Assembly (NCBI RefSeq): GCF_003149145.1 | Contig: NZ_QGDQ01000013.1 | Location: 62,001 to 126,000 of the forward strand | From: Quadrisphaera granulorum | GTDB lineage: Bacteria; Actinomycetota; Actinomycetes; Actinomycetales; Quadrisphaeraceae | DNA: 64,000 bases | Reading direction: 5' to 3' | Shown here: positions 1 through 64,000 of the stretch, one piece after another | How positions within the stretch are numbered: the stretch's first letter is position 1 | How the letters are laid out: every line of letters begins with the position of its first letter | Notes under the pieces: generated by a model | The model's database searches: none | Told to the model about the DNA's origin: nothing | What the model saw: only the letters and a program-made list of their open reading frames with translations | Position numbers and translations under genes: made by a program

Positions 1-41
1 GCGGCGTCGGGTGGGTCGTCGCTGGGGTGGTCACGGGACCC

Positions 42-650
42 TCAGCGGCCCAGGACGAGGGTCAGCGCCTCCGCGCGGGTGGCGGCGTCGCGCATGCCAC
101 CGCGCACGGCCGAGGTCCTCGTCCGTGCCCCGGGTGCCCGTACCCCACGCACGGACATGCACAGGTGCTCACAGTCGACGACGACGAGCACGCCGCGGGC
201 GTGGAGGTGCTCCACGAGGGCGTCTGCCACCTGCGTCGTGAGTCGCTCCTGCACCTGCGGGCGACGGGCGTACACGTCGACGAGGCGGGCCAACTTGGAC
301 AGCCCCGTGATGCGGCCGTCGGCGCTCGGCACGTAGGCGACGTGCGCCACCCCCGTGAACGGCAGGAGGTGGTGCTCGCAGACCGAAGAAACCGGGATGT
401 CACGCACGGCGACGATCTCGTCGTGGCCGATGTCGAAGGACGTCGCGAGCACCTCGGCCGGGTCTTGCCGCAGGCCCGCGAACAGCTCCACGCACGCACG
501 GGCCACGCGGTCGGGCGTGGCCTGCAGGCCGTCGCGGTCGGGGTCTTCCCCGATCGCCAGGAGCAGCTCGCGCACCGCAGCGCGAGCCCGCTCGAGGTCT
601 ACCGGACCGACGGAACCGACCGCGGCGGCGCCGGGTGCGGGCGCCGCCAC
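42..650 (-). CDS. folE: GTP cyclohydrolase I FolE
   Basis: GTP cyclohydrolase I (EC 3.5.4.16) turns GTP into dihydroneopterin triphosphate, the first committed step of folate/pterin synthesis, in the cytosol. About 202 residues, the usual length. The zinc and active-site motifs [11 protein letters not shown] and [12 protein letters not shown] (Cys and His ligands) are present, as is the [13 protein letters not shown]-type core segment. I chose the GTG at 650, two bases after the ftsH stop, because homology begins within about 15 residues of it; an open frame continues upstream only as overlap with ftsH. It is the last complete gene of a minus-strand run behind ftsH. Family assignment is secure; the exact start is inferred. 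Confidence 0.95.
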
Positions 651-652
651 GC

Positions 653-2704
653 TCAGGCCTGCGAGCCGGGGTCGGGGCGGAACGGATCGGAGCGGAAGCT
701 CTCGGGAGCCCGCACCCCGCCCGCGAGGTGATCCTCGCCCGCAGCGGCGGCCTCGTCCTGCGGTGCCATCGGCCGTGCGTGCCCGTTCTGGGACGCGGCG
801 ATCTCCTTCTTGGACATCACCGGGGGCCGCTGGTCGACGTGGCGACGCTCGCTGGAGAGCCACACCGGACGCAGCGGGCGCTTCTGCACCGGAGCAAACA
901 CCTCGGCCAGCTGTTCGGCGTTGAGGGTCTCCTCCTCCAGAAGGCGCGTCACGAGGGTGTCGAGCACCTGGCGGTGCTCCATGAGGATCTCCCACGCTTC
1001 GTCGTGGGCGTTCTCGATGAGGCGGCGGACCTCCTCGTCGACGATCGCGGCGACCCCTTCGGAGTAGTCGCGCTCGTGGCCCATGTCGCGTCCGAGGAAG
1101 ACCTCGCCGCTGCCGCTGCCCAGCTTGATGGCGCCCACACGCTCGCTCATGCCGTACTGCGTGACCATCTTGCGGGCCATGTCGGTGGCCTTCTCGATGT
1201 CGTTGCTGGCGCCGGTGGTCGGGTCGTGGAAGACCAGCTCCTCCGCGACGCGACCGCCCAGGGCGTACGCCAGCTGGTCGAGGATCTCGTTGCGAGTGGT
1301 GGAGTACTTGTCGTCGACGGGGAGCACCATCGTGTAACCGAGCGCGCGACCGCGCGGGAGGATCGTCACCTTGGTCACCGGGTCGGTGTGCCGCAGCGCC
1401 GCAGCCACCAGGGCGTGTCCGCCCTCGTGGTAAGCGGTGATCTTCTTCTCCTTCTCGTTCATCAGCCGGGTCCGCTTCTGCGGTCCGGCGATGACTCTGT
1501 CGATCGCCTCGTCGAGCTCGCGGTTGCCGATGACCTGGCCGTTCGTGCGGGCCGTGAGCAGCGCTGCCTCGTTGAGCACGTTGGCCAGGTCGGCACCCGA
1601 GAAGCCAGGGGTACGGCGTGCGACGGCGAGCAGGTCGACGTCGGGAGCGACGGGCTTGCCCTTGGCGTGCACCTTGAGGATCTGGTGGCGGCCGTTCATG
1701 TCGGGCGCCTCGACGGCGATCTGCCGGTCGAAGCGGCCCGGGCGCAGCAGCGCCGGGTCGAGGATGTCGGGCCGGTTGGTGGCCGCGATGAGGATGACGT
1801 TGGTCTTGACGTCGAAGCCGTCCATCTCCACCAGGAGCTGGTTCAGCGTCTGCTCGCGCTCGTCGTGACCGCCGCCCATGCCGGCGCCGCGGTGGCGGCC
1901 GACGGCATCGATCTCGTCGACGAAGATGATCGCGGGGGCGTTGTTCTTGGCCTGCTCGAACAGGTCGCGGACGCGGGACGCGCCGACACCGACGAACATC
2001 TCCACGAAGTCGGAACCGGAGATCGAGTAGAACGGCACGCCCGCCTCACCCGCGACGGCGCGGGCCAGCAGCGTCTTACCGGTACCGGGCTGGCCGTACA
2101 GCAGCACACCCTTGGGAATCTTCGCGCCGACGGCCTGGAACTTGGCCGGCTCGGCGAGGAACTCCTTGATCTCGTGGAGCTCCTCGACGGCTTCCTCGGC
2201 GCCTGCGACGTCGGCGAAGGTGACCTTGGGGGCCTCCTTGGAGACGAGCTTGGCGCGGGACTTGCCGAACTGCATGACGCGGCTGCCGCCGCCCTGCATG
2301 TTGGCGAAGAGGAACCAGAACAGGACGAGGAACAGCAGGATCGGGAGGACCGTGATGAGGATCGAGCCGAGCACGGAGCCCTTCGGCACCTCGTCGGTCC
2401 ACTTCGGGGAGTCGGCGGCCACAGCAGTCGCGACCTCGCCGGCGCGGGCGGTGACGTAGTCGAACTGGATCTCCGTCGCGCCGCCTGCAGACTGCAGCGG
2501 CTGCTTGAGGTTCAGCTCGACACGCTGGTCACCGTCGATGACCTTCGCCTGCGTGACGTTCTTGTCGGCAAGCTGCTGCAAGCCGATCTGGGTGTCGACA
2601 GTTGGCCTGCGGTCGCCCGTGAAGAGCTGGCTGGCGAGGACGAGGAGCAGCAGGGCCCCGACGATCCAGACCGTCGGGCCGCGGAAGAAGCGCCTGGCGT
2701 TCAT
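653..2704 (-). CDS. ftsH: ATP-dependent zinc metalloprotease FtsH
   Basis: Membrane-anchored AAA+ protease that degrades misfolded and regulatory membrane or cytosolic proteins. 683 residues. N-terminal transmembrane segment near residues 9-25, an extracytoplasmic domain, a second segment ([15 protein letters not shown]), then the AAA module with Walker A GQPGTGKT, Walker [10 protein letters not shown], the SRH arginines, and the zinc site HEGGH. A Pro/Ala/Glu-rich tail follows, as in other actinobacteria. The ATG at 2704 gives the typical N-terminus [10 protein letters not shown]. The only good purine-rich ribosome site lies about 25 bases upstream with a small hairpin between (separate entry). 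It sits between hpt and folE on one strand. Confidence 0.97.
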
Positions 2705-2714
2705 GCGTGGATGA

Positions 2715-2741
2715 GGGCCGAAGGCCCGTCCTCTCTCCTCT
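2715..2741 (-). promoter_or_regulatory. ftsH leader: ribosome site plus small hairpin
   Basis: On the minus strand AGAGGAGAGAGGAC (2741-2728) is the only strong Shine-Dalgarno-like stretch before ftsH, but it ends about 25 bases from the ATG. Between them GGGCC-TTC-GGCCC (2727-2715) can form a 5-bp stem. If folded, it would bring the ribosome site to about 12 bases from the start. This is an inference from spacing; the hairpin is short. Confidence 0.35.
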
Positions 2742-2907
2742 GGCTGGACCGGCGCCCGACCGTACACCGGCGGGGCCTGGAGCCCGGCACCGAAGCGGGG
2801 GCTCACCAGCCCAACGGACGAGGGTGTCCGCAATGTTCCACTCGTTCGCCCTCAGCGGACGCCCAGCGAACTATCCCGGATCCCCACCCGGGTATCGACG
2901 CTCCAGC

Positions 2908-3462
2908 TCAGGAGCTGTAGACGTGCTCCGCGAGAGTTCCGACAACACGCAGGTTGCGGTACCTCTCGGCGAAGTCGAGGCCGTAGCCGACGACGAAGGC
3001 ATTGGGGATGTCGAAGCCGACGTACTTCACGTCGACGGCGACCTTGGCGGCGTCGGGCTTGCGCAGCAGCGCCATCACCTCCACCGACGCCGCACCGCGC
3101 GAGCGCAGGTTCGCCACCAGCCACGACAGGGTCAGCCCCGAGTCGATGATGTCCTCGACGATGAGCACGTGGCGGCCCAGGACGTCACGGTCGAGGTCTT
3201 TGAGGATCCTCACCACTCCCGAGGACTTGGTGCCGGAGCCGTAGCTCGAGACAGCCATCCAGTCCATCTCAGCGGGGCCATGCAGCGCGCGGGCGAAGTC
3301 AGCCATGACCATGACCGCGCCCTTGAGCACGCCCACGAGCAGCAGGTCACGACCGGCGTAGTCGGTGTCGACCTCTGAGGCGATCTCGCCCAGGCGCGTG
3401 CGGATCTGCTCCTCGCTGATGAGGACGTCCGCGAGGTCGCGGCCCATGTCCTGGGCGTCCAT
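2908..3462 (-). CDS. hpt: Hypoxanthine phosphoribosyltransferase
   Basis: Purine salvage enzyme (EC 2.4.2.8) that joins hypoxanthine or guanine to PRPP, giving IMP or GMP. 184 residues, normal for the family. The PRPP-binding loop VLIVEDIIDSGLTL lies at residues 99-112, and the aromatic stacking region KYVGFDIPNAFVVGYGLDF is near the C-terminus. Its ATG overlaps the tilS stop as TGATG, so it is translationally coupled to tilS; the tilS-hpt-ftsH order is widespread in bacteria. The 203 bases between its stop and ftsH hold no further gene. Confidence 0.96.
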   Translation of the reverse strand: MDAQDMGRDLADVLISEEQIRTRLGEIASEVDTDYAGRDLLLVGVLKGAVMVMADFARALHGPAEMDWMAVSSYGSGTKSSGVVRILKDLDRDVLGRHVLIVEDIIDSGLTLSWLVANLRSRGAASVEVMALLRKPDAAKVAVDVKYVGFDIPNAFVVGYGLDFAERYRNLRVVGTLAEHVYSS

Positions 3463-4523
3463 CAGTCTCCTCCTGGTGCCGAGCGCTGGGGTGCCGCGGG
3501 GGCGAGCCGCAGCCTGCCACAGGTCCTTCTGACCTCGACCAGGCCGGGGAGCTGAACGGCTCCCTGACCGCGCCAGGCGACCACCAGTGCATCCACCGCG
3601 AGCACGTGAAAGCGCGAGAGCTCGCCTGCGGCCGCGCCGGCGTGCACCGCTGCGGCGCGCAGCGCGCGACGTCGCAGGGCAGCGGGCGCTGCGGCCAGGA
3701 CGGCGATGTCCAGCTCGCGCTGCGCGTCGTCAGCTGCCGTGAGCACCGCCCGCGCGAGGAGCTCCGCGGCGAGCTGCTCCAGCACCTCGGCGTCTTCCCG
3801 CAGCTGGTCAGCCGTGCGGGCCAGCGCAGCGGCAACCCCCGGGCCGAGCTCGTCCTCCAGCACGGGCAGCACGCGGGAGCGCACCCGGGAGCGTGAGTAG
3901 GCGGGGTCGGCGTTGGTGGGGTCGTCCCAGGGCCGCAGGCCCAGCGCGGCGCAGGCGGCGCGCGTCGTCGTCCTGGTCACCTCCAGCAGGGGGCGGCGCA
4001 GCACCCCCCGGGTGCGGGGCATGCCCGCCAGCGAGCGGGCGCCGGATCCGCGGGCGAGGCCGAGGAGCACCTGCTCGGCCTGGTCGTCGAGGGTGTGGCC
4101 GAGCAGCACCGCGGCCGCGCCGCTGCGGCGGGCGGCGGCGTCCAGGGCTGCCAGGCGGGCGTCGCGCGCTGCGGCCTCGGGTCCGTCGGTGCTGCGCCCG
4201 ACCTGCACGGTGACGACGTCGACGGGGTCCAGCCCCAGCGCGCGGCACCTCGCTGCCGCCTCCTCGGCGATCGCTGCAGACCCCGGTTGGAGGCCATGGT
4301 CGACGACGACGGCGCCGGCCCGCCACCGAGCGCGGCCGGGGCCACCGGGTCCGGCGAGCCACCCGGCGGCCGCGGCGAGGGCGAGGGAGTCGGCGCCGCC
4401 GCTGCACGCCACGAGCACCAGCGCACCGGCGGGCACGTCGGCGCAGGCGGCACGCACCGCCGAGCGCACCGTGGCGACGGCGGGATCGGGTCCTCTCGCT
4501 GTCACTGTCCTCGACTCACGCAC
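3462..4523 (-). CDS. tilS: tRNA(Ile)-lysidine synthase TilS
   Basis: Modifies C34 of the CAU-anticodon tRNA-Ile to lysidine so that it reads AUA; ATP-dependent and essential in most bacteria. 353 residues. The PP-loop SGGADS is at residues 41-46, and the downstream [23 protein letters not shown] core is present. The C-terminal part ([25 protein letters not shown]) fits the TilS substrate-binding region. The GTG start at 4523 lies in an 11-bp tandem repeat (GTGCGTGAGTC twice), so the start is uncertain by a few codons; a GTG six codons in is an alternative. Stop overlaps the hpt start. Confidence 0.93.
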
Positions 4524-4548
4524 GACTCACGCACGGCTCATGGACGGC

Positions 4549-5691
4549 TCAGCCGTGGACGCGGCGCACCCAGGCGGCCGGGTCGGCCACCTCCTCCGGG
4601 CGGGGTAGCGCGGCGGGCGAGCTCCAGACCGCGTTGAACCCTCCGGTGCCGACCCTGGTCACCACACCCCGGACGAAGCGCGCGCCGTCGGCGTACTGGC
4701 GCAGCTTGGCCTCCAGGCCCAGCCCGTGGCGCAGGACGACGTCGAGCAGGCCGCGGCTGGAGCTGCGCCGGGCGGTGAAGCGGCGGCGGATGGCGGCCAC
4801 GGTGGGGACGACGGAGGGGCCGACATCGTCCATGACCACGTCGGCGTGGCCCTCGAGGAGCGCCATCACCGCCGTGACCTCGGCGAGGGCGCGGCGCTGC
4901 TCCGCGGTGGTGGCCAGGTCCAGCAGCCCCGCGCCCGACGAGTCACCACCGCCACCCGAGCTCCGGCCGCCGCGCGCCCCCTCGACAGCCCCACGCAGGC
5001 CCTGCACCACCGACGCCAGCCGCTCGGCGCCCGACCCCGACCCGCCGAGCACGTCCCCCGACAGCGCCCGGGCCCGCTCGCGCAGGTGGTCCGCGAGCCA
5101 GGGCGCCGCGGCGAACTGCACGCGGTGGGTCTCTTCGTGCAGGCACACCCACAGGGCGAAGTCGCGCAGGTCGAGGCCGAGCTCGCGCTGCACGGTGAGC
5201 ACGTTGGGCGCGACGACGAGGAGGTCTCCGGTCCCCGGGCCTTCACCGAGGGCGTCGTACTGGCCGAGCACGCGGGAGCTGAGCAGCGCGAGCAGCGACC
5301 CCAGCTGCAACCCGGTGACCCGGCCGGCCACGCCCAGGCCGCGCAGACGGCCGCTGCCGACACGGGAGCGCCGCTCGTCGACGGCGCGCTCGAGGACGGG
5401 CGCCAGAAGGCTCGCGAAGGAGGCGACGTTGGCGCGCGCCCAGGCACCCCGCTCGACGACGCGCACCGGCGGCCCGGCGGGGACGAGCAGCTGGCTCACC
5501 CGGGCGACGTGGGGTGGGCACGCGGCCGCGACCTCGCGGATCACGCCGACGACGCGCCGCGCCTCGGCCTCGCTGACCACGGGCCCGGGCCGCACGAGAC
5601 GGCTGGCGGTACGGGCGGCCAGGTCCCAGTCGACGAGGCGGGTGTCGAGCCGGGTGTCAGGCCCGGTGTCACGGTGCTCCGAGCCGGCCAT
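4549..5691 (-). CDS. DUF2342 zincin-like metalloprotease
   Basis: 380-residue member of the DUF2342 family (the subgroup labelled coenzyme F420 biosynthesis-associated in TIGRFAM). A zinc-metalloprotease motif HEETH is at residues 185-189 in LWVCLHEETHRVQF, consistent with a predicted zincin fold; substrate unknown. It lies between dacB and tilS on the same strand, an arrangement common in actinobacteria. ATG at 5691 follows a 16-base gap from dacB. The middle holds a Gly/Ser-rich insert (GGRSSGGGGDSSGAG) that looks like a flexible loop. No signal peptide, so probably cytosolic. The family call is good; the biological role is unknown. Confidence 0.88.
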   Translation of the reverse strand: MAGSEHRDTGPDTRLDTRLVDWDLAARTASRLVRPGPVVSEAEARRVVGVIREVAAACPPHVARVSQLLVPAGPPVRVVERGAWARANVASFASLLAPVLERAVDERRSRVGSGRLRGLGVAGRVTGLQLGSLLALLSSRVLGQYDALGEGPGTGDLLVVAPNVLTVQRELGLDLRDFALWVCLHEETHRVQFAAAPWLADHLRERARALSGDVLGGSGSGAERLASVVQGLRGAVEGARGGRSSGGGGDSSGAGLLDLATTAEQRRALAEVTAVMALLEGHADVVMDDVGPSVVPTVAAIRRRFTARRSSSRGLLDVVLRHGLGLEAKLRQYADGARFVRGVVTRVGTGGFNAVWSSPAALPRPEEVADPAAWVRRVHG

Positions 5692-5707
5692 CCCACCACC
5701 GTAGGCG

Positions 5708-7330
5708 TCAGGTCGTCGCCGCGCCGCAGCCGCAGGTGGCCAGGGCTGCGGCGACGGCGTCGACGGCGTCCCTCGCGGCCGGAGTGGGTCCCGTCGCGTC
5801 GGCGAGCACCGCGAACGCCAGCAGGCGCCCGTCGGCGTCGACGACGGTGCCGACGAGGCTGGTCACCCCGGTGAGCGATCCCGTCTTGGCACGCACGAGG
5901 CCGGCGGCGCCCGCGGCGCCGGGCTGCCCGAACCGCTCCTCGAGGGTCCCGCTGAGACCGCCGACGGGCAGCGCGGGCAACAGCGGCCGCAGTTCCGGCT
6001 CGCGGGCTGCCGCGCTGAGCAGGCTCGTGAACACCGCCGCGGGCACCGCCGAGCCGGAGCCCAGGCCGCTGCCGTCGGCGAGCACCGCACCCGTGGTGTC
6101 GACGTCGGCGGCGCTCACGGCGGCCATCACCGCCTGCGCCGAGGACGCGAAGCCGGGCGGCGCCCCGGACGCCGCCCCCACGAGGCGCGCGAGCCCCTCG
6201 GCCACGGTGTTGTCGCTCTCGGCCAGGGCCTGGGCCACGACGTCGGCCACCGGGGCCGACCTCACCTCCCCCAGCAGCGCCCCACCGGTGGAGGCAGGTC
6301 CGCCGCGCTCCACCGCGGGCGCGACGGTGAAGCCCCGCTGCCCCAGCAGCCCGGCGAACGCGCGGGCGGCGTCCAGCCCGGGGTCGTTGGAGCGGGCGGC
6401 GTAGCGCCCGGGGACCAGCCGCCCGGCGTCGATGGCGAGGGAGGTCAGCGGGGCCACGTAGCCCGCGGCGATGTCTCCGGTGCCCCACCCGGCCTCCACC
6501 TGCGGTGAGCCGCCGGTGAGGGAGTCGTCGAGGGTCACCGAGACGGTCGACCCCGCGGCAGCGCCGCGCTGGCGCAGGGAGTCGGCGACGGCGTCGGCCA
6601 GGTCGGCCAGACCGGCCCGTCCGACCACCGCGTCGGGGTCGCCGCGGCCTGCGGCGAGCAGCTGGTCTCCGCCGCCGACGAGCACCACCTGACCCGGCTG
6701 GGCGCCGGCCACCACCCGCGTGGGGATCGTCGCGTCGGGGCCGAGCACCCGCAGCGCCGCCGCCGCGGTGAGCAGCTTGGCCACCGAGGCCGGCTCCTGG
6801 GGTGTCGCGGCGCCGTCGTCGAGGAGTACCTGGCCCGTCGTGGCGTCGACGACGCTGGCGGTGGCGCTGCCGCGCAGCGCAGCGGCCCCCAGCAGCGGCC
6901 CCACAGCGGCCGCGAGCGCGCCGGGGTCGGGGCGCGGCGCAGCCGGGTCGAGGGCACCCAGCGCCGCCGGCGCGGCGGGCTCGGCGGCCGCGCCGGGCGC
7001 CGGAGGTGGGCCGGGCACGGTCGGGGGTGGGCTCAGGGTGAGGACCCCGGGGACGGCGTCCGCGGTGTCGGCGGCGGCATACCCGCTGACCAGCAGCACC
7101 GCCGCCAGGGCCGCGGCGGCGGTGCGCGCCCGGGGCCGGCGCTTCGCGCTCGCGGGCTCAGCAGCCGGGGGCTCAGCAGCCGGGGGTGCGGCGGCCGGAG
7201 GTGCAGCGGCCGGCGCAGCCTCGGTCGCAGGCACTGCGACGCCGTCGTCGTCGTCCGCCTCCGTCGAGGTGGTGCTCTCGGGTGGTCCTGCCACGGGCTC
7301 CTCGTTCCGGGTCACCTGCGTGCGGGACAC
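5708..7330 (-). CDS. dacB: D-alanyl-D-alanine carboxypeptidase/endopeptidase DacB (PBP4 type)
   Basis: Trims or cleaves peptidoglycan stem peptides outside the membrane. About 540 residues. A cytosolic Ala/Pro/Glu-rich N-terminus with repeated [12 protein letters not shown] is followed by one membrane segment ([18 protein letters not shown]). The peptidase S13 domain has SVAK (nucleophile Ser), SDN (ESDNTVAE) and KTG (RAKTGSLTG). The GTG at 7330 is chosen because further upstream the frame runs antisense to ppa; no clear ribosome site is seen, so the start may be a few codons off. It is divergent from ppa with 81 bases between. Function is well supported; the precise cross-link specificity is not. 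Confidence 0.9.
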
Positions 7331-7411
7331 TACGGCCCAGCGGGCCGCGCACAGCGGACGACCGCGCGGCAGCTGGCCGCGTCGGGGGGCGCACATACCT
7401 TGGAGGCAGCC

Positions 7412-7978
7412 GTGGAGTTCGACGTCACCATCGAGATCCCGCGCGGGTCGCGCAACAAGTACGAGGTCGACCACGTGACGGGTCGCATCAAGCTCGACCG
7501 GATGCTCTTCACGGCCACCCGGTACCCGGCCGACTACGGCTTCATCGACGGCACCCTCGGTGAGGACGGCGACCCGCTCGACGCGCTGGTACTGCTCGAG
7601 GAGCCCACGTTCCCGGGCTGCGTGGTGCGCTGCCGGGCCATCGGCATGTTCCACATGCGCGACGAGGCCGGCGGCGACGACAAGGTCATGTGCATCCCCG
7701 CCGGCGACCCCCGCATGGACCACCTACAGGACCTGCAGGACATCGGCGAGTTCCACCGCCTGGAGATCCAGCACTTCTTCGAGACCTACAAGGACCTCGA
7801 GCCCGGCAAGTCCGTCGAGGGCGCCCACTGGGTGGGTCGCGCCGAGGCCGAGGCGGAGATCGAGAACTCGGTCAAGCGCCTGGCCGACCACGACGGACAC
7901 CTCACGTCGGGCCACGACGCCGGGCAGCGGGCCGACGTGCGCGCCCAGGCCGGGCACGGCGGCCCCCTGATCGGCTGA
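7412..7978 (+). CDS. ppa: Soluble inorganic pyrophosphatase
   Basis: Hydrolyses PPi to phosphate, pulling biosynthetic reactions forward (EC 3.6.1.1). 188 residues, somewhat longer than the usual 160-175 because of a hydrophilic, His/Asp-rich tail ([21 protein letters not shown]). The family signature DGDPLDALV has metal-binding Asp at residues 52, 54 and 57. GTG at 7412 is preceded by GGAGG with six-base spacing. A TACCTT hexamer at 7396-7401 resembles a -10 but would put transcription start just before the GTG, so promoter placement is unclear. A membrane H+-PPase is also encoded at 32-34.7 kb. Confidence 0.96.
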
Positions 7979-7988
7979 CTGATCCCCT

Positions 7989-8014
7989 GTTGGATGGCCT
8001 AGTTGGATGGCCTA
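7989..8014. repeat. 13-bp tandem duplication behind ppa
   Basis: GTTGGATGGCCTA occurs twice head to tail (7989-8001, 8002-8014), 11 bases after the ppa stop. Each copy ends at the junction in CTAG, giving extra stop codons. No coding role; the 73 bases between ppa and the convergent NlpC/P60 gene hold nothing else. Confidence 0.8.
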
Positions 8015-8051
8015 GGGCCTCGGTGGGTCGCCTGATCGGGACTCGCCGGGG

Positions 8052-9398
8052 TCAGGCCCTTCCGGCCCAGGTCATCGAATTGGCGTAGCGCACCGGCGTC
8101 TCGCGGACGTCGAGACCGGTGCGCGGCGCCTCGACCATCATGCCGCCGCCGGCGTAGAAGGCCACGTGGTAGACGGTGGACCAGTCGTCGGGGTCGGTGC
8201 CGTAGAAGATGAGGTCCCCGGGGCGCAGGTCGTCGTAGGAGATCTTCGCGACGGCGCGGTACTGCTGCGCTGACGTCCGGGGGATGCTGACGCCCGCGTT
8301 CCGATAGGCCACGGACGTCAACCCGGAGCAGTCCCAGCTGTCGGGGCCGGTGGCGCCCCACTCGTAGGGGTCACCGATCTGCGTGCGCGCCCACGCGAGT
8401 GCCGCGGCCGCCTCGGAGGAGCTGGCCGAGGAGCCGCCCATCGGCACCGACCCGGCGTCTGACGAGCCCGAGGAGCCCGTCCATCCGGAGGCGGCCGACC
8501 CGGCCGACGAGGCGGAGGAACCCGAGGATCGCCCACCGCCCGCGGCGGACGTCGCCTGGCGGCGGGCGCGGTCCGCCCGGGCAGCGGCGTCAGCGCGGGC
8601 CGCGGCCTCGGCTGCCAGGCCCGCTTGGCGCTGCGCCGCGAGCGCGGTGCTGATGCCCTGCAGCTGCGCGAGCTGCGACACGAGCTCGGTGCTGCGCGCC
8701 TGCGTGGAGGCCATGAGCGCGGTGGCGGCGTCGGCGGCGCTCTGCGCGGCGTCACGGGCGGTCTGCGCGGCCGCTGCGGCCTGCTGCTGCTGGTCCAGCG
8801 CCTGCTGCGACTGCACCTGCAGCAGCTCGGCCACGGACTCCGCCGCGCGCAGCTGGTCGTAGGTGCGGTCGGTGCGATCTCCGACGACGTCGAGGAGCGC
8901 CGCCCGGTCGAGGAGGTCCTGAGGGCCGCCGGCGGACATGAACGCCGACACGCGCTCCAGGGCGTCGCCGCCGCTGCGGTAGCTGCCTGCGGCGAGGCGG
9001 CCCACCGCGGCGCGGGCGTCCTCGGCGCGCTGCTGGGCCTGGGCGGTGGCGAGGACGGCGGTGCGGGCCGCTTCTGTGCGGGCGGCGAGTTCTTCCTGCG
9101 CGGCGTCGTAGGCCTCGGCGGCGACAGCGGCCTTCACCTGCGCCGCGTCGAGGGCCGCGGCGGCCGTGGCCAGCTCGGCCTGCACCGCGGCGACCTGCGT
9201 CGCCTTGTCCCCCGCGGCGGCGCGCGCGGCGTCGACCTCGGCCTGGCTCGGGGTCCGCGGGGAGGCCGCGGCGGGGGTGACGTCCGCGGCGATGGGCTGC
9301 AGGGTGAGCACCAACCCGGTGGCGAGCAGGGCCCCGGCGGCGCGGCGCGCTGCCGCGCGGGCCCCCGGTGAGCCGTGCTCGGGCGTGGTTCGGTGCAC
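8052..9398 (-). CDS. Secreted NlpC/P60 peptidoglycan hydrolase
   Basis: 448 residues. An N-terminal signal peptide (RRAAGALLATGLVLTL, ending near PAAAS) is followed by a long Ala-rich coiled-coil region (about residues 50-270), a Ser/Gly-rich linker, and a C-terminal NlpC/P60 domain. The catalytic Cys is in WDCSGLTSVAYRNAG and the His in YHVAFYAGGGMMVEAP. This layout matches RipA/RipC-type D,L-endopeptidases that cut stem peptides during growth and division. The GTG start at 9398 gives a sensible signal peptide; the ribosome site is weak. The next upstream gene is marR, 148 bases away with a hairpin between, so the gene is probably transcribed alone. Confidence 0.88.
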   Translation of the reverse strand: MHRTTPEHGSPGARAAARRAAGALLATGLVLTLQPIAADVTPAAASPRTPSQAEVDAARAAAGDKATQVAAVQAELATAAAALDAAQVKAAVAAEAYDAAQEELAARTEAARTAVLATAQAQQRAEDARAAVGRLAAGSYRSGGDALERVSAFMSAGGPQDLLDRAALLDVVGDRTDRTYDQLRAAESVAELLQVQSQQALDQQQQAAAAAQTARDAAQSAADAATALMASTQARSTELVSQLAQLQGISTALAAQRQAGLAAEAAARADAAARADRARRQATSAAGGGRSSGSSASSAGSAASGWTGSSGSSDAGSVPMGGSSASSSEAAAALAWARTQIGDPYEWGATGPDSWDCSGLTSVAYRNAGVSIPRTSAQQYRAVAKISYDDLRPGDLIFYGTDPDDWSTVYHVAFYAGGGMMVEAPRTGLDVRETPVRYANSMTWAGRA

Positions 9399-9447
9399 GT
9401 CGGACCATCGGTGTCCCCAGGGAACCGCTTGAGCCGTGTGCCCCGAA

Positions 9448-9500
9448 CGCCACCCGGTCTGAGCAGCCGGCGGACCGCCTGCTGTTCGGACCGGGTGGCG
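9448..9500 (-). terminator. Hairpin between marR and the NlpC/P60 gene
   Basis: Perfect 12-bp arms CGCCACCCGGTC (9448-9459) and GACCGGGTGGCG (9489-9500). The loop itself contains a further imperfect stem (AGCAG..GGCGG..CCGCC..CTGCT). It lies downstream of marR on its strand and upstream of the NlpC/P60 gene. No T-tract follows, as is usual for actinobacterial terminators. An operator for the MarR protein is an alternative. Confidence 0.5.
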
Positions 9501-9514
9501 CTCAGCAGCAGGTC

Positions 9515-9552
9515 AGCGGCTGGTCAGCGCGCTGATGAGCGGCTGGTCAGCG
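9515..9552. repeat. 15-bp direct repeat at the marR stop
   Basis: AGCGGCTGGTCAGCG occurs at 9538-9552, overlapping the marR stop codon, and again at 9515-9529. The copies are 23 bases apart, so the second stop codon is out of frame. Confidence 0.75.
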
Positions 9553-10035
9553 GGCCGGTGGGTCGTCGTCGTCGGTCTCCGGGGAGTCGGCCCCTTCGGC
9601 GGCGGCCGGTAGCGCGTTGAAGCGCCCGAGCAGCCCCGCGAGCAGCTCGACGTCGTCGTCGGTCCATCCCGAGAGCCGCTCGAGGAAGTGGGCGCGCCGC
9701 AGCTCTTGCACGCGCTCGACCTGCTCGGTGCCCGTGGGGGTCAGGGTGACCACCTGGGCGCGGGCGTCCTGGCTGTCGCGCGAGCGCTCGATGAGTCCCA
9801 GGCGCTCCAGCGTGGCCAGCTGCCGCGACACCGTCGGCTTGCCGATGCCGAGGTAGCTCGCGAGGTCGGTGGCGCGTGCGCCTCCCTGGGCCTTGACACG
9901 GAGCAGCAGGCCGTAGGCCCCTGGTTCCAGGTCGGGGTGCAGGTCGCGCGCCAGCTGTCCGGAGATCCCCCGGGCGCGGCGCAGGAGTACGGCGAGCTCG
10001 TGCTCGAGGTGCTCAGCAGCTCCACGGGTCACCAT
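9547..10035 (-). CDS. MarR-family transcriptional regulator
   Basis: 162 residues. The winged-helix core runs from about residue 40 to 110: GAYGLLLRVKAQGGARATDLASYL, the recognition region IGKPTVSRQLATLERLGLIER, and the wing DSQDARAQVVTLTPTG, a MarR hallmark. The C-terminal tail is Asp/Glu-rich. ATG at 10035. A weak -10-like CATGAT lies six bases before it and there is no ribosome site, so it may be leaderless. It is divergent from the siderophore-interacting protein gene with 76 bases between and could control it, itself, or the NlpC/P60 gene; ligand and target are unknown. Confidence 0.9.
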   Translation of the reverse strand: MVTRGAAEHLEHELAVLLRRARGISGQLARDLHPDLEPGAYGLLLRVKAQGGARATDLASYLGIGKPTVSRQLATLERLGLIERSRDSQDARAQVVTLTPTGTEQVERVQELRRAHFLERLSGWTDDDVELLAGLLGRFNALPAAAEGADSPETDDDDPPAR

Positions 10036-10092
10036 GCACCGATCATGTCAGGAGGCTGAAGACGCCAACGGGACTGGTCCGCGACCCGTAAG

Positions 10093-10111
10093 TGAGGTTA
10101 GCCTGCCCTTC
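10093..10111 (+). promoter_or_regulatory. Probable DtxR/IdeR iron box overlapping a leaderless promoter
   Basis: TGAGGTTAGCCTGCCCTTC matches the 19-bp iron-box consensus TTAGGTTAGSCTAACCTAA at 14 of 19 positions by my count, with an intact AGGTTAGCCT core. It directly abuts the ATG of the siderophore-interacting protein gene. Inside it TAGCCT (10099-10104) is a TANNNT -10 hexamer seven bases before the ATG. An iron-loaded repressor bound here would block the promoter. The regulator itself is not in the window. Confidence 0.65.
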
Positions 10112-11065
10112 ATGGACGCCCCCACCTTCCGGACCTTCGCCGTGGAGGTCACCAGCGTGCGCCGGCTGTGCCCGAGCTTCGTGCGGGTCACCTTCGGGAG
10201 TGACGACCTCGTGGACTTCGGGGCCTGCGGGGCCGACCAGCGCATCAAGGTGGTGCTGCCTGCCCCCGGGACCACCGCCGACGAGCTCGTCGAGACCTGT
10301 CGGGGCTGGGGTGAGCAGTGGTACCCGCAGTGGCTGCGGGCGCCCGCCGAGCACCGTCCCCTGCTGCGCACCTACACGGTGCGCGCGGCGCGACCCTCGC
10401 GCGGGGAGGTCGACGTCGACTTCGTGCTCCACGGCACCGGTGGGGCCTTGGACGGCAGCGCGGGCAGCGGTCCGGCATCGCGGTGGGCGGCCGGCGCCCG
10501 GGTAGGAGACCGACTGGTGGTCGTGGGGCCCGACCGCCCCGGCGAGGGCCGCGCCTGGGGGCGCGAGTGGGCGCCGCCGCCCGGGGGTCGACTGTTGCTC
10601 GTGGGTGACGAGACCGCTGTGCCCGCCGCGTGCGCGGTGCTGGAGGCCCTGGAGCCCGAGGCTGCGCGGCGGACGGTGGCGCTGCTCGAGGTGCCCTGCC
10701 CCGAGGACGCGCTCCAGCCGGTGGCTTCCGGCGGTGCGCAGGTGCGCTGGCTGCCCCGTCGCGGCCCCGCCGGCGAGGTCGCCCACGGGTCGCTGCTGGT
10801 CAACGCCGTGGCCTCGCTCATCGCGGGCGAGGCGCCGTCGCCGCTTCCGCTACTGCACGCGGGGGCCGGCGAACCTGACGACAGCGACCTCGAGATCCTC
10901 TGGGACGTCCCGGAGGCAGTGAGCAGCGGTGACCTCTACGCCTGGGTGGCCGGTGAGGCCGGCCTGGTGCGCGACGTGCGCCGCCTGGTCCGGTCAGCCG
11001 GGCTCCCCCGCACCTCGCTGGCAGCCATGGGCTACTGGCGCGCGGGACACTCCGACGCCGCCTGA
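10112..11065 (+). CDS. Siderophore-interacting protein (FAD ferric-siderophore reductase)
   Basis: 317-residue SIP-family flavoprotein, related to ViuB/YqjH, that reduces ferric siderophores in the cytosol to free iron. The FAD-binding motif RTYTVR is at about residue 90, and the C-terminal NAD(P)H-binding part contains GGRLLLVGDETAVPAACAVLEAL. The Trp-rich C-terminus AGEAGLVRDVRRLVRSAGLPRTSLAAMGYWR is typical. The ATG at 10112 has no ribosome site but sits seven bases after a -10 hexamer embedded in an iron-box-like sequence, so it is probably leaderless and iron-repressed. Its stop and that of the convergent phosphatase gene form the palindrome TGACGTCA. Confidence 0.92.
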   Translation: MDAPTFRTFAVEVTSVRRLCPSFVRVTFGSDDLVDFGACGADQRIKVVLPAPGTTADELVETCRGWGEQWYPQWLRAPAEHRPLLRTYTVRAARPSRGEVDVDFVLHGTGGALDGSAGSGPASRWAAGARVGDRLVVVGPDRPGEGRAWGREWAPPPGGRLLLVGDETAVPAACAVLEALEPEAARRTVALLEVPCPEDALQPVASGGAQVRWLPRRGPAGEVAHGSLLVNAVASLIAGEAPSPLPLLHAGAGEPDDSDLEILWDVPEAVSSGDLYAWVAGEAGLVRDVRRLVRSAGLPRTSLAAMGYWRAGHSDAA

Positions 11066-11067
11066 CG

Positions 11068-11754
11068 TCACTCCATGACGGGCTGGATGGCGGGCGTCAT
11101 GACAGGCTCGGCCGCGGGGCCCGACTCCTCCAGCGGCGCCGTCGGCGCGTGGAGCGGATCGCCCTGGTAGCTGAGGGTGCGCCAGCCCTGGTCGGGGCTG
11201 CCCTCGACGACGACGACGCCGGTGTTCAGCAGCGGGTTCGACGCGGCGAACGCGGCGCCGACCCCGGCCCGCGCCGCGACCCAGACGCGGATGGCGCCAC
11301 CATGACTCACCGCGACGGCCGCGCCGTCCGGAGCGACCGATGCCGCGACGGCGGCGACGCCGGCGTCCAGGCGCTCGAGCACCTCGCGCCCCGTCGGGCC
11401 GCCGGGGAGGTGGGCCTCGAGGTCTCCGTCGGCCCAGGTGAAGGCCACCCGCAGGTACTCGCGGACCGACAGCTCGTCGGTGCGGCCTTCGAGGTCTCCG
11501 GCGTCGAGCTCGCGCAGACCGCCGTGCACCTGGACGGCGAGGCCGCGGTCGTGGGCGAGCGGCGTGGCGGTGAGCTGCGCGCGCGCAGCGCTGGAGGCCC
11601 ACAGGGCATCGATGCGCTCGCCGCGCAGCGTCTCGACGAGGGCGCGGGCCTGCTCCTCGCCCAGCGGGGTGAGCCCCGGCCCGGGGATCTTCGTGTCGAG
11701 CTTGTGCACGAGGTTGGACGGGGTCTGGCCGTGGCGGACGAGGATCAGCCTCAC
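11068..11754 (-). CDS. Histidine phosphatase (phosphoglycerate mutase-like) family protein
   Basis: 228 residues. The phosphohistidine motif LVRHGQT is at residues 5-11, the second catalytic His is in AVSHGGAIR, and the Arg and Glu of the pocket (GLRELDAGDLEGR) are visible. Such proteins dephosphorylate small metabolites; the substrate cannot be told from sequence, and cofactor-dependent mutase activity is unlikely at this length. The N-terminus overlaps the hxlR-like gene (ATGA), so the two are cotranscribed. The Pro/Glu-rich last 25 residues are extra to the fold. Confidence 0.87.
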   Translation of the reverse strand: MRLILVRHGQTPSNLVHKLDTKIPGPGLTPLGEEQARALVETLRGERIDALWASSAARAQLTATPLAHDRGLAVQVHGGLRELDAGDLEGRTDELSVREYLRVAFTWADGDLEAHLPGGPTGREVLERLDAGVAAVAASVAPDGAAVAVSHGGAIRVWVAARAGVGAAFAASNPLLNTGVVVVEGSPDQGWRTLSYQGDPLHAPTAPLEESGPAAEPVMTPAIQPVME

Positions 11755-12188
11755 GCGTCGACCCTCCCACGGGCCTCGTGGGCCGCGCGCGCGGCCACCA
11801 CCTCCGGGACGGCGTCCTCGAGCACCTCCACGAGCGCGTGCAGCCGCTGGGCGATCCGCAGGCCGAGCGGCGTGAGCGTGTACTCGACGTGCGGGGGGAT
11901 GCTCGAGACGACCTCGCGGACCACGAGCCCGTCGCGCTCGAGGGCCTGCAACGTCTGCGACAGCATCTTCTCGCTGACGCCGTCGACGCGGCGGCGCAGC
12001 GCGCCGAAGCGCGCGGTGCCGTCAGCCAGGGCCAGCACGGCGAGGGTGCCCCAGCGGCCGGTGACGTCGGCCAGGAGCGAGCGCGAAGGGCAGGCGCGCG
12101 CGAAGACGTCGATGACGAACTGCTGGTCGTCCAGCTCGTCGGTGGGCCGCGCGGGCGTCGCGTCGTCGTCCTCGGGGGCACTGGTCAC
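11751..12188 (-). CDS. HxlR-family transcriptional regulator
   Basis: 145 residues. The winged-helix HxlR signature is clear: CPSRSLLADVTGRWGTLAVLALADGTARFGALRRRVDGVSEKMLSQTLQALERDGLVVR, followed by the wing PPHVEYTLTPLG. The conserved Cys (CPS, near residue 33) is often a redox sensor in this family. GTG at 12188 follows TAGCAT by six bases with no ribosome site, suggesting a leaderless transcript. It is divergent from the NmrA-like reductase gene. This pairing is common, and a perfect palindrome in the shared promoter region is the probable operator. Confidence 0.92.
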   Translation of the reverse strand: MTSAPEDDDATPARPTDELDDQQFVIDVFARACPSRSLLADVTGRWGTLAVLALADGTARFGALRRRVDGVSEKMLSQTLQALERDGLVVREVVSSIPPHVEYTLTPLGLRIAQRLHALVEVLEDAVPEVVAARAAHEARGRVDA

Positions 12189-12194
12189 CCGCCG

Positions 12195-12200
12195 ATGCTA
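12195..12200 (-). promoter_or_regulatory. -10 hexamer of the hxlR-like gene
   Basis: TAGCAT on the minus strand, six bases before the GTG at 12188, with no Shine-Dalgarno sequence. The geometry fits a leaderless transcript. Confidence 0.5.
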
Positions 12201-12219
12201 CCGCGCAGCGGATCCGCTT

Positions 12220-12240
12220 GCACTAACCGGCAGTTAGTGC
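12220..12240. promoter_or_regulatory. Palindromic operator between hxlR-like and nmrA-like genes
   Basis: GCACTAAC-cggca-GTTAGTGC, perfect 8-bp arms around five bases. It lies 32 bases upstream of the HxlR start and 48 upstream of the reductase start. For the reductase, TTGCAC (12218-12223) and CATGAT (12243-12248) flank it as possible -35/-10 elements, so a bound dimer would cover the promoter. Assignment to the HxlR protein is inferred from position. Confidence 0.65.
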
Positions 12241-12287
12241 TGCATGATGGGTGGCGTCAGTTCGGCCCGCACCACCCAGGAGGACCC

Positions 12288-13145
12288 GTGCCCACGTACG
12301 CCATCACCGGAGCCACCGGCCAGTTCGGCCGTCTCGCCGTCGCCGAGCTGCTGCGCCGCGGCACGGCACCTGCCGACGTCGTCGCCCTGGTCCGCGACCC
12401 CGCCAAGGCCGCCGACCTCAGCGCGAGCGGCGTCGACGTCCGCGAGGCCGACTACGACCGCCCCGAGACCCTCGAGCCGGCCCTGAAGGGCGTCGACGCC
12501 CTCCTCTTCGTCTCCGGCAACTCCGTCGGGGCGCGGGTGCCGCAGCACACCGCCGTCGTCGACGCCGCGAAGGCCGCCGGGGTGGGCCGGATCGTTTACA
12601 CCTCCGTGCTGCGCGCCGCCAGCTCCGACCTGCCGGTCGCCCCGGACCACGTGGCCACCGAGGGCCTGCTGGCCGCGTCCGGCATCCCCACCACCGTCCT
12701 GCGCAACGGCTGGTACACCGAGAACTACTTCGGGCTGCTAAGCCAGGCGGAGGCCACCGGGTCGATCGCCAGCGCCACGCGCGGCGCCGCCGTGAGCCCC
12801 GCCACCCGCGCCGACCTGGCCGCTGCGGCGGCGGCGGCCCTGCTCGACGAGAGCACCGCCGGGCGCACCTACGAGCTGGCCGGCCCCTCCTTCACGCTGA
12901 CCGAGCTGGCCGCTGCCTTCTCCGAGGTCCTGGGCCGTGAGGTGGTCCACCACGAGGTCTCCGTCGAGGAGCTCACCGCGGGCCTGCAGGCCGCCGGGCT
13001 CGACGCGGGCACCGCCGGCTTCTACGCGGCCGTCGACGTCGCCACCGCCGGCGGCGCCCTGGAGGGCAGCACCGCTGACCTCGAGGAGCTCCTGGGCCGC
13101 CCGGCAACCCCGCTCACCGACGCGCTGCGCGCCGCTCGCGTCTGA
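12288..13145 (+). CDS. NmrA/QOR2-like NAD(P)H-binding oxidoreductase
   Basis: 285-residue atypical short-chain dehydrogenase. The Rossmann motif ITGATGQFGRLAVAEL is at the N-terminus, followed by VVALVRDPAKAADL, the FVSGNSVGARVPQHTAVVDAAKAAGVGRIVYTS segment and the RNGWYTENY motif of QOR2/YtfG-type NADPH:quinone reductases. GTG at 12288 is preceded by AGGAGG with four-base spacing. Divergent transcription from an HxlR regulator suggests induction by electrophiles or quinones, as known for such pairs. The substrate is not determined. Confidence 0.87.
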   Translation: MPTYAITGATGQFGRLAVAELLRRGTAPADVVALVRDPAKAADLSASGVDVREADYDRPETLEPALKGVDALLFVSGNSVGARVPQHTAVVDAAKAAGVGRIVYTSVLRAASSDLPVAPDHVATEGLLAASGIPTTVLRNGWYTENYFGLLSQAEATGSIASATRGAAVSPATRADLAAAAAAALLDESTAGRTYELAGPSFTLTELAAAFSEVLGREVVHHEVSVEELTAGLQAAGLDAGTAGFYAAVDVATAGGALEGSTADLEELLGRPATPLTDALRAARV

Positions 13146-13151
13146 CGGGTC

Positions 13152-13169
13152 GCGCCGCCGCTGCGGCGC
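13152..13169. terminator. Convergent hairpin between nmrA-like and response-regulator genes
   Basis: GCGCCGC-cgct-GCGGCGC forms a 7-bp stem in the 38 bases between two convergent stop codons. It could serve both strands. Confidence 0.55.
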
Positions 13170-13183
13170 ACCGCTGCCGGGTG

Positions 13184-13837
13184 TCAGGCGCCCGTGGCCC
13201 GCAGATAGGTCACGGCCGCCAGCACCCGGCGGTGGTCCGCCGTCGACGGCGGCAGGCCGAGCTTGGTGAAGATGCTCGCCACGTGCTTCTCCACGGCACC
13301 CTCGGACACGACGAGGGCGTCGCGGATGGCGGCGTTGGAGCGGCCCTCGGCCACGAGCGCCAGCACCTCGCGCTCACGCGGGGTGAGCGCGGCGAGGGGG
13401 TCGTCGCGGCGACGGCGGGCCAGGAGCTGCGCGACCACTTCTGGGTCGAGGGCCGTGCCACCTGCTGCGACGGCGTCGAGTGCGCCGGTGAGCGCGTCGA
13501 GGTCGGCCACCCGGTCCTTGAGCAGGTAAGCCACGCCGCCGCGCCCGTCGCCGAGGAGGTCGGCGGCGTAGGAGGCCTCGACGTACTGCGAGAGCACCAC
13601 CACCGCGAGGTCGGGCTGGCGGCGCCGGGCCTCGACGGCGGCGCGCAGGCCGTCGTCGGTGTGACCCGGGGGCATCCGGACGTCGACGACGGCGACGTCG
13701 GGCGCGTGCGCGGCGACGGCGTCGAGCAGGGAGGGCGCGTCACCGACGGCGGCGACCACCTCGTGGCCCGCCTCGGCGAGCAGGCGCACGAGCCCCTCGC
13801 GCAGCAGCACCGAGTCCTCCGCGACGACCACCCTCAC
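13184..13837 (-). CDS. LuxR/NarL-family response regulator
   Basis: 217 residues. The receiver domain has acidic residues near the start (VVVAEDS), phospho-acceptor Asp52 in VVDVRMPPGH, and Lys107 in YLLKDR. The C-terminal LuxR helix-turn-helix is LTPREREVLALVAEGRSNAAIRDALVVSEGAVEKHVASIFTKLGL. It is partner to the sensor kinase encoded upstream on the same strand. Unusually, the 133 bases between them hold a long perfect hairpin repeat, so the two may not be a simple operon. GTG at 13837. Targets unknown. Confidence 0.93.
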   Translation of the reverse strand: MRVVVAEDSVLLREGLVRLLAEAGHEVVAAVGDAPSLLDAVAAHAPDVAVVDVRMPPGHTDDGLRAAVEARRRQPDLAVVVLSQYVEASYAADLLGDGRGGVAYLLKDRVADLDALTGALDAVAAGGTALDPEVVAQLLARRRRDDPLAALTPREREVLALVAEGRSNAAIRDALVVSEGAVEKHVASIFTKLGLPPSTADHRRVLAAVTYLRATGA

Positions 13838-13872
13838 GCCGCCGATGCTCCCAGACCCCCCGCTCCCCCTCC

Positions 13873-13954
13873 GTGATCATGGGCGTCCGCCACCCCTGGA
13901 GGTGGCGGACGCCCATGATCACGACTTGAGAGGGTGGCGGACGCCCATGATCAC
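13873..13954. repeat. Palindromic repeat cluster between response regulator and kinase
   Basis: Two perfect 22-bp arms in inverted orientation (13873-13894 and 13901-13922, six-base loop), and a third full copy in direct orientation with the second at 13933-13954. Each unit contains GGTGGCGGACGCCC and ends in CCATGATCAC. This is a strong hairpin in RNA or DNA. The 10-bp end word recurs three times on the other side of the kinase gene (15504-15611). Confidence 0.85.
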
Positions 13955-13970
13955 CGTGGGGAGGTCGGGG

Positions 13971-15341
13971 TCAGGGCAGGGGGAGACGGGCCTCCACCAC
14001 GGTCGGGCCGCCGGCCGGGCTCGCCACGGTGAGCGCGCCGTCCACCGCCTGGGCCCGGGCCACCAGCCCGCGAAGACCTGTGCCCGTCGGGCTGGACGGG
14101 TCGGCGCCACCGACGCCGTCGTCCTCGACCCTCACCACCAGCCAACGCCCCTCCGGCTCCGCACGGACCGTGAGGTCCACCACGGCGGCCCGGGCCCCGC
14201 TGTGCTTGGCGGCGTTGGTCAGTGCCTCGGCGACGACGAAGTACGCCGCCCGCTCCACCCCGCCCGGCAGGGCGCCCAACGCCCCGGCCCGCACCGTGGC
14301 CGGCACCGCGCTGCGCGACGCGAGGGATTCCACAGCCGCCACGAGGCCGCGGTCGGCCAGCACGGGCGGCGCGATGCCGCGGGACAGCGCGCGCAGCTCG
14401 GCGAGGGCCTCCTGCGCCTGCTGGCGCGCCTCGGCGAGCGCGGTCGCTGCGGCCTCGGCGTCGCCAGCGGCCAGGCGGCGCTGGGTGGCGGCGAGGTCCA
14501 TCTCCAGGCGCACGAGGCGCTGCTGGGGACCGTCGTGCAGGTCGCGCTCCAATGAACGCAGGGCGGCCGCCTCGGCATCGGAGGCCGCGGCGCGGCTGGC
14601 GGTGAGCACCTCGACGCGCTGGGCCAGGGCCCGCACCGAGGAGTTGCCGATGGTGCCGCGGGCGAAGACGGCGTGGGCGAAGGCCAACCCGCGGACCACA
14701 GGCACGAGTGTCACGAGCAGCGCGAGACCCACGAGCACCTGCCACACGACGGGCAGCGCGTCGATCCCCGCGATCGAGACCCGGCCGGGGGCCACCGCCG
14801 CCTGGGCACGCTCGCCCCAGGACCACCAGCTGACGGCCGTCAGGCCGGTGACCAGCCAGGCAACGGTGATCGACCAGGTGATGGTGGCCAGGGCGACAGC
14901 GATGGAGCCGTGGAGCAGGTCGAGCCAGAGCTGGCCGTCACGAAGCCAGTCCCACCAGCGCCACCAGGGGCCGGTGCGGGTCGGGGCCGGAGGCGTCAGG
15001 GGCGAGCCGGCCGGGCGCGGAGCGGGGATGCGCTCCCCCGTCCACGCCAGGCGGAACCTCTCGACGTGCGCGAACGCGCGAGCGCACGCCAGCGTTGCCA
15101 GCAGCGCGATGATCGCCACCGGAATGAGGACCACGCTGCTCACGAGGCTGGTCACCAGGCTGGCCAGCGACCACAGCACCGCGGCGGAGACGGCCGCCAC
15201 GGGGAGGCCTGTGAGCAGGTAGAGAAGGTCGCCGGGGGTCCGGCGGAGCCACCCGACGACGACGGACGCGGCCGGGCGAGCCGCGGGTGGTGAGACATCG
15301 GACGTGGCCGCCGGGAGCGGGGCCGTGGTGGTGTTCGTCAT
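13971..15341 (-). CDS. Sensor histidine kinase (HisKA_3, four-helix sensor domain)
   Basis: 456 residues. The N-terminal half has four predicted membrane segments (about residues 45-60, 68-88, 145-172, 198-216) resembling the actinobacterial PF13796 Sensor domain. A HisKA_3 dimerisation helix follows with phospho-acceptor His269 in RSLERDLHDGPQQRLV, then a GHKL ATPase domain with N box EALTNAAKHSGA, G1 DDGVGGAD and G2 GTGLRGL. ATG at 15341 has GAGG about ten bases upstream. It should phosphorylate the LuxR-type regulator downstream; the signal is unknown, perhaps membrane or cell-wall stress as for LiaS/DesK relatives. Palindromic repeats lie on both sides. Confidence 0.92.
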   Translation of the reverse strand: MTNTTTAPLPAATSDVSPPAARPAASVVVGWLRRTPGDLLYLLTGLPVAAVSAAVLWSLASLVTSLVSSVVLIPVAIIALLATLACARAFAHVERFRLAWTGERIPAPRPAGSPLTPPAPTRTGPWWRWWDWLRDGQLWLDLLHGSIAVALATITWSITVAWLVTGLTAVSWWSWGERAQAAVAPGRVSIAGIDALPVVWQVLVGLALLVTLVPVVRGLAFAHAVFARGTIGNSSVRALAQRVEVLTASRAAASDAEAAALRSLERDLHDGPQQRLVRLEMDLAATQRRLAAGDAEAAATALAEARQQAQEALAELRALSRGIAPPVLADRGLVAAVESLASRSAVPATVRAGALGALPGGVERAAYFVVAEALTNAAKHSGARAAVVDLTVRAEPEGRWLVVRVEDDGVGGADPSSPTGTGLRGLVARAQAVDGALTVASPAGGPTVVEARLPLP

Positions 15342-15650
15342 GGCATCGAGCCTCGTCGCGCGGCGCATCGCGGACCATGGTGCGGCCCGGCGTCTGCGGG
15401 GTGGGGCCAGCCCCACCCGCAGCACCCGGCCAGCCCCCAGCGCGACGGGGCAGCTCTGCACTCAGCCGCCCTCACCGCGCCGAGGAAGGGCCTTACCCAG
15501 TCCGTGATCATGGACTTCCCGAACATGTCACGATGACGAGCTCGCCGAGGGCGAAGGTGGCCAACCGCCCATGATCACGGCTCGAAAGCCGCTTCGGAGG
15601 TCCATGATCACCGCCGGTTGGGTGTGCTCACCACGCCGTCAGCCCGGCTG
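15342..15650. other. 309-base intergenic region upstream of the kinase gene
   Basis: No convincing gene. It contains the upstream kinase leader and a cluster of three CCATGATCAC/GTGATCATGG words (next entry). No clear -35/-10 pair was recognised. Confidence 0.6.
15504..15611. repeat. Second cluster of the CCATGATCAC repeat
   Basis: The 10-bp word occurs as GTGATCATGG at 15504-15513 and CCATGATCAC at 15569-15578 and 15602-15611. The middle copy has the extended context GGTGGCCAACCGCCCATGAT (from 15557), close to the full unit at 13901-13954. The core TGATCA is itself palindromic. Confidence 0.75.
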
Positions 15651-16382
15651 TCAGCGGAGCGCGAACCGCTGCAGCTCGCCGGCGTACGCCTTGGCCGGTG
15701 GCCGTGCGTACTCCCCGCGCCGGCTGGTGGACAGGCCGGCCAGCACGAGCGCCTGCGCCATCCCCACCGCCGCGGCGACGCCGTCGACGACGGGCACGCC
15801 CAGCTCGTCCGACAGCGACGCCGCGAGGTCGGTCATGCCGGCGCAGCCGAGGACGATCACGTCGCTGCCGTCGTCGTCGAGAGCCCTCGCGCACGCAGCG
15901 GCGATGGAGGCCCGGGCCAGCGGGTCGGTCTCGAGCTCGAGCACCGGGATCTCGCAGGCGTGCACGCCCGCGCAGTGCTCCCCGAAGCCGTAGCGGACGG
16001 CCAGCTCGCGGGCCCGCGCGGTGGTCCGTCCCAGCGTGGTCACCACGCTGAAGGACCGCCCGACCAGGACCGCAGCGTGCATGGCGGCCTCGGCGATGCC
16101 GAGCACCGGCCCGCGGGCCACCTCGCGGCAGGCGTCCAGGCCGGGATCTCCGAAGCAGGCCACGACGTGCGCGTCGGCCCCCGTGGCGCTGCCCTCGAGC
16201 ACCGCCTCCAGCAGGCCGGGCACGGCGAGGGCCTCGTCGTAGTGGCTCTCGATGCTCGCCGGGCCGGAGCGGGAGGTGACGGCGCGCACGGTGGTGCCCG
16301 GGCCTGCTGCGGCCCGGGCACCCTCCGCGACGAGCGCCGTCATGGACCCCGTGGTGTTGGGGTTGACGACGTCGACGATCAC
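15651..16382 (-). CDS. Asp/Glu/hydantoin racemase family protein
   Basis: 243 residues of the aspartate/glutamate/hydantoin racemase superfamily. The two catalytic cysteines are at residue 76 (VVACFGDPG) and residue 180 (VLGCAGMT), and the N-terminal VNPNTT motif is the phosphate/substrate turn typical of hydantoin and allantoin racemases. The GTG start overlaps the permease stop (GTGA), so it is coupled to the NCS1 permease gene. Together they suggest uptake and racemisation of a hydantoin-like compound such as allantoin, but no hydantoinase or allantoinase is in the window. Substrate is inferred from family and context only. Confidence 0.87.
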   Translation of the reverse strand: MIVDVVNPNTTGSMTALVAEGARAAAGPGTTVRAVTSRSGPASIESHYDEALAVPGLLEAVLEGSATGADAHVVACFGDPGLDACREVARGPVLGIAEAAMHAAVLVGRSFSVVTTLGRTTARARELAVRYGFGEHCAGVHACEIPVLELETDPLARASIAAACARALDDDGSDVIVLGCAGMTDLAASLSDELGVPVVDGVAAAVGMAQALVLAGLSTSRRGEYARPPAKAYAGELQRFALR

Positions 16383-18019
16383 CGGACGTCCACCACCCGC
16401 GGGGTCTCGTCGGTGACGACGGTGCCGTCGGTCATGCCGGTCCCGCCTTCGGCGACCGCCATGGCGGTCAGCGTCGGAGAGCCGGGGCGCAGGGCGAGGG
16501 CGCGGTAGACCACGAGGCCGAGGCCGCAGCCGATGAACCACGCCCAGTCGCTGACCCACAGCGCCTCGCCGAGCAGGCGGGGCAGCAGCACCGAGGCGAT
16601 GGCGACGCCACCGGCGACGGCCGTGGCGATGACGGCGTCGGGGTTGTAGCCCTTGCGGTACCAGTAGCCAGCGCGCTCGTCCATCGAGTACATGGCGTCG
16701 ACGGCGATGCGCTGCTTGCGCACGAGGAAGTAGTCGGCGATGAGCACGCCGAACAGCGGGCCGATGAGCGCGCCGAGGATGCCGAGCGTGTAGTGGATGG
16801 CGGTGTCGTTCGCGTACCAGTTCCACGGCGTCAGGACCACGGAGCCGACGGCGGCGATCATGCCGCCGGCGCGCCAGGAGATCTTCTGCGGGTTGACGTT
16901 GGAGAAGTCGAACGCCGGGGCGATGAAGTTGGCCACGATGTTGATGCCGATGGTGGCGGTCGTGAAGGTCACCGCGCCGAGCACCACGGCGAACGTCGAG
17001 TCGATCTGCGCGACCGTCTCCACCGGGTCGGTGATGAGGCGGCCGTACACGGGCAGCGTCGCAGCGGCGGTCAGCACGGTGAGCAGCGAGAACAGCACGA
17101 AGTTCACCGGGAGCCCGAGGAAGTTGCCCTTCTTCACGGCGCCGAAGGTGCGGGCGTAGCGGGAGAAGTCACCGAAGTTGAGCATCGGGCCGGAGAAGTA
17201 GGCGACGACGAGCGCGGTGGCCGAGAGCATCGTGCCGAGCTGCTGCAGCGGGGTCAGCGACACCTCCGACAGCGTGAGGGAGACGTTGAAGTCGGCCTTG
17301 ACGAGCAGGTACCCGCACAGGATGAACATCACGACGTACACGGCGGGGCCGCAGAAGTCGATGAACCTGCGGATGGCCTCCATGCCGCGCCAGAAGACCG
17401 CCGCCTGCACCGCCCACAGGAAGGCGTACGTGGCGTAGCCGAGCACGCTCAGCCCGAGGAAACCGTGCTGGGAGGCGTCGGCCCAGGGGGTCAGGCCCGG
17501 CCACAGCCGGATGAGGACGACGTCGAGCGCGGCCGAGGCGAGGTAGGTCTGGATGCCGTACCAGGCCACGGCGATGGCTCCGCGGATGATCGCGGGGATG
17601 TTGGCGCCCTTGACGCCGAACACGGCCCGGTTGACGACGGCGTACGGAACGCCCGTGACCTGGCTCGGCTTGGCCACGAGGTTGCACAGGAAGTACACGA
17701 TGGTGATGCCGGCGATGAGCGCCACGAACACCTGCCAGCTCGCCAGGCCGAGGGCGAAGAGGCTGCCCGCGGTGACGTACCCGCCGACGCTGTGCACGTC
17801 AGACATCCAGAACGCGAAGAGGTTGTACGAGCCCCACTTCTGCTCGCGCAGGGGGGCGAGGTCGGCGTTGGTCAGGCGCGGGTCGTAGCCGGGCTTGATG
17901 AGCGCATCACCGGCGGCCCCGTGCGCGGCGACCGGGGCTGCGGCGGTGGGACTGTCGACGACGCCGGCGGCCGGCGAGGCGCCGCTCGCGCTGCGCCGGC
18001 TGGTGGTGGTCTCGGGCAC
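16379..18019 (-). CDS. NCS1-family nucleobase/hydantoin/allantoin permease
   Basis: 546-residue transporter of the nucleobase:cation symporter-1 family (Mhp1, PucI). About 12 membrane segments follow a 45-residue Ala/Ser-rich cytosolic N-terminus. The family start motif LTNADLAPLREQKWGSYNLFAFWMSDVHSVGGY matches Mhp1-type proteins, and KPSQVTGVPYAVVNRAVFGVKGANIPA is the conserved loop 2. GTG at 18019 has AGGAG seven to eight bases upstream. It is cotranscribed with the racemase gene, with gntR upstream on the same strand. Likely substrate: hydantoin, allantoin or a pyrimidine/purine base. Confidence 0.9.
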   Translation of the reverse strand: MPETTTSRRSASGASPAAGVVDSPTAAAPVAAHGAAGDALIKPGYDPRLTNADLAPLREQKWGSYNLFAFWMSDVHSVGGYVTAGSLFALGLASWQVFVALIAGITIVYFLCNLVAKPSQVTGVPYAVVNRAVFGVKGANIPAIIRGAIAVAWYGIQTYLASAALDVVLIRLWPGLTPWADASQHGFLGLSVLGYATYAFLWAVQAAVFWRGMEAIRRFIDFCGPAVYVVMFILCGYLLVKADFNVSLTLSEVSLTPLQQLGTMLSATALVVAYFSGPMLNFGDFSRYARTFGAVKKGNFLGLPVNFVLFSLLTVLTAAATLPVYGRLITDPVETVAQIDSTFAVVLGAVTFTTATIGINIVANFIAPAFDFSNVNPQKISWRAGGMIAAVGSVVLTPWNWYANDTAIHYTLGILGALIGPLFGVLIADYFLVRKQRIAVDAMYSMDERAGYWYRKGYNPDAVIATAVAGGVAIASVLLPRLLGEALWVSDWAWFIGCGLGLVVYRALALRPGSPTLTAMAVAEGGTGMTDGTVVTDETPRVVDVR

Positions 18020-18296
18020 GGGATCTCCTCGGGGGCGGGGGCGGTCCTTGCTGCTGAGACGACGCTAGGAAGCCCGTGTTGCGTGACCGTTGCCCTCGTC
18101 GTATATCTCTGAGCCCCTCCCCCGCGACGACCATGCGCTTCCGTGCCGATCTGTGCCGGTGGCGCAGGCGCTTCCCTCCCCCGTCGCCGCCACGATCAAG
18201 CACCTCAGCGCCACGAGAACCCAGGACGCCGGGGCGGGGCGCATGCGGCCGGCCCAGGACGTGGCGCGGATCCGCATGATCGTGCGGAGGAGGAGG

Positions 18297-18989
18297 TCAG
18301 GTGGGGTCGCCGTCCAGGGGGACGTCGGCGACGACCTCCTCCAGGCGGTGCTGGTGCGCGCGAGCCACCGCCACCAGCGCGTCCGCGTCGCGACGCGCGA
18401 AGGCCTCCAGCATCTCGGCGTGCTCGGCATGCAGGCGCTCGCGCGCCTGCCACGTCGACCAGCGCATCGGCTGCACCGCCTCGGTGAGGTTCCACGCCTG
18501 CTCCACCATGCCCAGCAGCCGCGGCATGCCCGCCGGCGCCATGAGCGCGACGTGGAACGCCCGGCTGTGCTCGTGGTAGCTGCGCAGGTCACCGCCGGAC
18601 AGGCATTCGCGCAGCGCCGCGAGTGCCTGACGGGCCACCTCGACGTCGTCATCGGTCGCCAAGGGAGCCGCAGCGCGCAGCGCAGCCTCCTCGAGGGCAC
18701 CGCGGACCACGTACAGCTCGGCCAGCTCGCCGCGCGACAGCCGGGCTACCGCGTACCCGGCGTTGGCGCGGTGCACCACGAGGCCCTCACCGACCAGCAC
18801 CTGCAGCGCTTCGCGCACGGGGATCGGGCTCACGCCGAACGCCTCGGCGACCTCCCGCAGCGGGATGGTGCAGCCGGGCGGTGCGTCGCCGGAGATGACG
18901 GCGCGTCGCAGCTCGGCGAGCACTCCGCGGGCGGGGTGGTCACCGGAGGGAGCCCGCAGGCGTGCGACGAGAGGAGAGGGGTGCCGCAC
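18297..18989 (-). CDS. GntR-family (FadR/FCD) transcriptional regulator
   Basis: 230 residues. N-terminal GntR winged helix: VLAELRRAVISGDAPPGCTIPLREVAEAFGVSPIPVREALQVLVGEGLV. The C-terminal FCD ligand domain has metal-binding candidates in HEHSRAFHVAL and HAEHAEMLEAFARRDADAL. GTG at 18989 lies six bases after TAGCCT with no ribosome site, pointing to a leaderless transcript. It most likely controls the permease-racemase pair that starts 277 bases downstream; that gap holds an AT-rich patch (GTATATCTC near 18110) but no operator I can define. Confidence 0.9.
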   Translation of the reverse strand: MRHPSPLVARLRAPSGDHPARGVLAELRRAVISGDAPPGCTIPLREVAEAFGVSPIPVREALQVLVGEGLVVHRANAGYAVARLSRGELAELYVVRGALEEAALRAAAPLATDDDVEVARQALAALRECLSGGDLRSYHEHSRAFHVALMAPAGMPRLLGMVEQAWNLTEAVQPMRWSTWQARERLHAEHAEMLEAFARRDADALVAVARAHQHRLEEVVADVPLDGDPT

Positions 18990-18995
18990 CGGCGG

Positions 18996-19001
18996 AGGCT
19001 A
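18996..19001 (-). promoter_or_regulatory. -10 hexamer of gntR
   Basis: TAGCCT on the minus strand, six bases before the GTG at 18989; leaderless geometry, no Shine-Dalgarno. Confidence 0.5.
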
Positions 19002-19080
19002 GGCCCGCCTGCGGTGCCGTGGAGGGTCCGGCACCACATCCGGTCGGCGAGTGGACCGCGACGAGTGGACTGCACAGACG

Positions 19081-19113
19081 AGAAAGTCCCCGCACCGGCA
19101 CCGGTGCGGGGAC
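19081..19113 (-). terminator. Rho-independent terminator of tRNA-Thr
   Basis: Perfect 13-bp stem GTCCCCGCACCGG / CCGGTGCGGGGAC (19086-19098, 19101-19113) with a two-base spacer, followed on the minus strand by TTTCTC. It starts eight bases after the tRNA 3' end. Confidence 0.8.
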
Positions 19114-19120
19114 CTCAGGG

Positions 19121-19193
19121 AGCCGCCTCGGGGAATCGAACCCCGGACCTATTCATTACGAGTGAATCGCTCTGCCGACTGAGCTAAGGCGGC
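19121..19193 (-). tRNA. tRNA-Thr (anticodon CGT)
   Basis: 73-base cloverleaf on the minus strand. The acceptor stem is GCCGCCT/AGGCGGC with discriminator T and no encoded CCA. The D arm is AGCTCAGTCGGCAGAGC. The anticodon stem ATTCA/TGAAT surrounds loop CTCGTAA, anticodon CGT, reading ACG (Thr). The T arm is GGGGTTCGATTCCCC. A hairpin terminator follows directly. Confidence 0.96.
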
Positions 19194-19226
19194 GCGCACG
19201 TCGGTGAACGCCGTGCAGCGGGGTCC

Positions 19227-19232
19227 ACCATA
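19227..19232 (-). promoter_or_regulatory. Candidate -10 of tRNA-Thr
   Basis: TATGGT on the minus strand about 34 bases upstream of the tRNA 5' end; no good -35 was found. Confidence 0.35.
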
Positions 19233-19298
19233 CCCGGCGCGCCAGAGCGGACACGCCGAACCGCTCAAGCCATCGGCGCGTCGCGCCGTTGTCGCGGC

Positions 19299-19664
19299 AT
19301 GGGCGATGACGCGACCACCACCACGAGGCCCCGCAGCGGTCCACCGGCGGGCCCCCGCTCGGCGGGTCTGGCCGTGGTGCTGCCGCCGCCCGCGGCGTCG
19401 GTGGTCGACCTGGGCGCACGCCGCGCCCGCTCCGCCACGCTGGACGTGGTCATCAACGCCGACAACGGGCTCGACATCGTCGACGTCACGGCCGTCGGGC
19501 GGCGTCCCCCCGCGGGGCCGCACTCGGTCGTGGGGCCGGTGGCCCCGATGCTCATGGCCGCCCCGGAGGAGTCGACGCTGAGCATCCAGGACCGCGTCCG
19601 CCTGCGGGCGCTGGAAGCCGCCGCGCGCGCCGGAACCACCCGCAGCGGCGCTGACCCCCGCTGA
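19299..19664 (+). CDS. Small protein of unknown function
   Basis: 121 residues, not recognised. A disordered Thr/Pro/Arg-rich start is followed by a more ordered middle (VVLPPPAASVVDLGARRARSATLDVV, then INADNGLDIVDVTAVG) and a short amphipathic C-terminal helix (STLSIQDRVRLRALEAAARAG). No signal peptide or membrane segment. Codon third positions are GC-rich in this frame, and no competing frame reads as well. There is no clear ribosome site or -10 before the ATG at 19299. The stop codon lies in a 21-bp tandem repeat. It stands alone between the tRNA and a convergent peptidase gene. Confidence 0.5.
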   Translation: MGDDATTTTRPRSGPPAGPRSAGLAVVLPPPAASVVDLGARRARSATLDVVINADNGLDIVDVTAVGRRPPAGPHSVVGPVAPMLMAAPEESTLSIQDRVRLRALEAAARAGTTRSGADPR

Positions 19665-19702
19665 CCCACTGCTGACCCCCGCTGACCCACTGCTGACCCC
19701 CG
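19650..19702. repeat. 21-bp tandem repeat across a stop codon
   Basis: GCTGACCCCCGCTGACCCACT at 19650-19670 and 19671-19691, with a partial third copy from 19692. Each copy carries two TGA triplets; the stop of the small upstream gene is in the first copy, and an in-frame second stop is in the next. Confidence 0.85.
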
Positions 19703-19713
19703 TTGAGCAGCAC

Positions 19714-21324
19714 TCAGCTGGTGCAGGTGGCGTTCTCACCCGGGAGCACGCCACCCAAGAGGTAGCCGTCGACGGCGCCGTCCACGCACGCCGAACCGCG
19801 GCGGTAGGCGGTGTGCCCCTGCCCGTCCCACGTCAGCAGCCGCCCCGAGGAGAGCTGCGACGCGAGCGACTGGGCCCACACGTACGGGGTGGCAGGGTCG
19901 TTGGTGGTGCCGACGACGAGGATCGGCGCCGCGCCCGGGGCGCTCACCGGCGCGGGGGTGCGGGTCGGGGGGATCGGCCAGACGCCGCACTGCAGCGCGC
20001 CGTAGCTCAGCGACCTGCCGAACGTCGGAGACCGCTGCTCCAGCTGCTGCGCCTGCGCCTGCATGGCTTGCGGGCTGGCGTCGACCGGACGGTCCAGGCA
20101 CGTGATGGCCGTGTAGGCCTCCAGCAGGTTGGAGCTGTACGTGCCGTCGGGCTGGCGGCCGGCGTACGCGTCGGCCAGCTGCAGCAGCCGGGCGCCGTCG
20201 CCGCCGCGCGCCGACTCCACGGCGCTGTCGAGCAGCGACCAGGTGTTCTCGGTGTAGAGGGTGGCCAGGATGCCCTGGAAGGCCAGCGGCGCCGTGAGCG
20301 GTCGCTTCGCGTCTGAGGTGGGCAGCGGCTGCTGCCGGGCTGCGCTCAGCACGTCGCGGACCTGCTGGACGACGGCGTCGGCGGTGCTCCCCAGCCGGCA
20401 GTCCGACCGCTGCGGACAGGCCTCGGCGTAGGCGCGCAGCGACCGCTCGAGACCTTCCGCCTGCACGAGGGCGACGTCCCCGGAACTGGAGGAGGGGTCG
20501 AGGGCCCCGTCGAGCACTAGCCGCCCCACACGCTGGGGGAACGCGCCGGCGTATTCGGCGCCCAGCAGCGTGCCGTAGCTCTTGCCGAGGTAGTCGAGCC
20601 GCTCCGAGCCGACGACGGCGCGCAGGACGTCGAGATCGCGCACGACGTCGACCGTGCCGAGGTGGCCCAGCAGCAGGCCGGCGTCGACTTCGCAGCCCTG
20701 GGCGAACCGGGTCGCCTCCTCGGTCTCCTCCGCCAGGCCCGCCGGTGTCGTCGGGTCGGCGGGGTCGGCGCGGTAGGTGTCGAACTCGGCGTCGGACATG
20801 CAGTCGATCGGTTGGGAGCTCCCGGTGCCGCGTGGGTCGAAGGCGACGACGTCGTAGCGGGCCTGGACGGCGTCGCTGACGACGGCCTGGACGCCTCCGC
20901 GCAGCCACGCGACCCCCGAGGCGCCCGGGCCACCGGGGTTGACCAGCAGGGAGCCGAGACGCTGGGAGGGGTCGGTGGCGGGGTGACGGGCCACCGCGAG
21001 GTCGACCGTGTCGCGGTCGGGGCGGGCCCAGTCGACGGGCACGGTGACGGTGCCGCACTCCAGCCCGCCCCCGCAGTCCTTCCACGCGATCTTCTGGTCG
21101 TAGAAGGCTGCGTAGGCGGGGTCGGTGGCTTGCTCGCCCGGCGTGGTGGCGCTGGCGGTGGTCGGCGGGAGGGTGGTCGGATCGCCGCCCGTGGGCTGCG
21201 GCGGTCCGCTGCAGGCCGCCACGGCCATGACCGCCGCCACGGTCGCACCCGCCACCCCCCAGGGTCGCCGTGACCGGCGCGACGAGCGCGAACGATGCGA
21301 CGAGGGGGCGGAGCTGACGCTCAC
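19714..21324 (-). CDS. Secreted lipoprotein alpha/beta-hydrolase (tripeptidyl aminopeptidase type)
   Basis: 536 residues. An Arg/Ser-rich N-region, hydrophobic stretch GATVAAVMAVAAC and lipobox VAAC predict a lipoprotein anchored outside the membrane, with a Thr/Pro linker after it. The hydrolase fold has the oxyanion turn NPGGPGASG, nucleophile in YLGKSYGTLLGAEYA, and C-terminal TAP domain with the His in GQGHTAYRRGSACVD. This matches the SlpD/SlpE and mycobacterial CaeA/Hip1 group of serine peptidases. GTG at 21324 overlaps the holB stop (GTGA). Substrate peptides unknown. Confidence 0.88.
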   Translation of the reverse strand: MSVSSAPSSHRSRSSRRSRRPWGVAGATVAAVMAVAACSGPPQPTGGDPTTLPPTTASATTPGEQATDPAYAAFYDQKIAWKDCGGGLECGTVTVPVDWARPDRDTVDLAVARHPATDPSQRLGSLLVNPGGPGASGVAWLRGGVQAVVSDAVQARYDVVAFDPRGTGSSQPIDCMSDAEFDTYRADPADPTTPAGLAEETEEATRFAQGCEVDAGLLLGHLGTVDVVRDLDVLRAVVGSERLDYLGKSYGTLLGAEYAGAFPQRVGRLVLDGALDPSSSSGDVALVQAEGLERSLRAYAEACPQRSDCRLGSTADAVVQQVRDVLSAARQQPLPTSDAKRPLTAPLAFQGILATLYTENTWSLLDSAVESARGGDGARLLQLADAYAGRQPDGTYSSNLLEAYTAITCLDRPVDASPQAMQAQAQQLEQRSPTFGRSLSYGALQCGVWPIPPTRTPAPVSAPGAAPILVVGTTNDPATPYVWAQSLASQLSSGRLLTWDGQGHTAYRRGSACVDGAVDGYLLGGVLPGENATCTS

Positions 21325-22493
21325 GGGCGCAGCGCCAGAGCCATCGCCTCGACGGCGAGCAGCGGGTTGACGTTCGCGGAGATCCGGCGCCGCGCCGTCG
21401 CGATGGCGTCGAGGCGGGCGAGGGTCTGCTCGGGGCCGCCACGGCGCGCCAGGCCGGCGACCTCGCGGCCCAGCTCGGCGTTGACGAGGTCGACCCCGGC
21501 GCCCAGCTGCACCACGAGGACGTCGCGGTAGAGGGAGGCGAGGTCGACCAGGGCCCTGTCGAGCACGTCACGCTTGGCGCGCGTGGCGCGCTTCTTCTGG
21601 TCGTCCTCGAGGGCCTTCACCTGCGAGCGCAGCGCCGGTGGGAGCGACCCCGCCGCCTCTGCACCCAGCGAGCGCAGCAGGTCGGCGCGCTCGGCGGCGT
21701 CACGCTCCGCCGTCGCCGCCGTCGCCTCCTCCGAGGCGACGTCCACCAACTCCCCAGCCCGCACCACGGCCTCCCCCACGCCGGTCACCTCGAACGCCAG
21801 CTGCAGCACCTGGCGACGCCGCAGCCTGGCCCCCTCGTCGCGCGCCAGGCGGCGGGCCAGCCCCACGTGGCTCTGCGCCGCTCGTGCGGCGTAGGCCGCC
21901 ATCGTCGGGTCGATCCCGTCGCGGCGCACGAGGAGCGCCGCAACGTCCTCGACGGAGGGCACACGCAGACGTACCGGCCGGCAGCGCGACTGGATCGTCG
22001 TCACCATGTCCTCGGGGCTGGGCGCGCACAGCAGCCACACCGTGCGCGGCGGAGGCTCCTCGATCGACTTCAGCAGCGTGTTGGCGCTGTGCTCGGTGAA
22101 CCTGTCGGCGTCCTCGACGAGCACCACCCGCCAGCGCCCCGCCGACGGTGCGCGAGCAGCCCGCTGGACGAGGGCGCGCACGTCGTCGACGCCGATGCTG
22201 AGCTTCTCGGTGGCCACCACCTGCACGTCGGCGTGGGTGCCGGCGAGCACGGTGCGGCAGGCGTGGCACACCCCGCACCCGCGCTCCGCGCCTGGACCGC
22301 CCGCCCCCACAGCTCCGTCGTCGTTGACCTCGCACTGCAGGGCTGCCGCGAAGGCACGGGCGGCGGTCGAGCGCCCCGAGCCGGGCGGGCCCGTGAAGAG
22401 CCACGCGTGCGTCATCGCCGCCGGGATGGCGACCGCCTCGCGCAGTTGCGCCACCACCTCGGGCTGACCGGCGACGTCGTCCCAGACGCTCAT
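21321..22493 (-). CDS. holB: DNA polymerase III subunit delta'
   Basis: 390 residues; part of the clamp-loader complex that places the beta clamp on DNA. The AAA+ N-domain has a P-loop GPPGSGRST in which the Lys is Arg, as expected for the non-hydrolysing delta' subunit. A CxxCxxC zinc module (CGVCHAC) and the sensor region NTLLKSIEEPPPRTVWLLCAPSPEDMVTTIQSRC are also present. The ATG overlaps the tmk stop (ATGA); tmk-holB neighbours are conserved in actinobacteria. The C-terminal third is helical and less conserved. Confidence 0.94.
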   Translation of the reverse strand: MSVWDDVAGQPEVVAQLREAVAIPAAMTHAWLFTGPPGSGRSTAARAFAAALQCEVNDDGAVGAGGPGAERGCGVCHACRTVLAGTHADVQVVATEKLSIGVDDVRALVQRAARAPSAGRWRVVLVEDADRFTEHSANTLLKSIEEPPPRTVWLLCAPSPEDMVTTIQSRCRPVRLRVPSVEDVAALLVRRDGIDPTMAAYAARAAQSHVGLARRLARDEGARLRRRQVLQLAFEVTGVGEAVVRAGELVDVASEEATAATAERDAAERADLLRSLGAEAAGSLPPALRSQVKALEDDQKKRATRAKRDVLDRALVDLASLYRDVLVVQLGAGVDLVNAELGREVAGLARRGGPEQTLARLDAIATARRRISANVNPLLAVEAMALALRP

Positions 22494-24670
22494 CGCCCCG
22501 CGTCCCAGGCGTCGGCCGGGTCCACGTCGCCGCTGCTCGACCGCTCGGCAGGCGGCGCGACCGGCTGCGACGAGGACTGGGACGACGGCTGGGACGACGG
22601 CGGGGCCGGTTGCGACGACGACGGCGGGGCCGGTGGCAGCAGCGGCTTGAGGCGCTCACGCACCTGCTCGGCCACCACCTCGGGGAGAGCGTCGGCATCG
22701 ACGACGACGAAGCGGCGCCGGTTGCGGCGGGCGAGCTGGCGGAACCGCTCGCGGACGGCCGCGTGGAACTCCTCCGGCTCGCGCTCCAGCCTGTCGAGCG
22801 CGCGGCCCAGACGGGCGCGCGCGGCGGCGGGCGGGAGGTCGAGCAGGACGGTGGCGTCGGGCAGGAGGTCTTCGGTGCCCCACAGGGATAGCGAGGCGAC
22901 CTCGTCACCCTCGAGGTCACGGCCCGCGCCCTGGTAGGCGACGGAGGAGTCGAGGTAGCGGTCGGTGATGACGACGGCGCCGCGCGCCAACGCGGGACGG
23001 ACCACCTCGGCGACGTGGTGGGCGCGGTCAGCGGCGTACAGCAGCGCCTCGGCACGCGGGGAGACGTGACCGCCGTGCAGGAGGAGATGGCGGATGGAGG
23101 CACCCAACTCGGTGGCGCCCGGCTCGCGGGTCAGGACGACCTCGTGGCCGAGCTCGCGCAGCCAGTCGGCCAGGAGGCGCGCCTGGGTGCTCTTGCCGGA
23201 GCCGTCTCCGCCCTCGAAGGAAACGAAAAATCCCGGCCCCTTGCGCTGCGGCTCGGGGCGGGCGGTGAAGCGCAGCCGCCAGGCGCGGACGAGATCTTCG
23301 CGCAGGGGGCCGGAGTGGCCGTCGTCCAGGGTTCGGTAGGCGGCCAGCCCGATCACGGTGGCCAGGACGGCCGCGACGAGCAACGTCAGCGCCGCCCCGT
23401 TGTAGGTGACGCCGGCCGTCTCGGTGACCTGGATGCGGTGGGTGCCGAACAGCGCGGCGAGCGCGGGGGCGAGCGCCAGCACGCCCACCAGCACGATGCG
23501 CGCCGACGACTGCACGAAGGCGAACGTGCGGCCGCGCACCTCGTCGGCCACCTCGAGGCCGAGCAGGGTGTAGCCGGTGACCCAGGCGATGCCGCCGCAG
23601 GCACCGACCGCCACCGACAGCGCCGCCACGATGACGATGTTCGGCACCAGCGCCAGCGGGAAGAGCACGACACCGGCGGCGACCAGCGACAGCGCGAAGA
23701 GGCGCCAGCGCGGGAGCGCGGCCAGCACGCGCGGCCCCGACCACATGCCCAGCGCCAGCCCCGTGAACACCGCGGCGAAGAGCACGCCGTAGCCCGGGTC
23801 TCCGGCGCCCAGGTCCTCCACGAAGGTCCGGGCGACCCCGATGACGAAGCCGCCGGCCGCGAAGGCCCCGAGCATGCCGACCACGAGACCGCGCACGAGC
23901 GGCGTGGCCCACACGTAGCGCCAGCCCTCGAGGATGCTGCGCCCGACCCCCTCTGGCACCGGTGTGGTGCCGGACTCACCGGCGCGGCGCTTCGGCAGCT
24001 CCAGCCGCGCGACGACGAGCGCGGCCACGAGGTAGGTGGCGGCGTTGAGGTACAGGGCCAGCGCCACGCCGTCGAGGAGGGCCGGCAGCACGGGATTGAA
24101 CAGCGACAGGGCGCTGAAGAGCAGCGCGGCAACGGGTGCGGTGCCGTAGGTGACCACCAGCGTCAGCTGGTTGGCCGCCTCCAGCGACGGACGGGGAACG
24201 ATGTTGGGGACCGAGGCGTCCTTCGCGGGGGTCCAGAACAGACCCACCACCTCGATGAGCACGGTCGCCACCAGCAGCCACCACAGCTCGCCGACCACGG
24301 GGATGCTCGCGAAGAGCACGCCGCGGAGCACGTCACCGACGACCATGGTGGTCTTGCGGTCCCACCGGTCGGCGACGACGCCGGCCAGCGGCCCGAAGAT
24401 CACAGCCGGCGCCAGACGCAGCACGAGGACACCGGCGACGGCGAGGTTGGCCGCCGCGTAGGCGTCACGGGCTCCGCCGGACAGGCTCACCGCCAGGGCG
24501 GTGGTGGCCAGCAGACCCAGCCAGTCACCCAGGCTGGACAGCCCCAGGCACCACCACAGCTGCCGGAAGGACCGGATGCGCAGGACAGCGCGCACGCCGT
24601 GCTCGTCCGGCGCCGTCTGCGACGGCCCGGACGACGCGGCGGCACCGCCGGGCACCGCAGCGCTCGTCAC
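22490..24670 (-). CDS. tmk: MFS transporter - thymidylate kinase fusion
   Basis: 726 residues. The first about 450 form a major-facilitator transporter (LGLSSLGDWLGLLATTALAVSL, then APAVIFGPLAGVVADRWDRK, the MFS loop 2-3 motif). The last about 230 form dTMP kinase, with P-loop FEGGDGSGKST, TREPGATELG, the DR(Y/H) motif TDRYLDSSVAYQGAGR and lid region. dTMP kinase makes dTDP for DNA synthesis; the transported substrate is unknown. Such fusions are known in actinobacteria. A Pro/Ser/Gln-rich repeat tail (PPSSQPSSQSSSQP) ends the protein. GTG at 24670 follows TACATT by six bases (leaderless); an alternative GTG lies at 24715. Confidence 0.92.
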   Translation of the reverse strand: MTSAAVPGGAAASSGPSQTAPDEHGVRAVLRIRSFRQLWWCLGLSSLGDWLGLLATTALAVSLSGGARDAYAAANLAVAGVLVLRLAPAVIFGPLAGVVADRWDRKTTMVVGDVLRGVLFASIPVVGELWWLLVATVLIEVVGLFWTPAKDASVPNIVPRPSLEAANQLTLVVTYGTAPVAALLFSALSLFNPVLPALLDGVALALYLNAATYLVAALVVARLELPKRRAGESGTTPVPEGVGRSILEGWRYVWATPLVRGLVVGMLGAFAAGGFVIGVARTFVEDLGAGDPGYGVLFAAVFTGLALGMWSGPRVLAALPRWRLFALSLVAAGVVLFPLALVPNIVIVAALSVAVGACGGIAWVTGYTLLGLEVADEVRGRTFAFVQSSARIVLVGVLALAPALAALFGTHRIQVTETAGVTYNGAALTLLVAAVLATVIGLAAYRTLDDGHSGPLREDLVRAWRLRFTARPEPQRKGPGFFVSFEGGDGSGKSTQARLLADWLRELGHEVVLTREPGATELGASIRHLLLHGGHVSPRAEALLYAADRAHHVAEVVRPALARGAVVITDRYLDSSVAYQGAGRDLEGDEVASLSLWGTEDLLPDATVLLDLPPAAARARLGRALDRLEREPEEFHAAVRERFRQLARRNRRRFVVVDADALPEVVAEQVRERLKPLLPPAPPSSSQPAPPSSQPSSQSSSQPVAPPAERSSSGDVDPADAWDAGR

Positions 24671-24676
24671 CGGGTC

Positions 24677-24682
24677 AATGTA
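24677..24682 (-). promoter_or_regulatory. -10 hexamer of the tmk fusion gene
   Basis: TACATT on the minus strand, six bases before the GTG at 24670, with no ribosome site. This supports the shorter start. Confidence 0.5.
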
Positions 24683-24748
24683 ACCGCGGTCTCCGACACC
24701 GCCCTGTGCGTCCACAGCCTCTCGGGGGACGGCGGATCCGGCTCCGCG

Positions 24749-25597
24749 TCACGCACCGAGCGGGTACACCGCGACGGGCGTGGTGGTGGGGGCGGAGCTG
24801 CCGCCGGCAGGTTCGAGCGTCACCGCGACGGCGGTCGCGCCGTCCGGAGCCCCCTCCAGCACCTCCGGCGTACCGCCGCTCAGCAGACCCGCGGGGCGGG
24901 CCGAGGAGCCGGTGACCCACCACAGCTGCCAGTCGTGGCCCCGGGGCGCTTCGGAGACGCCGGTGGGCATGATGACCGCCTCGCCCAGCTCGGCGGAGGC
25001 CATGACGTGCGTCGAGGCCCACTGCGCCCCATCGTTCTGGGCGACCACGGTGACGGCGTCGGGAGCGGAGGCGACCTGCGCGATGGCGAGCGCGACCTCC
25101 TGCGCGTGCTGGGCCTCCTCGCGCCAGCGCAGCGCAGCCCAGCCGCTGAGGGCGGCGCCGGCGACGAGGACGGCGGCTGCCGCGGCGGCCACGGCCGGCA
25201 ACCACCGGCGGCCCCCCGGGCGGCCCTGTGAGCGGCCCTGTGAGCGGCCCTGTGAGCGGCCCTGCGCGAGCCGCCGGTCACGGCGGAGCGACAACTCGTC
25301 GGGGCTGCCCTCCGGCTTGGGGCGGCCCGGTGGTTCGGGACGGCTCTCGTCAGGTCGGGTCTCGTCGACGCTGGGCGCCGGCGGCAGCTGCTCGACGTCG
25401 TCGAGGGCGGCGAACACCCGCTCGCGCATCGCCGGCGAGGGGGTCGCCGGTGCGATCGCGTCGGCCAGCACCTCCCGCAGCTCGGCGAGCTCTGCCCGAC
25501 AGGTGGCGCAGCCCGCGAGGTGCTGCTCCGCCCGCAGGGCCTCCTCGGGGGTGAGGGCGTCGACGGCGTAGGCGGCGGTGAGGTCGTGCTCGCTCAC
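24749..25597 (-). CDS. Anti-sigma factor, RskA-like
   Basis: 282 residues. The N-terminal anti-sigma domain has a zinc-binding HxxxCxxC motif (HLAGCATC, near residues 26-33). A charged linker with three GRSQ repeats leads to one membrane segment (WLPAVAAAAAAVLVAGAALSGWAAL, about 135-160), and the extracytoplasmic RskA domain ends in TVTLEPAGGSSAPTTTPV. It should hold the adjacent ECF sigma factor inactive until cut by membrane proteolysis. GTG at 25597 has GAGGAGGA five bases upstream and overlaps the sigma stop as GTGA, so the pair is translationally coupled. Confidence 0.92.
   Translation of the reverse strand: MSEHDLTAAYAVDALTPEEALRAEQHLAGCATCRAELAELREVLADAIAPATPSPAMRERVFAALDDVEQLPPAPSVDETRPDESRPEPPGRPKPEGSPDELSLRRDRRLAQGRSQGRSQGRSQGRPGGRRWLPAVAAAAAAVLVAGAALSGWAALRWREEAQHAQEVALAIAQVASAPDAVTVVAQNDGAQWASTHVMASAELGEAVIMPTGVSEAPRGHDWQLWWVTGSSARPAGLLSGGTPEVLEGAPDGATAVAVTLEPAGGSSAPTTTPVAVYPLGA
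25221..25264. repeat. 12-bp in-frame repeat in the anti-sigma linker
   Basis: CGGCCCTGTGAG repeated three times (25221-25256) plus a partial copy, encoding the GRSQ repeats between the cytosolic domain and the membrane segment. Confidence 0.85.
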
Positions 25598-26256
25598 GTC
25601 GTCCTCCTCACCGATCGCTGGGACCGCTCCGACCGCCCCGAGGGAGCACCTGCCGCGGTGGGGCCCGGCAGGTCGGCGTCCTGGCGGGACATGTCGGCGC
25701 GCAGCCGCGCGAGGCCGTCGCGCAGCCGAGTCTTGACGGTCGGCACGGGCACGCCGAGCCGCTGGGAGATCTCCGTGGACGTGCGACCGCCCCAGTACGC
25801 CAGGAGCACCGTCTCGCGCTGCAGCTCCGTGAGTCCACCGAGCGCTGCGCGCACGCGGGTCTCGTCGTCGTGCTGGAGCACCTGCTCGGACACCTCGTCG
25901 TAGGCGGTGCGGTTCTCACCGGCAGCAACCCGGTCCTCGCGGTCCTCACGGGCGCGCACCGAGCGCACCCTGTCGACGGCGCGGCGGTGCGCGATGGTGG
26001 CAGCCCACGCGCCGACCGACCCCGCCGAGGGGTCGAAGCGCCCCGCCTGGCGCCACAGCTCGACCATGACCTCCTGCGCAACCTCCTCGGCGAGGGAGGG
26101 GTTGCGCAGCACGGCCCGCGTCACGCCCAGCACCTTGGGCGCCATCGCGTCGTAGACCTCGGCGAAGGCATCGCGGTCGCCGAGGGCCACCCGCGCCATC
26201 GCCGCCGCCAGGGCGTCACCCGGTGCGTCACCACGTGATGCCCCCTCCCCCGTCAC
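25594..26256 (-). CDS. sigK: ECF sigma factor, SigK-like
   Basis: 220 residues. Region 2 (DRDAFAEVYDAMAPKVLGVTRAVLRNPSLAEEVAQEVMVELWRQAGRFD) and region 4 (LTELQRETVLLAYWGGRTSTEISQRLGVPVPTVKTRLRDGLARL) are complete. Pairing with an RskA-like anti-sigma factor and sequence features place it in the SigK/ECF19 group. GTG at 26256 has GGAGGT with six-base spacing, which rules out longer upstream starts. A CCATCC-N15-CCGAAC element just upstream looks like the promoter type used by SigK itself, suggesting autoregulation. Regulon unknown. Confidence 0.92.
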   Translation of the reverse strand: MTGEGASRGDAPGDALAAAMARVALGDRDAFAEVYDAMAPKVLGVTRAVLRNPSLAEEVAQEVMVELWRQAGRFDPSAGSVGAWAATIAHRRAVDRVRSVRAREDREDRVAAGENRTAYDEVSEQVLQHDDETRVRAALGGLTELQRETVLLAYWGGRTSTEISQRLGVPVPTVKTRLRDGLARLRADMSRQDADLPGPTAAGAPSGRSERSQRSVRRTT

Positions 26257-26283
26257 GGCAGGACCTCCGTGCTCCCAGCAACC

Positions 26284-26310
26284 GTTCGGTGCTGGGCACC
26301 TCGCGGATGG
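26284..26310 (-). promoter_or_regulatory. Candidate SigK-type promoter of sigK
   Basis: On the minus strand CCATCC (26310-26305) and CCGAAC (26289-26284) are separated by 15 bases, and the GTG of sigK lies 27 bases further, with GGAGGT between. The pair resembles the CCATCC/CCGAAT sequence reported for mycobacterial SigK. A bulged stem-loop (CCCAGC..ACCG-tt-CGGT..GCTGGG, 26274-26296) overlaps the -10 region and the expected transcription start. Confidence 0.5.
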
Positions 26311-26434
26311 GAGCCGAACGGGTGATCCTGCGGCCGAGCGGACACCCCGGCACACGACCAGGCTGTCGAGGCGGAGCACACGGCGGCGTGCGCGAACACC
26401 ACGGCGAAGCGTCCGGTCCGGTCGGGGCGCCGGG

Positions 26435-29323
26435 TCAGCTCTTCGCCGCGGCGGACCGCGAGGACGCGCTGCGCGTCGTGCCGGTCTTGGTGGTCTTGGT
26501 CGTCTTGGCGGCGGTCTTCGTGGTCTTGGTGGTGGTCTTCGCGCCCTTGGCGGGGGCCTTGGCGCGCTTCTCGGCGAGCAGCTCCGCCGCCCGCTCGAGC
26601 GTCACGGCCTCGACCGTGTCAGCCGTGCGCAGGGTGGCGTTGGTGGTCCCGTCGGTGACGTAGGGGCCGAACCGGCCCTCCTTGACGACGACGGGGGCAC
26701 CGCTGACCGGGTCGTTGCCGAGCTCGCGCAGCGGCGCGGCGGCGGCACGGCCACCGCGGCCACGCTTGGGCTCGGCGTACAGCGCGAGGGCCTCTTCGAG
26801 GGTGACCTCGAAGAGCTGGTCCTCGCTGGTCAGGGACCGGGAGTCGGTGCCCTTCTTGAGGTAGGGCCCGTAGCGGCCGTTCTGCGCGGTGATCTCCTCG
26901 CCGGTGGCGGGGTCGGTGCCCACCAGACGCGGCAGCGACAGCAGCTTCAGGGCGTCGTCGAGGCCGACGGTCTGCAGCTGCATGCTCTTGAACAGCGACG
27001 CTGTGCGCGGCTTGGCGCTCTTGGGAGCGCCCTCCTCGAGCACCTCGGTGACGTACGGGCCGAACCTGCCCGCGCGGGCGACGATGGTGCGGCCCGTGGC
27101 CGGGTCGGTGCCGAGCTCGCGCTCGCCGTCGCCGGCGGTCTCCAGCAGCTCGCGCGCCTTGGCGGGGGTCAGCTCGTCGGGGGCCAGGTCGTCCGGGACG
27201 GACGCGCGCTGCGGCTCGGTGCCCTCGGGGGCCCCCTCCGGCGGGGGGATCTCCAGGTACGGCCCGTAGCGGCCGACACGCAGCGTGATGCCCTCGCCGA
27301 CGTCGAGGGAGTTCACGCCGCGGGCGTCGATGTCGCCCAGGTGCTCCACGAGCGGCTTGAGACCGGTGCGGCCAGCCGGGGACGGCGATCCGCCGCCGGG
27401 GACGGCAGCCGCCCCGGCGCCACCGTCGTTGCCCTCAGCGCCGAAGTAGAAACGGCTCAGCCAGGCTCGGCGGTCTTCGGAGCCGGAGGCGATCCTGTCG
27501 AGGTCGTCCTCCATCTCGGCGGTGAAGTCGTAGTCGACGAGGTGGTCGAAGTGGTCTTCGAGGAGCCTGACGACGGCGAACGCCAGCCAGCTGGGTACCA
27601 GGGCGGTGCCCCGACGCCACACGTAGCCGCGGTCGGAGATGGTCGCGATGGTCGCGGCGTACGTGGAGGGGCGGCCGATGCCGCGCTCTTCGAGGGCCTT
27701 GACCAGGCTGGCCTCGGTGTACCGCGGCGGCGGGGAGGTCTCGTGGCCGTCGGCGGAGGCGGCGAGCACGTCGACGCGCTGGCCCTCCTCCAACTGCGGC
27801 AGCCGACGCTCGGCGTCTCCCGAGCCGGAGCCGTGGCGCTCCTCGTCGCGGCCCTCCTCGTAGGCGGCCAGGAAGCCGCGGAAGGTGATGACGGTTCCGG
27901 AGGCCGACAGCTCCACGGTGTGGGAGCCGGGCTGCAGCGTGCCCGTGGGCGAGGAGCCCTCACCGCGGGGCGCGTCGGCGGGGGGAGCGACGTCGACCGA
28001 GCCGCCGAGGCGCACCGTGGCGGTGGAGCCGCGCGCGTCGGCCATCTGGCTGGCGACGGTGCGCTGCCAGATCATCTCGTAGAGACGGAACTCCTCACCG
28101 CGCAGTTGGCCCGCCACCTGGGCAGGGGTGCGGAAGACGTCACCGGCGGGGCGGATGGCCTCGTGGGCCTCCTGGGCGTTCTTCGCCTTGGAGGAGTAGG
28201 TGCGCGGCTTGTCCGCCACGTACTCGGCGCCGTAGAGCTGGGCGGCCTGCGAGCGGGCAGCGCTCACCGCCTGCTGCGACAGCGACACCGAGTCGGTACG
28301 CATGTACGTGATCCAGCCGTTCTCGTACAGCGACTGGGCGGTGCGCATCGTCTGGCGGGCCGACGAGCCGAGCTTGCGGCTGGCCTCCTGCTGGAGCGTG
28401 GAGGTGGTGAACGGCGCCGCGGGCTTGCGGGAGTACGGCTTGGTCTCCACCGAGGTGACCGCCAGTCCCTGCGCGCCGGCGGCCCGCAGACCGTTGGCCA
28501 CGGCGGTGGCGGCGGCCTCGTCAAGACGCACCAGCCCGGCGCCGAGGGCCGCAGCGCGCTCGGTGAGCTGGCCGGTGTCGGCAAAGTCGCGGCCGGTGGC
28601 CACGCGGGCGCCGTCCACGGAGACGAGGCGGGTGGTGAAGCGCTGGGCTCCGCCGGAGCCGGCCGGGCAGGTGTCGGCCTGGACGTCCCAGTACGACGCC
28701 GAGCGGAACGCCATCCGCTCGCGCTCGCGCTCCACCACCATGCGGGTGGCCACGGACTGCACGCGCCCCGCGGACAGGCCGGCGCGGACCTTGCGCCACA
28801 GCACCGGGGAGACCTCGTAGCCGTACAGCCGGTCGAGGATGCGGCGGGTCTCCTGCGCGTCGACCATGTGCGCGTCGATGTCGCGCGTGGCCTCCAGCGC
28901 CCGCTGGATCGCCTCGCGGGTGATCTCGTGGAAGACCATCCGCTTGACCGGCACCGTGGGCTGCAGGGTCTGCAGCAGGTGCCACGCGATGGCCTCGCCC
29001 TCGCGGTCCTCATCGGTGGCGAGGTAGAGCTCGTCGGCGTCCTTGAGGGCCCGCTTGAGCTCGGTGACCTTCTTCTTCTTGTCGGCGTCGACGACGTAGT
29101 AGGGCTCGAAGCCGTTGTCGACGTCGACAGCGAACTTGCCGAACGGGCCCTTCTTCATCTCGGCGGGCAGCTCGGAGGGCTGGGGGAGGTCGCGGATGTG
29201 GCCGACGCTGGCCTCGACCTCGTACCCGTCGCCGAGGTAGCTGGCGATGGTGCGCGCCTTGGCCGGTGACTCGACGATGACGAGCCGGCGCACGGGCGCT
29301 GCGGAGGTGGAGCTTCGGGCCAC
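26435..29323 (-). CDS. topA: DNA topoisomerase I
   Basis: About 962 residues. It relaxes negative supercoils by type IA strand passage. The Toprim domain begins RRLVIVESPAKARTIASYLG and has ATDEDREGEAIAWHL. The active-site Tyr is in GWITYMRTDSVSLS. Three C-terminal TopoI repeats (GRYGPYL-type motifs) replace zinc fingers, followed by a Lys/Thr-rich tail (KTTTKTTKTAAKTTKTTK) typical of actinobacterial TopA and linked to processivity. GTG at 29323 has AGGAAGG about 11 bases upstream and gives a normal 11-residue lead; a GTG at 29413 overlapping the PAP2 stop is an alternative. Confidence 0.96.
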   Translation of the reverse strand: MARSSTSAAPVRRLVIVESPAKARTIASYLGDGYEVEASVGHIRDLPQPSELPAEMKKGPFGKFAVDVDNGFEPYYVVDADKKKKVTELKRALKDADELYLATDEDREGEAIAWHLLQTLQPTVPVKRMVFHEITREAIQRALEATRDIDAHMVDAQETRRILDRLYGYEVSPVLWRKVRAGLSAGRVQSVATRMVVERERERMAFRSASYWDVQADTCPAGSGGAQRFTTRLVSVDGARVATGRDFADTGQLTERAAALGAGLVRLDEAAATAVANGLRAAGAQGLAVTSVETKPYSRKPAAPFTTSTLQQEASRKLGSSARQTMRTAQSLYENGWITYMRTDSVSLSQQAVSAARSQAAQLYGAEYVADKPRTYSSKAKNAQEAHEAIRPAGDVFRTPAQVAGQLRGEEFRLYEMIWQRTVASQMADARGSTATVRLGGSVDVAPPADAPRGEGSSPTGTLQPGSHTVELSASGTVITFRGFLAAYEEGRDEERHGSGSGDAERRLPQLEEGQRVDVLAASADGHETSPPPRYTEASLVKALEERGIGRPSTYAATIATISDRGYVWRRGTALVPSWLAFAVVRLLEDHFDHLVDYDFTAEMEDDLDRIASGSEDRRAWLSRFYFGAEGNDGGAGAAAVPGGGSPSPAGRTGLKPLVEHLGDIDARGVNSLDVGEGITLRVGRYGPYLEIPPPEGAPEGTEPQRASVPDDLAPDELTPAKARELLETAGDGERELGTDPATGRTIVARAGRFGPYVTEVLEEGAPKSAKPRTASLFKSMQLQTVGLDDALKLLSLPRLVGTDPATGEEITAQNGRYGPYLKKGTDSRSLTSEDQLFEVTLEEALALYAEPKRGRGGRAAAAPLRELGNDPVSGAPVVVKEGRFGPYVTDGTTNATLRTADTVEAVTLERAAELLAEKRAKAPAKGAKTTTKTTKTAAKTTKTTKTGTTRSASSRSAAAKS

Positions 29324-29409
29324 GGACGGGCCTGCCTTCCTGGCGGTTCGGTCTGGCGGGGCCAGCGGGTCTGCGAGCGGTGGGGCGGCAGCGCGCCTCG
29401 CGGGGCGGC

Positions 29410-30453
29410 TCACTCGAGGGAGCGCGGCCCCGCCGACGGCTGCGGCGCGGTCACCGTACCTCCCGTGACGGCGGGGTCGCCCCCGGCGCGCTGCGGAGCG
29501 GCTCCCGGGGCGCCACTCCCAGCATCCCGACCTGCAGCTCGATCAGCAGCTCGATCAGCAGCTCGATCGGCAGCGCGCTGGAGGAGCAGCATGGCCAGCA
29601 GCGCCCCGCACGCGGCCCCGCCCACCCCGAGGGCGCCTCCGGCTCCGGCCACCAGCTGCCACGTCCGGCCGGTGGGCTCGGGAGGCACCACGGCCGAGAC
29701 GACGGCCAGGGCGGTGGCTCCCCCCGTCAGGCCGACCGCGGCGCCGGTCACGAGCAGGCTCCCTGCGACGGCGCGGCCCGTCGAGCCCGCCCCGCCGGAA
29801 GGCCGGCCCCCGGCCAGCGGCGCCAGCAGCGCCCCCCAAGCGAGCACCACGAGCATGGCAGCCACCGCGTCGCTGGGCCGGTGCCACCCCGCGGCGAGCG
29901 TGCCGACGCCGATCGCGGAGGTGTAACCGGCGCCGAGCACAGCCGCGAGGGGCCGCAACCGCACCGGCGCCACGAGCAGTGCAGCCGCAGAGACCGCCCC
30001 GGCGAAGGTGGTGTGCCCGCTGGGCAGGGAGTTGGACAGCACATAGGTGACGTCGAGGTCGGGCCGGGCGAGCAGCACGTGCTTGGCCAGCTGGGTGGTC
30101 ACCAGCGAACCTGTCACCAGGACGACGGCGGCCAGCGCCAGCCGCACCCGCCGCTGGGCCAGGGCGACGACGGCGACCACCGCCACCGCTGCCAGCACCC
30201 CCAGCACCGAGACCGTGTCGAGGACGGCGTGGGCGCTGCCCTCCAACCGCCACAGGCGCGTCCGCGCGCCGGTCAGCGCCGCCTCGTCGACCGCCTGGCC
30301 GTGGGCGGTGAGCACGAAGACCCGGTGCAGCGCCCACACCCCGGCTGCCGAGGCGACCGCGACGAGCACCCCGGCGGCCAGGGCCGCGGGGCTCACGGCG
30401 CGCCGCGGCGACGCGGCCGCGGCGCCCGCCGACGTCGTCGTCCTCACCGCCAT
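29410..30453 (-). CDS. PAP2-family membrane phosphatase
   Basis: 347 residues with about six membrane segments. The phosphatase signature is complete: KHVLLARPD (motif 1), SLPSGHTTFAG (motif 2, catalytic His), GWHRPSDAV (motif 3). Such enzymes dephosphorylate lipid phosphates such as undecaprenyl pyrophosphate or phosphatidic acid on the outer face. An added C-terminal half has three more hydrophobic stretches, then an Ala/Asp/Arg repeat (AADRAADRAADRAAGR) and Gly/Pro tail. ATG at 30453, with GGGGG close upstream. Only 22 bases separate it from the methyltransferase stop. Substrate unknown. Confidence 0.86.
   Translation of the reverse strand: MAVRTTTSAGAAAASPRRAVSPAALAAGVLVAVASAAGVWALHRVFVLTAHGQAVDEAALTGARTRLWRLEGSAHAVLDTVSVLGVLAAVAVVAVVALAQRRVRLALAAVVLVTGSLVTTQLAKHVLLARPDLDVTYVLSNSLPSGHTTFAGAVSAAALLVAPVRLRPLAAVLGAGYTSAIGVGTLAAGWHRPSDAVAAMLVVLAWGALLAPLAGGRPSGGAGSTGRAVAGSLLVTGAAVGLTGGATALAVVSAVVPPEPTGRTWQLVAGAGGALGVGGAACGALLAMLLLQRAADRAADRAADRAAGRDAGSGAPGAAPQRAGGDPAVTGGTVTAPQPSAGPRSLE
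29534..29569. repeat. 12-bp in-frame repeat in the PAP2 gene tail
   Basis: GCAGCTCGATCA three times (last base of the third copy differs), encoding the AADR repeats after the final membrane segment. Confidence 0.8.
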
Positions 30454-30475
30454 GCCCCCTGAGGTCCCCACAGCG

Positions 30476-32074
30476 TCATGTCCACTCCAAGAAGCCGTCC
30501 TCGACCAGGCCCCGCACCTGCGGCACCAGCTCGGCCCGCAGGGCGGCAGCGTCCACGTCGAGCAGCACCGCCAGCGCCTGCACCACCTGACCGACCTGCA
30601 GCTCGCCGTCGCAGGCACCCACCAGGCCGGCCAGCGCGGTGCCGACCGACGCGACGCGGCCGAGCCCGCCGCCGGCGCGCAGCAGCACCGCGCGCGGTCC
30701 GCCCTCCCCGGGTCGGGCGTGGCGCTCCTCGGTGACGTCGTCGGCCACCCGCAGCCGCGCGGCGAGCAGCGCGTCGTCGTCGGTGGACACCAGGCGCTTG
30801 CGGGCAGCCAGCACGGCGGCCACGTGCTCGCCGAGGGGGCGCTCCAGCGGTCCGGTGACCTCCTCGACGCGCGTCCACCGCGGCCTGGAGGCGGCGTCTG
30901 CGGCCGGGGCGTGCAGGACGACGAAGCCCAGGCCGACGGCCTCGACGCCGCGGGCGGCGAAGTCGTCGAGCCAGGCCTCCAGCAGCGCGTCGGCCTCCGG
31001 CCCGGGGCGCTGGCCGCCGTCGCGGATCCAGGTCTCGGCGTAGTGGGCGGGGTCCATGACCTCGCGCTGCACCACCCAGCCGTCCAGCCCGGAGGCGTCG
31101 AGCCAGCCCTGCACCCGCGTCTGCCAGCCCTCGCCGCGCCGGTGCTCCCAGTTGCCGAGCATCTGCGCGCTGCCGCCGGGCGCCAGCACCGCCCCGAGGC
31201 CCGTGACGAGCTGCTCGACCACCGCGTCACCGACGAGTCCCCCGTCGCGGTACTCCCAGCCGGGCACGCCGGCGGCGCGCGGGGTGACCACGAACGGCGG
31301 GTTGGAGACCACCTGGTCGAACCGCTCCTCCGCCACGGGCTCCAGCAGGCTGCCGCGGCGCAGGTCGAGCTCGACACCCGCCAGGGCGGCGTTGAAGGCC
31401 GCGAAGCCGAGGGCCCGTGCCGAGGTGTCGGTGGCGGTGACCGCGCGGGCGTGGCGGGTGGCGTGCAGCGCCTGCACACCGCTGCCGGTGCCGATGTCGA
31501 GCACCCGCTGCGCGGGCGTCCTCACCGCGAGCTTCGCGAGCGAGGCCGAGGCCCCACCGATGCCGAGCACGTGCTCGGACGGCAGCGGCTGCCCGGGCGG
31601 CAGAGCGTGCTCCCCGAGGTCGGACGCCACCCACCAGGCGACCTCACCAAGGGCGTCGACAGCGGCGTGAGGGCGCAGGTCGACGACGGCGCGGACAGCG
31701 TCGTCCGGGGAGCCGCCGGCGGCCTCGACCAGCCCCACGGCCTCCGCGCCGGCGGTGCCGGTGGCCGGCAGCGCCGCATCGAGCGCCGCGCGGGTCACGG
31801 TGCCGGCGAGGAGGAACAGGCGCGTGAGCACGGCCACCGGGTCGTCACCGGCGGCCGCGGCAGCCCGGCGAGCGGGCAGGAGCGAGTCGCGCCGCATCGC
31901 GGCCTCCGCGACCGGGCCCAGCAGCTCGGCGACGCCCTCGACCGTCCACCCGGACCGCTCCAGGTCCGCACGCAGCGAGGCCGCCGAGGCCCCCGTCAGC
32001 TGCGGGGGCCTCGGCGGCCGTGCGCCGGTCGTCTCGCGGACCGTCGTCTGAGCTGTCGGAGCCGTCAGTGACAC
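30476..32074 (-). CDS. SAM-dependent methyltransferase with N-terminal DUF7059-type domain
   Basis: 532 residues. The central Rossmann methyltransferase domain has motif I VLDIGTGSGVQAL, acidic loop ATDTSARAL and the NPPF motif in VVSNPPFVV, which marks methylation of a planar nitrogen, as in PrmC, RlmG and related enzymes. The first about 170 residues form an Ala-rich helical domain seen in actinobacterial homologues, and the C-terminal about 150 residues resemble a winged-helix extension. Target (rRNA, protein or DNA) is not determinable. GTG at 32074 lies six bases after TACCGT without a ribosome site, so it is probably leaderless. Confidence 0.85.
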   Translation of the reverse strand: MSLTAPTAQTTVRETTGARPPRPPQLTGASAASLRADLERSGWTVEGVAELLGPVAEAAMRRDSLLPARRAAAAAGDDPVAVLTRLFLLAGTVTRAALDAALPATGTAGAEAVGLVEAAGGSPDDAVRAVVDLRPHAAVDALGEVAWWVASDLGEHALPPGQPLPSEHVLGIGGASASLAKLAVRTPAQRVLDIGTGSGVQALHATRHARAVTATDTSARALGFAAFNAALAGVELDLRRGSLLEPVAEERFDQVVSNPPFVVTPRAAGVPGWEYRDGGLVGDAVVEQLVTGLGAVLAPGGSAQMLGNWEHRRGEGWQTRVQGWLDASGLDGWVVQREVMDPAHYAETWIRDGGQRPGPEADALLEAWLDDFAARGVEAVGLGFVVLHAPAADAASRPRWTRVEEVTGPLERPLGEHVAAVLAARKRLVSTDDDALLAARLRVADDVTEERHARPGEGGPRAVLLRAGGGLGRVASVGTALAGLVGACDGELQVGQVVQALAVLLDVDAAALRAELVPQVRGLVEDGFLEWT

Positions 32075-32080
32075 ACCCCG

Positions 32081-32086
32081 ACGGTA
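32081..32086 (-). promoter_or_regulatory. -10 hexamer of the methyltransferase gene
   Basis: TACCGT on the minus strand, six bases before the GTG at 32074 and directly after the hppA stop; leaderless geometry. Confidence 0.5.
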
Positions 32087-32088
32087 CG

Positions 32089-34680
32089 TCAGCGGCTGGG
32101 CTCCGCCTCCGGCTCGCGCTCCGTGCTGGGGGCCAGCGCGGAGGTGGAGGTCGACTCGGCAGCGGGCTTGCCGCTGGCCTTGTCGGCGGACCCGTCGGTG
32201 ATCTCGGTGGCCGGCTCACCCGCGGGGCGCTCCTCGCCCTGCGGGCCGTCAGCGGCCGAGCCGTCGCCGTCGTCGTCGAGGTCGTCCTCGAGGTCGTCGT
32301 CGTCCTCGTCCGCGTCGAGCGCGCTCGTGCGCCGCGCCGAGAGGTAGACCGCGACGACGAGCACGAGCAGGGCCGCCCCCGCGATCGCCAGGCGCACCGG
32401 GGTGCTCGCGCTCTCACCGACCGTGAGGGTCACCACCGCGGGCACGATGAGGATGGCGACCAGATTCATCACCTTGAGCAGGGGATTGATGGCCGGGCCC
32501 GCAGTGTCCTTGAACGGGTCACCGATGGTGTCGCCGATGACGGTGGCCGCGTGGGCCTCCGAGCCCTTGCCGCCGTAGCGGCCGTCCTCGACGAGCTTCT
32601 TGGCGTTGTCCCAGGCGCCACCGGAGTTGGCCAGGAACACGGCCATGAGGCACCCGGTGCCGATGGCACCGGCCAGGAACCCGGCGAGCGCGGCGACACC
32701 CAGGCCGAACCCGACGACGACGGGCGCGAGCACCGCGAGCAGGCCGGGGGTCGCGAGTTCGCGCAGGGAGTCGCGGGTGCAGATGTCCACCACGCGGCCG
32801 TACTCGGGCTTCTCGGTGCCGTCCATGATCCCGGACTTCTCCCGGAACTGGCGGCGCACCTCGAAGACGATGGCGCCCGCGGCGCGGGTCACGGCGTCGA
32901 TGGCCAGGCCCGAGAAGAGGAAGACGACGGCGGCGCCGGCCAGCAGGCCGACGAGCACCGACGGCACGGTGATCTGGCCGATGGAGATGACGAAGCCGGC
33001 CTGGTTGAGCTGCAGGCCGAGGGACTGCAGCACGAACTGGCTGGGCACCTGCTGCACGCTGGCGAACGCCGACTGCGCTGCGGTGAGGAAGGTGTCGGTC
33101 AGGGAACCGAACAGCGCCGTCGCGGCCAGCACCGCCGTCGCGATGGCGATGCCCTTGGTGATGGCCTTGGTGGTGTTGCCCACGGCGTCGAGGTCGGTGA
33201 GGGTGCGCGCGGCGGCCTCGTCGACGTCGCCGGACATCTCGGCGATGCCCTGGGCGTTGTCGCTGACCGGACCGAAGGTGTCCATGGCCACGATGACGCC
33301 GACCGTGGTGAGCAGTCCGGTGCCGGCCAGCGCCACGAGGAACAGCGCCAGGCTGACGTTGCCCGCTGCCAGGAGGAAGCAGAGCAGCACAGCGCCGCTG
33401 ATGATCAGCGTCGTGTAGACGGCCGAGGTGAGCCCCAGGCCGATGCCCGAGAGCACCACGGTCGCGGGACCGGTCAGCGACGTGCGGGCCACCGCCTGTG
33501 TCGGCTTGGACTCCGTGCCCGTGTAGTAGCCGGTGATCCACAGGATGACGACGGCGAGGAGGATGCCAACGATGACCGCGGCCGAGGCCAGGAAGCGCGG
33601 GTCGGACTCGATCTGCTCGACGCCCTGGCCGGCGCCCGTGAGGCGGGCGAAGGAGCTCGGCAGGTAGGCGAAGGCCACCGCGGTGCTGCCGACGGCGGAG
33701 ACGACCGCTGACAGGTAGAAGCCGCGCTGGATGGCGCCCAGACCGCTCTCTCCGCTGCGGGCGCGGATGAGGAGGATGCCGAGCACCGCGGTGAGCGCGC
33801 CGACCGCGGGCACCAGCAGCGGGAACACCAGGCCGGCGTCACCGAAGGCGGCACGGCCGAGGATCAGCGCGGCCACGAGGGTCACCGCGTAGGACTCGAA
33901 GAGGTCCGCAGCCATGCCAGCGCAGTCGCCGACGTTGTCGCCGACGTTGTCGGCGATGGTCGCGGCGTTGCGCGGATCGTCCTCGGGGATGCCCTGCTCG
34001 ACCTTGCCGACGAGGTCGGCGCCGACGTCGGCGGCCTTGGTGAAGATGCCCCCGCCGACGCGCATGAACATCGCGACGAGCGCGGCCCCGAAGCCGAAGC
34101 CCTCGAGCATCGTCGGGGCGTCGCCCTTGAAGAAGAGCACCACGAGGGAGGCGCCGAGCAGTCCCAGGCCCACCGTGGCCATGCCAACGGTGCCGCCGGT
34201 ACGGATGGCCAGGCGGAAGCCTTCCTCGCGCCCCTCGGGGGTGCGAGCCGCAGCGGCCACGCGGACGTTGGCCCGCACGGCCAGGGACATGCCCAGGTAG
34301 CCGACCGCGGCGGAGAACAGGGCTCCGACGAGGAACAGGACGGCGCGGCCGGTCCGCACCTCCCAATCGCCGGGCAGCACGAACAGCAGCGCCACGACGG
34401 GCAGCGCGAAGATCGCGAGCGTCCGGAACTGGCGACGCAGGTACGCGCTCGCGCCTTCCTGGACGGCAGCGGCGATCTCCTGCATGCGCTCCGTGCCCTC
34501 ACCGGCGGCGAGCACCTGGCGGCGGAACACGAAAGCCATCACCAGGCCCAGCGCGGCGATGGCCGCGATGGCGATGACGATGATCTGGTCACGGCCGGTC
34601 ACGGCCGTGCTGGGGGTGGTGGACGCACCAGCCGCGGTCTGCACCCCGGCCAGCACGGCAGAGCTCGTCAGCCCGAGCAT
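32089..34680 (-). CDS. hppA: K+-independent H+-translocating membrane pyrophosphatase
   Basis: 863 residues, about 16 membrane segments. It couples PPi hydrolysis to proton export. The substrate loop DVGADLVGKVEQGIPEDDPRNAATIADNVGDNVGDCAGMAADLFESY is complete. The segment GNTTKAITKG has Lys and Thr at the two positions that decide potassium dependence, so the enzyme should be K+-independent. An acidic, Ser/Pro-rich tail of about 70 residues follows the last helix. ATG at 34680 has AGGAGG upstream. A good promoter (TGGACA-N17-TGTAGT) lies about 75 bases upstream. It complements the soluble PPase at 7.4 kb. Confidence 0.96.
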   Translation of the reverse strand: MLGLTSSAVLAGVQTAAGASTTPSTAVTGRDQIIVIAIAAIAALGLVMAFVFRRQVLAAGEGTERMQEIAAAVQEGASAYLRRQFRTLAIFALPVVALLFVLPGDWEVRTGRAVLFLVGALFSAAVGYLGMSLAVRANVRVAAAARTPEGREEGFRLAIRTGGTVGMATVGLGLLGASLVVLFFKGDAPTMLEGFGFGAALVAMFMRVGGGIFTKAADVGADLVGKVEQGIPEDDPRNAATIADNVGDNVGDCAGMAADLFESYAVTLVAALILGRAAFGDAGLVFPLLVPAVGALTAVLGILLIRARSGESGLGAIQRGFYLSAVVSAVGSTAVAFAYLPSSFARLTGAGQGVEQIESDPRFLASAAVIVGILLAVVILWITGYYTGTESKPTQAVARTSLTGPATVVLSGIGLGLTSAVYTTLIISGAVLLCFLLAAGNVSLALFLVALAGTGLLTTVGVIVAMDTFGPVSDNAQGIAEMSGDVDEAAARTLTDLDAVGNTTKAITKGIAIATAVLAATALFGSLTDTFLTAAQSAFASVQQVPSQFVLQSLGLQLNQAGFVISIGQITVPSVLVGLLAGAAVVFLFSGLAIDAVTRAAGAIVFEVRRQFREKSGIMDGTEKPEYGRVVDICTRDSLRELATPGLLAVLAPVVVGFGLGVAALAGFLAGAIGTGCLMAVFLANSGGAWDNAKKLVEDGRYGGKGSEAHAATVIGDTIGDPFKDTAGPAINPLLKVMNLVAILIVPAVVTLTVGESASTPVRLAIAGAALLVLVVAVYLSARRTSALDADEDDDDLEDDLDDDGDGSAADGPQGEERPAGEPATEITDGSADKASGKPAAESTSTSALAPSTEREPEAEPSR

Positions 34681-34761
34681 CCGTCCTCCTTGACGAGGCT
34701 GGGGCGAACCCCCCAGGCGGCCTCGCGGCACCCGACGGGGGGTGGAACAGGTCTCGGCGAG

Positions 34762-34790
34762 ACTACAGACGCACCAACCCGCGCTGTCCA
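34762..34790 (-). promoter_or_regulatory. Housekeeping-type promoter of hppA
   Basis: TGGACA (34790-34785), 17 bases, TGTAGT (34767-34762): 5/6 and 4/6 matches to TTGACA/TATAAT. It predicts a leader of about 75 bases before the ATG at 34680. The rest of the 152-base gap holds nothing else. Confidence 0.55.
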
Positions 34791-34832
34791 GTCGGGGAGG
34801 ACGGCGCCTCCCCGGCTCGACGACCCCGCAGG

Positions 34833-35273
34833 TCAGCCGCGGAGGGAACCGCCCGCTGCGCGCCACGTGAGCCGGGTGGTGCCGCCGCGCCCGCCCGGGC
34901 CCGCGGTGACCGCGACCTCGTCGGCCAGACCCTCCATGAGGAGCATGGCCACCTCCTCGGTCTCCACGCCGTCGTCGCCGGCATGGTCGACCACTTCCAC
35001 CACGAGGGTCCCCGCTGACGAGGTGGAGGTGACCTCGACGAGCTCGCTGGTGGCGGCCGACTCGCTGCGCTGGACGGCGCGGCCGCAGGCCTCGCCCACG
35101 GCCAGGCGCACGCCCTCGACGTCGCCGGCGGACAGTCCGGCGCGCCGGGCCAGCGACGTGGTCACCAGGCGCGCGATGCGCACGTGCTCCGGCAGCGCCG
35201 TGAAGCGGAGCACGACGGGCCCCAGCGGCGCGGGTGCGCCGCTGGGGCCCGTCGAGGGAGTGTGAAGAGCCAC
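34833..35273 (-). CDS. RsbW-like anti-sigma factor (HATPase fold)
   Basis: 146 residues. It resembles the serine-kinase anti-sigma proteins that partner BldG in Streptomyces (SCO3548 position). The HATPase_c_2 core is seen in RLAVGEACGRAVQRS (N box with Glu) and VVEVVDHAGDD (G1-like); the G2 lid GRGGTTRLTW is short. It should bind a sigma factor and be released by the unphosphorylated STAS protein encoded just upstream. GTG at 35273 lies four bases after the bldG-like stop, so the two are coupled. The kinase motifs are weak, so it may bind without phosphorylating. Confidence 0.8.
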   Translation of the reverse strand: MALHTPSTGPSGAPAPLGPVVLRFTALPEHVRIARLVTTSLARRAGLSAGDVEGVRLAVGEACGRAVQRSESAATSELVEVTSTSSAGTLVVEVVDHAGDDGVETEEVAMLLMEGLADEVAVTAGPGGRGGTTRLTWRAAGGSLRG

Positions 35274-35277
35274 CGCG

Positions 35278-35634
35278 TCAGGACGCGGTGTCTCCGCTGG
35301 ACGCCGCGACCGCGTCGTCCACGCTGCTGTGGATGGGGAACACCTTGGTGAGCCCCGTGATGCGGAAGACCTTGAGGATCTTCTCCTGGGTGCAGACGAG
35401 GTGCAGCGACCCGTCGTGGGAGCGGACGCGCTTGAGGCCGCCGACCAGCACGCCGAGGCCGGTCGAGTCGAGGAAGTCGACCTTCTCCATGTCGACCACG
35501 AGGTGATGGCGGCCCTCGCCGACGAGGTCGTTGAGGCGCTCACGAAGGACGGGGGCGGTGTAGACGTCGATCTCACCGCCGACCTCGACGACGGTCCGGC
35601 CGCCCTGCTCGCGGCTGGTGACGGAAAGGTCCAC
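35278..35634 (-). CDS. bldG: BldG-like STAS anti-anti-sigma factor
   Basis: 118 residues, a single STAS domain. The phosphorylatable Ser is residue 57 in [20 protein letters not shown]. The N-terminal sequence and position beside the helicase gene match Streptomyces BldG (SCO3549), which controls stress response and differentiation by partner switching. GTG at 35634 has GAGGAG with seven-base spacing. The promoter TTGACT-N17-TGATAT lies about 60 bases upstream, in the shared region with the divergent helicase gene. Confidence 0.9.
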
Positions 35635-35690
35635 GCTGGCTCCTCGGGATCGAGACGGGCGCAGCTGCGCCGGTGTGGTGCTGGTCGGGT

Positions 35691-35724
35691 GGCTGATATC
35701 AGCCCAAGCTCAGGTGGCAGTCAA
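35691..35724 (-). promoter_or_regulatory. bldG promoter with embedded palindrome
   Basis: TTGACT (35724-35719), exactly 17 bases, TGATAT (35701-35696). The -10 lies within a perfect 14-bp palindrome GGCTGATATCAGCC (35691-35704), which could be a repressor site. The helicase gene diverges from about 35788. Confidence 0.55.
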
Positions 35725-35787
35725 CCACCAGCCCACCAGGTCGGCCACGCGCGGTGGCCCGAGGCCGGCCGATGCGACCATCTCCGG

Positions 35788-38280
35788 GTGCACGAGGAAG
35801 CGCGCCGCGAGCACCCGCTCGGTGGCGCCCCGGCCGCTGACGCCCTGGGTGCCGCGGCGCACCTGCTCGCGGGCCCGGGCCGCCGCGAGCGGGTGCTGCA
35901 CGAGCACACCTCCCCCGCCCGCACCGGGACCACCGCCGCGTGGCCGGGGTGGGTCCACCCCGCGCTGCGCGCCTCCCTGGAGGCGTCCGGGGTGTCCTCC
36001 CTGTGGGAGCACCAGGTGCGAGCGGCCGAGGCTGCCAGGGCCGGACGGCACGTCGTGGTGTCCACCGGCACCGCATCGGGCAAGTCGCTGGCCTACCTGC
36101 TGCCCGCGCTGACCGCGGTCGCCGAAGGAGCCGCCGAGCCGGGCGGCCCCGCCTCCAGCCGTGCGACGTCGCTGTACCTGTCCCCCACCAAGGCGCTCGC
36201 CGCCGACCAGCTGCAGGTGGTACGTAGGCTGGCCGTGCCAGGGGTGAGGGCGGCCACCTACGACGGCGACGTGCCCCCCGAAGAGCGGCGCTGGGTGCGC
36301 GACCACGCCAACCACGTGCTCACGAACCCCGACATGCTCCACCGCTCGCTGCTGCCCGGGCACCCGCGCTGGCAGCGGTTCCTGCGGGCGCTGCGCGTCG
36401 TCGTCGTCGACGAGTGCCACCACTACCGGGGGTTGTTCGGCTCGCACGTGGCCAACGTGCTGCGCCGGTTGCGGCGCCTGGCGCTGGCCGCCGGGGCCGA
36501 CCCTGTCTTCGTGCTGGCCTCGGCGACGGCGGCCGAGCCCGCGCTCACCGCCTCCCGGCTGATCGGCGTGCCGGCCTCCCACATCGTGGCGGTCACCGAG
36601 GACACCGCCCGCCGCGGCGCCACCCGCTTCTGGATGTGGGAGCCGCCGCTGCTCCCGGGCACCGGCGAGAAGGGGGCCCCGACGCGCCGCTCGGCGACGG
36701 CCGAGGCGGCGGACCTCCTGACGGACCTCGTGGCCGGTGGGGTGCGGACGGTCGCGTTCACGCGGTCGCGGCGCGGCGCGGAGGCCGTGGCCGCCACGGC
36801 GCGCCGCGCCCTGGCGGAGGTCGACCCGGCGCTGCCGGGGCGGGTGGCGGCCTACCGGTCCGGATTCCTGCCGGAAGAGCGACGCGAGCTGGAGCGGCGC
36901 CTGCGCGCCGGCGACCTGCTGGGTGTGGCGTCGACGAGCGCGCTGGAGCTGGGGGTGGACGTCTCGGGGCTCGACGCCGTCGTCGTCGCCGGCTGGCCCG
37001 GCACCCGCTCAGCGCTGTGGCAGCGGGCGGGGCGGGCCGGGCGCTCGGGCACCGACGCGCTGGCCGTGTTCGTGGCCGAGGACGACCCGCTGGACACCTA
37101 TGTCGTCCACCACCCCGAGGTGGTGCTGGGCGCGCCGGTGGAGAGCACCGTGCTCGACCCCGGCAACCCGTACGTGCTCGGTCCGCACCTGTGCGCGGCC
37201 GCCGCGGAGCGACCGCTCACCACCGATGACCTGCCGCTGTTCGGGTCGGCAGCCGAGCCGGTGCTGCGCCACCTCGTGGCGGGAGGGCTGCTGCGCCGGC
37301 GGCCTGGCGGTTGGTTCTGGACCCGCCGTGAACGGGCCGCGGACCTGGCCGACCTGCGCGGCGCGGGCGGCGAGCCGGTGCGGCTCGTCGAGGCCACCAC
37401 CGGGCGGGTGCTCGGCACCGTCGACGCCGGGTCGGCCCACCACACCGTCCACCCCGGCGCCGTCTACGTGCACCAGGGCGAGACCCACGTGGTGGAGGCG
37501 CTCGACGAGGAAGGCTCGGTGGCCCTCCTGCACCGCGAGGAGGTCGACCACACCACCTCGGCGCGCACGACCACCGACGTTCGGATCCTCGCCGAGCAGC
37601 AGCGCCGCGACTGGGGGCCGGTTGCGGTGTGCTCGGGTGCGGTGGAGGTGACCACGCAGGTGACGTCGTACCTGCGGCGGCGCGCCACGACAGGTCAGGT
37701 GCTCGGAGAGGAACCACTGGACCTGCCCGCGCGCACCCTGCGGACGGCGGCCGTGTGGTGGACCGTGCCGCCGGACCTCCTCGAGGAGGCCGGTGTCACC
37801 GCGGCGGACCTGCCGGGCGCGGCGCACGCCGCCGAGCACGCCGCGATCGGGCTGCTGCCGCTCGTGGCGACGTGCGACCGCTGGGACGTCGGTGGGGTCT
37901 CCACAGCGCTGCACCCCGACACGGGCCTGCCGACCGTCGTCGTGCACGACGCCGCCCCCGGCGGCGCGGGCTTTGCCGACCGGGGCTTCGCCGCGGCGGC
38001 CACCTGGCTGGGCGCCACGGCCGACCTCGTCGCCGCGTGCGAGTGCCCCGCCGGTTGCCCCTCCTGCGTGCAGTCGCCCAAGTGCGGCAACGGCAACGAA
38101 CCTCTCGACAAGGCAGGGGCACTGCGGTTGCTGCGCCTCGTCCTGACTCACGCCGACGACGACGCGGGCGCCGGCTCACCGAGCGCCGCAGAGGCCCCGC
38201 TCGTGGTCGACCTGCGCGACGCGCCGACGGATGCTCCGGACGCGCTCGTCCAGCGCGCCGCGAGCGCCGACCGGGACTAG
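35788..38280 (+). CDS. MrfA/YprA-like DEXH-box helicase with DUF1998/MZB zinc domain
   Basis: About 830 residues. Superfamily 2 helicase: motif I STGTASGKSLAYLLP, Ia LYLSPTKALAADQL, II VVVDECHHYRG (DECH), III LASATAAEP, IV-VI TVAFTRSRRGAEAVA, GVASTSALELGVDV and WQRAGRAGR. The C-terminal DUF1998 region has four cysteines in CECPAGCPSCVQSPKCGNGN, the MrfA zinc-binding domain. B. subtilis MrfA repairs mitomycin C damage; the same role is plausible here. It is the conserved helicase beside bldG and the Tad locus. The GTG at 35788 has no ribosome site but a GACCAT hexamer six bases before; start moderately certain. Confidence 0.92.
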   Translation: MHEEARREHPLGGAPAADALGAAAHLLAGPGRRERVLHEHTSPARTGTTAAWPGWVHPALRASLEASGVSSLWEHQVRAAEAARAGRHVVVSTGTASGKSLAYLLPALTAVAEGAAEPGGPASSRATSLYLSPTKALAADQLQVVRRLAVPGVRAATYDGDVPPEERRWVRDHANHVLTNPDMLHRSLLPGHPRWQRFLRALRVVVVDECHHYRGLFGSHVANVLRRLRRLALAAGADPVFVLASATAAEPALTASRLIGVPASHIVAVTEDTARRGATRFWMWEPPLLPGTGEKGAPTRRSATAEAADLLTDLVAGGVRTVAFTRSRRGAEAVAATARRALAEVDPALPGRVAAYRSGFLPEERRELERRLRAGDLLGVASTSALELGVDVSGLDAVVVAGWPGTRSALWQRAGRAGRSGTDALAVFVAEDDPLDTYVVHHPEVVLGAPVESTVLDPGNPYVLGPHLCAAAAERPLTTDDLPLFGSAAEPVLRHLVAGGLLRRRPGGWFWTRRERAADLADLRGAGGEPVRLVEATTGRVLGTVDAGSAHHTVHPGAVYVHQGETHVVEALDEEGSVALLHREEVDHTTSARTTTDVRILAEQQRRDWGPVAVCSGAVEVTTQVTSYLRRRATTGQVLGEEPLDLPARTLRTAAVWWTVPPDLLEEAGVTAADLPGAAHAAEHAAIGLLPLVATCDRWDVGGVSTALHPDTGLPTVVVHDAAPGGAGFADRGFAAAATWLGATADLVAACECPAGCPSCVQSPKCGNGNEPLDKAGALRLLRLVLTHADDDAGAGSPSAAEAPLVVDLRDAPTDAPDALVQRAASADRD

Positions 38281-38331
38281 CGTCCGAGCCCCGGTCGGCG
38301 AGTGGCGCCGGCCCGTCAGCAGGGGGTCCTC

Positions 38332-38760
38332 GTGATCGTCCTCGCCGTGCTGCTGCTCCTCGCCGTGGCCCTGGTGGTGCTGTTCGTGGCGATCACGGGC
38401 ATCACCCCGACGGTGACGCTGGAGTGGTCGCAGATCAGCACCTCCGTCACCCTCACCGCACTGGGAGTGTTCCTGCTCGGGGCCGTGTGCCTGCTCGTGG
38501 CCGAGATGGGCCTGGCCCTGCTCTTGCGGGGCAACCGCAAGAACTGGGAGCGCCGGCGGGAGCTGCGGCGCCTGCGGCGCGTGGAGGCCGAGCGAGCCCG
38601 CCACGCGACCGCGGCGGAGCAGAGCGCTCCTGCGACCTCGGCGTCGCCCTCTCCGTCACCCTCGACGACGACGGCGGCGACCGTCGCGTCTCCCGGAACC
38701 GGCGAATCCGCGCGGGCCGGCGCCGTCGACACCGACCGCAGCGGGGCGTCCCGCAGCTGA
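38332..38760 (+). CDS. LapA-like two-helix membrane protein
   Basis: 142 residues. Two membrane helices (VIVLAVLLLLAVALVVLFVAI and VTLTALGVFLLGAVCLLVAEMG) are separated by a short loop, then a basic cytosolic helix NRKNWERRRELRRLRRVEAERARHA and a Ser/Thr/Ala-rich disordered tail. The topology matches the LapA/DUF1049 family; the precise role in actinobacteria is unknown. GTG at 38332 follows AGGGGG by five bases. It is convergent with the coiled-coil gene, four bases separating the stops. Confidence 0.72.
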   Translation: MIVLAVLLLLAVALVVLFVAITGITPTVTLEWSQISTSVTLTALGVFLLGAVCLLVAEMGLALLLRGNRKNWERRRELRRLRRVEAERARHATAAEQSAPATSASPSPSPSTTTAATVASPGTGESARAGAVDTDRSGASRS

Positions 38761-38764
38761 TCCG

Positions 38765-39145
38765 TTAGCCGTTCGCCTGCCGCGCGGGGACGTCAACGTG
38801 CTGGTTGAGCTTCGTCCCCAGGACGGCGACTGCTCCGCTGACATCAGCGAGGCCGAGCCGTGTCTCCGCGCGCAGCTCCGCGGTCTCGGAACGAACGTCA
38901 GCGAGGCCGAGCCGCGTCTCTGAACGCAGTTCCGCGATCTCCCGGCGCACCTCCGCAAGACCGAGTCTTGACTCTGAGCGCTGTTCCGCCATTTCCGACC
39001 GCACATCGGTCAAGCCGACACGGACGTCGGCCAAGCCGGTGTAGACGTCCTTCTGCAGGGTGCGGACCTGCGCCAGCAGCGAGAACAGTGCGGCGGCCAG
39101 CAGGCTGATCACGCAGATCAGGGCAGTTCCCAAGATGGCCATCAT
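38765..39145 (-). CDS. Membrane-anchored coiled-coil protein with 18-residue repeats
   Basis: 126 residues, not assigned to a known family. An N-terminal membrane helix (AILGTALICVISLLAAALFSLLAQ) is followed by a long helix of near-identical 18-residue units: RLGLAEVRREIAELRSET, RLGLADVRSETAELRAET, RLGLADVSGA, with two more diverged units before them. This predicts a continuous cytosolic coiled coil. ATG at 39145 has AAGGAG six bases upstream. Stop is TAA. Three sequence lines I counted here are about 65% G+C, lower than most neighbours. It may be a scaffold or a later insertion between lapA and the tad genes. Confidence 0.75.
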   Translation of the reverse strand: MMAILGTALICVISLLAAALFSLLAQVRTLQKDVYTGLADVRVGLTDVRSEMAEQRSESRLGLAEVRREIAELRSETRLGLADVRSETAELRAETRLGLADVSGAVAVLGTKLNQHVDVPARQANG

Positions 39146-39241
39146 GGAATCTCCTTCCACGCTGGGAACGTCCCGCAAACGTAGGTCGTCGTGGCACGAA
39201 ACGGCAGGCTGTGGCGGTGCGTAGGCACCGTCGGACATCGT

Positions 39242-39751
39242 TCACGGCCCCGCCGCTCCCGCACGGGCCTGCGCGGTGGGCGGGCCGACCAGTCCTGCCA
39301 GCCAGGCGGGGCCTCTCGGGTCGATCGACACCGTGACGTCGACAGTGCCCGTGAGCTGGCCACTGTCCGGGCTCGCCACCGGACCAGGGGCGCCCCCGAT
39401 GCTGACCCGGCACTCCTCCAGCCGACCCCCGCCCTCTGCGGCGGCCCTGCCAGCGCGGGCGCACGGATCTTCCGAGGCGCCGGCAACGGGCACCGCCAGC
39501 GCCGACGCTCCGGCGAGCGCCGCGGCGTCCGCCACCGAGCCGGCCCGCGCCGCCGCCACGGCCAGCTGCCCGGCCGCAGCCGCACCGGCGGCGAGGATGA
39601 CCGCCGCCGCCGCGAGGGCGAGCACCAGGACAGATCCCGACCCGCGATCCGTCACAGGGCCGGTCGTGGGGCCGGTCGTGGGGCCGGTCGTGGGGCCGGT
39701 CGTGGGGCCGGTCGTGGGGCCGGTCGTGGGGCCGGTCGTGGGGCCGGTCAC
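39242..39751 (-). CDS. TadE-like secretion-neighbourhood protein (Rv3654c type)
   Basis: 169 residues. After a repeated N-terminus (TGPT eight times) comes DRGSGSVLVLALAAAAVILAAGAAAA, a pseudopilin-like membrane helix, then a small extracytoplasmic domain with two cysteines (DPCARAG, EECRVSIGG). It matches the helicase/secretion-neighbourhood TadE-like family next to Tad pilus genes in actinobacteria. GTG at 39751 overlaps the upstream tadE stop (GTGA), favouring translation through the repeat; a GTG just after the repeat (VTDRGSG) would give the more usual length. It is the last gene of the pilin subcluster. Confidence 0.78.
   Translation of the reverse strand: MTGPTTGPTTGPTTGPTTGPTTGPTTGPTTGPVTDRGSGSVLVLALAAAAVILAAGAAAAGQLAVAAARAGSVADAAALAGASALAVPVAGASEDPCARAGRAAAEGGGRLEECRVSIGGAPGPVASPDSGQLTGTVDVTVSIDPRGPAWLAGLVGPPTAQARAGAAGP
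39657..39750. repeat. 12-bp tandem repeat at the start of the TadE-like gene
   Basis: GGGCCGGTCGTG seven times without error (39657-39740) plus a variant eighth copy to 39750. Read on the minus strand it encodes Thr-Gly-Pro-Thr repeats. The unit is a multiple of three, so copy-number change would keep the frame. Confidence 0.93.
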
Positions 39752-40149
39752 GGAGCATCTCCGCCGAGCAATTCGCGGGGGACCACCGCGGCACCGGCCA
39801 CACGCCCCACGTCGCCGAGGAGCGGCGCCCGCAGCGGGGCGGACACGTCCACCGTGACGAGGTCGCCACTGGTCCCGATCGTCAGGACCGAGCCCTCGGC
39901 AGCCTCGGCCACGCGCTGAGCCACCACGGCTTCCGCCTCACCGCGCGCCATGGCCCGCGCGGCAGCACCCGCGGCCAGCTGCACCCGCACCTGGACGACG
40001 CCGGCTCCCGCCAGCCACGCCGCGAGCACGAGCAGCACCCCCACGGGCACCAGGCCGATGGCCAGCTCCGCGGTGACCGAACCGCCGTCCCGGGCGCGGC
40101 GCAGACCACCGCGCCCGGGACGGCGGTTCGCCGGAGGGGGAAGGGTCAC
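39748..40149 (-). CDS. TadE-family pseudopilin/assembly protein
   Basis: 133 residues. A short basic N-terminus ends in the TadE motif DGGSVTAELAIGLVPVGVLLVLAAWLAGAG, a membrane helix with the conserved Thr-Ala-Glu, followed by an extracytoplasmic domain (about 75 residues). TadE-like proteins are minor pseudopilins needed for Flp pilus assembly. GTG at 40149 overlaps the pilin-gene stop as GTGA, and its own stop overlaps the next gene in the same way. Confidence 0.83.
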   Translation of the reverse strand: MTLPPPANRRPGRGGLRRARDGGSVTAELAIGLVPVGVLLVLAAWLAGAGVVQVRVQLAAGAAARAMARGEAEAVVAQRVAEAAEGSVLTIGTSGDLVTVDVSAPLRAPLLGDVGRVAGAAVVPRELLGGDAP

Positions 40150-40367
40150 ACCAGGCTCAGGGCGCGCTGCACAAGGCCGAGGAGCAGGCCTCGAACCTCG
40201 CCGCTGGACAGCACCGCCAGCAGCACCGCGGCGAAGCCGCACGCCGCGAGCGTGGCGATGGCGTACTCGGCCGTCGCCATACCGGCGTCGGCGCCGAGCG
40301 GTTCGGTGCGCTCAGGGCTACCGGGGATGTTGGAAGAAGCGCTGGCACCGGTGGTGGGCGTGGTCAT
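40146..40367 (-). CDS. DUF4244 Flp-like pilin
   Basis: 73 residues. Leader of 29 residues, then AG followed by MATAEYAIATLAACGFAAVLLAVL. Glu and Tyr at positions 5 and 6 after the Gly fit the Flp prepilin cleavage rule, so this is the likely major pilin (DUF4244). ATG at 40367 has AGGAGG five to six bases upstream. It is the first gene after a 156-base gap from tadC and is preceded by an 8-bp hairpin, so it may be transcribed or processed separately and at a higher level than the secretion genes. No prepilin peptidase gene is in the window. Confidence 0.83.
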   Translation of the reverse strand: MTTPTTGASASSNIPGSPERTEPLGADAGMATAEYAIATLAACGFAAVLLAVLSSGEVRGLLLGLVQRALSLV

Positions 40368-40404
40368 GTCGTCCTCCTGTGGTCGTAAGGGGAGTCCTGC
40401 GGAC

Positions 40405-40424
40405 GCGCCGGCGGCTGCCGGCGC
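40405..40424 (-). terminator. Hairpin between tadC and the pilin gene
   Basis: GCGCCGGC-ggct-GCCGGCGC, a perfect 8-bp stem without T-tract, downstream of tadC and about 40 bases before the pilin start. It could be a terminator, or a processing/stability element that raises pilin message. Confidence 0.5.
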
Positions 40425-40523
40425 ACGACCCACGCTGGCCGAGCGCCGAGCAACTCCGCTGCGCTCGCCGAGCGGCCTGTGGACACCGCCGCCGCCAGGG
40501 CAGGTTGTGGGCGGACGACGTGC

Positions 40524-41162
40524 TCACGCGAGCAGTCCGCGGCCGAGCGAGAGCAGTACCGGCACCACCGCCAGCAGCCCGAAGGCAGGCAACGTGCACA
40601 GTCCGAGAGGCGCCACGACGCGCACGCCCAGCCTCGCGGCGGCCAGCGCGCCGGCGCGGCGCCGTCGGCGGCGCAGCTCCGCAGCCGCCGAGACGAGAAG
40701 GGCCGCGACGGGCGCCCCGGTCTGCTCGGCGATCCACAGGCCGCGCCGCAGCGCGAGGACGACGTCGGCCACGCCAGCATCGGTCACTCCATCGATGGCG
40801 GTCTGCGCTGCGCCTCGCGCGCTCTCCGCGGAGGCACCAGCACTGCGGGTGCCGGGAGACTGCGCGACGCGGGCCAGCTCGGCCGCGTGGGGCCAGTCCG
40901 CCTCAGCAAGCACGTCCGCCACCGCTGAGACAGCGGCGGAAGGCGCGGCCCCGGCCGCCACGACAGCGGCGACCAGGTCGAGCAGCAGCGCGGGATCCAC
41001 GTGGAGCACCGCTGCGGGCGCGGGCGCCCCGCCCTGGGCACGGGGAGGTCGCGGCCTCCCGGGGGCGACCAGCACCGCCAGTCCCACGAGCAGGGCCGCC
41101 ACGACGGGCCACGGACCTGGAGCCTCCGCGCGCGAGACCAGGTACAGGAGGTGAGCCGTCAC
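40524..41162 (-). CDS. tadC: TadC-like type II secretion F-domain protein
   Basis: 212 residues. Two N-terminal hydrophobic stretches and a C-terminal one (VVAPLGLCTLPAFGLLAVVPVLLSL) surround a T2SSF domain (LHVDPALLLDLVAAVVAAGAAPSAAVSAVADVL, then IAEQTGAPVAALLVSAAAELRRRRR). It forms the inner-membrane platform of the Flp pilus together with TadB. GTG at 41162 overlaps the tadB stop (GTGA). Confidence 0.85.
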   Translation of the reverse strand: MTAHLLYLVSRAEAPGPWPVVAALLVGLAVLVAPGRPRPPRAQGGAPAPAAVLHVDPALLLDLVAAVVAAGAAPSAAVSAVADVLAEADWPHAAELARVAQSPGTRSAGASAESARGAAQTAIDGVTDAGVADVVLALRRGLWIAEQTGAPVAALLVSAAAELRRRRRRAGALAAARLGVRVVAPLGLCTLPAFGLLAVVPVLLSLGRGLLA

Positions 41163-41965
41163 CGCGCGCTCACCGCGTTCTCTGCCGCGCGGACCAGGAG
41201 CGCCGTCCAGCCCCAGCCGACCAGGGCGAACAGGACCCCGAACGCGGCGCACCACCGACCGGCCGTGGTCTGCAGGAGAGCACCCACCGGGTCCGCCCCG
41301 AGCGCCGTGGCGGCCGCCAGCCCCAGCCCGGGCAACGCGAGGAGCAACCGTGCCGTCGCGCGAGGACCGGCGAGCGCGGCGTCCCGAGCGTCCTGCGCCT
41401 CGGCCTCGTCACGCAGTGCCCCGGCGAGGCCGTCCAGCACGGCAGCCGCGGGGGCGCCCGTGACCTGGCTGGTGCGCCATGCGAGCGCCAAGGAGTCGAG
41501 TGCGGGGCCGCTGGCGGATCGCCGGGAATGCCCCCGGCGTAGCGCCGCGGCTGGGTCTTCGCCGAGAGAGGCGGCCCGGGCGGCCGCGTCCAGTGCGAGC
41601 CGCACCTGCCCCGGCCCACGGCACGACGACGGGAACGAGGACGAGGACGACGGATCACCGGCTCCGCCGTCCAGCAGCTGGGGCGCCCACGCGGCGGCGG
41701 GCACGGCCCCCGCCCGCAGCAGAGCAGCGACCTCGGACGCCGCTCGGGCGACGGCGACGGCCGGCGGGTCAGCCGACTCATGGGGCGGGCGCGTCCTCAC
41801 CGCGCCCAGCACCCTTCGTCTCCAGGGCGGCACCGCTGCGACCCGCGGCGGCGCGACGGGTTGCAGCAGCCACACCGCCGCCCCGACCAGGCACGCCACG
41901 ACCAGCCCCACGACCAGCCCTGCGCCCATCTGCGTCCCCATCTGCCCAGCCACTTCTCCGCTCAC
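41159..41965 (-). CDS. tadB: TadB-like type II secretion F-domain protein
   Basis: 268 residues. The N-terminal membrane helix MGAGLVVGLVVACLVGAAVWLL precedes a T2SSF domain (AVAVARAASEVAALLRAGAVPAAAW, later WRTSQVTGAPAAAVLDGLAGALRDEAEAQDARDAALAGPRATARLLLALP) and C-terminal helices. It contains a Ser run (GDPSSSSSFPSS). It is a partner of TadC as pilus platform protein. GTG at 41965 overlaps the tadA stop (GTGA). Confidence 0.85.
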   Translation of the reverse strand: MSGEVAGQMGTQMGAGLVVGLVVACLVGAAVWLLQPVAPPRVAAVPPWRRRVLGAVRTRPPHESADPPAVAVARAASEVAALLRAGAVPAAAWAPQLLDGGAGDPSSSSSFPSSCRGPGQVRLALDAAARAASLGEDPAAALRRGHSRRSASGPALDSLALAWRTSQVTGAPAAAVLDGLAGALRDEAEAQDARDAALAGPRATARLLLALPGLGLAAATALGADPVGALLQTTAGRWCAAFGVLFALVGWGWTALLVRAAENAVSAR

Positions 41966-42990
41966 GCTCCGCGCCGCGTGGAGCGCAGCGGCGTCGTCGT
42001 CGCCAGCTGCAGCAGCTCCGCGAGGCGGGGCCACCCCTCCTCGCGGGTGCCCGGGTGGTCTGGCGCGGAGCCCGCGACGAGCGCTGGGACGACGGCCAGC
42101 CCCTTCGCATCCCCGGCGACCACCCCGATCTCCACCACGCGGCGCACGCCGCCCTCACGGCGCAGGTGCACCACGACCTGCAGCCCGGCGGCCGCCTGAG
42201 CCGCCAGCACGTCCGGCCCCATCCCGGCCAGCGCCGCGAGCGCGGTGAGGCGGGCTGGGACGGCGGCGGCGGAGTTGGCGTGCACGGTGCAGCACCCGCC
42301 CTCGTGGCCAGAGTTGAGGGCCATGAGCAGGTCCGCGACCTCGGCGCCTCGCACCTCCCCGACGACGAGCCGGTCCGGGCGCATCCGCAGCGCTTGCCGC
42401 ACGAGCTCTCGCTGCTCGACGGCACCCGCGCCCTCGACGTTGCCGTGCCGTGCCTGCAGGCGGACGACGTGGGGGTGCGCGGGCGACAGCTCGCCGGCGT
42501 CTTCCACGAGCACGAGGCGCTCGCGGGGGTCCACGAGGCCGAGCAGCGCCGCGAGCAGGGTGGTCTTGCCGCTGCCCGTGCCCCCGGAGACGAGCAGCGA
42601 GCAGCGGCGGTGCACCACCGCCCGCAGTACGGGTGCCCACCCGGGCGGCAGCGACCCGGCGGCGTCCAGGTCCGCCAGGGCGAGCGGGATCCGGCGGGGC
42701 ACCCGCAGGGAGATCAGGGTGCCGCTGGCGGAGACGGGCGGCAGCACGGCGTGCAGCCGCACGCCGTCGCCGAGGACGGCGTCGACGCACGGGCTGGCGT
42801 CGTCGAGGCGGCGCCCCGCGCTCGCCGCAAGGCGCACCGCCAGGGCCCTGACCTGGGGTTCGGCGCCGACGTCGAGGTCGACCCGCACCAGTCCGTCACC
42901 TCTGTCGACCCAGACCTGGCCAGGGCCGTTGACGAGGACGTCGGTGGTGCCGGGCAGGTCGAGGAGCTCCTGCAGCGGGCCGGCGCTCAC
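41962..42990 (-). CDS. tadA: TadA/CpaF secretion ATPase
   Basis: 342 residues. Hexameric ATPase that drives Flp pilus assembly. Walker A GGTGSGKTTLLAALLGL, the Asp box LVLVEDAGEL, His box region NSGHEGGCCTVHANS and Walker B RMRPDRLVVGEVRG are all present. The N-terminal domain (LLDLPGTTDVLVNGPGQVWVDRGDGL) is typical of CpaF. Slightly shorter than CpaF proteins with extended N-termini, as is usual for this actinobacterial version. GTG at 42990 overlaps the ssd stop (GTGA). Confidence 0.93.
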   Translation of the reverse strand: MSAGPLQELLDLPGTTDVLVNGPGQVWVDRGDGLVRVDLDVGAEPQVRALAVRLAASAGRRLDDASPCVDAVLGDGVRLHAVLPPVSASGTLISLRVPRRIPLALADLDAAGSLPPGWAPVLRAVVHRRCSLLVSGGTGSGKTTLLAALLGLVDPRERLVLVEDAGELSPAHPHVVRLQARHGNVEGAGAVEQRELVRQALRMRPDRLVVGEVRGAEVADLLMALNSGHEGGCCTVHANSAAAVPARLTALAALAGMGPDVLAAQAAAGLQVVVHLRREGGVRRVVEIGVVAGDAKGLAVVPALVAGSAPDHPGTREEGWPRLAELLQLATTTPLRSTRRGA

Positions 42991-44114
42991 GCGCTGCGCC
43001 CCGGTGCCGCGAGCGCGTCCCCGCCGAGGGCCGAGAGCACCGCCCGGCAGCACCGGGCGAGGGCCCCGCGAGGTCGCGGCAGGGGCTCTCCGCGACCGAG
43101 CGCCGCGCGGACGTCGCGGTCGGGGTGCAGGCGCGCGAGCAGCGGCACGGCCAGCGCGTCCGAGACGTCGTCTGGGAGCAGGGGTGCTCCGGGCGGTGAG
43201 GTCACCACGAGACGAACGTCTCCGGCGTGGCCGAGGAGCGTCGGCAGCTGCGCGGTGGTCGCTGCCACTGCCCGCAGATGCCCCGGGACGACCACCACGA
43301 GCAGATCGGTACGCCACAGCAGCGAGGGGGAGGCACCTCGGGGCAGGTCCACCACCACGACGTCGCTGGCGCGAACGGTGCTGTCGAGCACGGCCTCGAT
43401 CGCGACTGCCGGGGCCGGCCGCGGCTCGGGACCCGGAGCCCACGTGAGCACCGGCACGTCGCCGGGGCCACGGGGCAACCCGGCGGCCAGCGCGGCGGAG
43501 CGCAGCCGCGCCGGGGCGTCGAGCAGGTCGTGCCAGCGCAGGCCGGGCTCGTCGTGAGCGCCGAGCAGCACGTCCTGGCCTCCGCCGAGGGGATCGGCGT
43601 CCAGGAGCAGGGTCCGGGTCCGCATCGCCACGGCGGTGGACGCGATGGCGGCGGCGAGCACGGAGGCTCCGGCACCTCCGCACCCGCCGACGACCCCGAC
43701 CACACGGCCACTGCCCGGGGGGCCTTCGGCGGCGACCGCGAGCAGGGAGGCGACGGCGGGAGCGTCGTCGGGGAGGAGGGCCACGCCTTCGGCGCCGACC
43801 TCCACGGCGCAGCGCCACAGCGGTGCCGCGTCCGCAGGGGCGGACGCCGCGACGAGCAGCACGCCGGGACGACGGTGGAGGACGCCGAGCGCGGCGGCGT
43901 CGTCGCCGAGGAGCACCGCCGACGCGTCGCGCCAGGCAGCTCCAGCCGTGGCGGCGTCGGGCACCACTCGCAGCGGTACGCCCCCCGCGGCGGCGAGCCG
44001 GCGCACCTGCTCGACCAGCGCAGAACGCCGAGTGACCAGGAGCACCTCCTCGGCGAACCCAGCGCTGCGCTGATCTCCGCGCTGATCCCTGAGCTGATCT
44101 CTGGCCCACTCCAT
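42987..44114 (-). CDS. ssd: Septum-site-determining/CpaE-like protein Ssd
   Basis: 375 residues. MinD/ParA-like fold with a degenerate P-loop (GVVGGCGGAGASVLAAAIA, lacking the signature lysines), then TRTLLLDADPLGGGQDVLLG and VVVVDLPRG. It matches the helicase/secretion-neighbourhood CpaE-like group, whose Mycobacterium member Rv3660c (Ssd) affects septation; in Tad systems CpaE localises the pilus. ATP binding is doubtful given the P-loop. ATG at 44114 has a weak ribosome site. First gene of the ssd-tadABC run. Confidence 0.84.
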   Translation of the reverse strand: MEWARDQLRDQRGDQRSAGFAEEVLLVTRRSALVEQVRRLAAAGGVPLRVVPDAATAGAAWRDASAVLLGDDAAALGVLHRRPGVLLVAASAPADAAPLWRCAVEVGAEGVALLPDDAPAVASLLAVAAEGPPGSGRVVGVVGGCGGAGASVLAAAIASTAVAMRTRTLLLDADPLGGGQDVLLGAHDEPGLRWHDLLDAPARLRSAALAAGLPRGPGDVPVLTWAPGPEPRPAPAVAIEAVLDSTVRASDVVVVDLPRGASPSLLWRTDLLVVVVPGHLRAVAATTAQLPTLLGHAGDVRLVVTSPPGAPLLPDDVSDALAVPLLARLHPDRDVRAALGRGEPLPRPRGALARCCRAVLSALGGDALAAPGRSA

Positions 44115-44153
44115 GAGGCCGACCCTGGCGCGCGGCACCCACGACCCACCGAC

Positions 44154-44214
44154 TGTGGACGGCGCCTGTGGACAACCGACCGCGCCGGGCCCACGGGGCA
44201 CCGCCTGTGGGCGG
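44154..44214. promoter_or_regulatory. TGTGGAC-box cluster upstream of ssd
   Basis: The 234-base gap between ssd and the divergent DUF485 gene holds TGTGGACGG (44154-44162), TGTGGACAA (44167-44175) and TGTGGGCGG (44206-44214). The middle one is a perfect match to the reverse of the DnaA box TTGTCCACA. Similar words (TGTGGACAC 40478-40486 and TGTGGGCGG 40506-40514) precede the pilin gene. Role unknown. Confidence 0.4.
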
Positions 44215-44348
44215 CCGACCTGCCTGTGACCCACTCAAGTGACCAGTTCTTGACCTGGCTTTGCTTCCGTTTGACGAACACCTCGGGAGTCGCTGCACTG
44301 GGGTCGACCGGCTGGAGCGACGGAGCCCCGGCCCGACGAGGAGGCGCC

Positions 44349-44756
44349 GTGAGTACAGAGCGCAGCACCGTCCACGACACGCGATCCCCCGCCGCCGACG
44401 GCGCACCGGGTGCGCCCGCTGTCGACCTCGAGGAGGTGCGCCGCAGCGAGGAGTTCGAGGCGCTGCGCCGCTCCTTCCGCCGCGTGGTCTTCCCCACCAC
44501 CGCGGCGTTCCTGTCCTGGTACGCCCTCTACGTGCTGCTGGCCGCCTACGCGCCGGGCTTCATGGGCACCCGCCTCGGCGGGAGCACCGTCACGATCGGC
44601 CTGGTGCTGGGCCTGGGGCAGTTCGTGACGACCTTCGCCATCACCATGGCCTACCGCCGCTGGGCGGACCGCCGCTTCGACGCCCGCGCGGAGGCGCTGC
44701 GCGAACGCATCGCCGGCACACCGACCAGCACGACGGCGGGGCAGGTGCAGCCGTGA
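44349..44756 (+). CDS. DUF485 membrane protein (acetate symporter partner)
   Basis: 135 residues. Two membrane helices: FPTTAAFLSWYALYVLLAAYA and IGLVLGLGQFVTTFAITMAY, with the DUF485 motif EEFEALRRSFRRVVFPTTAAF. These small proteins are encoded directly upstream of ActP-type cation/acetate symporters (E. coli YjcH). GTG at 44349 has GAGGAGG upstream. Its stop overlaps the symporter GTG (GTGA), so the two are coupled. The N-terminal 35 residues are polar and variable. Confidence 0.9.
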   Translation: MSTERSTVHDTRSPAADGAPGAPAVDLEEVRRSEEFEALRRSFRRVVFPTTAAFLSWYALYVLLAAYAPGFMGTRLGGSTVTIGLVLGLGQFVTTFAITMAYRRWADRRFDARAEALRERIAGTPTSTTAGQVQP

Positions 44757-46387
44757 ACCTCGGCAACCCGCTCGTCAACATCTCGATCTTCGGCGCCTTC
44801 GTGGCGGTGACCATGGTCATCGTCCTGAGGGCGTCGCGGAACAACAAGACGGCCGCGGACTACTACGCCGCCGGCCGCTCGTTCTCGGGTCCGCAGAACG
44901 GCACCGCCATCGCGGGCGACTACCTCTCGGCGGCGAGCTTCCTCGGCATCGCCGGCGCCATCGCCATCTATGGCTACGACGGCTTCCTGTACTCCATCGG
45001 CTTCCTCGTGGCCTGGCTCGTGGCATTGCTGCTGGTCGCGGAGCTGCTGCGCAACACCGGCAAGTTCACGATGGCCGACGTCCTGAGCTTCCGACTGCGA
45101 CAGCGCCCCGTGCGCATGGCCGCCGCGCTGGCCACCCTGGCCGTCTGCTTCTTCTACCTGCTGGCGCAGATGGCTGGAGCGGGCGGCCTCGTGGCGCTGC
45201 TGCTGGGCATCACCGCGCCAGCGGGCCAGTACGCGGTGGTCGCCGTCGTCGGCGTCCTCATGATCGTCTATGTGCTGGTCGGCGGCATGAAGGGCACCAC
45301 GTGGGTGCAGATCGTCAAGGCGGTGCTGCTGATCGCCGGTGCGGGCGCGATGACCGTGTGGGTACTCGCCATGTACGGGTTCAACCCGTCCGCGCTCATG
45401 CAGGCCGCCATCGACACCGCAGCCGCCCAGGGCGTCGAGGACCCGGAGAAGCTCGTCGAGCCGATGAACCAGTACGGCGCCTCGGAGCTGACCAAGCTCA
45501 ACTTCCTGTCGCTGGCGCTGGCCCTGGTGCTCGGCACCGCGGGCCTGCCGCACGTGCTGATGCGCTTCTACACGGTGCCGGATGCCAAGCAGGCCCGGCG
45601 CAGCGTGGTCTGGGCGATCTGGCTGATCGGCCTCTTCTACCTGTTCACGCTGGTGCTGGGGTACGGCGCCGGGGCGCTCGTGGGACCGGAGGCCATCACC
45701 TCCGCACCGGGCGGCGTCAACAGCGCCGCTCCGCTGCTCGCCTACGAGCTGGGCGGCACGCTGCTGCTGGGCTTCATCGCGGCAGTCGCCTTCGCGACGA
45801 TCCTCGCCGTGGTGGCGGGCCTGGCCATCACCGCAGCGGCCTCCTTCGCCCACGACGTGTACGCGAGTGTCGTCAAGGACGGCAAGCCCGACCCGGGCGC
45901 GGAGGTGAAGATCGCCCGCCGCACGGTCATCGTCATCGGGGCCGTCGCCATCCTCGGCGGGATGTTCGCGGTGGGGCAGAACGTCGCGTTCCTCGTGGCG
46001 CTGGCCTTCGCCGTGGCGGCGAGCGCCAACCTGCCGACGCTCGTCTACTCGCTGTTCTGGCGGCGCTTCACCACCCGTGGCGCGCTGTGGTCGATCTACG
46101 GCGGGCTCATCAGCTGCCTCACACTGATCATCTTCTCGCCGGTGGTGTCGGGAAAGCCCAACCCCGCCAACCCGGACCAGAACCTGTCCCTCATCAAGGA
46201 CCCCTCGGTCGACTTCGCCCTGTTCCCGCTGGAGAACCCCGGCATCGTCTCGATCCCGCTGGCCTTCTTCCTCGGCTGGCTGGGCACGGTCACGAGCAAG
46301 CCGGAGCCGGACCACGAGGCGAAGGCCACCGAGATGGAGGTGCGCGCCCTCACCGGCGCCGGCGCCGAGGGCGCCGTCCAGCACTGA
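44753..46387 (+). CDS. actP: Cation/acetate (monocarboxylate) symporter ActP
   Basis: 544 residues, about 13 membrane segments of the sodium:solute symporter family. Family regions include AADYYAAGRSFSGPQNGTAIAGDYLSAASFLG, GGMKGTTWVQIVKAVLLIAGA and GLPHVLMRFYTVPDAKQAR. It is related to E. coli ActP and corynebacterial MctC, which take up acetate, pyruvate and propionate. It is followed by acs after 145 bases, so the products form an acetate uptake and activation pair. A CCTCGATCGAGG palindrome lies three bases after the stop. Confidence 0.93.
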   Translation: MNLGNPLVNISIFGAFVAVTMVIVLRASRNNKTAADYYAAGRSFSGPQNGTAIAGDYLSAASFLGIAGAIAIYGYDGFLYSIGFLVAWLVALLLVAELLRNTGKFTMADVLSFRLRQRPVRMAAALATLAVCFFYLLAQMAGAGGLVALLLGITAPAGQYAVVAVVGVLMIVYVLVGGMKGTTWVQIVKAVLLIAGAGAMTVWVLAMYGFNPSALMQAAIDTAAAQGVEDPEKLVEPMNQYGASELTKLNFLSLALALVLGTAGLPHVLMRFYTVPDAKQARRSVVWAIWLIGLFYLFTLVLGYGAGALVGPEAITSAPGGVNSAAPLLAYELGGTLLLGFIAAVAFATILAVVAGLAITAAASFAHDVYASVVKDGKPDPGAEVKIARRTVIVIGAVAILGGMFAVGQNVAFLVALAFAVAASANLPTLVYSLFWRRFTTRGALWSIYGGLISCLTLIIFSPVVSGKPNPANPDQNLSLIKDPSVDFALFPLENPGIVSIPLAFFLGWLGTVTSKPEPDHEAKATEMEVRALTGAGAEGAVQH

Positions 46388-46389
46388 AT

Positions 46390-46401
46390 CCTCGATCGAG
46401 G
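46390..46401. other. 12-bp palindrome after actP
   Basis: CCTCGATCGAGG, a perfect palindrome just behind the symporter stop. It is too compact for a normal terminator loop, so a protein site is equally possible. Confidence 0.3.
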
Positions 46402-46532
46402 ACGACGACCGACGGGTGACCAACCGGGTGCAACCACCCTGGGGGCCACCAGACCCGCTGGCTAGGGTCGGCACAGGCCGTTCCCTGCCGACCCGTGGAG
46501 CACCACCACGCCTGCACGACCCGGAGGACGCA

Positions 46533-48515
<1,983 letters not shown>

Positions 48516-48559
48516 AGGGCTGGCTGAGTCGCTGAGTCGCTGGCTGAGCAGTCGTTCGT

Positions 48560-48628
48560 CGACGGAGGGGGCGGCCCGGTGATGCGCCGACCAGGTGGTC
48601 ACCACGGAAAACAGCGCCCCCTCCGTCG
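48560..48628. repeat. 69-bp long inverted repeat behind acs
   Basis: Perfect 14-bp arms CGACGGAGGGGGCG (48560-48573) and CGCCCCCTCCGTCG (48615-48628) enclose 41 bases. Inside, GGTGA/TCACC and GACC-aggt-GGTC can pair as a second stem. It could be an acs terminator, or a small non-coding structured or mobile element. It follows a run of TGA-containing short repeats after the acs stop (48513-48550). Confidence 0.6.
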
Positions 48629-48650
48629 CGCGGGAGCTCAGGGGCACCCC

Positions 48651-48656
48651 TAGGCT
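48651..48656 (+). promoter_or_regulatory. Candidate -10 of the holin-like gene
   Basis: TAGGCT, about 80 bases before the GTG at 48735, which has its own ribosome site. No -35 recognised. Confidence 0.3.
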
Positions 48657-48734
48657 CGCCGACCAGGGACCATGCCCGCAGTGCACCGCTCCACAGCGTG
48701 TGCGCTGCCCGTCGATCATGAGGAGGCAGCCGCC

Positions 48735-49127
48735 GTGAGCCACAGCGCAGGCGCCAGCGAGCGCACCATCGGCCAGCTGGTGGCCGACGCCAGCCGTGAC
48801 CTGTCGGCCCTCGTGCGCGCCGAGATCGCGCTCGCCAAGGCCGAGATCACCGCGGAGGTGAAGCAGGGCGCCATCGGCGCCGGGCTGTTCGTCGGCGCCG
48901 CGGTGTTCGGCGGCATCGGCGGCCTGTTCCTCCTGCTGGCGTTCGCGTGGCTGCTGACGCTGTGGCTGCCGTACTGGGCGGCGTTCCTCATCGTGGCGGT
49001 GCTGCTGTTCCTGGTGGCCGGGGTGCTGGCGTTCATCGGCAAGGGCCGCATCAGCAAGGTCGGCAAGCCGGAGCGGACCATCGCCACCTCGAAGCAGTCG
49101 ATCGAAGCCATCAAGGGTCACCGCTGA
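48735..49127 (+). CDS. Holin-like membrane protein (Phage_holin_3_6/DUF1469 family)
   Basis: 130 residues. An amphipathic N-terminal helix (TIGQLVADASRDLSALVRAEIALAKAEITAEVKQG) is the family signature; two membrane helices follow (GAGLFVGAAVFGGIGGLFLLLAFAWLL and AAFLIVAVLLFLVAGVLAFIG), then a basic tail. Despite the family name these are chromosomal proteins of unknown role in actinobacteria (Rv3669 position). GTG at 48735 has AGGAGG eight bases upstream. It sits between acs and the EphE-like gene. Confidence 0.83.
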   Translation: MSHSAGASERTIGQLVADASRDLSALVRAEIALAKAEITAEVKQGAIGAGLFVGAAVFGGIGGLFLLLAFAWLLTLWLPYWAAFLIVAVLLFLVAGVLAFIGKGRISKVGKPERTIATSKQSIEAIKGHR

Positions 49128-49190
49128 CGGCAGCTGACCGGCGGCCATGAGGGAGCGGTCAGGCAGCACCGTGTGGAGGGGGGAGGCCCC

Positions 49191-50153
49191 GTGAGGGACC
49201 TCCCCCGCGGTCTGCGCGCGGGGCCGCCTGTCGATGCCGCAGACCTCCTCGACCCCGGCCCCTGGCGGCACCGCTACGTCACGGCCAACGGGTGCCGCTT
49301 CCACGTCGCCGAGTCCGGCCCCGACGACGGCGCCGCCCCGCTCGTGCTGCTGCTGCACGGTTTCCCGCAGTCGTGGCGGGCCTGGAAGCACCAGCTCGTG
49401 GCCCTGGCGGCGGCGGGCTATCGCGCCGCGGCGATGGACCTGCGCGGCAGCGGTGCCTCCGACAAGCCCCCGCGTGGCTACGACACCGCCACCCTCACAG
49501 CGGACGCCGCCGGCGTGGTGAAGGCACTCGGCGCCCAGCGCGCCGTGCTCGTGGGCAGCGGCTGGGGCGCGTGGGCGGCGTGGGCCTCCCCCGCCCTGCA
49601 GCCGGCCACCACGGCCGCGATCGCCAGTCTGGGCGAGCCGCACCCGCTGCTCGCCCTGCGCCAGCCGTGGCGCGTGCTCACCCCCTCTGCCGCCAAGCAC
49701 GTGGCCCGGGTGCAGGTGCCCGCCTTCCCCGAGTGGGCGGTGCGCGACGGGTCGATGGTCGAGGAGGTGCTGCGCGCGTGGGGGGCACCCGGCTGGGCCG
49801 ACGACGCCGTCGTCGCCGAGCACGCGCAGGCGCTGCGGGTGCCGTTCGCCGCGCACGCCGCGCTGGAGTGCTACCGGTGGATGGCCCGCTCACGGGTGCG
49901 CGCCGATGGGCACGCTTTCGCCCGGTCGCTCTCCCGCCCGGCCGCCGTCCCCGTGCTCACCGCGCAGGGCACGCTCGATGGTGCCGTCGTCCCCGGTTCC
50001 TGCCGCCGCAGCGTCCGCTGGGCCGGCGCGGCCTACCGCTGGGCCGAGGTGCCCGGTGCCGGGCACTTCCTGGGCGAGGAGGCTCCGGAGGTCACCTCCG
50101 AGCTGCTCCTGGACTGGCTCGGCACGCTCCATCTGGCCACCGACCCGCACTGA
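49191..50153 (+). CDS. EphE-like alpha/beta hydrolase with altered nucleophile position
   Basis: 320 residues. Epoxide-hydrolase-type fold: oxyanion motif HGFP (residues 56-59), DLRGSGASDKPP, and the catalytic-His region VPGAGHFLGEEAPE. The nucleophile elbow reads VGSGWGAW, so the position that is normally Asp in epoxide hydrolases (VGHDWG) or Ser in esterases is Gly124. Either Ser123 has taken over or the enzyme is inactive or atypical. Its location between the holin-like gene and marP matches Rv3670 (ephE) in Mycobacterium. GTG at 49191 has GGAGG upstream. Substrate unknown. Confidence 0.8.
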   Translation: MRDLPRGLRAGPPVDAADLLDPGPWRHRYVTANGCRFHVAESGPDDGAAPLVLLLHGFPQSWRAWKHQLVALAAAGYRAAAMDLRGSGASDKPPRGYDTATLTADAAGVVKALGAQRAVLVGSGWGAWAAWASPALQPATTAAIASLGEPHPLLALRQPWRVLTPSAAKHVARVQVPAFPEWAVRDGSMVEEVLRAWGAPGWADDAVVAEHAQALRVPFAAHAALECYRWMARSRVRADGHAFARSLSRPAAVPVLTAQGTLDGAVVPGSCRRSVRWAGAAYRWAEVPGAGHFLGEEAPEVTSELLLDWLGTLHLATDPH

Positions 50154-50177
50154 ACGCCCCACCCCGCGCCAGGCAGC

Positions 50178-51362
50178 TCAGCCGCTGGTGCAGCGTCCCG
50201 TGGAGACAGGCTGGGTGGCCTCCTGAGCCTTCTGCAGCACCGGCCTGGCCTCGTCGAGGGTGAGGGCATAGCCGGTGGCGGTGTCGGTCAGGGACCGCGC
50301 GAAGACCACACCCACGATGTTGCCGCCCGGGTCGAGCAGCGGCCCGCCGGAGTTGCCGGGTTCGATGTCGGCGGCGAGGGAGTACACCTGGCGGATGACG
50401 GTCGCCTCGCCGTAGATGTCCTTGCCCTCGGCGCGCACCACCTCGCGGACGCGGGCGGGGACGGCGGTGAACGGTCCGTCCTGGGGGAATCCGGCGACGA
50501 CGGCGTCGGCGGACGCACCGAGCTGGCGCCCGGTACCCAGCGGCTCGGCGCGCAGCTTCGGCACGGCGAGCACGGCCAGGTCCTCGGCGGGGTCGAAGAG
50601 CACCACGGTGGCGTCGTACCGCTCGCCCTTGCCGCCGACCTGCACCTGCGGCGCGTCGACCCCGGCGACGACGTGTGCGTTGGTGACGACGCGCTGCGGC
50701 GCCACGACGAAGCCACTGCCCTCGCTGCCCCGCCGGCACGCCTCGGCGGTGCCGGTGACCTTGACGATGCCTCCCTGCGCCACGGAGGCCGCCCCGCCGA
50801 CCACGGCGTCGTTGGGGGCCGCCACGGGCGTCACCGGCTCGGCACCGGTGCCGCTGAACACGCGGGGGAAGTCGTTGGCCTCCACCACGGAGCGGAACCC
50901 GGCGAACAGCGTGTCGGCCTGCGGCGGCACGAGCGTGCCGATGGTGGCGATGACACGGGAGGAGGCGACGGCGCGCGCCAGCGTAGGCATCGGGCCCGCC
51001 CGGACCGCCCCCGCCACGAACCACGCGACGAGGGCCACCGCGACCACCGCGGCGACGGCCCCGAGCGCGGAGTCGACCACCTGCGCGGGCTGCCAGGTGA
51101 TGACCTCACGCAGCCGCCGTCCCAGCATGGCCCCGAGCAGCTGGCAGCCCCACGCGATGAGCAGCACGCCCACCACGACGACGACGGTCCGCGTACGCCC
51201 CGGCTCCATGCGCTCCACGAGCAGCGGCAGCAGCCACATCCCCAGCCCGGCGCCGGCGATGAAGGCGCCCACCGAGAGGAGCCCCACCACGAGGCCCTGC
51301 CGCAGGCCCGACAGCCCGTACACGATGAGCAGCAGGAGGAGGACGACGTCGAGGGTGCTCAC
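50178..51362 (-). CDS. marP: MarP-like membrane serine protease (CvpA + trypsin)
   Basis: 394 residues. Four N-terminal membrane helices form a CvpA/colicin V-like domain (residues 1-120), then a periplasmic chymotrypsin-fold protease with His230 (NAHVV), Asp261 (PAEDLAVLAV) and Ser338 (GNSGGP). Cys209 and Cys391 match the redox-sensitive disulfide pair of M. tuberculosis MarP, which is needed for acid and oxidative stress survival through cleavage of peptidoglycan hydrolase RipA. A RipA-like NlpC/P60 protein is encoded at 8 kb. GTG at 51362 overlaps the NUDIX stop (GTGA). Confidence 0.92.
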   Translation of the reverse strand: MSTLDVVLLLLLIVYGLSGLRQGLVVGLLSVGAFIAGAGLGMWLLPLLVERMEPGRTRTVVVVVGVLLIAWGCQLLGAMLGRRLREVITWQPAQVVDSALGAVAAVVAVALVAWFVAGAVRAGPMPTLARAVASSRVIATIGTLVPPQADTLFAGFRSVVEANDFPRVFSGTGAEPVTPVAAPNDAVVGGAASVAQGGIVKVTGTAEACRRGSEGSGFVVAPQRVVTNAHVVAGVDAPQVQVGGKGERYDATVVLFDPAEDLAVLAVPKLRAEPLGTGRQLGASADAVVAGFPQDGPFTAVPARVREVVRAEGKDIYGEATVIRQVYSLAADIEPGNSGGPLLDPGGNIVGVVFARSLTDTATGYALTLDEARPVLQKAQEATQPVSTGRCTSG

Positions 51363-52075
51363 CGGGCGCCCTCCGGCAGGCCACCGGTGACGGCCGACAT
51401 CGGCAGCGCGCGCGAGGAGTCCCAGGGGCGCTCCAGGCCGGCCACGCGCAGCAGCACGTCGAGGACGGCGGCGGTGAAGCCCCAGGCGACCAGCCCGCCG
51501 TCGTCGCCGTCCGGCGCCTCCAGGGCGAACGTCGGCCCGGTCCAGCCGGACCGGGTGCGGACCACGGCGCGGGAGGCGGGGTCGGTGAGCACGGCCAGCG
51601 GGACCCGCAGCACGCGGGCCACCTCCACGGGGTCGCCCACGGCCAGCGACGACGGCACGGGCTCCCACGCGAGGACGGGCACCACCGAGGCGCCCGTGGG
51701 CGGCACGTGCAGCGCCGGCGCGACGCCGAGCACCTCCACGCCAGCGGTGTCGAGGCGGACCTCCTCGCGCGCCTCGCGCAGCGCCGCGCGCACGGGGTCG
51801 CCGCCGTCGTCGTTCTCGACGCCCCCGCCGGGGAAGGCGATCTGACCGGAGTGCGAGCGCAGACCGGACGCCCTCTCGAGGAGGACGACGTCACCCGCCC
51901 CGTCGGCGCCGGGGCCGAAGAGCACGAGCACCGCCGCGCGGCGGCCGCTGCGGGCGCCCAGGTGGACGCCCTCGGCGCGGGCGGCGCGGGTGCGCTCCCC
52001 CAGGTGCTCGGCCACGGCCTCGCCCACCTGCGGCAGGGAGCCGGCGAGACGCTCCAGCCAGTCGGGCCGCGTCAC
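51359..52075 (-). CDS. NUDIX CoA diphosphatase (NudL-like)
   Basis: 238 residues. The CoA-pyrophosphatase signature [20 protein letters not shown] precedes a NUDIX box with REAREEV; the box has a slightly longer loop (ENDDGGDP) than the consensus. Such enzymes split CoA and its derivatives to 4'-phosphopantetheine and ADP. The gene is translationally coupled on both sides: GTG overlaps the nth stop and its stop overlaps the marP start. The nth-nudix-marP order is conserved in actinobacteria. Confidence 0.87.
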
Positions 52076-52827
52076 CCCGGACCCGCCAGGACCGGAGGGG
52101 CCGCGACGGGGGGACCGGGCTTGACGAGGGCGGCCGCCTTCATGGGGTCGGTCTCGCCCGCCCCGTAGGAGGGGCAGTCGCGGGCGATCGGGCAGGCGCC
52201 GCACGCGGGCCGTCGGGCGTGGCAGGTGCGCCGCCCATGGAAGATCATCCGGTGGCTCAGCGGGGTCCAGTCGGCCTTGGGGAAGAGCGCGGCGAGGTCG
52301 GTCTCGACGTCCACCGGGTCCTCGTGGGTGGTCCAGCCGAAGCGGCGCGACAGCCGCCCCACGTGCGTGTCCACAGTGATGCCGGGGAGGCCGAACGCGT
52401 CCCCGCGCACCACGTTGGCGGTCTTGCGGCCGACCCCCGGCAGGGTGACGAGGTCTTCCAGGCGGCGCGGCACCTGCCCGCCGTAGACCTCGACGAGGCG
52501 GGTGGCCAGGCCTTGCACCGACGCGGCCTTGGCCCGGTAGAAACCCACCGGGCGCAGCACCTCCTCCAGCGCCGTGCGGTCGGCGCCGGCGAGGGCCTCC
52601 GGGGTGGGCCAGGTGGCGAACAGCTCCGGCGTGACGCTGTTGACGCGCACGTCCGTGGTCTGCGCGGACAGCACCGTGGCCACGAGCAGCTGGAACGGTG
52701 AGGTGAAGTCGAGCTCGCACCGCGCGTCGGGGTAGCGCTCCGCGAGCGCGCGGTGCATGCGGCGGGCCCGGCGCACCAGCGCGAGCGGCGTCTCGCGCTC
52801 GACGCTGACGGTCGACGAAGGCCTCAC
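52072..52827 (-). CDS. nth: Endonuclease III
   Basis: 251 residues. DNA glycosylase/AP lyase that removes oxidised pyrimidines. Helix-hairpin-helix [12 protein letters not shown] with catalytic Lys135, catalytic Asp153 in TVDTHVGRL, and [4Fe-4S] cysteines 202, 209, 212, 218 in the C-x6-C-x2-C-x5-C pattern. GTG at 52827 lies six bases after TACCCT with no ribosome site, suggesting a leaderless transcript that would lead into the NUDIX and marP genes. The C-terminal Pro-rich tail is variable. Confidence 0.96.
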
Positions 52828-52833
52828 CAGCGC

Positions 52834-52839
52834 AGGGTA
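52834..52839 (-). promoter_or_regulatory. -10 hexamer of nth
   Basis: TACCCT on the minus strand, six bases before the GTG at 52827; leaderless geometry, heading an nth-nudix-marP unit. Confidence 0.5.
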
Positions 52840-52867
52840 CGGGCGTTCACCGAGAGCACCGGGGAGG

Positions 52868-52904
52868 TCAGCGCGCGCGGCGGACGGATCAGCGCGCGCG
52901 GCGG
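52868..52904. repeat. 16-bp direct repeat at the crp stop
   Basis: TCAGCGCGCGCGGCGG at 52889-52904 (carrying the crp stop codon) and again at 52868-52883. The offset is 21 bases, so the second stop is in frame with the first. Confidence 0.8.
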
Positions 52905-53566
52905 CGCAGCCGCTCCACGTCGAGCAGGTTCACCGAGCGGGCCTCGAGGCGCACCCAGCCGCGGGCGGCGAAGTCGGCCAGGGCCTTGTTGACCGTCTCG
53001 CGCGAGGCGCCCACGAGCTGGGCCAGCTCCTCCTGGGTGAGGTCGTGCTGGACGAGCAGCCCCGACTCGGTAGTGCGCCCGAAGCGCAGCGCTAGGTCGA
53101 GCAGGGTGCCCGCCACGCGACCGGGCACGTCGGTGAAGACGAGGTCGGCCAGGGCCGAGTTCGCGCGACGCAGCCGGCGCGCCAGCGCCTTGAGCAGCTG
53201 CTGCGCCACTTCCGGGCGCGGGCCCATCCAGGCGTACAGCTCCTCGTAGTCGAGAGCGATGAGCCGCGCCGGGCCGACGGCCACGGCGCTGGAGGTACGC
53301 GGCCCCGGGTCGAACCAGCTCAGCTCGCCGAACATCTCCCCCGGGCCGAGCACCGCGAGGAGGTTCTCGCGCCCGTCCGGCGAGGTCCGACCCAGCTTGA
53401 TCTTGCCGTTCTGGATGACGTAGAGCTCCGCGGGGTCGTCGCCCTGGGAGAAGAGCACCTGCCCCCGCTTGAGCTCGACCACCCGCGCCAGGGACAGCAG
53501 CGCCTCCGCGGCCTCCTCGTCCACCCCGACGAACAGGGGGGCGCGTCGCAGAACGTCCTGATCCAC
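52889..53566 (-). CDS. crp: Crp/Fnr-family global regulator (GlxR/Crp-like)
   Basis: 225 residues, the standard length of actinobacterial Crp/GlxR. The cAMP-binding domain contains [22 protein letters not shown] (Glu, Arg and Ser contacts), and the helix-turn-helix is [33 protein letters not shown]. It controls carbon metabolism genes, often including acetate use; acs and actP lie nearby. GTG at 53566 is chosen to match family length; CAGACT seven bases upstream may be a weak -10. A strong terminator separates it from ridA upstream. Confidence 0.94.
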
Positions 53567-53601
53567 GCGCGGCAGTCTGCCGCACGGAGCACCCGACGGC
53601 T

Positions 53602-53635
53602 CGCGGCGGACCACCCTGCCGGGTGGTCCGCCGCG
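53602..53635 (-). terminator. Terminator of the DUF4177-ridA unit
   Basis: Perfect 15-bp stem (53602-53616 with 53621-53635; GCGGACCACCC pairing with GGGTGGTCCGC) and tgcc loop, 25 bases after the ridA stop, with no T-tract. It insulates crp. Confidence 0.75.
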
Positions 53636-53659
53636 CGTCGCCCGGGCGTCAGCTGGCCG

Positions 53660-54124
53660 TCAGGCGACCTCGGCGACGACCTCGAGCTCGACGGGAGCGG
53701 CCAGCGGCAGCTGGGCCACGCCGACAGCGGAGCGGGCGTGGCGCCCGGCCTCGCCGAAGACCTCGGAGAACAGGTCACTGGCGCCATTGGCGACGGCCGG
53801 CTGGCCGGTGAAGCCGTCGGCGCTGGCGACGAAGACGACGAGCTTGACGATCCTCACGACGGCGTCGAGACCGACCTCGGCGTCGAGAGCGGCAATGGCG
53901 TTGAGGGCCGCGGTGCGGGCCTGCTCCTTCGCGGTGGCGGGGTCGACGAGGCCGTCACCCTCACCGACGAGCCCGGTCACGGGGAGCGCGCCACCGACGA
54001 ACGGCAGCTGGCCGGAGGTGAAGACCAGCGAACCGGTCCGCACGGTCGGCACGTAGGAGGCCACCGGTGCCGCCACCGGAGGCAGCTGCAGGCCGAGGGC
54101 TGCGAGGTTCTCGCGTGCTCCCAC
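53660..54124 (-). CDS. RidA-family protein (YjgF/YER057c/UK114)
   Basis: 154 residues. The RidA fold has SGQLPFVGGALPVTGLVGEGDGLVDPATAKEQARTAALNAIAALDAEVGLDAVVRIVKLVVFVAS. Archetypal RidA members hydrolyse reactive enamine/imine intermediates; the key Arg of archetypal RidA (in the C-terminal RSAVGVAQLPL region) is present as RSAVG. Subfamily uncertain. GTG at 54124 follows the DUF4177 stop by three bases, so the two are coupled. A hairpin terminator follows. Confidence 0.88.
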   Translation of the reverse strand: MGARENLAALGLQLPPVAAPVASYVPTVRTGSLVFTSGQLPFVGGALPVTGLVGEGDGLVDPATAKEQARTAALNAIAALDAEVGLDAVVRIVKLVVFVASADGFTGQPAVANGASDLFSEVFGEAGRHARSAVGVAQLPLAAPVELEVVAEVA

Positions 54125-54127
54125 GGG

Positions 54128-54286
54128 TCAGCCCTGCTTCGGGCGCTTGAGGTAGGCCACGAGGCCGTTGCCGCCGGGACCCGGCACGACCTGCACCAGC
54201 TCCCAGCCCTCCTCGCCGAAGTTGTCGAGGATCGCCTTGGTGCTGTGCACGATGAGGGGCGCTGTCAGGTACTCCCACTGGGTCAC
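54128..54286 (-). CDS. DUF4177 small protein
   Basis: 52 residues: starts VTQWEYLTAPLIVHSTKAIL and contains NFGEEGWELVQVVPGPGGNG followed by LVAYLKRPKQG. The WEY...GWELV pattern is the DUF4177 signature, a single small alpha/beta domain of unknown function found at this position (after the ArsA pair) in actinobacteria. GTG at 54286, with TAGGCT eight bases upstream and no ribosome site. Directly upstream of ridA (three bases) and divergent from the first ArsA-like gene. Confidence 0.85.
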   Translation of the reverse strand: MTQWEYLTAPLIVHSTKAILDNFGEEGWELVQVVPGPGGNGLVAYLKRPKQG

Positions 54287-54294
54287 GCCTGGCG

Positions 54295-54300
54295 AGCCTA
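54295..54300 (-). promoter_or_regulatory. -10 hexamer of the DUF4177 gene
   Basis: TAGGCT on the minus strand, eight bases before the GTG at 54286; leaderless geometry. Confidence 0.45.
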
Positions 54301-54329
54301 GTCCGGGGGCGCACCGGCGGTCCCCTCCG

Positions 54330-54335
54330 TACTGT
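54330..54335 (+). promoter_or_regulatory. -10 hexamer of the first ArsA-like gene
   Basis: TACTGT, seven bases before the GTG at 54343; leaderless geometry. It lies back to back with the DUF4177 promoter. Confidence 0.5.
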
Positions 54336-54342
54336 CGCCCAC

Positions 54343-55428
54343 GTGATCGCAGGCACCCAGGCCCGGGGCGCCACGCCCCGGCTGCACGTCGTCACCGGCA
54401 AGGGCGGCACGGGCAAGACGACGCTCGCCGTGGCCCTCGCGCTGTCGCTGGCCGACGAGGGCCGGCGCGTCCTCGTGTGCGAGGTCGAAGGGCGCCAGGG
54501 CGTCTCGCGGCTCCTCGGCACCGAGGCGCTGCCGTACGAGGAGGTCGATCTCGCCGAAGGCGCCGGCGGCGGCCAGGTGGTGGGTCTCGCCGTCGAACCG
54601 CGCGCGGCCCTGGTCGACTACCTCGACACCTTCCACGGCGGGGTGCTCGGGGGTCGTGGCGGCCGGGCGTCCACCGTGCTCGACAGGGCGGGCGCGGTGG
54701 AGTTCATCGCCGACGTCGCCCCGGGCCTGCGTGACGTGCTGCTGGTCGGCAAGGTCTACGAGGCCGTTCGCCGCACCACCACGGGCCGGTCGGATGGCGG
54801 CACGCCGGTCTACGACGCCGTGGTCCTCGACGCCCCGCCCACCGGCCGCATCACTCGTTTCCTCGGCATCGGCGACGAGCTCGCCCAGCTCGCCGCCGGC
54901 GGCCCGATCGCGGCGCGGGCGGCGTCGGTGGCGGCGCTGCTGCGGTCGGAGCAGACGGCCGTGCACCTGGTCTGCCTGCCGGAGGAGCTGCCCGTGACCG
55001 AGACGCTGGAGGCCGCGGCGGAGCTGCGCGCCGCCGACCTGCCGCTCGGCTCCGTCGTCGTCAACCGGGTGCTGTCCGCGGCGGCCGGGGACGACGACGG
55101 CGGCACGCCGGCCAGTGTCCGCGCCGCGCTGCTGCGCGGACTGGGCAGCGCCCGGGACGGCGCCCAGGACGGCGCACAGCCAGGTCAGGACGACGTCGAG
55201 GCGCTGGTCACCGACCTGCTCACCCAGAACCGCGTGCGCGCGGGGCGGGTCGGCGAGCAGCGCCGCTGGCTGGAGGCCGCGCGGGCGGCGGGACGGCCGG
55301 TGCGCGAGCTGCCGGACCTGCCCGGCGGGGTCGATCTCGACGGCCTGTACCGCCTCGCGGACGACCTGGCGGCCACCCCGCTGCCGACTCCGGGCGACGT
55401 GCCCACGAGCGCAGGAGGTGTCGCATGA
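54343..55428 (+). CDS. ArsA/GET3-like ATPase, first of pair
   Basis: 361 residues. Anion-transporting-ATPase fold with P-loop VTGKGGTGKTTLAVALALSLA, switch region VVLDAPPTGRITRFLG, and Ala-rich C-terminal part with small repeats (DGAQDGAQ). Actinobacteria encode two such proteins beside whiB4/wblA (Rv3679-Rv3680); the mycobacterial pair forms a complex linked to glycerol and hydroxyquinoline sensitivity, and arsenite transport is not implied. GTG at 54343 follows TACTGT by seven bases. Its stop overlaps the start of the second ATPase gene (ATGA). Confidence 0.89.
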   Translation: MIAGTQARGATPRLHVVTGKGGTGKTTLAVALALSLADEGRRVLVCEVEGRQGVSRLLGTEALPYEEVDLAEGAGGGQVVGLAVEPRAALVDYLDTFHGGVLGGRGGRASTVLDRAGAVEFIADVAPGLRDVLLVGKVYEAVRRTTTGRSDGGTPVYDAVVLDAPPTGRITRFLGIGDELAQLAAGGPIAARAASVAALLRSEQTAVHLVCLPEELPVTETLEAAAELRAADLPLGSVVVNRVLSAAAGDDDGGTPASVRAALLRGLGSARDGAQDGAQPGQDDVEALVTDLLTQNRVRAGRVGEQRRWLEAARAAGRPVRELPDLPGGVDLDGLYRLADDLAATPLPTPGDVPTSAGGVA

Positions 55429-56696
55429 GCACCGCGTGGGACGTCGACGCACTGCTGGACGACCCGTCCGTCGAGGTCATCGTCTGCGCGGGCTCCGGCG
55501 GGGTGGGCAAGACGACGACGGCGGCCGCGATCGCCCTGCGCGCTGCTGAGCGCGGGCGCCGCGTGGCTGTGCTCACGGTCGACCCGGCTCGCCGGCTCGC
55601 CCAGGCCCTCGGCACCGATGGCACCCCTGGCGACGCAGCTGACGACGCAGCTGAGGCTGGCGCCGAGGCTGGAGCTGACGAGGGGGATGCGCCGGGCCCC
55701 GACGAGCCGCGCGGTGTGCCGGGCGTCGACACCCGCCGCGGCGGCAGCCTCGACGCGCTCGTCCTCGACGCCCGCCGCACCCTCGACGGCCTCGTCGACG
55801 CGGCACTGCCGCCGGCGCGCGCGGCGCAGGTGAAGGCCAACCCCGTCTACGTGTCGCTGGCCACGTCGTTCTCCGGCACGCAGGAGTACATGGCCATGGA
55901 GCGGCTCGGGCAGCTGCGCGCGGGCCGCGACACCGCGGCGGGATGGGACCTCGTCGTCGTCGACACCCCGCCCAGCCGGTCGGCGCTGGACTTCCTCGAC
56001 GCGCCGACGCGCCTGGCGTCGTTCCTCGACGGGCGGTTCGCGCGGCTCCTCATGGCGCCGGTGCGTTTCGCGGGGTCGGCCCGCACGAGCACGGGGCTGC
56101 GCGCCGCTGGCGGCAGGGTGGTGGGGGCGCTGGCCGGTGGCGTGGCAGCGGTGATGGACAGGGTTCTGGGCGGCCGGCTGCTGCGCGACGTCCAAGCCCT
56201 CGTGGAGGGCCTGGACGAGGTGTTCGGGGGTTTCCGCGAACGTGCCGAGGTGACGTCGGCGGCGCTGCGCGACGGGCGGACGGCGTTCGTCGTCGTCACG
56301 GCCCCGGAAGCGGAGCCGCTCGCGGAGGCGGTCTTTCTCACCGAGCGTCTGCGCTCGGCGCAGCTGCGCCCCGCGGCGGTGGTCGTCAACCGTGCCGCGC
56401 GGGCCGCGACGGGGCTCGACGCGGCGACGGCGCGCCAGGCGGCGGAGGCGCTGCGGACCGGCACGACGGGAGGCGCTGCACGGGGAGGCAAGACCAGCGC
56501 CGCAGCCGAGAAGGCCGCACGCGTGCTGGACCTGCAGGTGGAGCTGCTGGAGCGGGTGGAGCGGGAGCGCCGGCTCGTGGCGGAACGCCTGGCCGACAGC
56601 GGTGCACCGACGGCGCTGGTACCGGCGCTGGACGGCGACGTTGCCGACCTCGACGGTCTGCGGGCCGTGGGTGACGCGCTGGGAAGGAACCGGTGA
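55425..56696 (+). CDS. ArsA/GET3-like ATPase, second of pair
   Basis: 423 residues. P-loop VCAGSGGVGKTTTAAAIALRAA, VLTVDPARRLAQALG, and DLVVVDTPPSRSALDFLDAP. An Ala/Glu/Asp-rich insert with short repeats (DDAAEAGAEAGADEG, about residues 70-95) follows the Walker A helix and is not part of the conserved fold. Probably heterodimerises with the first ATPase by analogy with Rv3679/Rv3680. ATG at 55425 overlaps the upstream stop. It is convergent with whiB; a hairpin terminator lies between. Confidence 0.89.
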   Translation: MSTAWDVDALLDDPSVEVIVCAGSGGVGKTTTAAAIALRAAERGRRVAVLTVDPARRLAQALGTDGTPGDAADDAAEAGAEAGADEGDAPGPDEPRGVPGVDTRRGGSLDALVLDARRTLDGLVDAALPPARAAQVKANPVYVSLATSFSGTQEYMAMERLGQLRAGRDTAAGWDLVVVDTPPSRSALDFLDAPTRLASFLDGRFARLLMAPVRFAGSARTSTGLRAAGGRVVGALAGGVAAVMDRVLGGRLLRDVQALVEGLDEVFGGFRERAEVTSAALRDGRTAFVVVTAPEAEPLAEAVFLTERLRSAQLRPAAVVVNRAARAATGLDAATARQAAEALRTGTTGGAARGGKTSAAAEKAARVLDLQVELLERVERERRLVAERLADSGAPTALVPALDGDVADLDGLRAVGDALGRNR

Positions 56697-56719
56697 CGGG
56701 CGGGCGCTGACCCCGCCCG
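56697..56719. terminator. Bidirectional terminator between arsA-like gene and whiB
   Basis: CGGGCGGG (56697-56704), seven-base loop, CCCGCCCG (56712-56719), directly at the second ATPase stop and facing whiB. Confidence 0.55.
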
Positions 56720-56720
56720 A

Positions 56721-56756
56721 GGTTCTCGGGCCGGTTCTCGGACCCGTTCTCGGATC
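56721..56756. repeat. 12-bp tandem repeat before the whiB stop
   Basis: Three diverged copies of GGTTCTCGGNCC between the hairpin and the whiB stop codon. Confidence 0.6.
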
Positions 56757-56759
56757 TGG

Positions 56760-57083
56760 TCAGGCGGTGCGAGCGGCGGACGCTGCCTCGACACGGGCGT
56801 GCTCGGCCTTGGCTGCCTGCAGCAGACGGCTCCACGACTGCACGTTCGGGCGGCGCTTGAGGATGGCGCGACGCTCACGCTCGGTCATCCCGCCCCACAC
56901 GCCGAACTCGATGCGGTTGTCGAGGGAGTCGGCGAGGCACTCGGTACGCACCGGGCAGGCCTGGCAGACGACCTTGGCGCGGTTCTGCTCGGCGCCCTGG
57001 ACGAAGAGCGCGTCGGGGTCGCTCTGGCGGCACGCAGCCTGGGTGGTCCACTCGGCGGGCTCGAGGTACAGGGTCTCGCTCAT
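56760..57083 (-). CDS. WhiB-family iron-sulfur regulator (WhiB4/WblA-like)
   Basis: 107 residues. Four cluster cysteines at 18, 40, 43 and 49 (C-x21-C-x2-C-x5-C), the GVWGG turn at 61-65, and a basic C-terminal DNA-binding region (ERERRAILKRRP). Position next to the ArsA pair matches WhiB4 of Mycobacterium and WblA of Streptomyces, redox-responsive regulators of oxidative stress and development. ATG at 57083 has GGAAGG eight bases upstream. A possible -10 TAACTT at 57205-57200 would give a long leader of about 115 bases. A 16-bp palindrome lies further upstream. Confidence 0.94.
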   Translation of the reverse strand: MSETLYLEPAEWTTQAACRQSDPDALFVQGAEQNRAKVVCQACPVRTECLADSLDNRIEFGVWGGMTERERRAILKRRPNVQSWSRLLQAAKAEHARVEAASAARTA

Positions 57084-57257
57084 GGTGGTGCCTTCCGGTC
57101 GGTGGAGCGGCGGGGAAGCGCCGATCGGTGCCCCAGATCCGGGAGAGGAGTTGAGGCGTTTCAGCCTTTGTCCATCCGTCCGGAGGAGTGACACCAATGA
57201 AGTTACGAACTGGTCTCGCTCCCGCCCACCCCTCGTGCGGGCCATTTGCAGGACCAC

Positions 57258-57273
57258 CGGTGACTAGTCACCG
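57258..57273. promoter_or_regulatory. 16-bp perfect palindrome between whiB and ponA
   Basis: CGGTGACTAGTCACCG lies 175 bases upstream of whiB and 85 upstream of ponA. It is a symmetric site for a dimeric regulator of either gene; the regulator is not identified. Confidence 0.5.
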
Positions 57274-57345
57274 CGTCCCCCGGGCGGACACAGCACCGTC
57301 TGCTATGCGCCCTTCGATGGCCCCGGGAGGGGGCTCTCGGCCACG

Positions 57346-57351
57346 TACGCT
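57346..57351 (+). promoter_or_regulatory. -10 hexamer of ponA
   Basis: TACGCT, six bases before the ATG at 57358; leaderless geometry, no ribosome site. Confidence 0.5.
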
Positions 57352-57357
57352 GGTGGC

Positions 57358-59949
57358 ATGCCGGCACGCTTCCCCCGCCCCCGTCCCGACGACGGCGAGG
57401 CGGGATCCCGGCAGGCGGGGCGCGCCAGCTCGTTCGGGCGGGCCACCAAGCTTCTGGCGGGCTTCCTGGGAGCCAGCGTCGGCGCAGGGGTGCTGGTGGC
57501 GGGGATCGCCGCCCCGGCCGTCATCGCCGCAGGTCAGACCAGCAATGAGACCGTGGAGGCGTTCAACAGCCTGCCTGCCTCGCTGGAGCAGCCGCCACTG
57601 AGCCAGCAGTCGCGCATCCTCTATTCCGACGGCACGCCGATGGCCACCTTCTACTACGAGAACCGCATCCTCGTGCCGCTCGACAAGGTCGCGCCGATCA
57701 TGCAGAAGGCCATCGTCGACATCGAGGACAACCGCTTCTTCGATCACGGCGGCGTCGACCCCCGCGGCTTGGCCCGCGCCTTCGTCCAGAACAGCCAGGG
57801 TGGCGACGTTCAGGGCGCCTCCACTCTCACCCAGCAGTGGATCAAGAACGTGCAGGTGGAGGAGGCGCTGTCGGCGCTGCCCACCAACGCCTCCGTCGAG
57901 GAGCGCCAGAAGGCCTTCAACGAGGTCACGGTCAGGTCCGGCGTCGACGGCTACGTCCGCAAGCTGCGCGAGATGAAGCTGGCCATCGCGGCGGAGAAGA
58001 AGTTCCCGAAGGAGCAGATCCTCGAGAACTACCTCAACATCGCCAACTTCGGTGGTGGCCAGTACGGCGTCGAGGCCGCCAGCGAGCACTGGTTCAACAA
58101 GCCCGCCGCCGAGCTCGACCTGCCGCAGGCGGCCCTGCTCGCCGGCATCGTGCAGAACCCCGTCGGGTACGACCCGGTGCGGAACCCGCAGGACGCACAG
58201 GGCCGCCGCGACACCGTGCTGGGCCGCATGCTCCAGCTGGGCACCATCACCCAGGCCGAGCACGACGCCGCCGTCGCCGTCCCCATCGCCCAGATGCTCA
58301 ACGTGCAGAAGACGCCCAACGGCTGCGAGCAGGCGGGCCAGGCCGGGTTCTTCTGTGACTACGTGGTCAAGCAGTTCCGCGACGACGACGCCTTCGGCGG
58401 CACCAAGGAGCAGCGGCTGCGCCAGCTCTACCGCGGCGGCCTGACCATCACGACGACGCTCGACAGCGGCAAGCAGCAGGCCGCGTTCGAGGAGGTCGCG
58501 AACAGCGTCCCCGCCCAGGACTCGACGGTGCCCACCAACATCATCAACAAGGAGGGCAAGGTCCAGCGCACCGGTGGCACCTCCAACCTCGGCGCATCCA
58601 TCGTCTCCGTCGAACCGGGCACCGGGAAGATCGTTGCGATGGCGCAGAACCGCACCTACAGCACGTCCCCGGACGCGCCGCTGGGTGCGACGGCCATCAA
58701 CTACAACACCGACTACCTGCAGGGCGGCTCGTCCGGCTTCCAGCCCGGCTCGAACTTCAAGCCGTTCGTGCTGGCCCAGTGGCTGACGTCCGGCCGCACC
58801 CTCAACGCGACGGTGAATGCCACCCAGCGCGACTACCCGAACAGCAGCTGGAAGTACGGCAGCTGCTACTCGGGCTCCGGGTACCAGGGCAAGGCCTACG
58901 GCCCCGGCAACGCCGGTGACGGCGAGGACAGCGGGACGCTGCCTGTCCTCGTGGCGACCTACAAGTCCGTGAACACCGGCTACGCCGCCATGGAGAACCA
59001 GCTCAACCTCTGCGACGTCGGGGCCACGGCCCAAGCTCTCGGCATGCACAAGGCCAAGGCAGACGACCGGAACATCACCCGGCAGGTGAGCACGGACATC
59101 AACGTGACGCCGTCGATGATGCTGGGCGTCGACGAGGTGGCCCCACTTACGGTGGCCACCGCCTACGCGGCCTTCGCAGCGCAGGGCAACTACTGCACCC
59201 CCCTGGCGATCGCCAAGATCACCGACGCCGACGGCAAGGACCTGCCGGTCAAGGGCCCACAGTGCACCCAAGCGATCTCGAAGGAGGTCGCGAACGGCAT
59301 CAACTACGCCCTCCAGCGTGTCCTTACCGACGGAACGGCTGCCGGCAAGGGCCTGGCGGGTGGGCGCGAGGCCGCAGGCAAGACCGGTACGACCAACAAC
59401 TCGGTGGCCACCTGGTTCACGGGCTACACGCCGCAGCTGGCCACCTCGGTGTGGATCGGGGTGCCGGAGAAGAGCATGTCCATCAACGGGGCCCGCATCG
59501 CCGGACGTACGTACACGACCATGTACGGCGGCACCGTCGCCGCTCCCATGTGGCGGAACTACATGAACCGCGCGCTCGAGGGGGCACCGGAAGAGGAGTT
59601 CGTCGACCCGCCGCAGAGCATCATCGGCCGCCCGCCGGCTCCCCCGCGCCCGACGCCTAGCCCGGGTGACGGCGGCGGCGCCACCCAGGCCCCCGGTGAC
59701 GGCCAGGGCCAGGGTGGGGACCAGGGCGGCCAGCCCGGCGACGGCGGCGACCAGGGCGGTCAGCCCGGCGGCGGTGGCGACCAGGGCGGGGGCCAGGGCG
59801 GCCCCGGCGGCGGCAACCAGAACGGCGGTCAGGGCCCAGGCGGCGGTCAGGGCGGCCAGGGCGGCGGCAACCAGGGCACCACGGTCGAGCCCGCTCCTGC
59901 CGAGCCGGGCGGCGGTCCAGCCGGAGACCCGGGCACCGGCCAGGGCTGA
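57358..59949 (+). CDS. ponA: Bifunctional penicillin-binding protein (PBP1A type)
   Basis: 863 residues. Short cytosolic N-terminus, membrane helix (FLGASVGAGVLVAGIAAPAVIAAG), GT51 transglycosylase domain (IEDNRFFDHGGVDPRGLARAF, QGASTLTQQWIKN), then transpeptidase domain with SNFK (PGSNFKPF), SVN (YKSVNTGY) and KTG (AGKTGTTNN). The last about 100 residues are low-complexity Gly/Gln/Pro repeats, probably a wall-spanning tail. It polymerises and cross-links peptidoglycan. ATG at 57358 follows TACGCT by six bases. The whiB-ponA neighbourhood is conserved (Rv3681c-Rv3682). Confidence 0.96.
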   Translation: MPARFPRPRPDDGEAGSRQAGRASSFGRATKLLAGFLGASVGAGVLVAGIAAPAVIAAGQTSNETVEAFNSLPASLEQPPLSQQSRILYSDGTPMATFYYENRILVPLDKVAPIMQKAIVDIEDNRFFDHGGVDPRGLARAFVQNSQGGDVQGASTLTQQWIKNVQVEEALSALPTNASVEERQKAFNEVTVRSGVDGYVRKLREMKLAIAAEKKFPKEQILENYLNIANFGGGQYGVEAASEHWFNKPAAELDLPQAALLAGIVQNPVGYDPVRNPQDAQGRRDTVLGRMLQLGTITQAEHDAAVAVPIAQMLNVQKTPNGCEQAGQAGFFCDYVVKQFRDDDAFGGTKEQRLRQLYRGGLTITTTLDSGKQQAAFEEVANSVPAQDSTVPTNIINKEGKVQRTGGTSNLGASIVSVEPGTGKIVAMAQNRTYSTSPDAPLGATAINYNTDYLQGGSSGFQPGSNFKPFVLAQWLTSGRTLNATVNATQRDYPNSSWKYGSCYSGSGYQGKAYGPGNAGDGEDSGTLPVLVATYKSVNTGYAAMENQLNLCDVGATAQALGMHKAKADDRNITRQVSTDINVTPSMMLGVDEVAPLTVATAYAAFAAQGNYCTPLAIAKITDADGKDLPVKGPQCTQAISKEVANGINYALQRVLTDGTAAGKGLAGGREAAGKTGTTNNSVATWFTGYTPQLATSVWIGVPEKSMSINGARIAGRTYTTMYGGTVAAPMWRNYMNRALEGAPEEEFVDPPQSIIGRPPAPPRPTPSPGDGGGATQAPGDGQGQGGDQGGQPGDGGDQGGQPGGGGDQGGGQGGPGGGNQNGGQGPGGGQGGQGGGNQGTTVEPAPAEPGGGPAGDPGTGQG

Positions 59950-59975
59950 CACCCTTTCGGAACACCACAGCGACG

Positions 59976-60013
59976 GACGGGGTCCGCGCCGCACCCGCGG
60001 CGCGGACCCCGTC
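59976..60013 (+). terminator. ponA terminator
   Basis: Perfect 17-bp stem, arms 59976-59992 (GACGGGGTCC...) and 59997-60013, with loop accc, 27 bases after the ponA stop. No T-tract, but the longest perfect terminator-like stem in the window. Confidence 0.8.
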
Positions 60014-60084
60014 GTCGTAGGGCCTCCGAGCAGCCCCGAGATCGCGACTGGCAGCACCACCGGAGTGGCTGGAAGGTGTCCCCC

Positions 60085-61308
60085 GTGCGCGGACTCCTGG
60101 GCGTGGCGGTGCTGGTAGGCGTCGGCGTGCTCTTCTCCGCCCACCGGCGCCGCATCCCATGGCGGACCGTCGGCACGGCTCTCGCCCTGCAGGTGGTCTT
60201 CGCGTTCCTGGTGCTCCGCTGGGGTCCGGGGAGGGCCGCGCTGGACGCCGTGGCCGGGGGCGTCGAGAAGCTCATCGGCTACGCCGACGAGGGCACGACC
60301 TTCCTCTTCGGCCCATTGACGCAGGTCGGCCCGTCGCTCGGGTCGGTGTTCGCTTTCGGGGTGCTCCCTGTGATCATCTTCCTCGGCGCGATCATCCAGC
60401 TGCTCTTCTACCTGCGCGTGGTCCAGCACGTCGCGTGGGCGCTGGGCGGTGCCCTCGGGTGGCTCCTGCGGGTCTCCCGGCTGGAGAGCTTCTTCGCCTC
60501 GGTGGTCATCTTCCTGGGGCAGAGCGAGGCCCCCCTGATGATCGCGCCGTACCTCAGGCGGCTCACGCGGTCACAACTGTTCGCCGTCATCACCGGCGGC
60601 TTTGCCGCGGCGGCGGGCTCCACACTCCTCGGCTACGCGCAGCTGGGCGCGCCGCTGCCGTACCTACTGGCCGCCACCGCCATGAACGCCCCCGCGTCGC
60701 TGCTCATGGCCAAGCTGCTGCTCCCGGAGACCGAGCCGGTACGGGAGACCTCCGGCGACGACGACGTGCGCACGGTCCGCGACACCGAGTCCGCCAACGC
60801 CATCGACGCCCTGGGGCGTGGGGCCATGGCGGGCGGTCGCATCGCCGTCGTCGTCGGTGCCCTGCTCATCGCGTTCATCGCGGTGCTGGCGCTGGTCAAC
60901 GGCATCGTCGGGGGCATCGCGAGCCTGTTCGGAGCCCAGGGGGTCACCGTGCAGGGCATCCTCGGGTGGCTGCTGGCCCCGCTGGCCTGGCTGCTGGGGG
61001 TGCCGTGGTCGGAGGCCGGCCAGGCGGGGTCGTGGATCGGCCAGAAGACGTTCCTCAACGAGTTCGTGGCCTACTCCGACTTCGGCCCGCAGGTCGCCTC
61101 GCTCGACCCGCTGACGGTGGCCGTGGTGACCATCGCGCTGGCGGGCTTCGCCAACCTCGGCTCGATCGCCATCATGATCGGCGTGCTCGGGTCGCTGTGC
61201 CCGGAGCGACGCGGCGAGGTGGCCCAGCTGGCGCCGCGGGCACTGCTCGCCGGGGCCATGGCCAACCTCGCCAACGCCGCGGTCGCCGCCGTCGTCCTGT
61301 CCCTCTGA
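60085..61308 (+). CDS. Concentrative nucleoside transporter (NupC family)
   Basis: 407 residues, about 10 membrane segments. CNT family motifs: FLGQSEAPLMIAPYL, AAAGSTLLGYAQLGAPLPYLLAA, KTFLNEFVAYSDF and GFANLGSIAIMIG, which include the nucleoside- and cation-binding residues. It imports nucleosides with H+ or Na+. GTG at 60085 is preceded by GGAAGG nine bases upstream; another GTG three codons earlier lies too close to that site. It stands alone after the ponA terminator, with mprF 64 bases downstream. Confidence 0.92.
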   Translation: MRGLLGVAVLVGVGVLFSAHRRRIPWRTVGTALALQVVFAFLVLRWGPGRAALDAVAGGVEKLIGYADEGTTFLFGPLTQVGPSLGSVFAFGVLPVIIFLGAIIQLLFYLRVVQHVAWALGGALGWLLRVSRLESFFASVVIFLGQSEAPLMIAPYLRRLTRSQLFAVITGGFAAAAGSTLLGYAQLGAPLPYLLAATAMNAPASLLMAKLLLPETEPVRETSGDDDVRTVRDTESANAIDALGRGAMAGGRIAVVVGALLIAFIAVLALVNGIVGGIASLFGAQGVTVQGILGWLLAPLAWLLGVPWSEAGQAGSWIGQKTFLNEFVAYSDFGPQVASLDPLTVAVVTIALAGFANLGSIAIMIGVLGSLCPERRGEVAQLAPRALLAGAMANLANAAVAAVVLSL

Positions 61309-61372
61309 CGGAGATGGCACCGAGATCGCCACGACCCTCAAGGCTCCCCGCGAGGGCACCGAACATCACAGG

Positions 61373-64000
61373 GTGAGCCCCGCCCGTGACGCTGCGTCCC
61401 GCGCGGACGTCATGCCCCCCGAGCCCACCCAGGACGACGGCGAGTCCCCGGCGCCCGCCCGCCGCAGGCTCGCCGGACGGCTGCCCGCCTGGCTGAGCGG
61501 CCAGCGGCTGGGACAGCTCGCCATCCTGGTGTTCCTCGTGGTGGCCGTGGTGGTCCTGCGGAACCGGCTCGGGGACTATCCGTGGCACCGGCTGGGCGAC
61601 GACCTCGCCGCCCAGGGCGCGCGGCCCGTGCTGCTCGCGCTAGCGGCCACGGCGGTCTCCTACGGGCTCATGGTGGCCTACGACGCGCTCGCCCTCGCCT
61701 ACGTCCAGCACCGGATGCCCCTGCGCCGGTACGCCGCTGCCTCGTTCGTGGCCACCGCGCTCGGCAACTCTCTGGGCGCCTCGGCGCTGGTCGGGGCGGC
61801 GCTGCGCGCCCGGGCGTACTCCGCCTGGGGTCTGCCGGCGTTCGCCATCACCCGGCTCACCGCGTTCAACCTCGTCACCCTCAGCCTGGGCAGCGCCGTG
61901 CTGGTGGCGGCCGGTCTGCTCTGGGCGCCCGCCACGGTGGTCGACTCGCTGCCGCTGGCAGAACCGGCCCGTGTGCTGCTCGCGACGCTCCTCGTGGGGG
62001 CGGTGGTCGCCTACCTGCTCTGGTGCGGGCGCGGCGCGCCGCTGATGGTGCGTGACTGGCGCATCGACAGGCCGTCGCGACGCGTCGCCCTCACCCAGCT
62101 CACGATGTCGGTCACGGAGTGGCTGGTCATGACCGCGGTGCTCTACGTGCTGCTGCCTGACGGCCACGGGCTGGGCTTCCCCGCGTTCGCCGTCGTCTTC
62201 GTCCTGGCCACCACGCTCGGTCTGCTGAGCAACGTGCCCGGCGGCCTGGGTGTCGTCGAGGCGATCCTGGTGCTGGCCCTGGCCGGCTCCGTACCGGCGC
62301 ACGGCCTGGTGACCGCGCTGGTGGCCTACCGGCTCGTGTACTTCCTCGTGCCGCTCGCCCTCGCGACCGTGGTGCTGGCCGGTCTGGAAGCAACGCGCCG
62401 GCCGGACCGCGGCGCGGGGCTGGTGCGCGTGGCAGGTGTCCTGCTGCCCTCGGCGCTGGCGGTGGTGGTCGCCGTCGTCGGGGTCATGCTGCTGGTCACC
62501 GGGCAGGCACCCGAGGGTGACGCGACCCTCGGCTTCTTCGGCAGCCTGGGGGCGCTCGGCCCCTTCGCGGTGAGCCTGGCCGGCGTGGGCCTGCTGGTGC
62601 TCTCCCGAGGCCTGTACCGACGGCTCCGGGGTGCGTGGGCACTGACGCTGGGGATGCTGGTGGTGATCGCCGCGACGCACCCGACCCCGCTGGGCGTCGT
62701 CTCTGCCGCCTCGGCGGTGCTGCTCGCCATGACTCACCGGGCCTTCCGGCGAGGCACGGGCCGGCGCGCCCTGTCGCGGCCGCTCACGATCGTGGTGGCC
62801 GCGGCGCTGCTGCTGTGGTGGCACGCCACGCTGCTGGCACCGGTCTGGGGTGAGCTCACCCTGGTCGAGCTCGTGACCGGCGTGGGGCACTGGACCACCA
62901 GCGCCGGCACCGTCCTGACCGCCGTCCTCCTCGTGGGCGCCGGGCTGCGCCTCCAGCAGCCCCTCGCGCACGGTTCGACGGCCTCCCCGGATGATCTGCA
63001 GCGCGCGGAGCCGATCCTGGCCACCTCGACCCCCGGCAACGCGTCACTGGTGTGGACCGGCGACAAGCAGCTCCACTTCTCCCGCGACGGCGGCGCCTTC
63101 CTCATGTACCGCGTGGAGGGGCGCAGCTGGGTGGTCATGGGAGACCCGCTCGGGGACGAGCGCGAGTTCGACGACCTCCTGCGCAGCTGGTTGGAGCTGT
63201 GCGCCAGCCGCTGCGGGCGCCCGGCCCTCTACTGCGTGCGCGAGGACCTCGCCGACCTCTACCGCCAGCACGGACTCTCCACCGTCAAGCTCGGTGAGGA
63301 GGCCGTCGTCCCGCTGGTGGACTTCTCCATGGAGGGCCGCCGCCGCGCCAAGCTGCGCGCCGAGCACCGCGCGAGTGTCCGCGCGGGGGTCGAGGTGGAG
63401 GTGGTGACCGGCGAGTGCCTCCGGGAGGTCATGCCGGAGCTGCGCGCCGTCAGCGACGAGTGGCTCCTCGAGCGCGGCACGCAGGAGAAGTCGTTCTCCC
63501 TGGGCCGCTTCGAGGAGGACTACGTCTCCCGCTTCCCGGTGGTGGTGGCCCGCGCCGACGGCCGCGTGGTCGCGTTCGCCTCGCTGTGGGTGGGCGGCTC
63601 GGGGCACGAGGTGCACGTCGACCTCATGCGCCGCCGGACCGACGCTCCCCGGACCGTCATGACGCACCTCTTCGTCGAGGCGATGCTGTGGTCGCAGGAG
63701 CGCGGGTACAGCTCCTTCAGCCTCGGGATGGCCCCGCTGTCCGGTCTGGACGTCGACGGCAACGGCACCTTCTGGCACCGGATCGGCCACCTGGTGTGGA
63801 CCCACGGGGAGCACTTCTACGGCTTCCGCGGGCTGCGCCAGTTCAAGGAGCGGTTCGACCCGACCTGGGAGCCGCGCTACGTGGCGTCGGCCGGTGGCCT
63901 GTCGCTGCCGGTGGTGATGTTCGACGTCGCCAAGCTCGTGGGCGGCGGCGTGCGCGGGATGGTCCCGCAGTTGCACGCAGCCCCCAGGCCGTCGCGGCGT
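61373..64000 (+). CDS. mprF: Lysylphosphatidylglycerol flippase/synthetase MprF (3' end outside window)
   Basis: 876 codons to the window edge with no stop, so probably nearly complete. N-terminal flippase domain with about eight membrane helices (LALAATAVSYGLMVAYDALAL, SLGASALVGAALRARAYSAWGLPAF, GLLSNVPGGLGVVEAI), a second membrane block, then the DUF2156 GNAT-like synthase (GDKQLHFSRDGGAFLMYRVEGRSWVVMGDPLG, RRAKLRAEHRASVRAGVEVEVV, FSLGMAPLSGL). It adds Lys or another amino acid from tRNA to phosphatidylglycerol and flips the lipid, lowering surface charge. GTG at 61373 (GAACAT six bases before) or in-frame ATG at 61412 are the possible starts. Confidence 0.92.
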   Translation, partial: MSPARDAASRADVMPPEPTQDDGESPAPARRRLAGRLPAWLSGQRLGQLAILVFLVVAVVVLRNRLGDYPWHRLGDDLAAQGARPVLLALAATAVSYGLMVAYDALALAYVQHRMPLRRYAAASFVATALGNSLGASALVGAALRARAYSAWGLPAFAITRLTAFNLVTLSLGSAVLVAAGLLWAPATVVDSLPLAEPARVLLATLLVGAVVAYLLWCGRGAPLMVRDWRIDRPSRRVALTQLTMSVTEWLVMTAVLYVLLPDGHGLGFPAFAVVFVLATTLGLLSNVPGGLGVVEAILVLALAGSVPAHGLVTALVAYRLVYFLVPLALATVVLAGLEATRRPDRGAGLVRVAGVLLPSALAVVVAVVGVMLLVTGQAPEGDATLGFFGSLGALGPFAVSLAGVGLLVLSRGLYRRLRGAWALTLGMLVVIAATHPTPLGVVSAASAVLLAMTHRAFRRGTGRRALSRPLTIVVAAALLLWWHATLLAPVWGELTLVELVTGVGHWTTSAGTVLTAVLLVGAGLRLQQPLAHGSTASPDDLQRAEPILATSTPGNASLVWTGDKQLHFSRDGGAFLMYRVEGRSWVVMGDPLGDEREFDDLLRSWLELCASRCGRPALYCVREDLADLYRQHGLSTVKLGEEAVVPLVDFSMEGRRRAKLRAEHRASVRAGVEVEVVTGECLREVMPELRAVSDEWLLERGTQEKSFSLGRFEEDYVSRFPVVVARADGRVVAFASLWVGGSGHEVHVDLMRRRTDAPRTVMTHLFVEAMLWSQERGYSSFSLGMAPLSGLDVDGNGTFWHRIGHLVWTHGEHFYGFRGLRQFKERFDPTWEPRYVASAGGLSLPVVMFDVAKLVGGGVRGMVPQLHAAPRPSRR

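Follow-up and report, generated by a model that had tools for sequence, protein, structure and literature searches.

REP-like repeats are known chiefly from Proteobacteria, and RAYT transposases are usually held responsible for their spread. In the REP families treated in PMC3733652, a paper in which the word "actinobacteria" does not occur, each unit folds into a stem-loop and carries an unpaired tag, GTAG or CGTC. Such units are 20-40 bp long, number hundreds of copies, lie in intergenic regions between convergent as well as unidirectional genes, and are often found downstream of genes and often as inverted dimers (PMC3733652). RAYT-linked REPs and REPINs have been described as well (PMC2817692, PMC3116915); in REPINs and BIMEs two inverted units form a longer hairpin with variable arms, and composite clusters also occur (PMC3116915, PMC2817692).

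Here we describe an abundant REP-like family in high-GC actinobacteria without RAYT. The starting point was a stretch of 64,000 nucleotides from Quadrisphaera granulorum, referred to below as the window.

Repeat units at a sensor kinase locus

The initial annotation of the window had noted six copies of the word CCATGATCAC in two clusters of three, on both sides of a kinase gene. A word search of the window recovered all six copies at the noted positions (Table 1) and zero beyond them, as had been claimed. Dinucleotide shuffles gave an expectation of 0.03 copies and none of the shuffles reached six, which bears out the excess over expectation. The G+C content, given as 73%, was 74% in the window. 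The perfect hairpin with an additional direct copy was found as described: positions 13872-13894 and 13901-13923 form arms of 23 nt that are 100% complementary around a 6-nt loop, and the 22-mers at 13901-13922 and 13933-13954 are identical. The two clusters do flank the kinase gene, but each of them has a 3'-end placement, past the stop codon of a minus-strand gene. An Rfam scan of the window returned one tRNA and nothing else.

Table 1. Positions of repeat units, neighbouring genes and other repeats. Coordinates are those of the window unless another locus is named; G000 is the Q. granulorum genome.
Feature	Position	Strand	Description
Cluster 1 tails, CCATGATCAC	13873-13882(-), 13913-13922(+), 13945-13954(+)		
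Cluster 2 tails, CCATGATCAC	15504-15513(-), 15569-15578(+), 15602-15611(+)		
Tail-out inverted pair	13872-13923		CGTGATCATGG-GCGTCCGCCACC-loop-GGTGGCGGACGC-CCATGATCACG, perfect 23-bp stem
Third unit of cluster 1	13933-13954	+	Direct repeat of 13901-13922, start-to-start spacing 32 bp
Cluster 2 tail copy	15504-15513	-	Arm type ACTTCCCGAACA (= TGTTCGGGAAGT)
Cluster 2 unit	15556-15578	+	Arm GGTGGCCAACCGC + CCATGATCAC, tail 15569-15578
Cluster 2 unit	15591-15611	+	Arm GCTTCGGAGGT + CCATGATCAC, tail 15602-15611, direct spacing 33 bp
Intergenic gap with cluster 1	13838-13970		133 bp, kinase 3' end to response regulator
Intergenic gap with cluster 2	15369-15650		282 bp, racemase 3' end to kinase start
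Sensor histidine kinase	13971-15368	-	Sensor, HisKA_3, HATPase_c; host-gene context, outside the element
LuxR/GerE-type response regulator	13184-13837	-	Context
Asp/Glu/hydantoin racemase	15651-16382	-	Stop faces cluster 2; context
IS110-family transposase between tail units	L063:11949-13220 (G000:C6:91949-93220)		
GGACCGCAGCCGAGCG... repeat	L172-L186		E.g. orthologues of C3:41909-42002 in G001 and G003
Second-family examples (G000)	C3:44939-44985, C6:27227-27274		
Third-family examples (G000)	C3:36355-36415, C3:57037-57097, C1:110284-110344		

Abundance, placement and taxonomic spread

In the whole genome of Q. granulorum (4.88 Mb in 86 contigs) we found 405 copies of CCATGATCAC (189 + 216) and 0 copies of the reversed-word control. 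For the analysis of placement, genes were called by a simple home-made codon-usage caller trained on 848 kb of the genome's own sequence. These 848 kb, on which the placement statistics rest, were fetched in stretches, some of them chosen for holding CCATGATCAC; an unbiased recount was made on three contiguous stretches (439 kb) that were not picked stretch by stretch. The 439-kb sample had 55 intergenic and 5 coding copies, with 0.6 intergenic copies expected from coding density, and the 848 kb had 88 intergenic copies. The genome-wide count that the initial annotation had proposed as a check thus favours its REP/BIME-like reading, the 405 copies being mostly intergenic; the opposite outcome, a word equally common in coding DNA, does not hold for this genome (55 of 60 intergenic).

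We observed that most units lie a short way past a stop codon, most of all in gaps between convergent genes. In the larger set the repeat was present in 21 of 89 convergent gaps (24%), 26 of 334 same-strand gaps and 4 of 114 divergent gaps (3.5%), an enrichment of convergent over divergent gaps with p of 7e-7 (0.001 by length). The median distance from the stop codon to the nearest tail was 16.5 bp, and at 45 of 68 3' ends the nearest tail faced the gene. Such placement bears on the suggestion that the repeats are an array to which the two-component system's LuxR-type response regulator binds. Two three-copy clusters flanking the kinase gene would fit an array; hundreds of copies at 3' ends genome-wide, depleted from divergent (promoter) gaps, do not, and cluster 2 is absent from the orthologous gaps of two congeners, G004 and G005. 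A locus-specific array is therefore contradicted by the 405 copies and their intergenic placement, and we find this explanation barely credible.

The five congeners carry 146-243 copies of CCATGATCAC each, while most other genomes in the order range from roughly 5 to 45 (58 in G007 and 85 in G027). This background is probably mostly coding, because one frame of the word encodes Met-Ile-Thr. When 394 genomes were drawn evenly from the class, Q. granulorum had the highest count by far. The number of exact tail-out inverted pairs is a cleaner measure than the raw counts: there are 57 in Q. granulorum, 21-29 in the congeners and 0 for the control. Outside the genus, such pairs numbered 4-6 in three genomes, which belong to two further genera of the family, and 1 in G027; elsewhere in the order there were 0. 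In G027, up to four units follow one another in direct arrays, and their arms closely resemble the Quadrisphaera GGTGGCGG type. Among the matches listed, the tail also occurs with unrelated arms in MAGs of Geodermatophilaceae, Frankiales/Frankiaceae and Streptosporangiaceae, and the Frankiales copies share the layout seen in the window, an inverted pair followed by a direct copy about 30 bp on.

Microlunatus speluncae (G069) has 463 copies of CCATGATCAC, an excess over other actinobacteria. The 30 contexts examined in this species look mostly coding-like, without inverted partners; therefore, the raw count alone misleads. Four matches on viral contigs had unrelated inner sequences and were taken as chance. 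In a literature search for the word CCATGATCAC the best-ranked 15 of 268 matches were all on unrelated subjects.

Fixed tail, variable arms and hairpin folding

The unit consists of an almost invariant 10-bp tail, CCATGATCAC, and a variable arm of 12-13 bp. A unit may stand alone, form an inverted pair with a second unit of matching arm, or be repeated in direct orientation at intervals of about 31-32 bp; the aligned copies show several unrelated arm types (GGTGGCGGACGC, GGTGGCCGACTGC, GGTGGCCAACCGC, GTGCACAACTC, TGTTCGGGAAGT). In the 439-kb sample 55 exact intergenic tails compare with 10 one-mismatch tails; with 5.6 one-mismatch tails expected from coding density, about 4 stand above background. 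Within an element of Q. granulorum 10.9 of 12 arm positions pair, compared to 7.4 across elements (permutation 0/2000). The matching of arms was repeated in the congener G001 (permutation 0/5000), and the arms of its 39-bp pairs were poorly paired. Ten nearly fixed outer letters next to varying inner arms suggest that these letters are still being read by something in the cell.

Spacing is restricted as well. Direct neighbours lie 29-35 bp apart in Q. granulorum, mostly 31-32 bp, about 30 bp apart in Frankiales, and 32 and 41-43 bp apart in G027. The outer spans of the pairs listed for Q. granulorum and G001 were 39, 47-52 (a few 53-55) and 57-60 bp, with none at 40-46 bp; the best fit to a period was near 10.5 bp, from a small sample of pairs that are not independent.

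The RNA fold of window positions 13838-13973 on the minus strand had a z of -6.1, and the computed hairpins of tail-out pairs were at about -45 kcal/mol (mean of 17 pairs). A single unit did not fold as a stem-loop (monomer mean dG -5.6 vs -5.5 in shuffles). No T-run was seen after the stem, with a T fraction of 0.13 in the following 12 nt, and a search for terminator-like sites at 13000-16500 returned none. With neither a U-tract nor a terminator-like site, termination is not implied by sequence rules.

High-GC actinobacteria have U-tract-less bidirectional terminators. The CCATGATCAC elements are similar to these in having a strong GC-rich hairpin between convergent genes and no T-run, but differ in sharing a fixed 10-mer, which to our knowledge terminators do not do across loci and families. 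The elements could still be ordinary unrelated terminators, alike by chance or by convergent selection for hairpins, and convergent gaps do hold strong hairpins with or without the repeat (z of -4.1 without it). A hairpin, however, needs no fixed 10-mer, and the 88 intergenic copies in 848 kb stand against 0 genome-wide for the reversed-word control; we consider this reading very improbable, unrelated look-alikes being ruled out by tail identity. Also, the hairpin cannot be the sole selected feature, because the big hairpin cannot arise in those gaps that have direct repeats only, and because the arms in the 39-bp pairs of G001 match poorly.

The explanation that we prefer, with moderate confidence, is that CCATGATCAC marks a genus-wide, REP-like, non-autonomous dispersed palindrome at transcript ends, which acts as a bidirectional RNA hairpin and whose tail is recognised by a putative protein. 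A tail-out pair transcribed as the end of the upstream message would, according to the computed fold, form a hairpin, and its placement suggests that this hairpin may terminate or shield the message, whichever strand is transcribed. Inverted pairs may thus serve as U-tract-less bidirectional terminators or as 3' processing or stability barriers; in the window, the hairpin would act between the kinase and regulator cistrons. The invariance of the tail against the variable arms points to a protein that reads the tail and keeps it exact, possibly an element-copying enzyme or a DNA-binding protein. Reading of the tail by a protein would be a step without precedent in the REP families compared. Since the tail hardly varies and the arms differ at the same sites, recognition and maintenance of REP-like DNA become testable with one oligonucleotide. 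The CCATGATCAC element is also a candidate marker for transcript ends in these genomes.

The methylation or nucleoid-protein reading of the initial annotation was kept as a rival, because a hairpin alone does not explain the near-invariant tail and the seemingly quantised spacing. The tail would then be bound, as double-stranded DNA, by a chromosomal protein of nucleoid-associated, gyrase-like or recombinase-like type, with helical phasing and with arm matching as a secondary feature. The far greater constancy of the tail than of the arms is consistent with such a site, as are the same tail with unrelated arms in the MAGs of other families and in other genera of the family (among the matches listed), the clustering of outer spans at 39, 47-52 and 57-60 bp, and the clustered direct spacings. 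On the other hand, the arms match within an element far beyond chance, and two-site binding needs no such match; the helical phasing comes from small, partly related samples. We regard a chromosomal-protein site as rather unlikely. A bolder and less likely reading is that the family may belong to a class of RAYT-independent actinobacterial palindromes that have an invariant tail (in a sister family CCTTGATCGT), exchanged arms and helical-turn spacing, with a putative reader conserved across several actinobacterial families that would copy the element or organise the chromosome at convergent ends.

Comparison with mobile repeats and sister species

Like the GTAG and CGTC REPs, the CCATGATCAC elements are abundant and intergenic, are placed at 3' ends and between convergent genes, and form inverted dimers. 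Unlike REPs, they have a single unit that does not fold and a constant 10-bp word that pairs within the dimer; base frequencies around the aligned tail showed neither a GTAG nor a CGTC tag. The inverted dimers with covarying arms (57 exact pairs; 0/2000 permutations) are similar to REPINs, but in contrast to REPIN/RAYT systems the carriers are without RAYT in six genomes. The profile search for RAYT/Y1_Tnp (PF01797), made in Q. granulorum and 58 relatives, gave 0 hits in Q. granulorum and its five congeners, thus none in the genus, while control genomes scored. CGTC REPs are likewise without a dedicated transposase (PMC3733652). The REP/BIME-like reading is, therefore, partly supported: 405 copies against 0 for the control, 55 of 60 of them intergenic in the unbiased sample, speak for a family that appears to work like REP/BIME, whereas folding, tags and RAYT do not support placing it in the described REP families.

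The elements share with MITEs a short length, non-coding sequence and inverted ends, and differ from them in lacking target-site duplications and in occurring also as single units and direct arrays. As ordinary MITEs, the units would be a DDE transposon's terminal inverted repeats and would be moved in trans; the inverted ends, high copy number and intergenic bias agree with that, as do several unrelated repeat modules nested within the same gaps. Nevertheless, flanking duplications of 2-9 bp were not in excess at 17 pairs, and the repeats commonly occur as single units, tail-in pairs or direct arrays. In the 848 kb we found seven genes closely flanked by units on both sides, the kinase included, with no evident transposase among them as judged from sequence starts (Pfam was run for the kinase alone). 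Bar one IS110 gene, apparently inserted into a repeat, no transposase gene in the 848 kb was closely unit-flanked, and we consider a MITE origin improbable.

The IS110 case concerns inverted units 1.6 kb apart on C6 that resembled element ends, with the IS110-family gene inside. This transposase was rejected as the element's engine: it is present in a single copy, is absent from congeners and looks inserted into the repeat. Its site is a repeat variant, GGGGGCACCTCCCGCT followed by TGCGGGGGACCATGATCAC, that is uninterrupted at C3:41950 and C5:172602. A precedent for IS insertion into REPs is ISPpu9 (PMC8450116).

In the orthologues of the kinase-regulator gap in G001, G004 and G005 the CCATGATCAC tails are kept and the arms differ; the gap of G004 includes a tail pair whose arm is of the GCGTTGTGCACA type. 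In G003 the gap has a degenerate pair with damaged tails. Either the site was hit repeatedly or the arms were replaced in place. The gaps orthologous to that of cluster 2 in G004 and G005 are about 110 bp long and have no repeat, which could reflect a gain in Q. granulorum or a loss in these two species. For same-strand gaps with the repeat in Q. granulorum and without it in the relative, the mean hairpin z of the relative was -3.1 (14 comparisons), compared to -0.8 (49 comparisons) for gaps without the repeat in both; the hairpin comparisons share sites and are not independent, and the orthologous comparisons rest on few sites. Since relatives without the repeat still tend to have strong hairpins, the element seems to sit at sites that preserve a hairpin.

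Several other repeats were seen in these genomes. Congeners carry another hairpin repeat, GGACCGCAGCCGAGCG..., where Q. granulorum has the tail element. A second dispersed palindrome family in Q. granulorum has the sister tail CCTTGATCGT and GTGCAGAACT-like arms; pairs of this family (tail ACGATCAAGGA/TCCTTGATCGT) number 21 in Q. granulorum, 7 in G004, 1 in G002 and 0 in the other three congeners. A third intergenic family is built of CGCACTTTCCGCGGCAAGTGCG, often paired. Finally, two elements of about 190 bp (G000:C2:274401-274592 and C2:38228-38417) carry CGATCAAGGA at each end in inverted orientation, with an inner hairpin rich in GATC (GCAGATCTTGGCGATCGATCGG), and are possibly a MITE.
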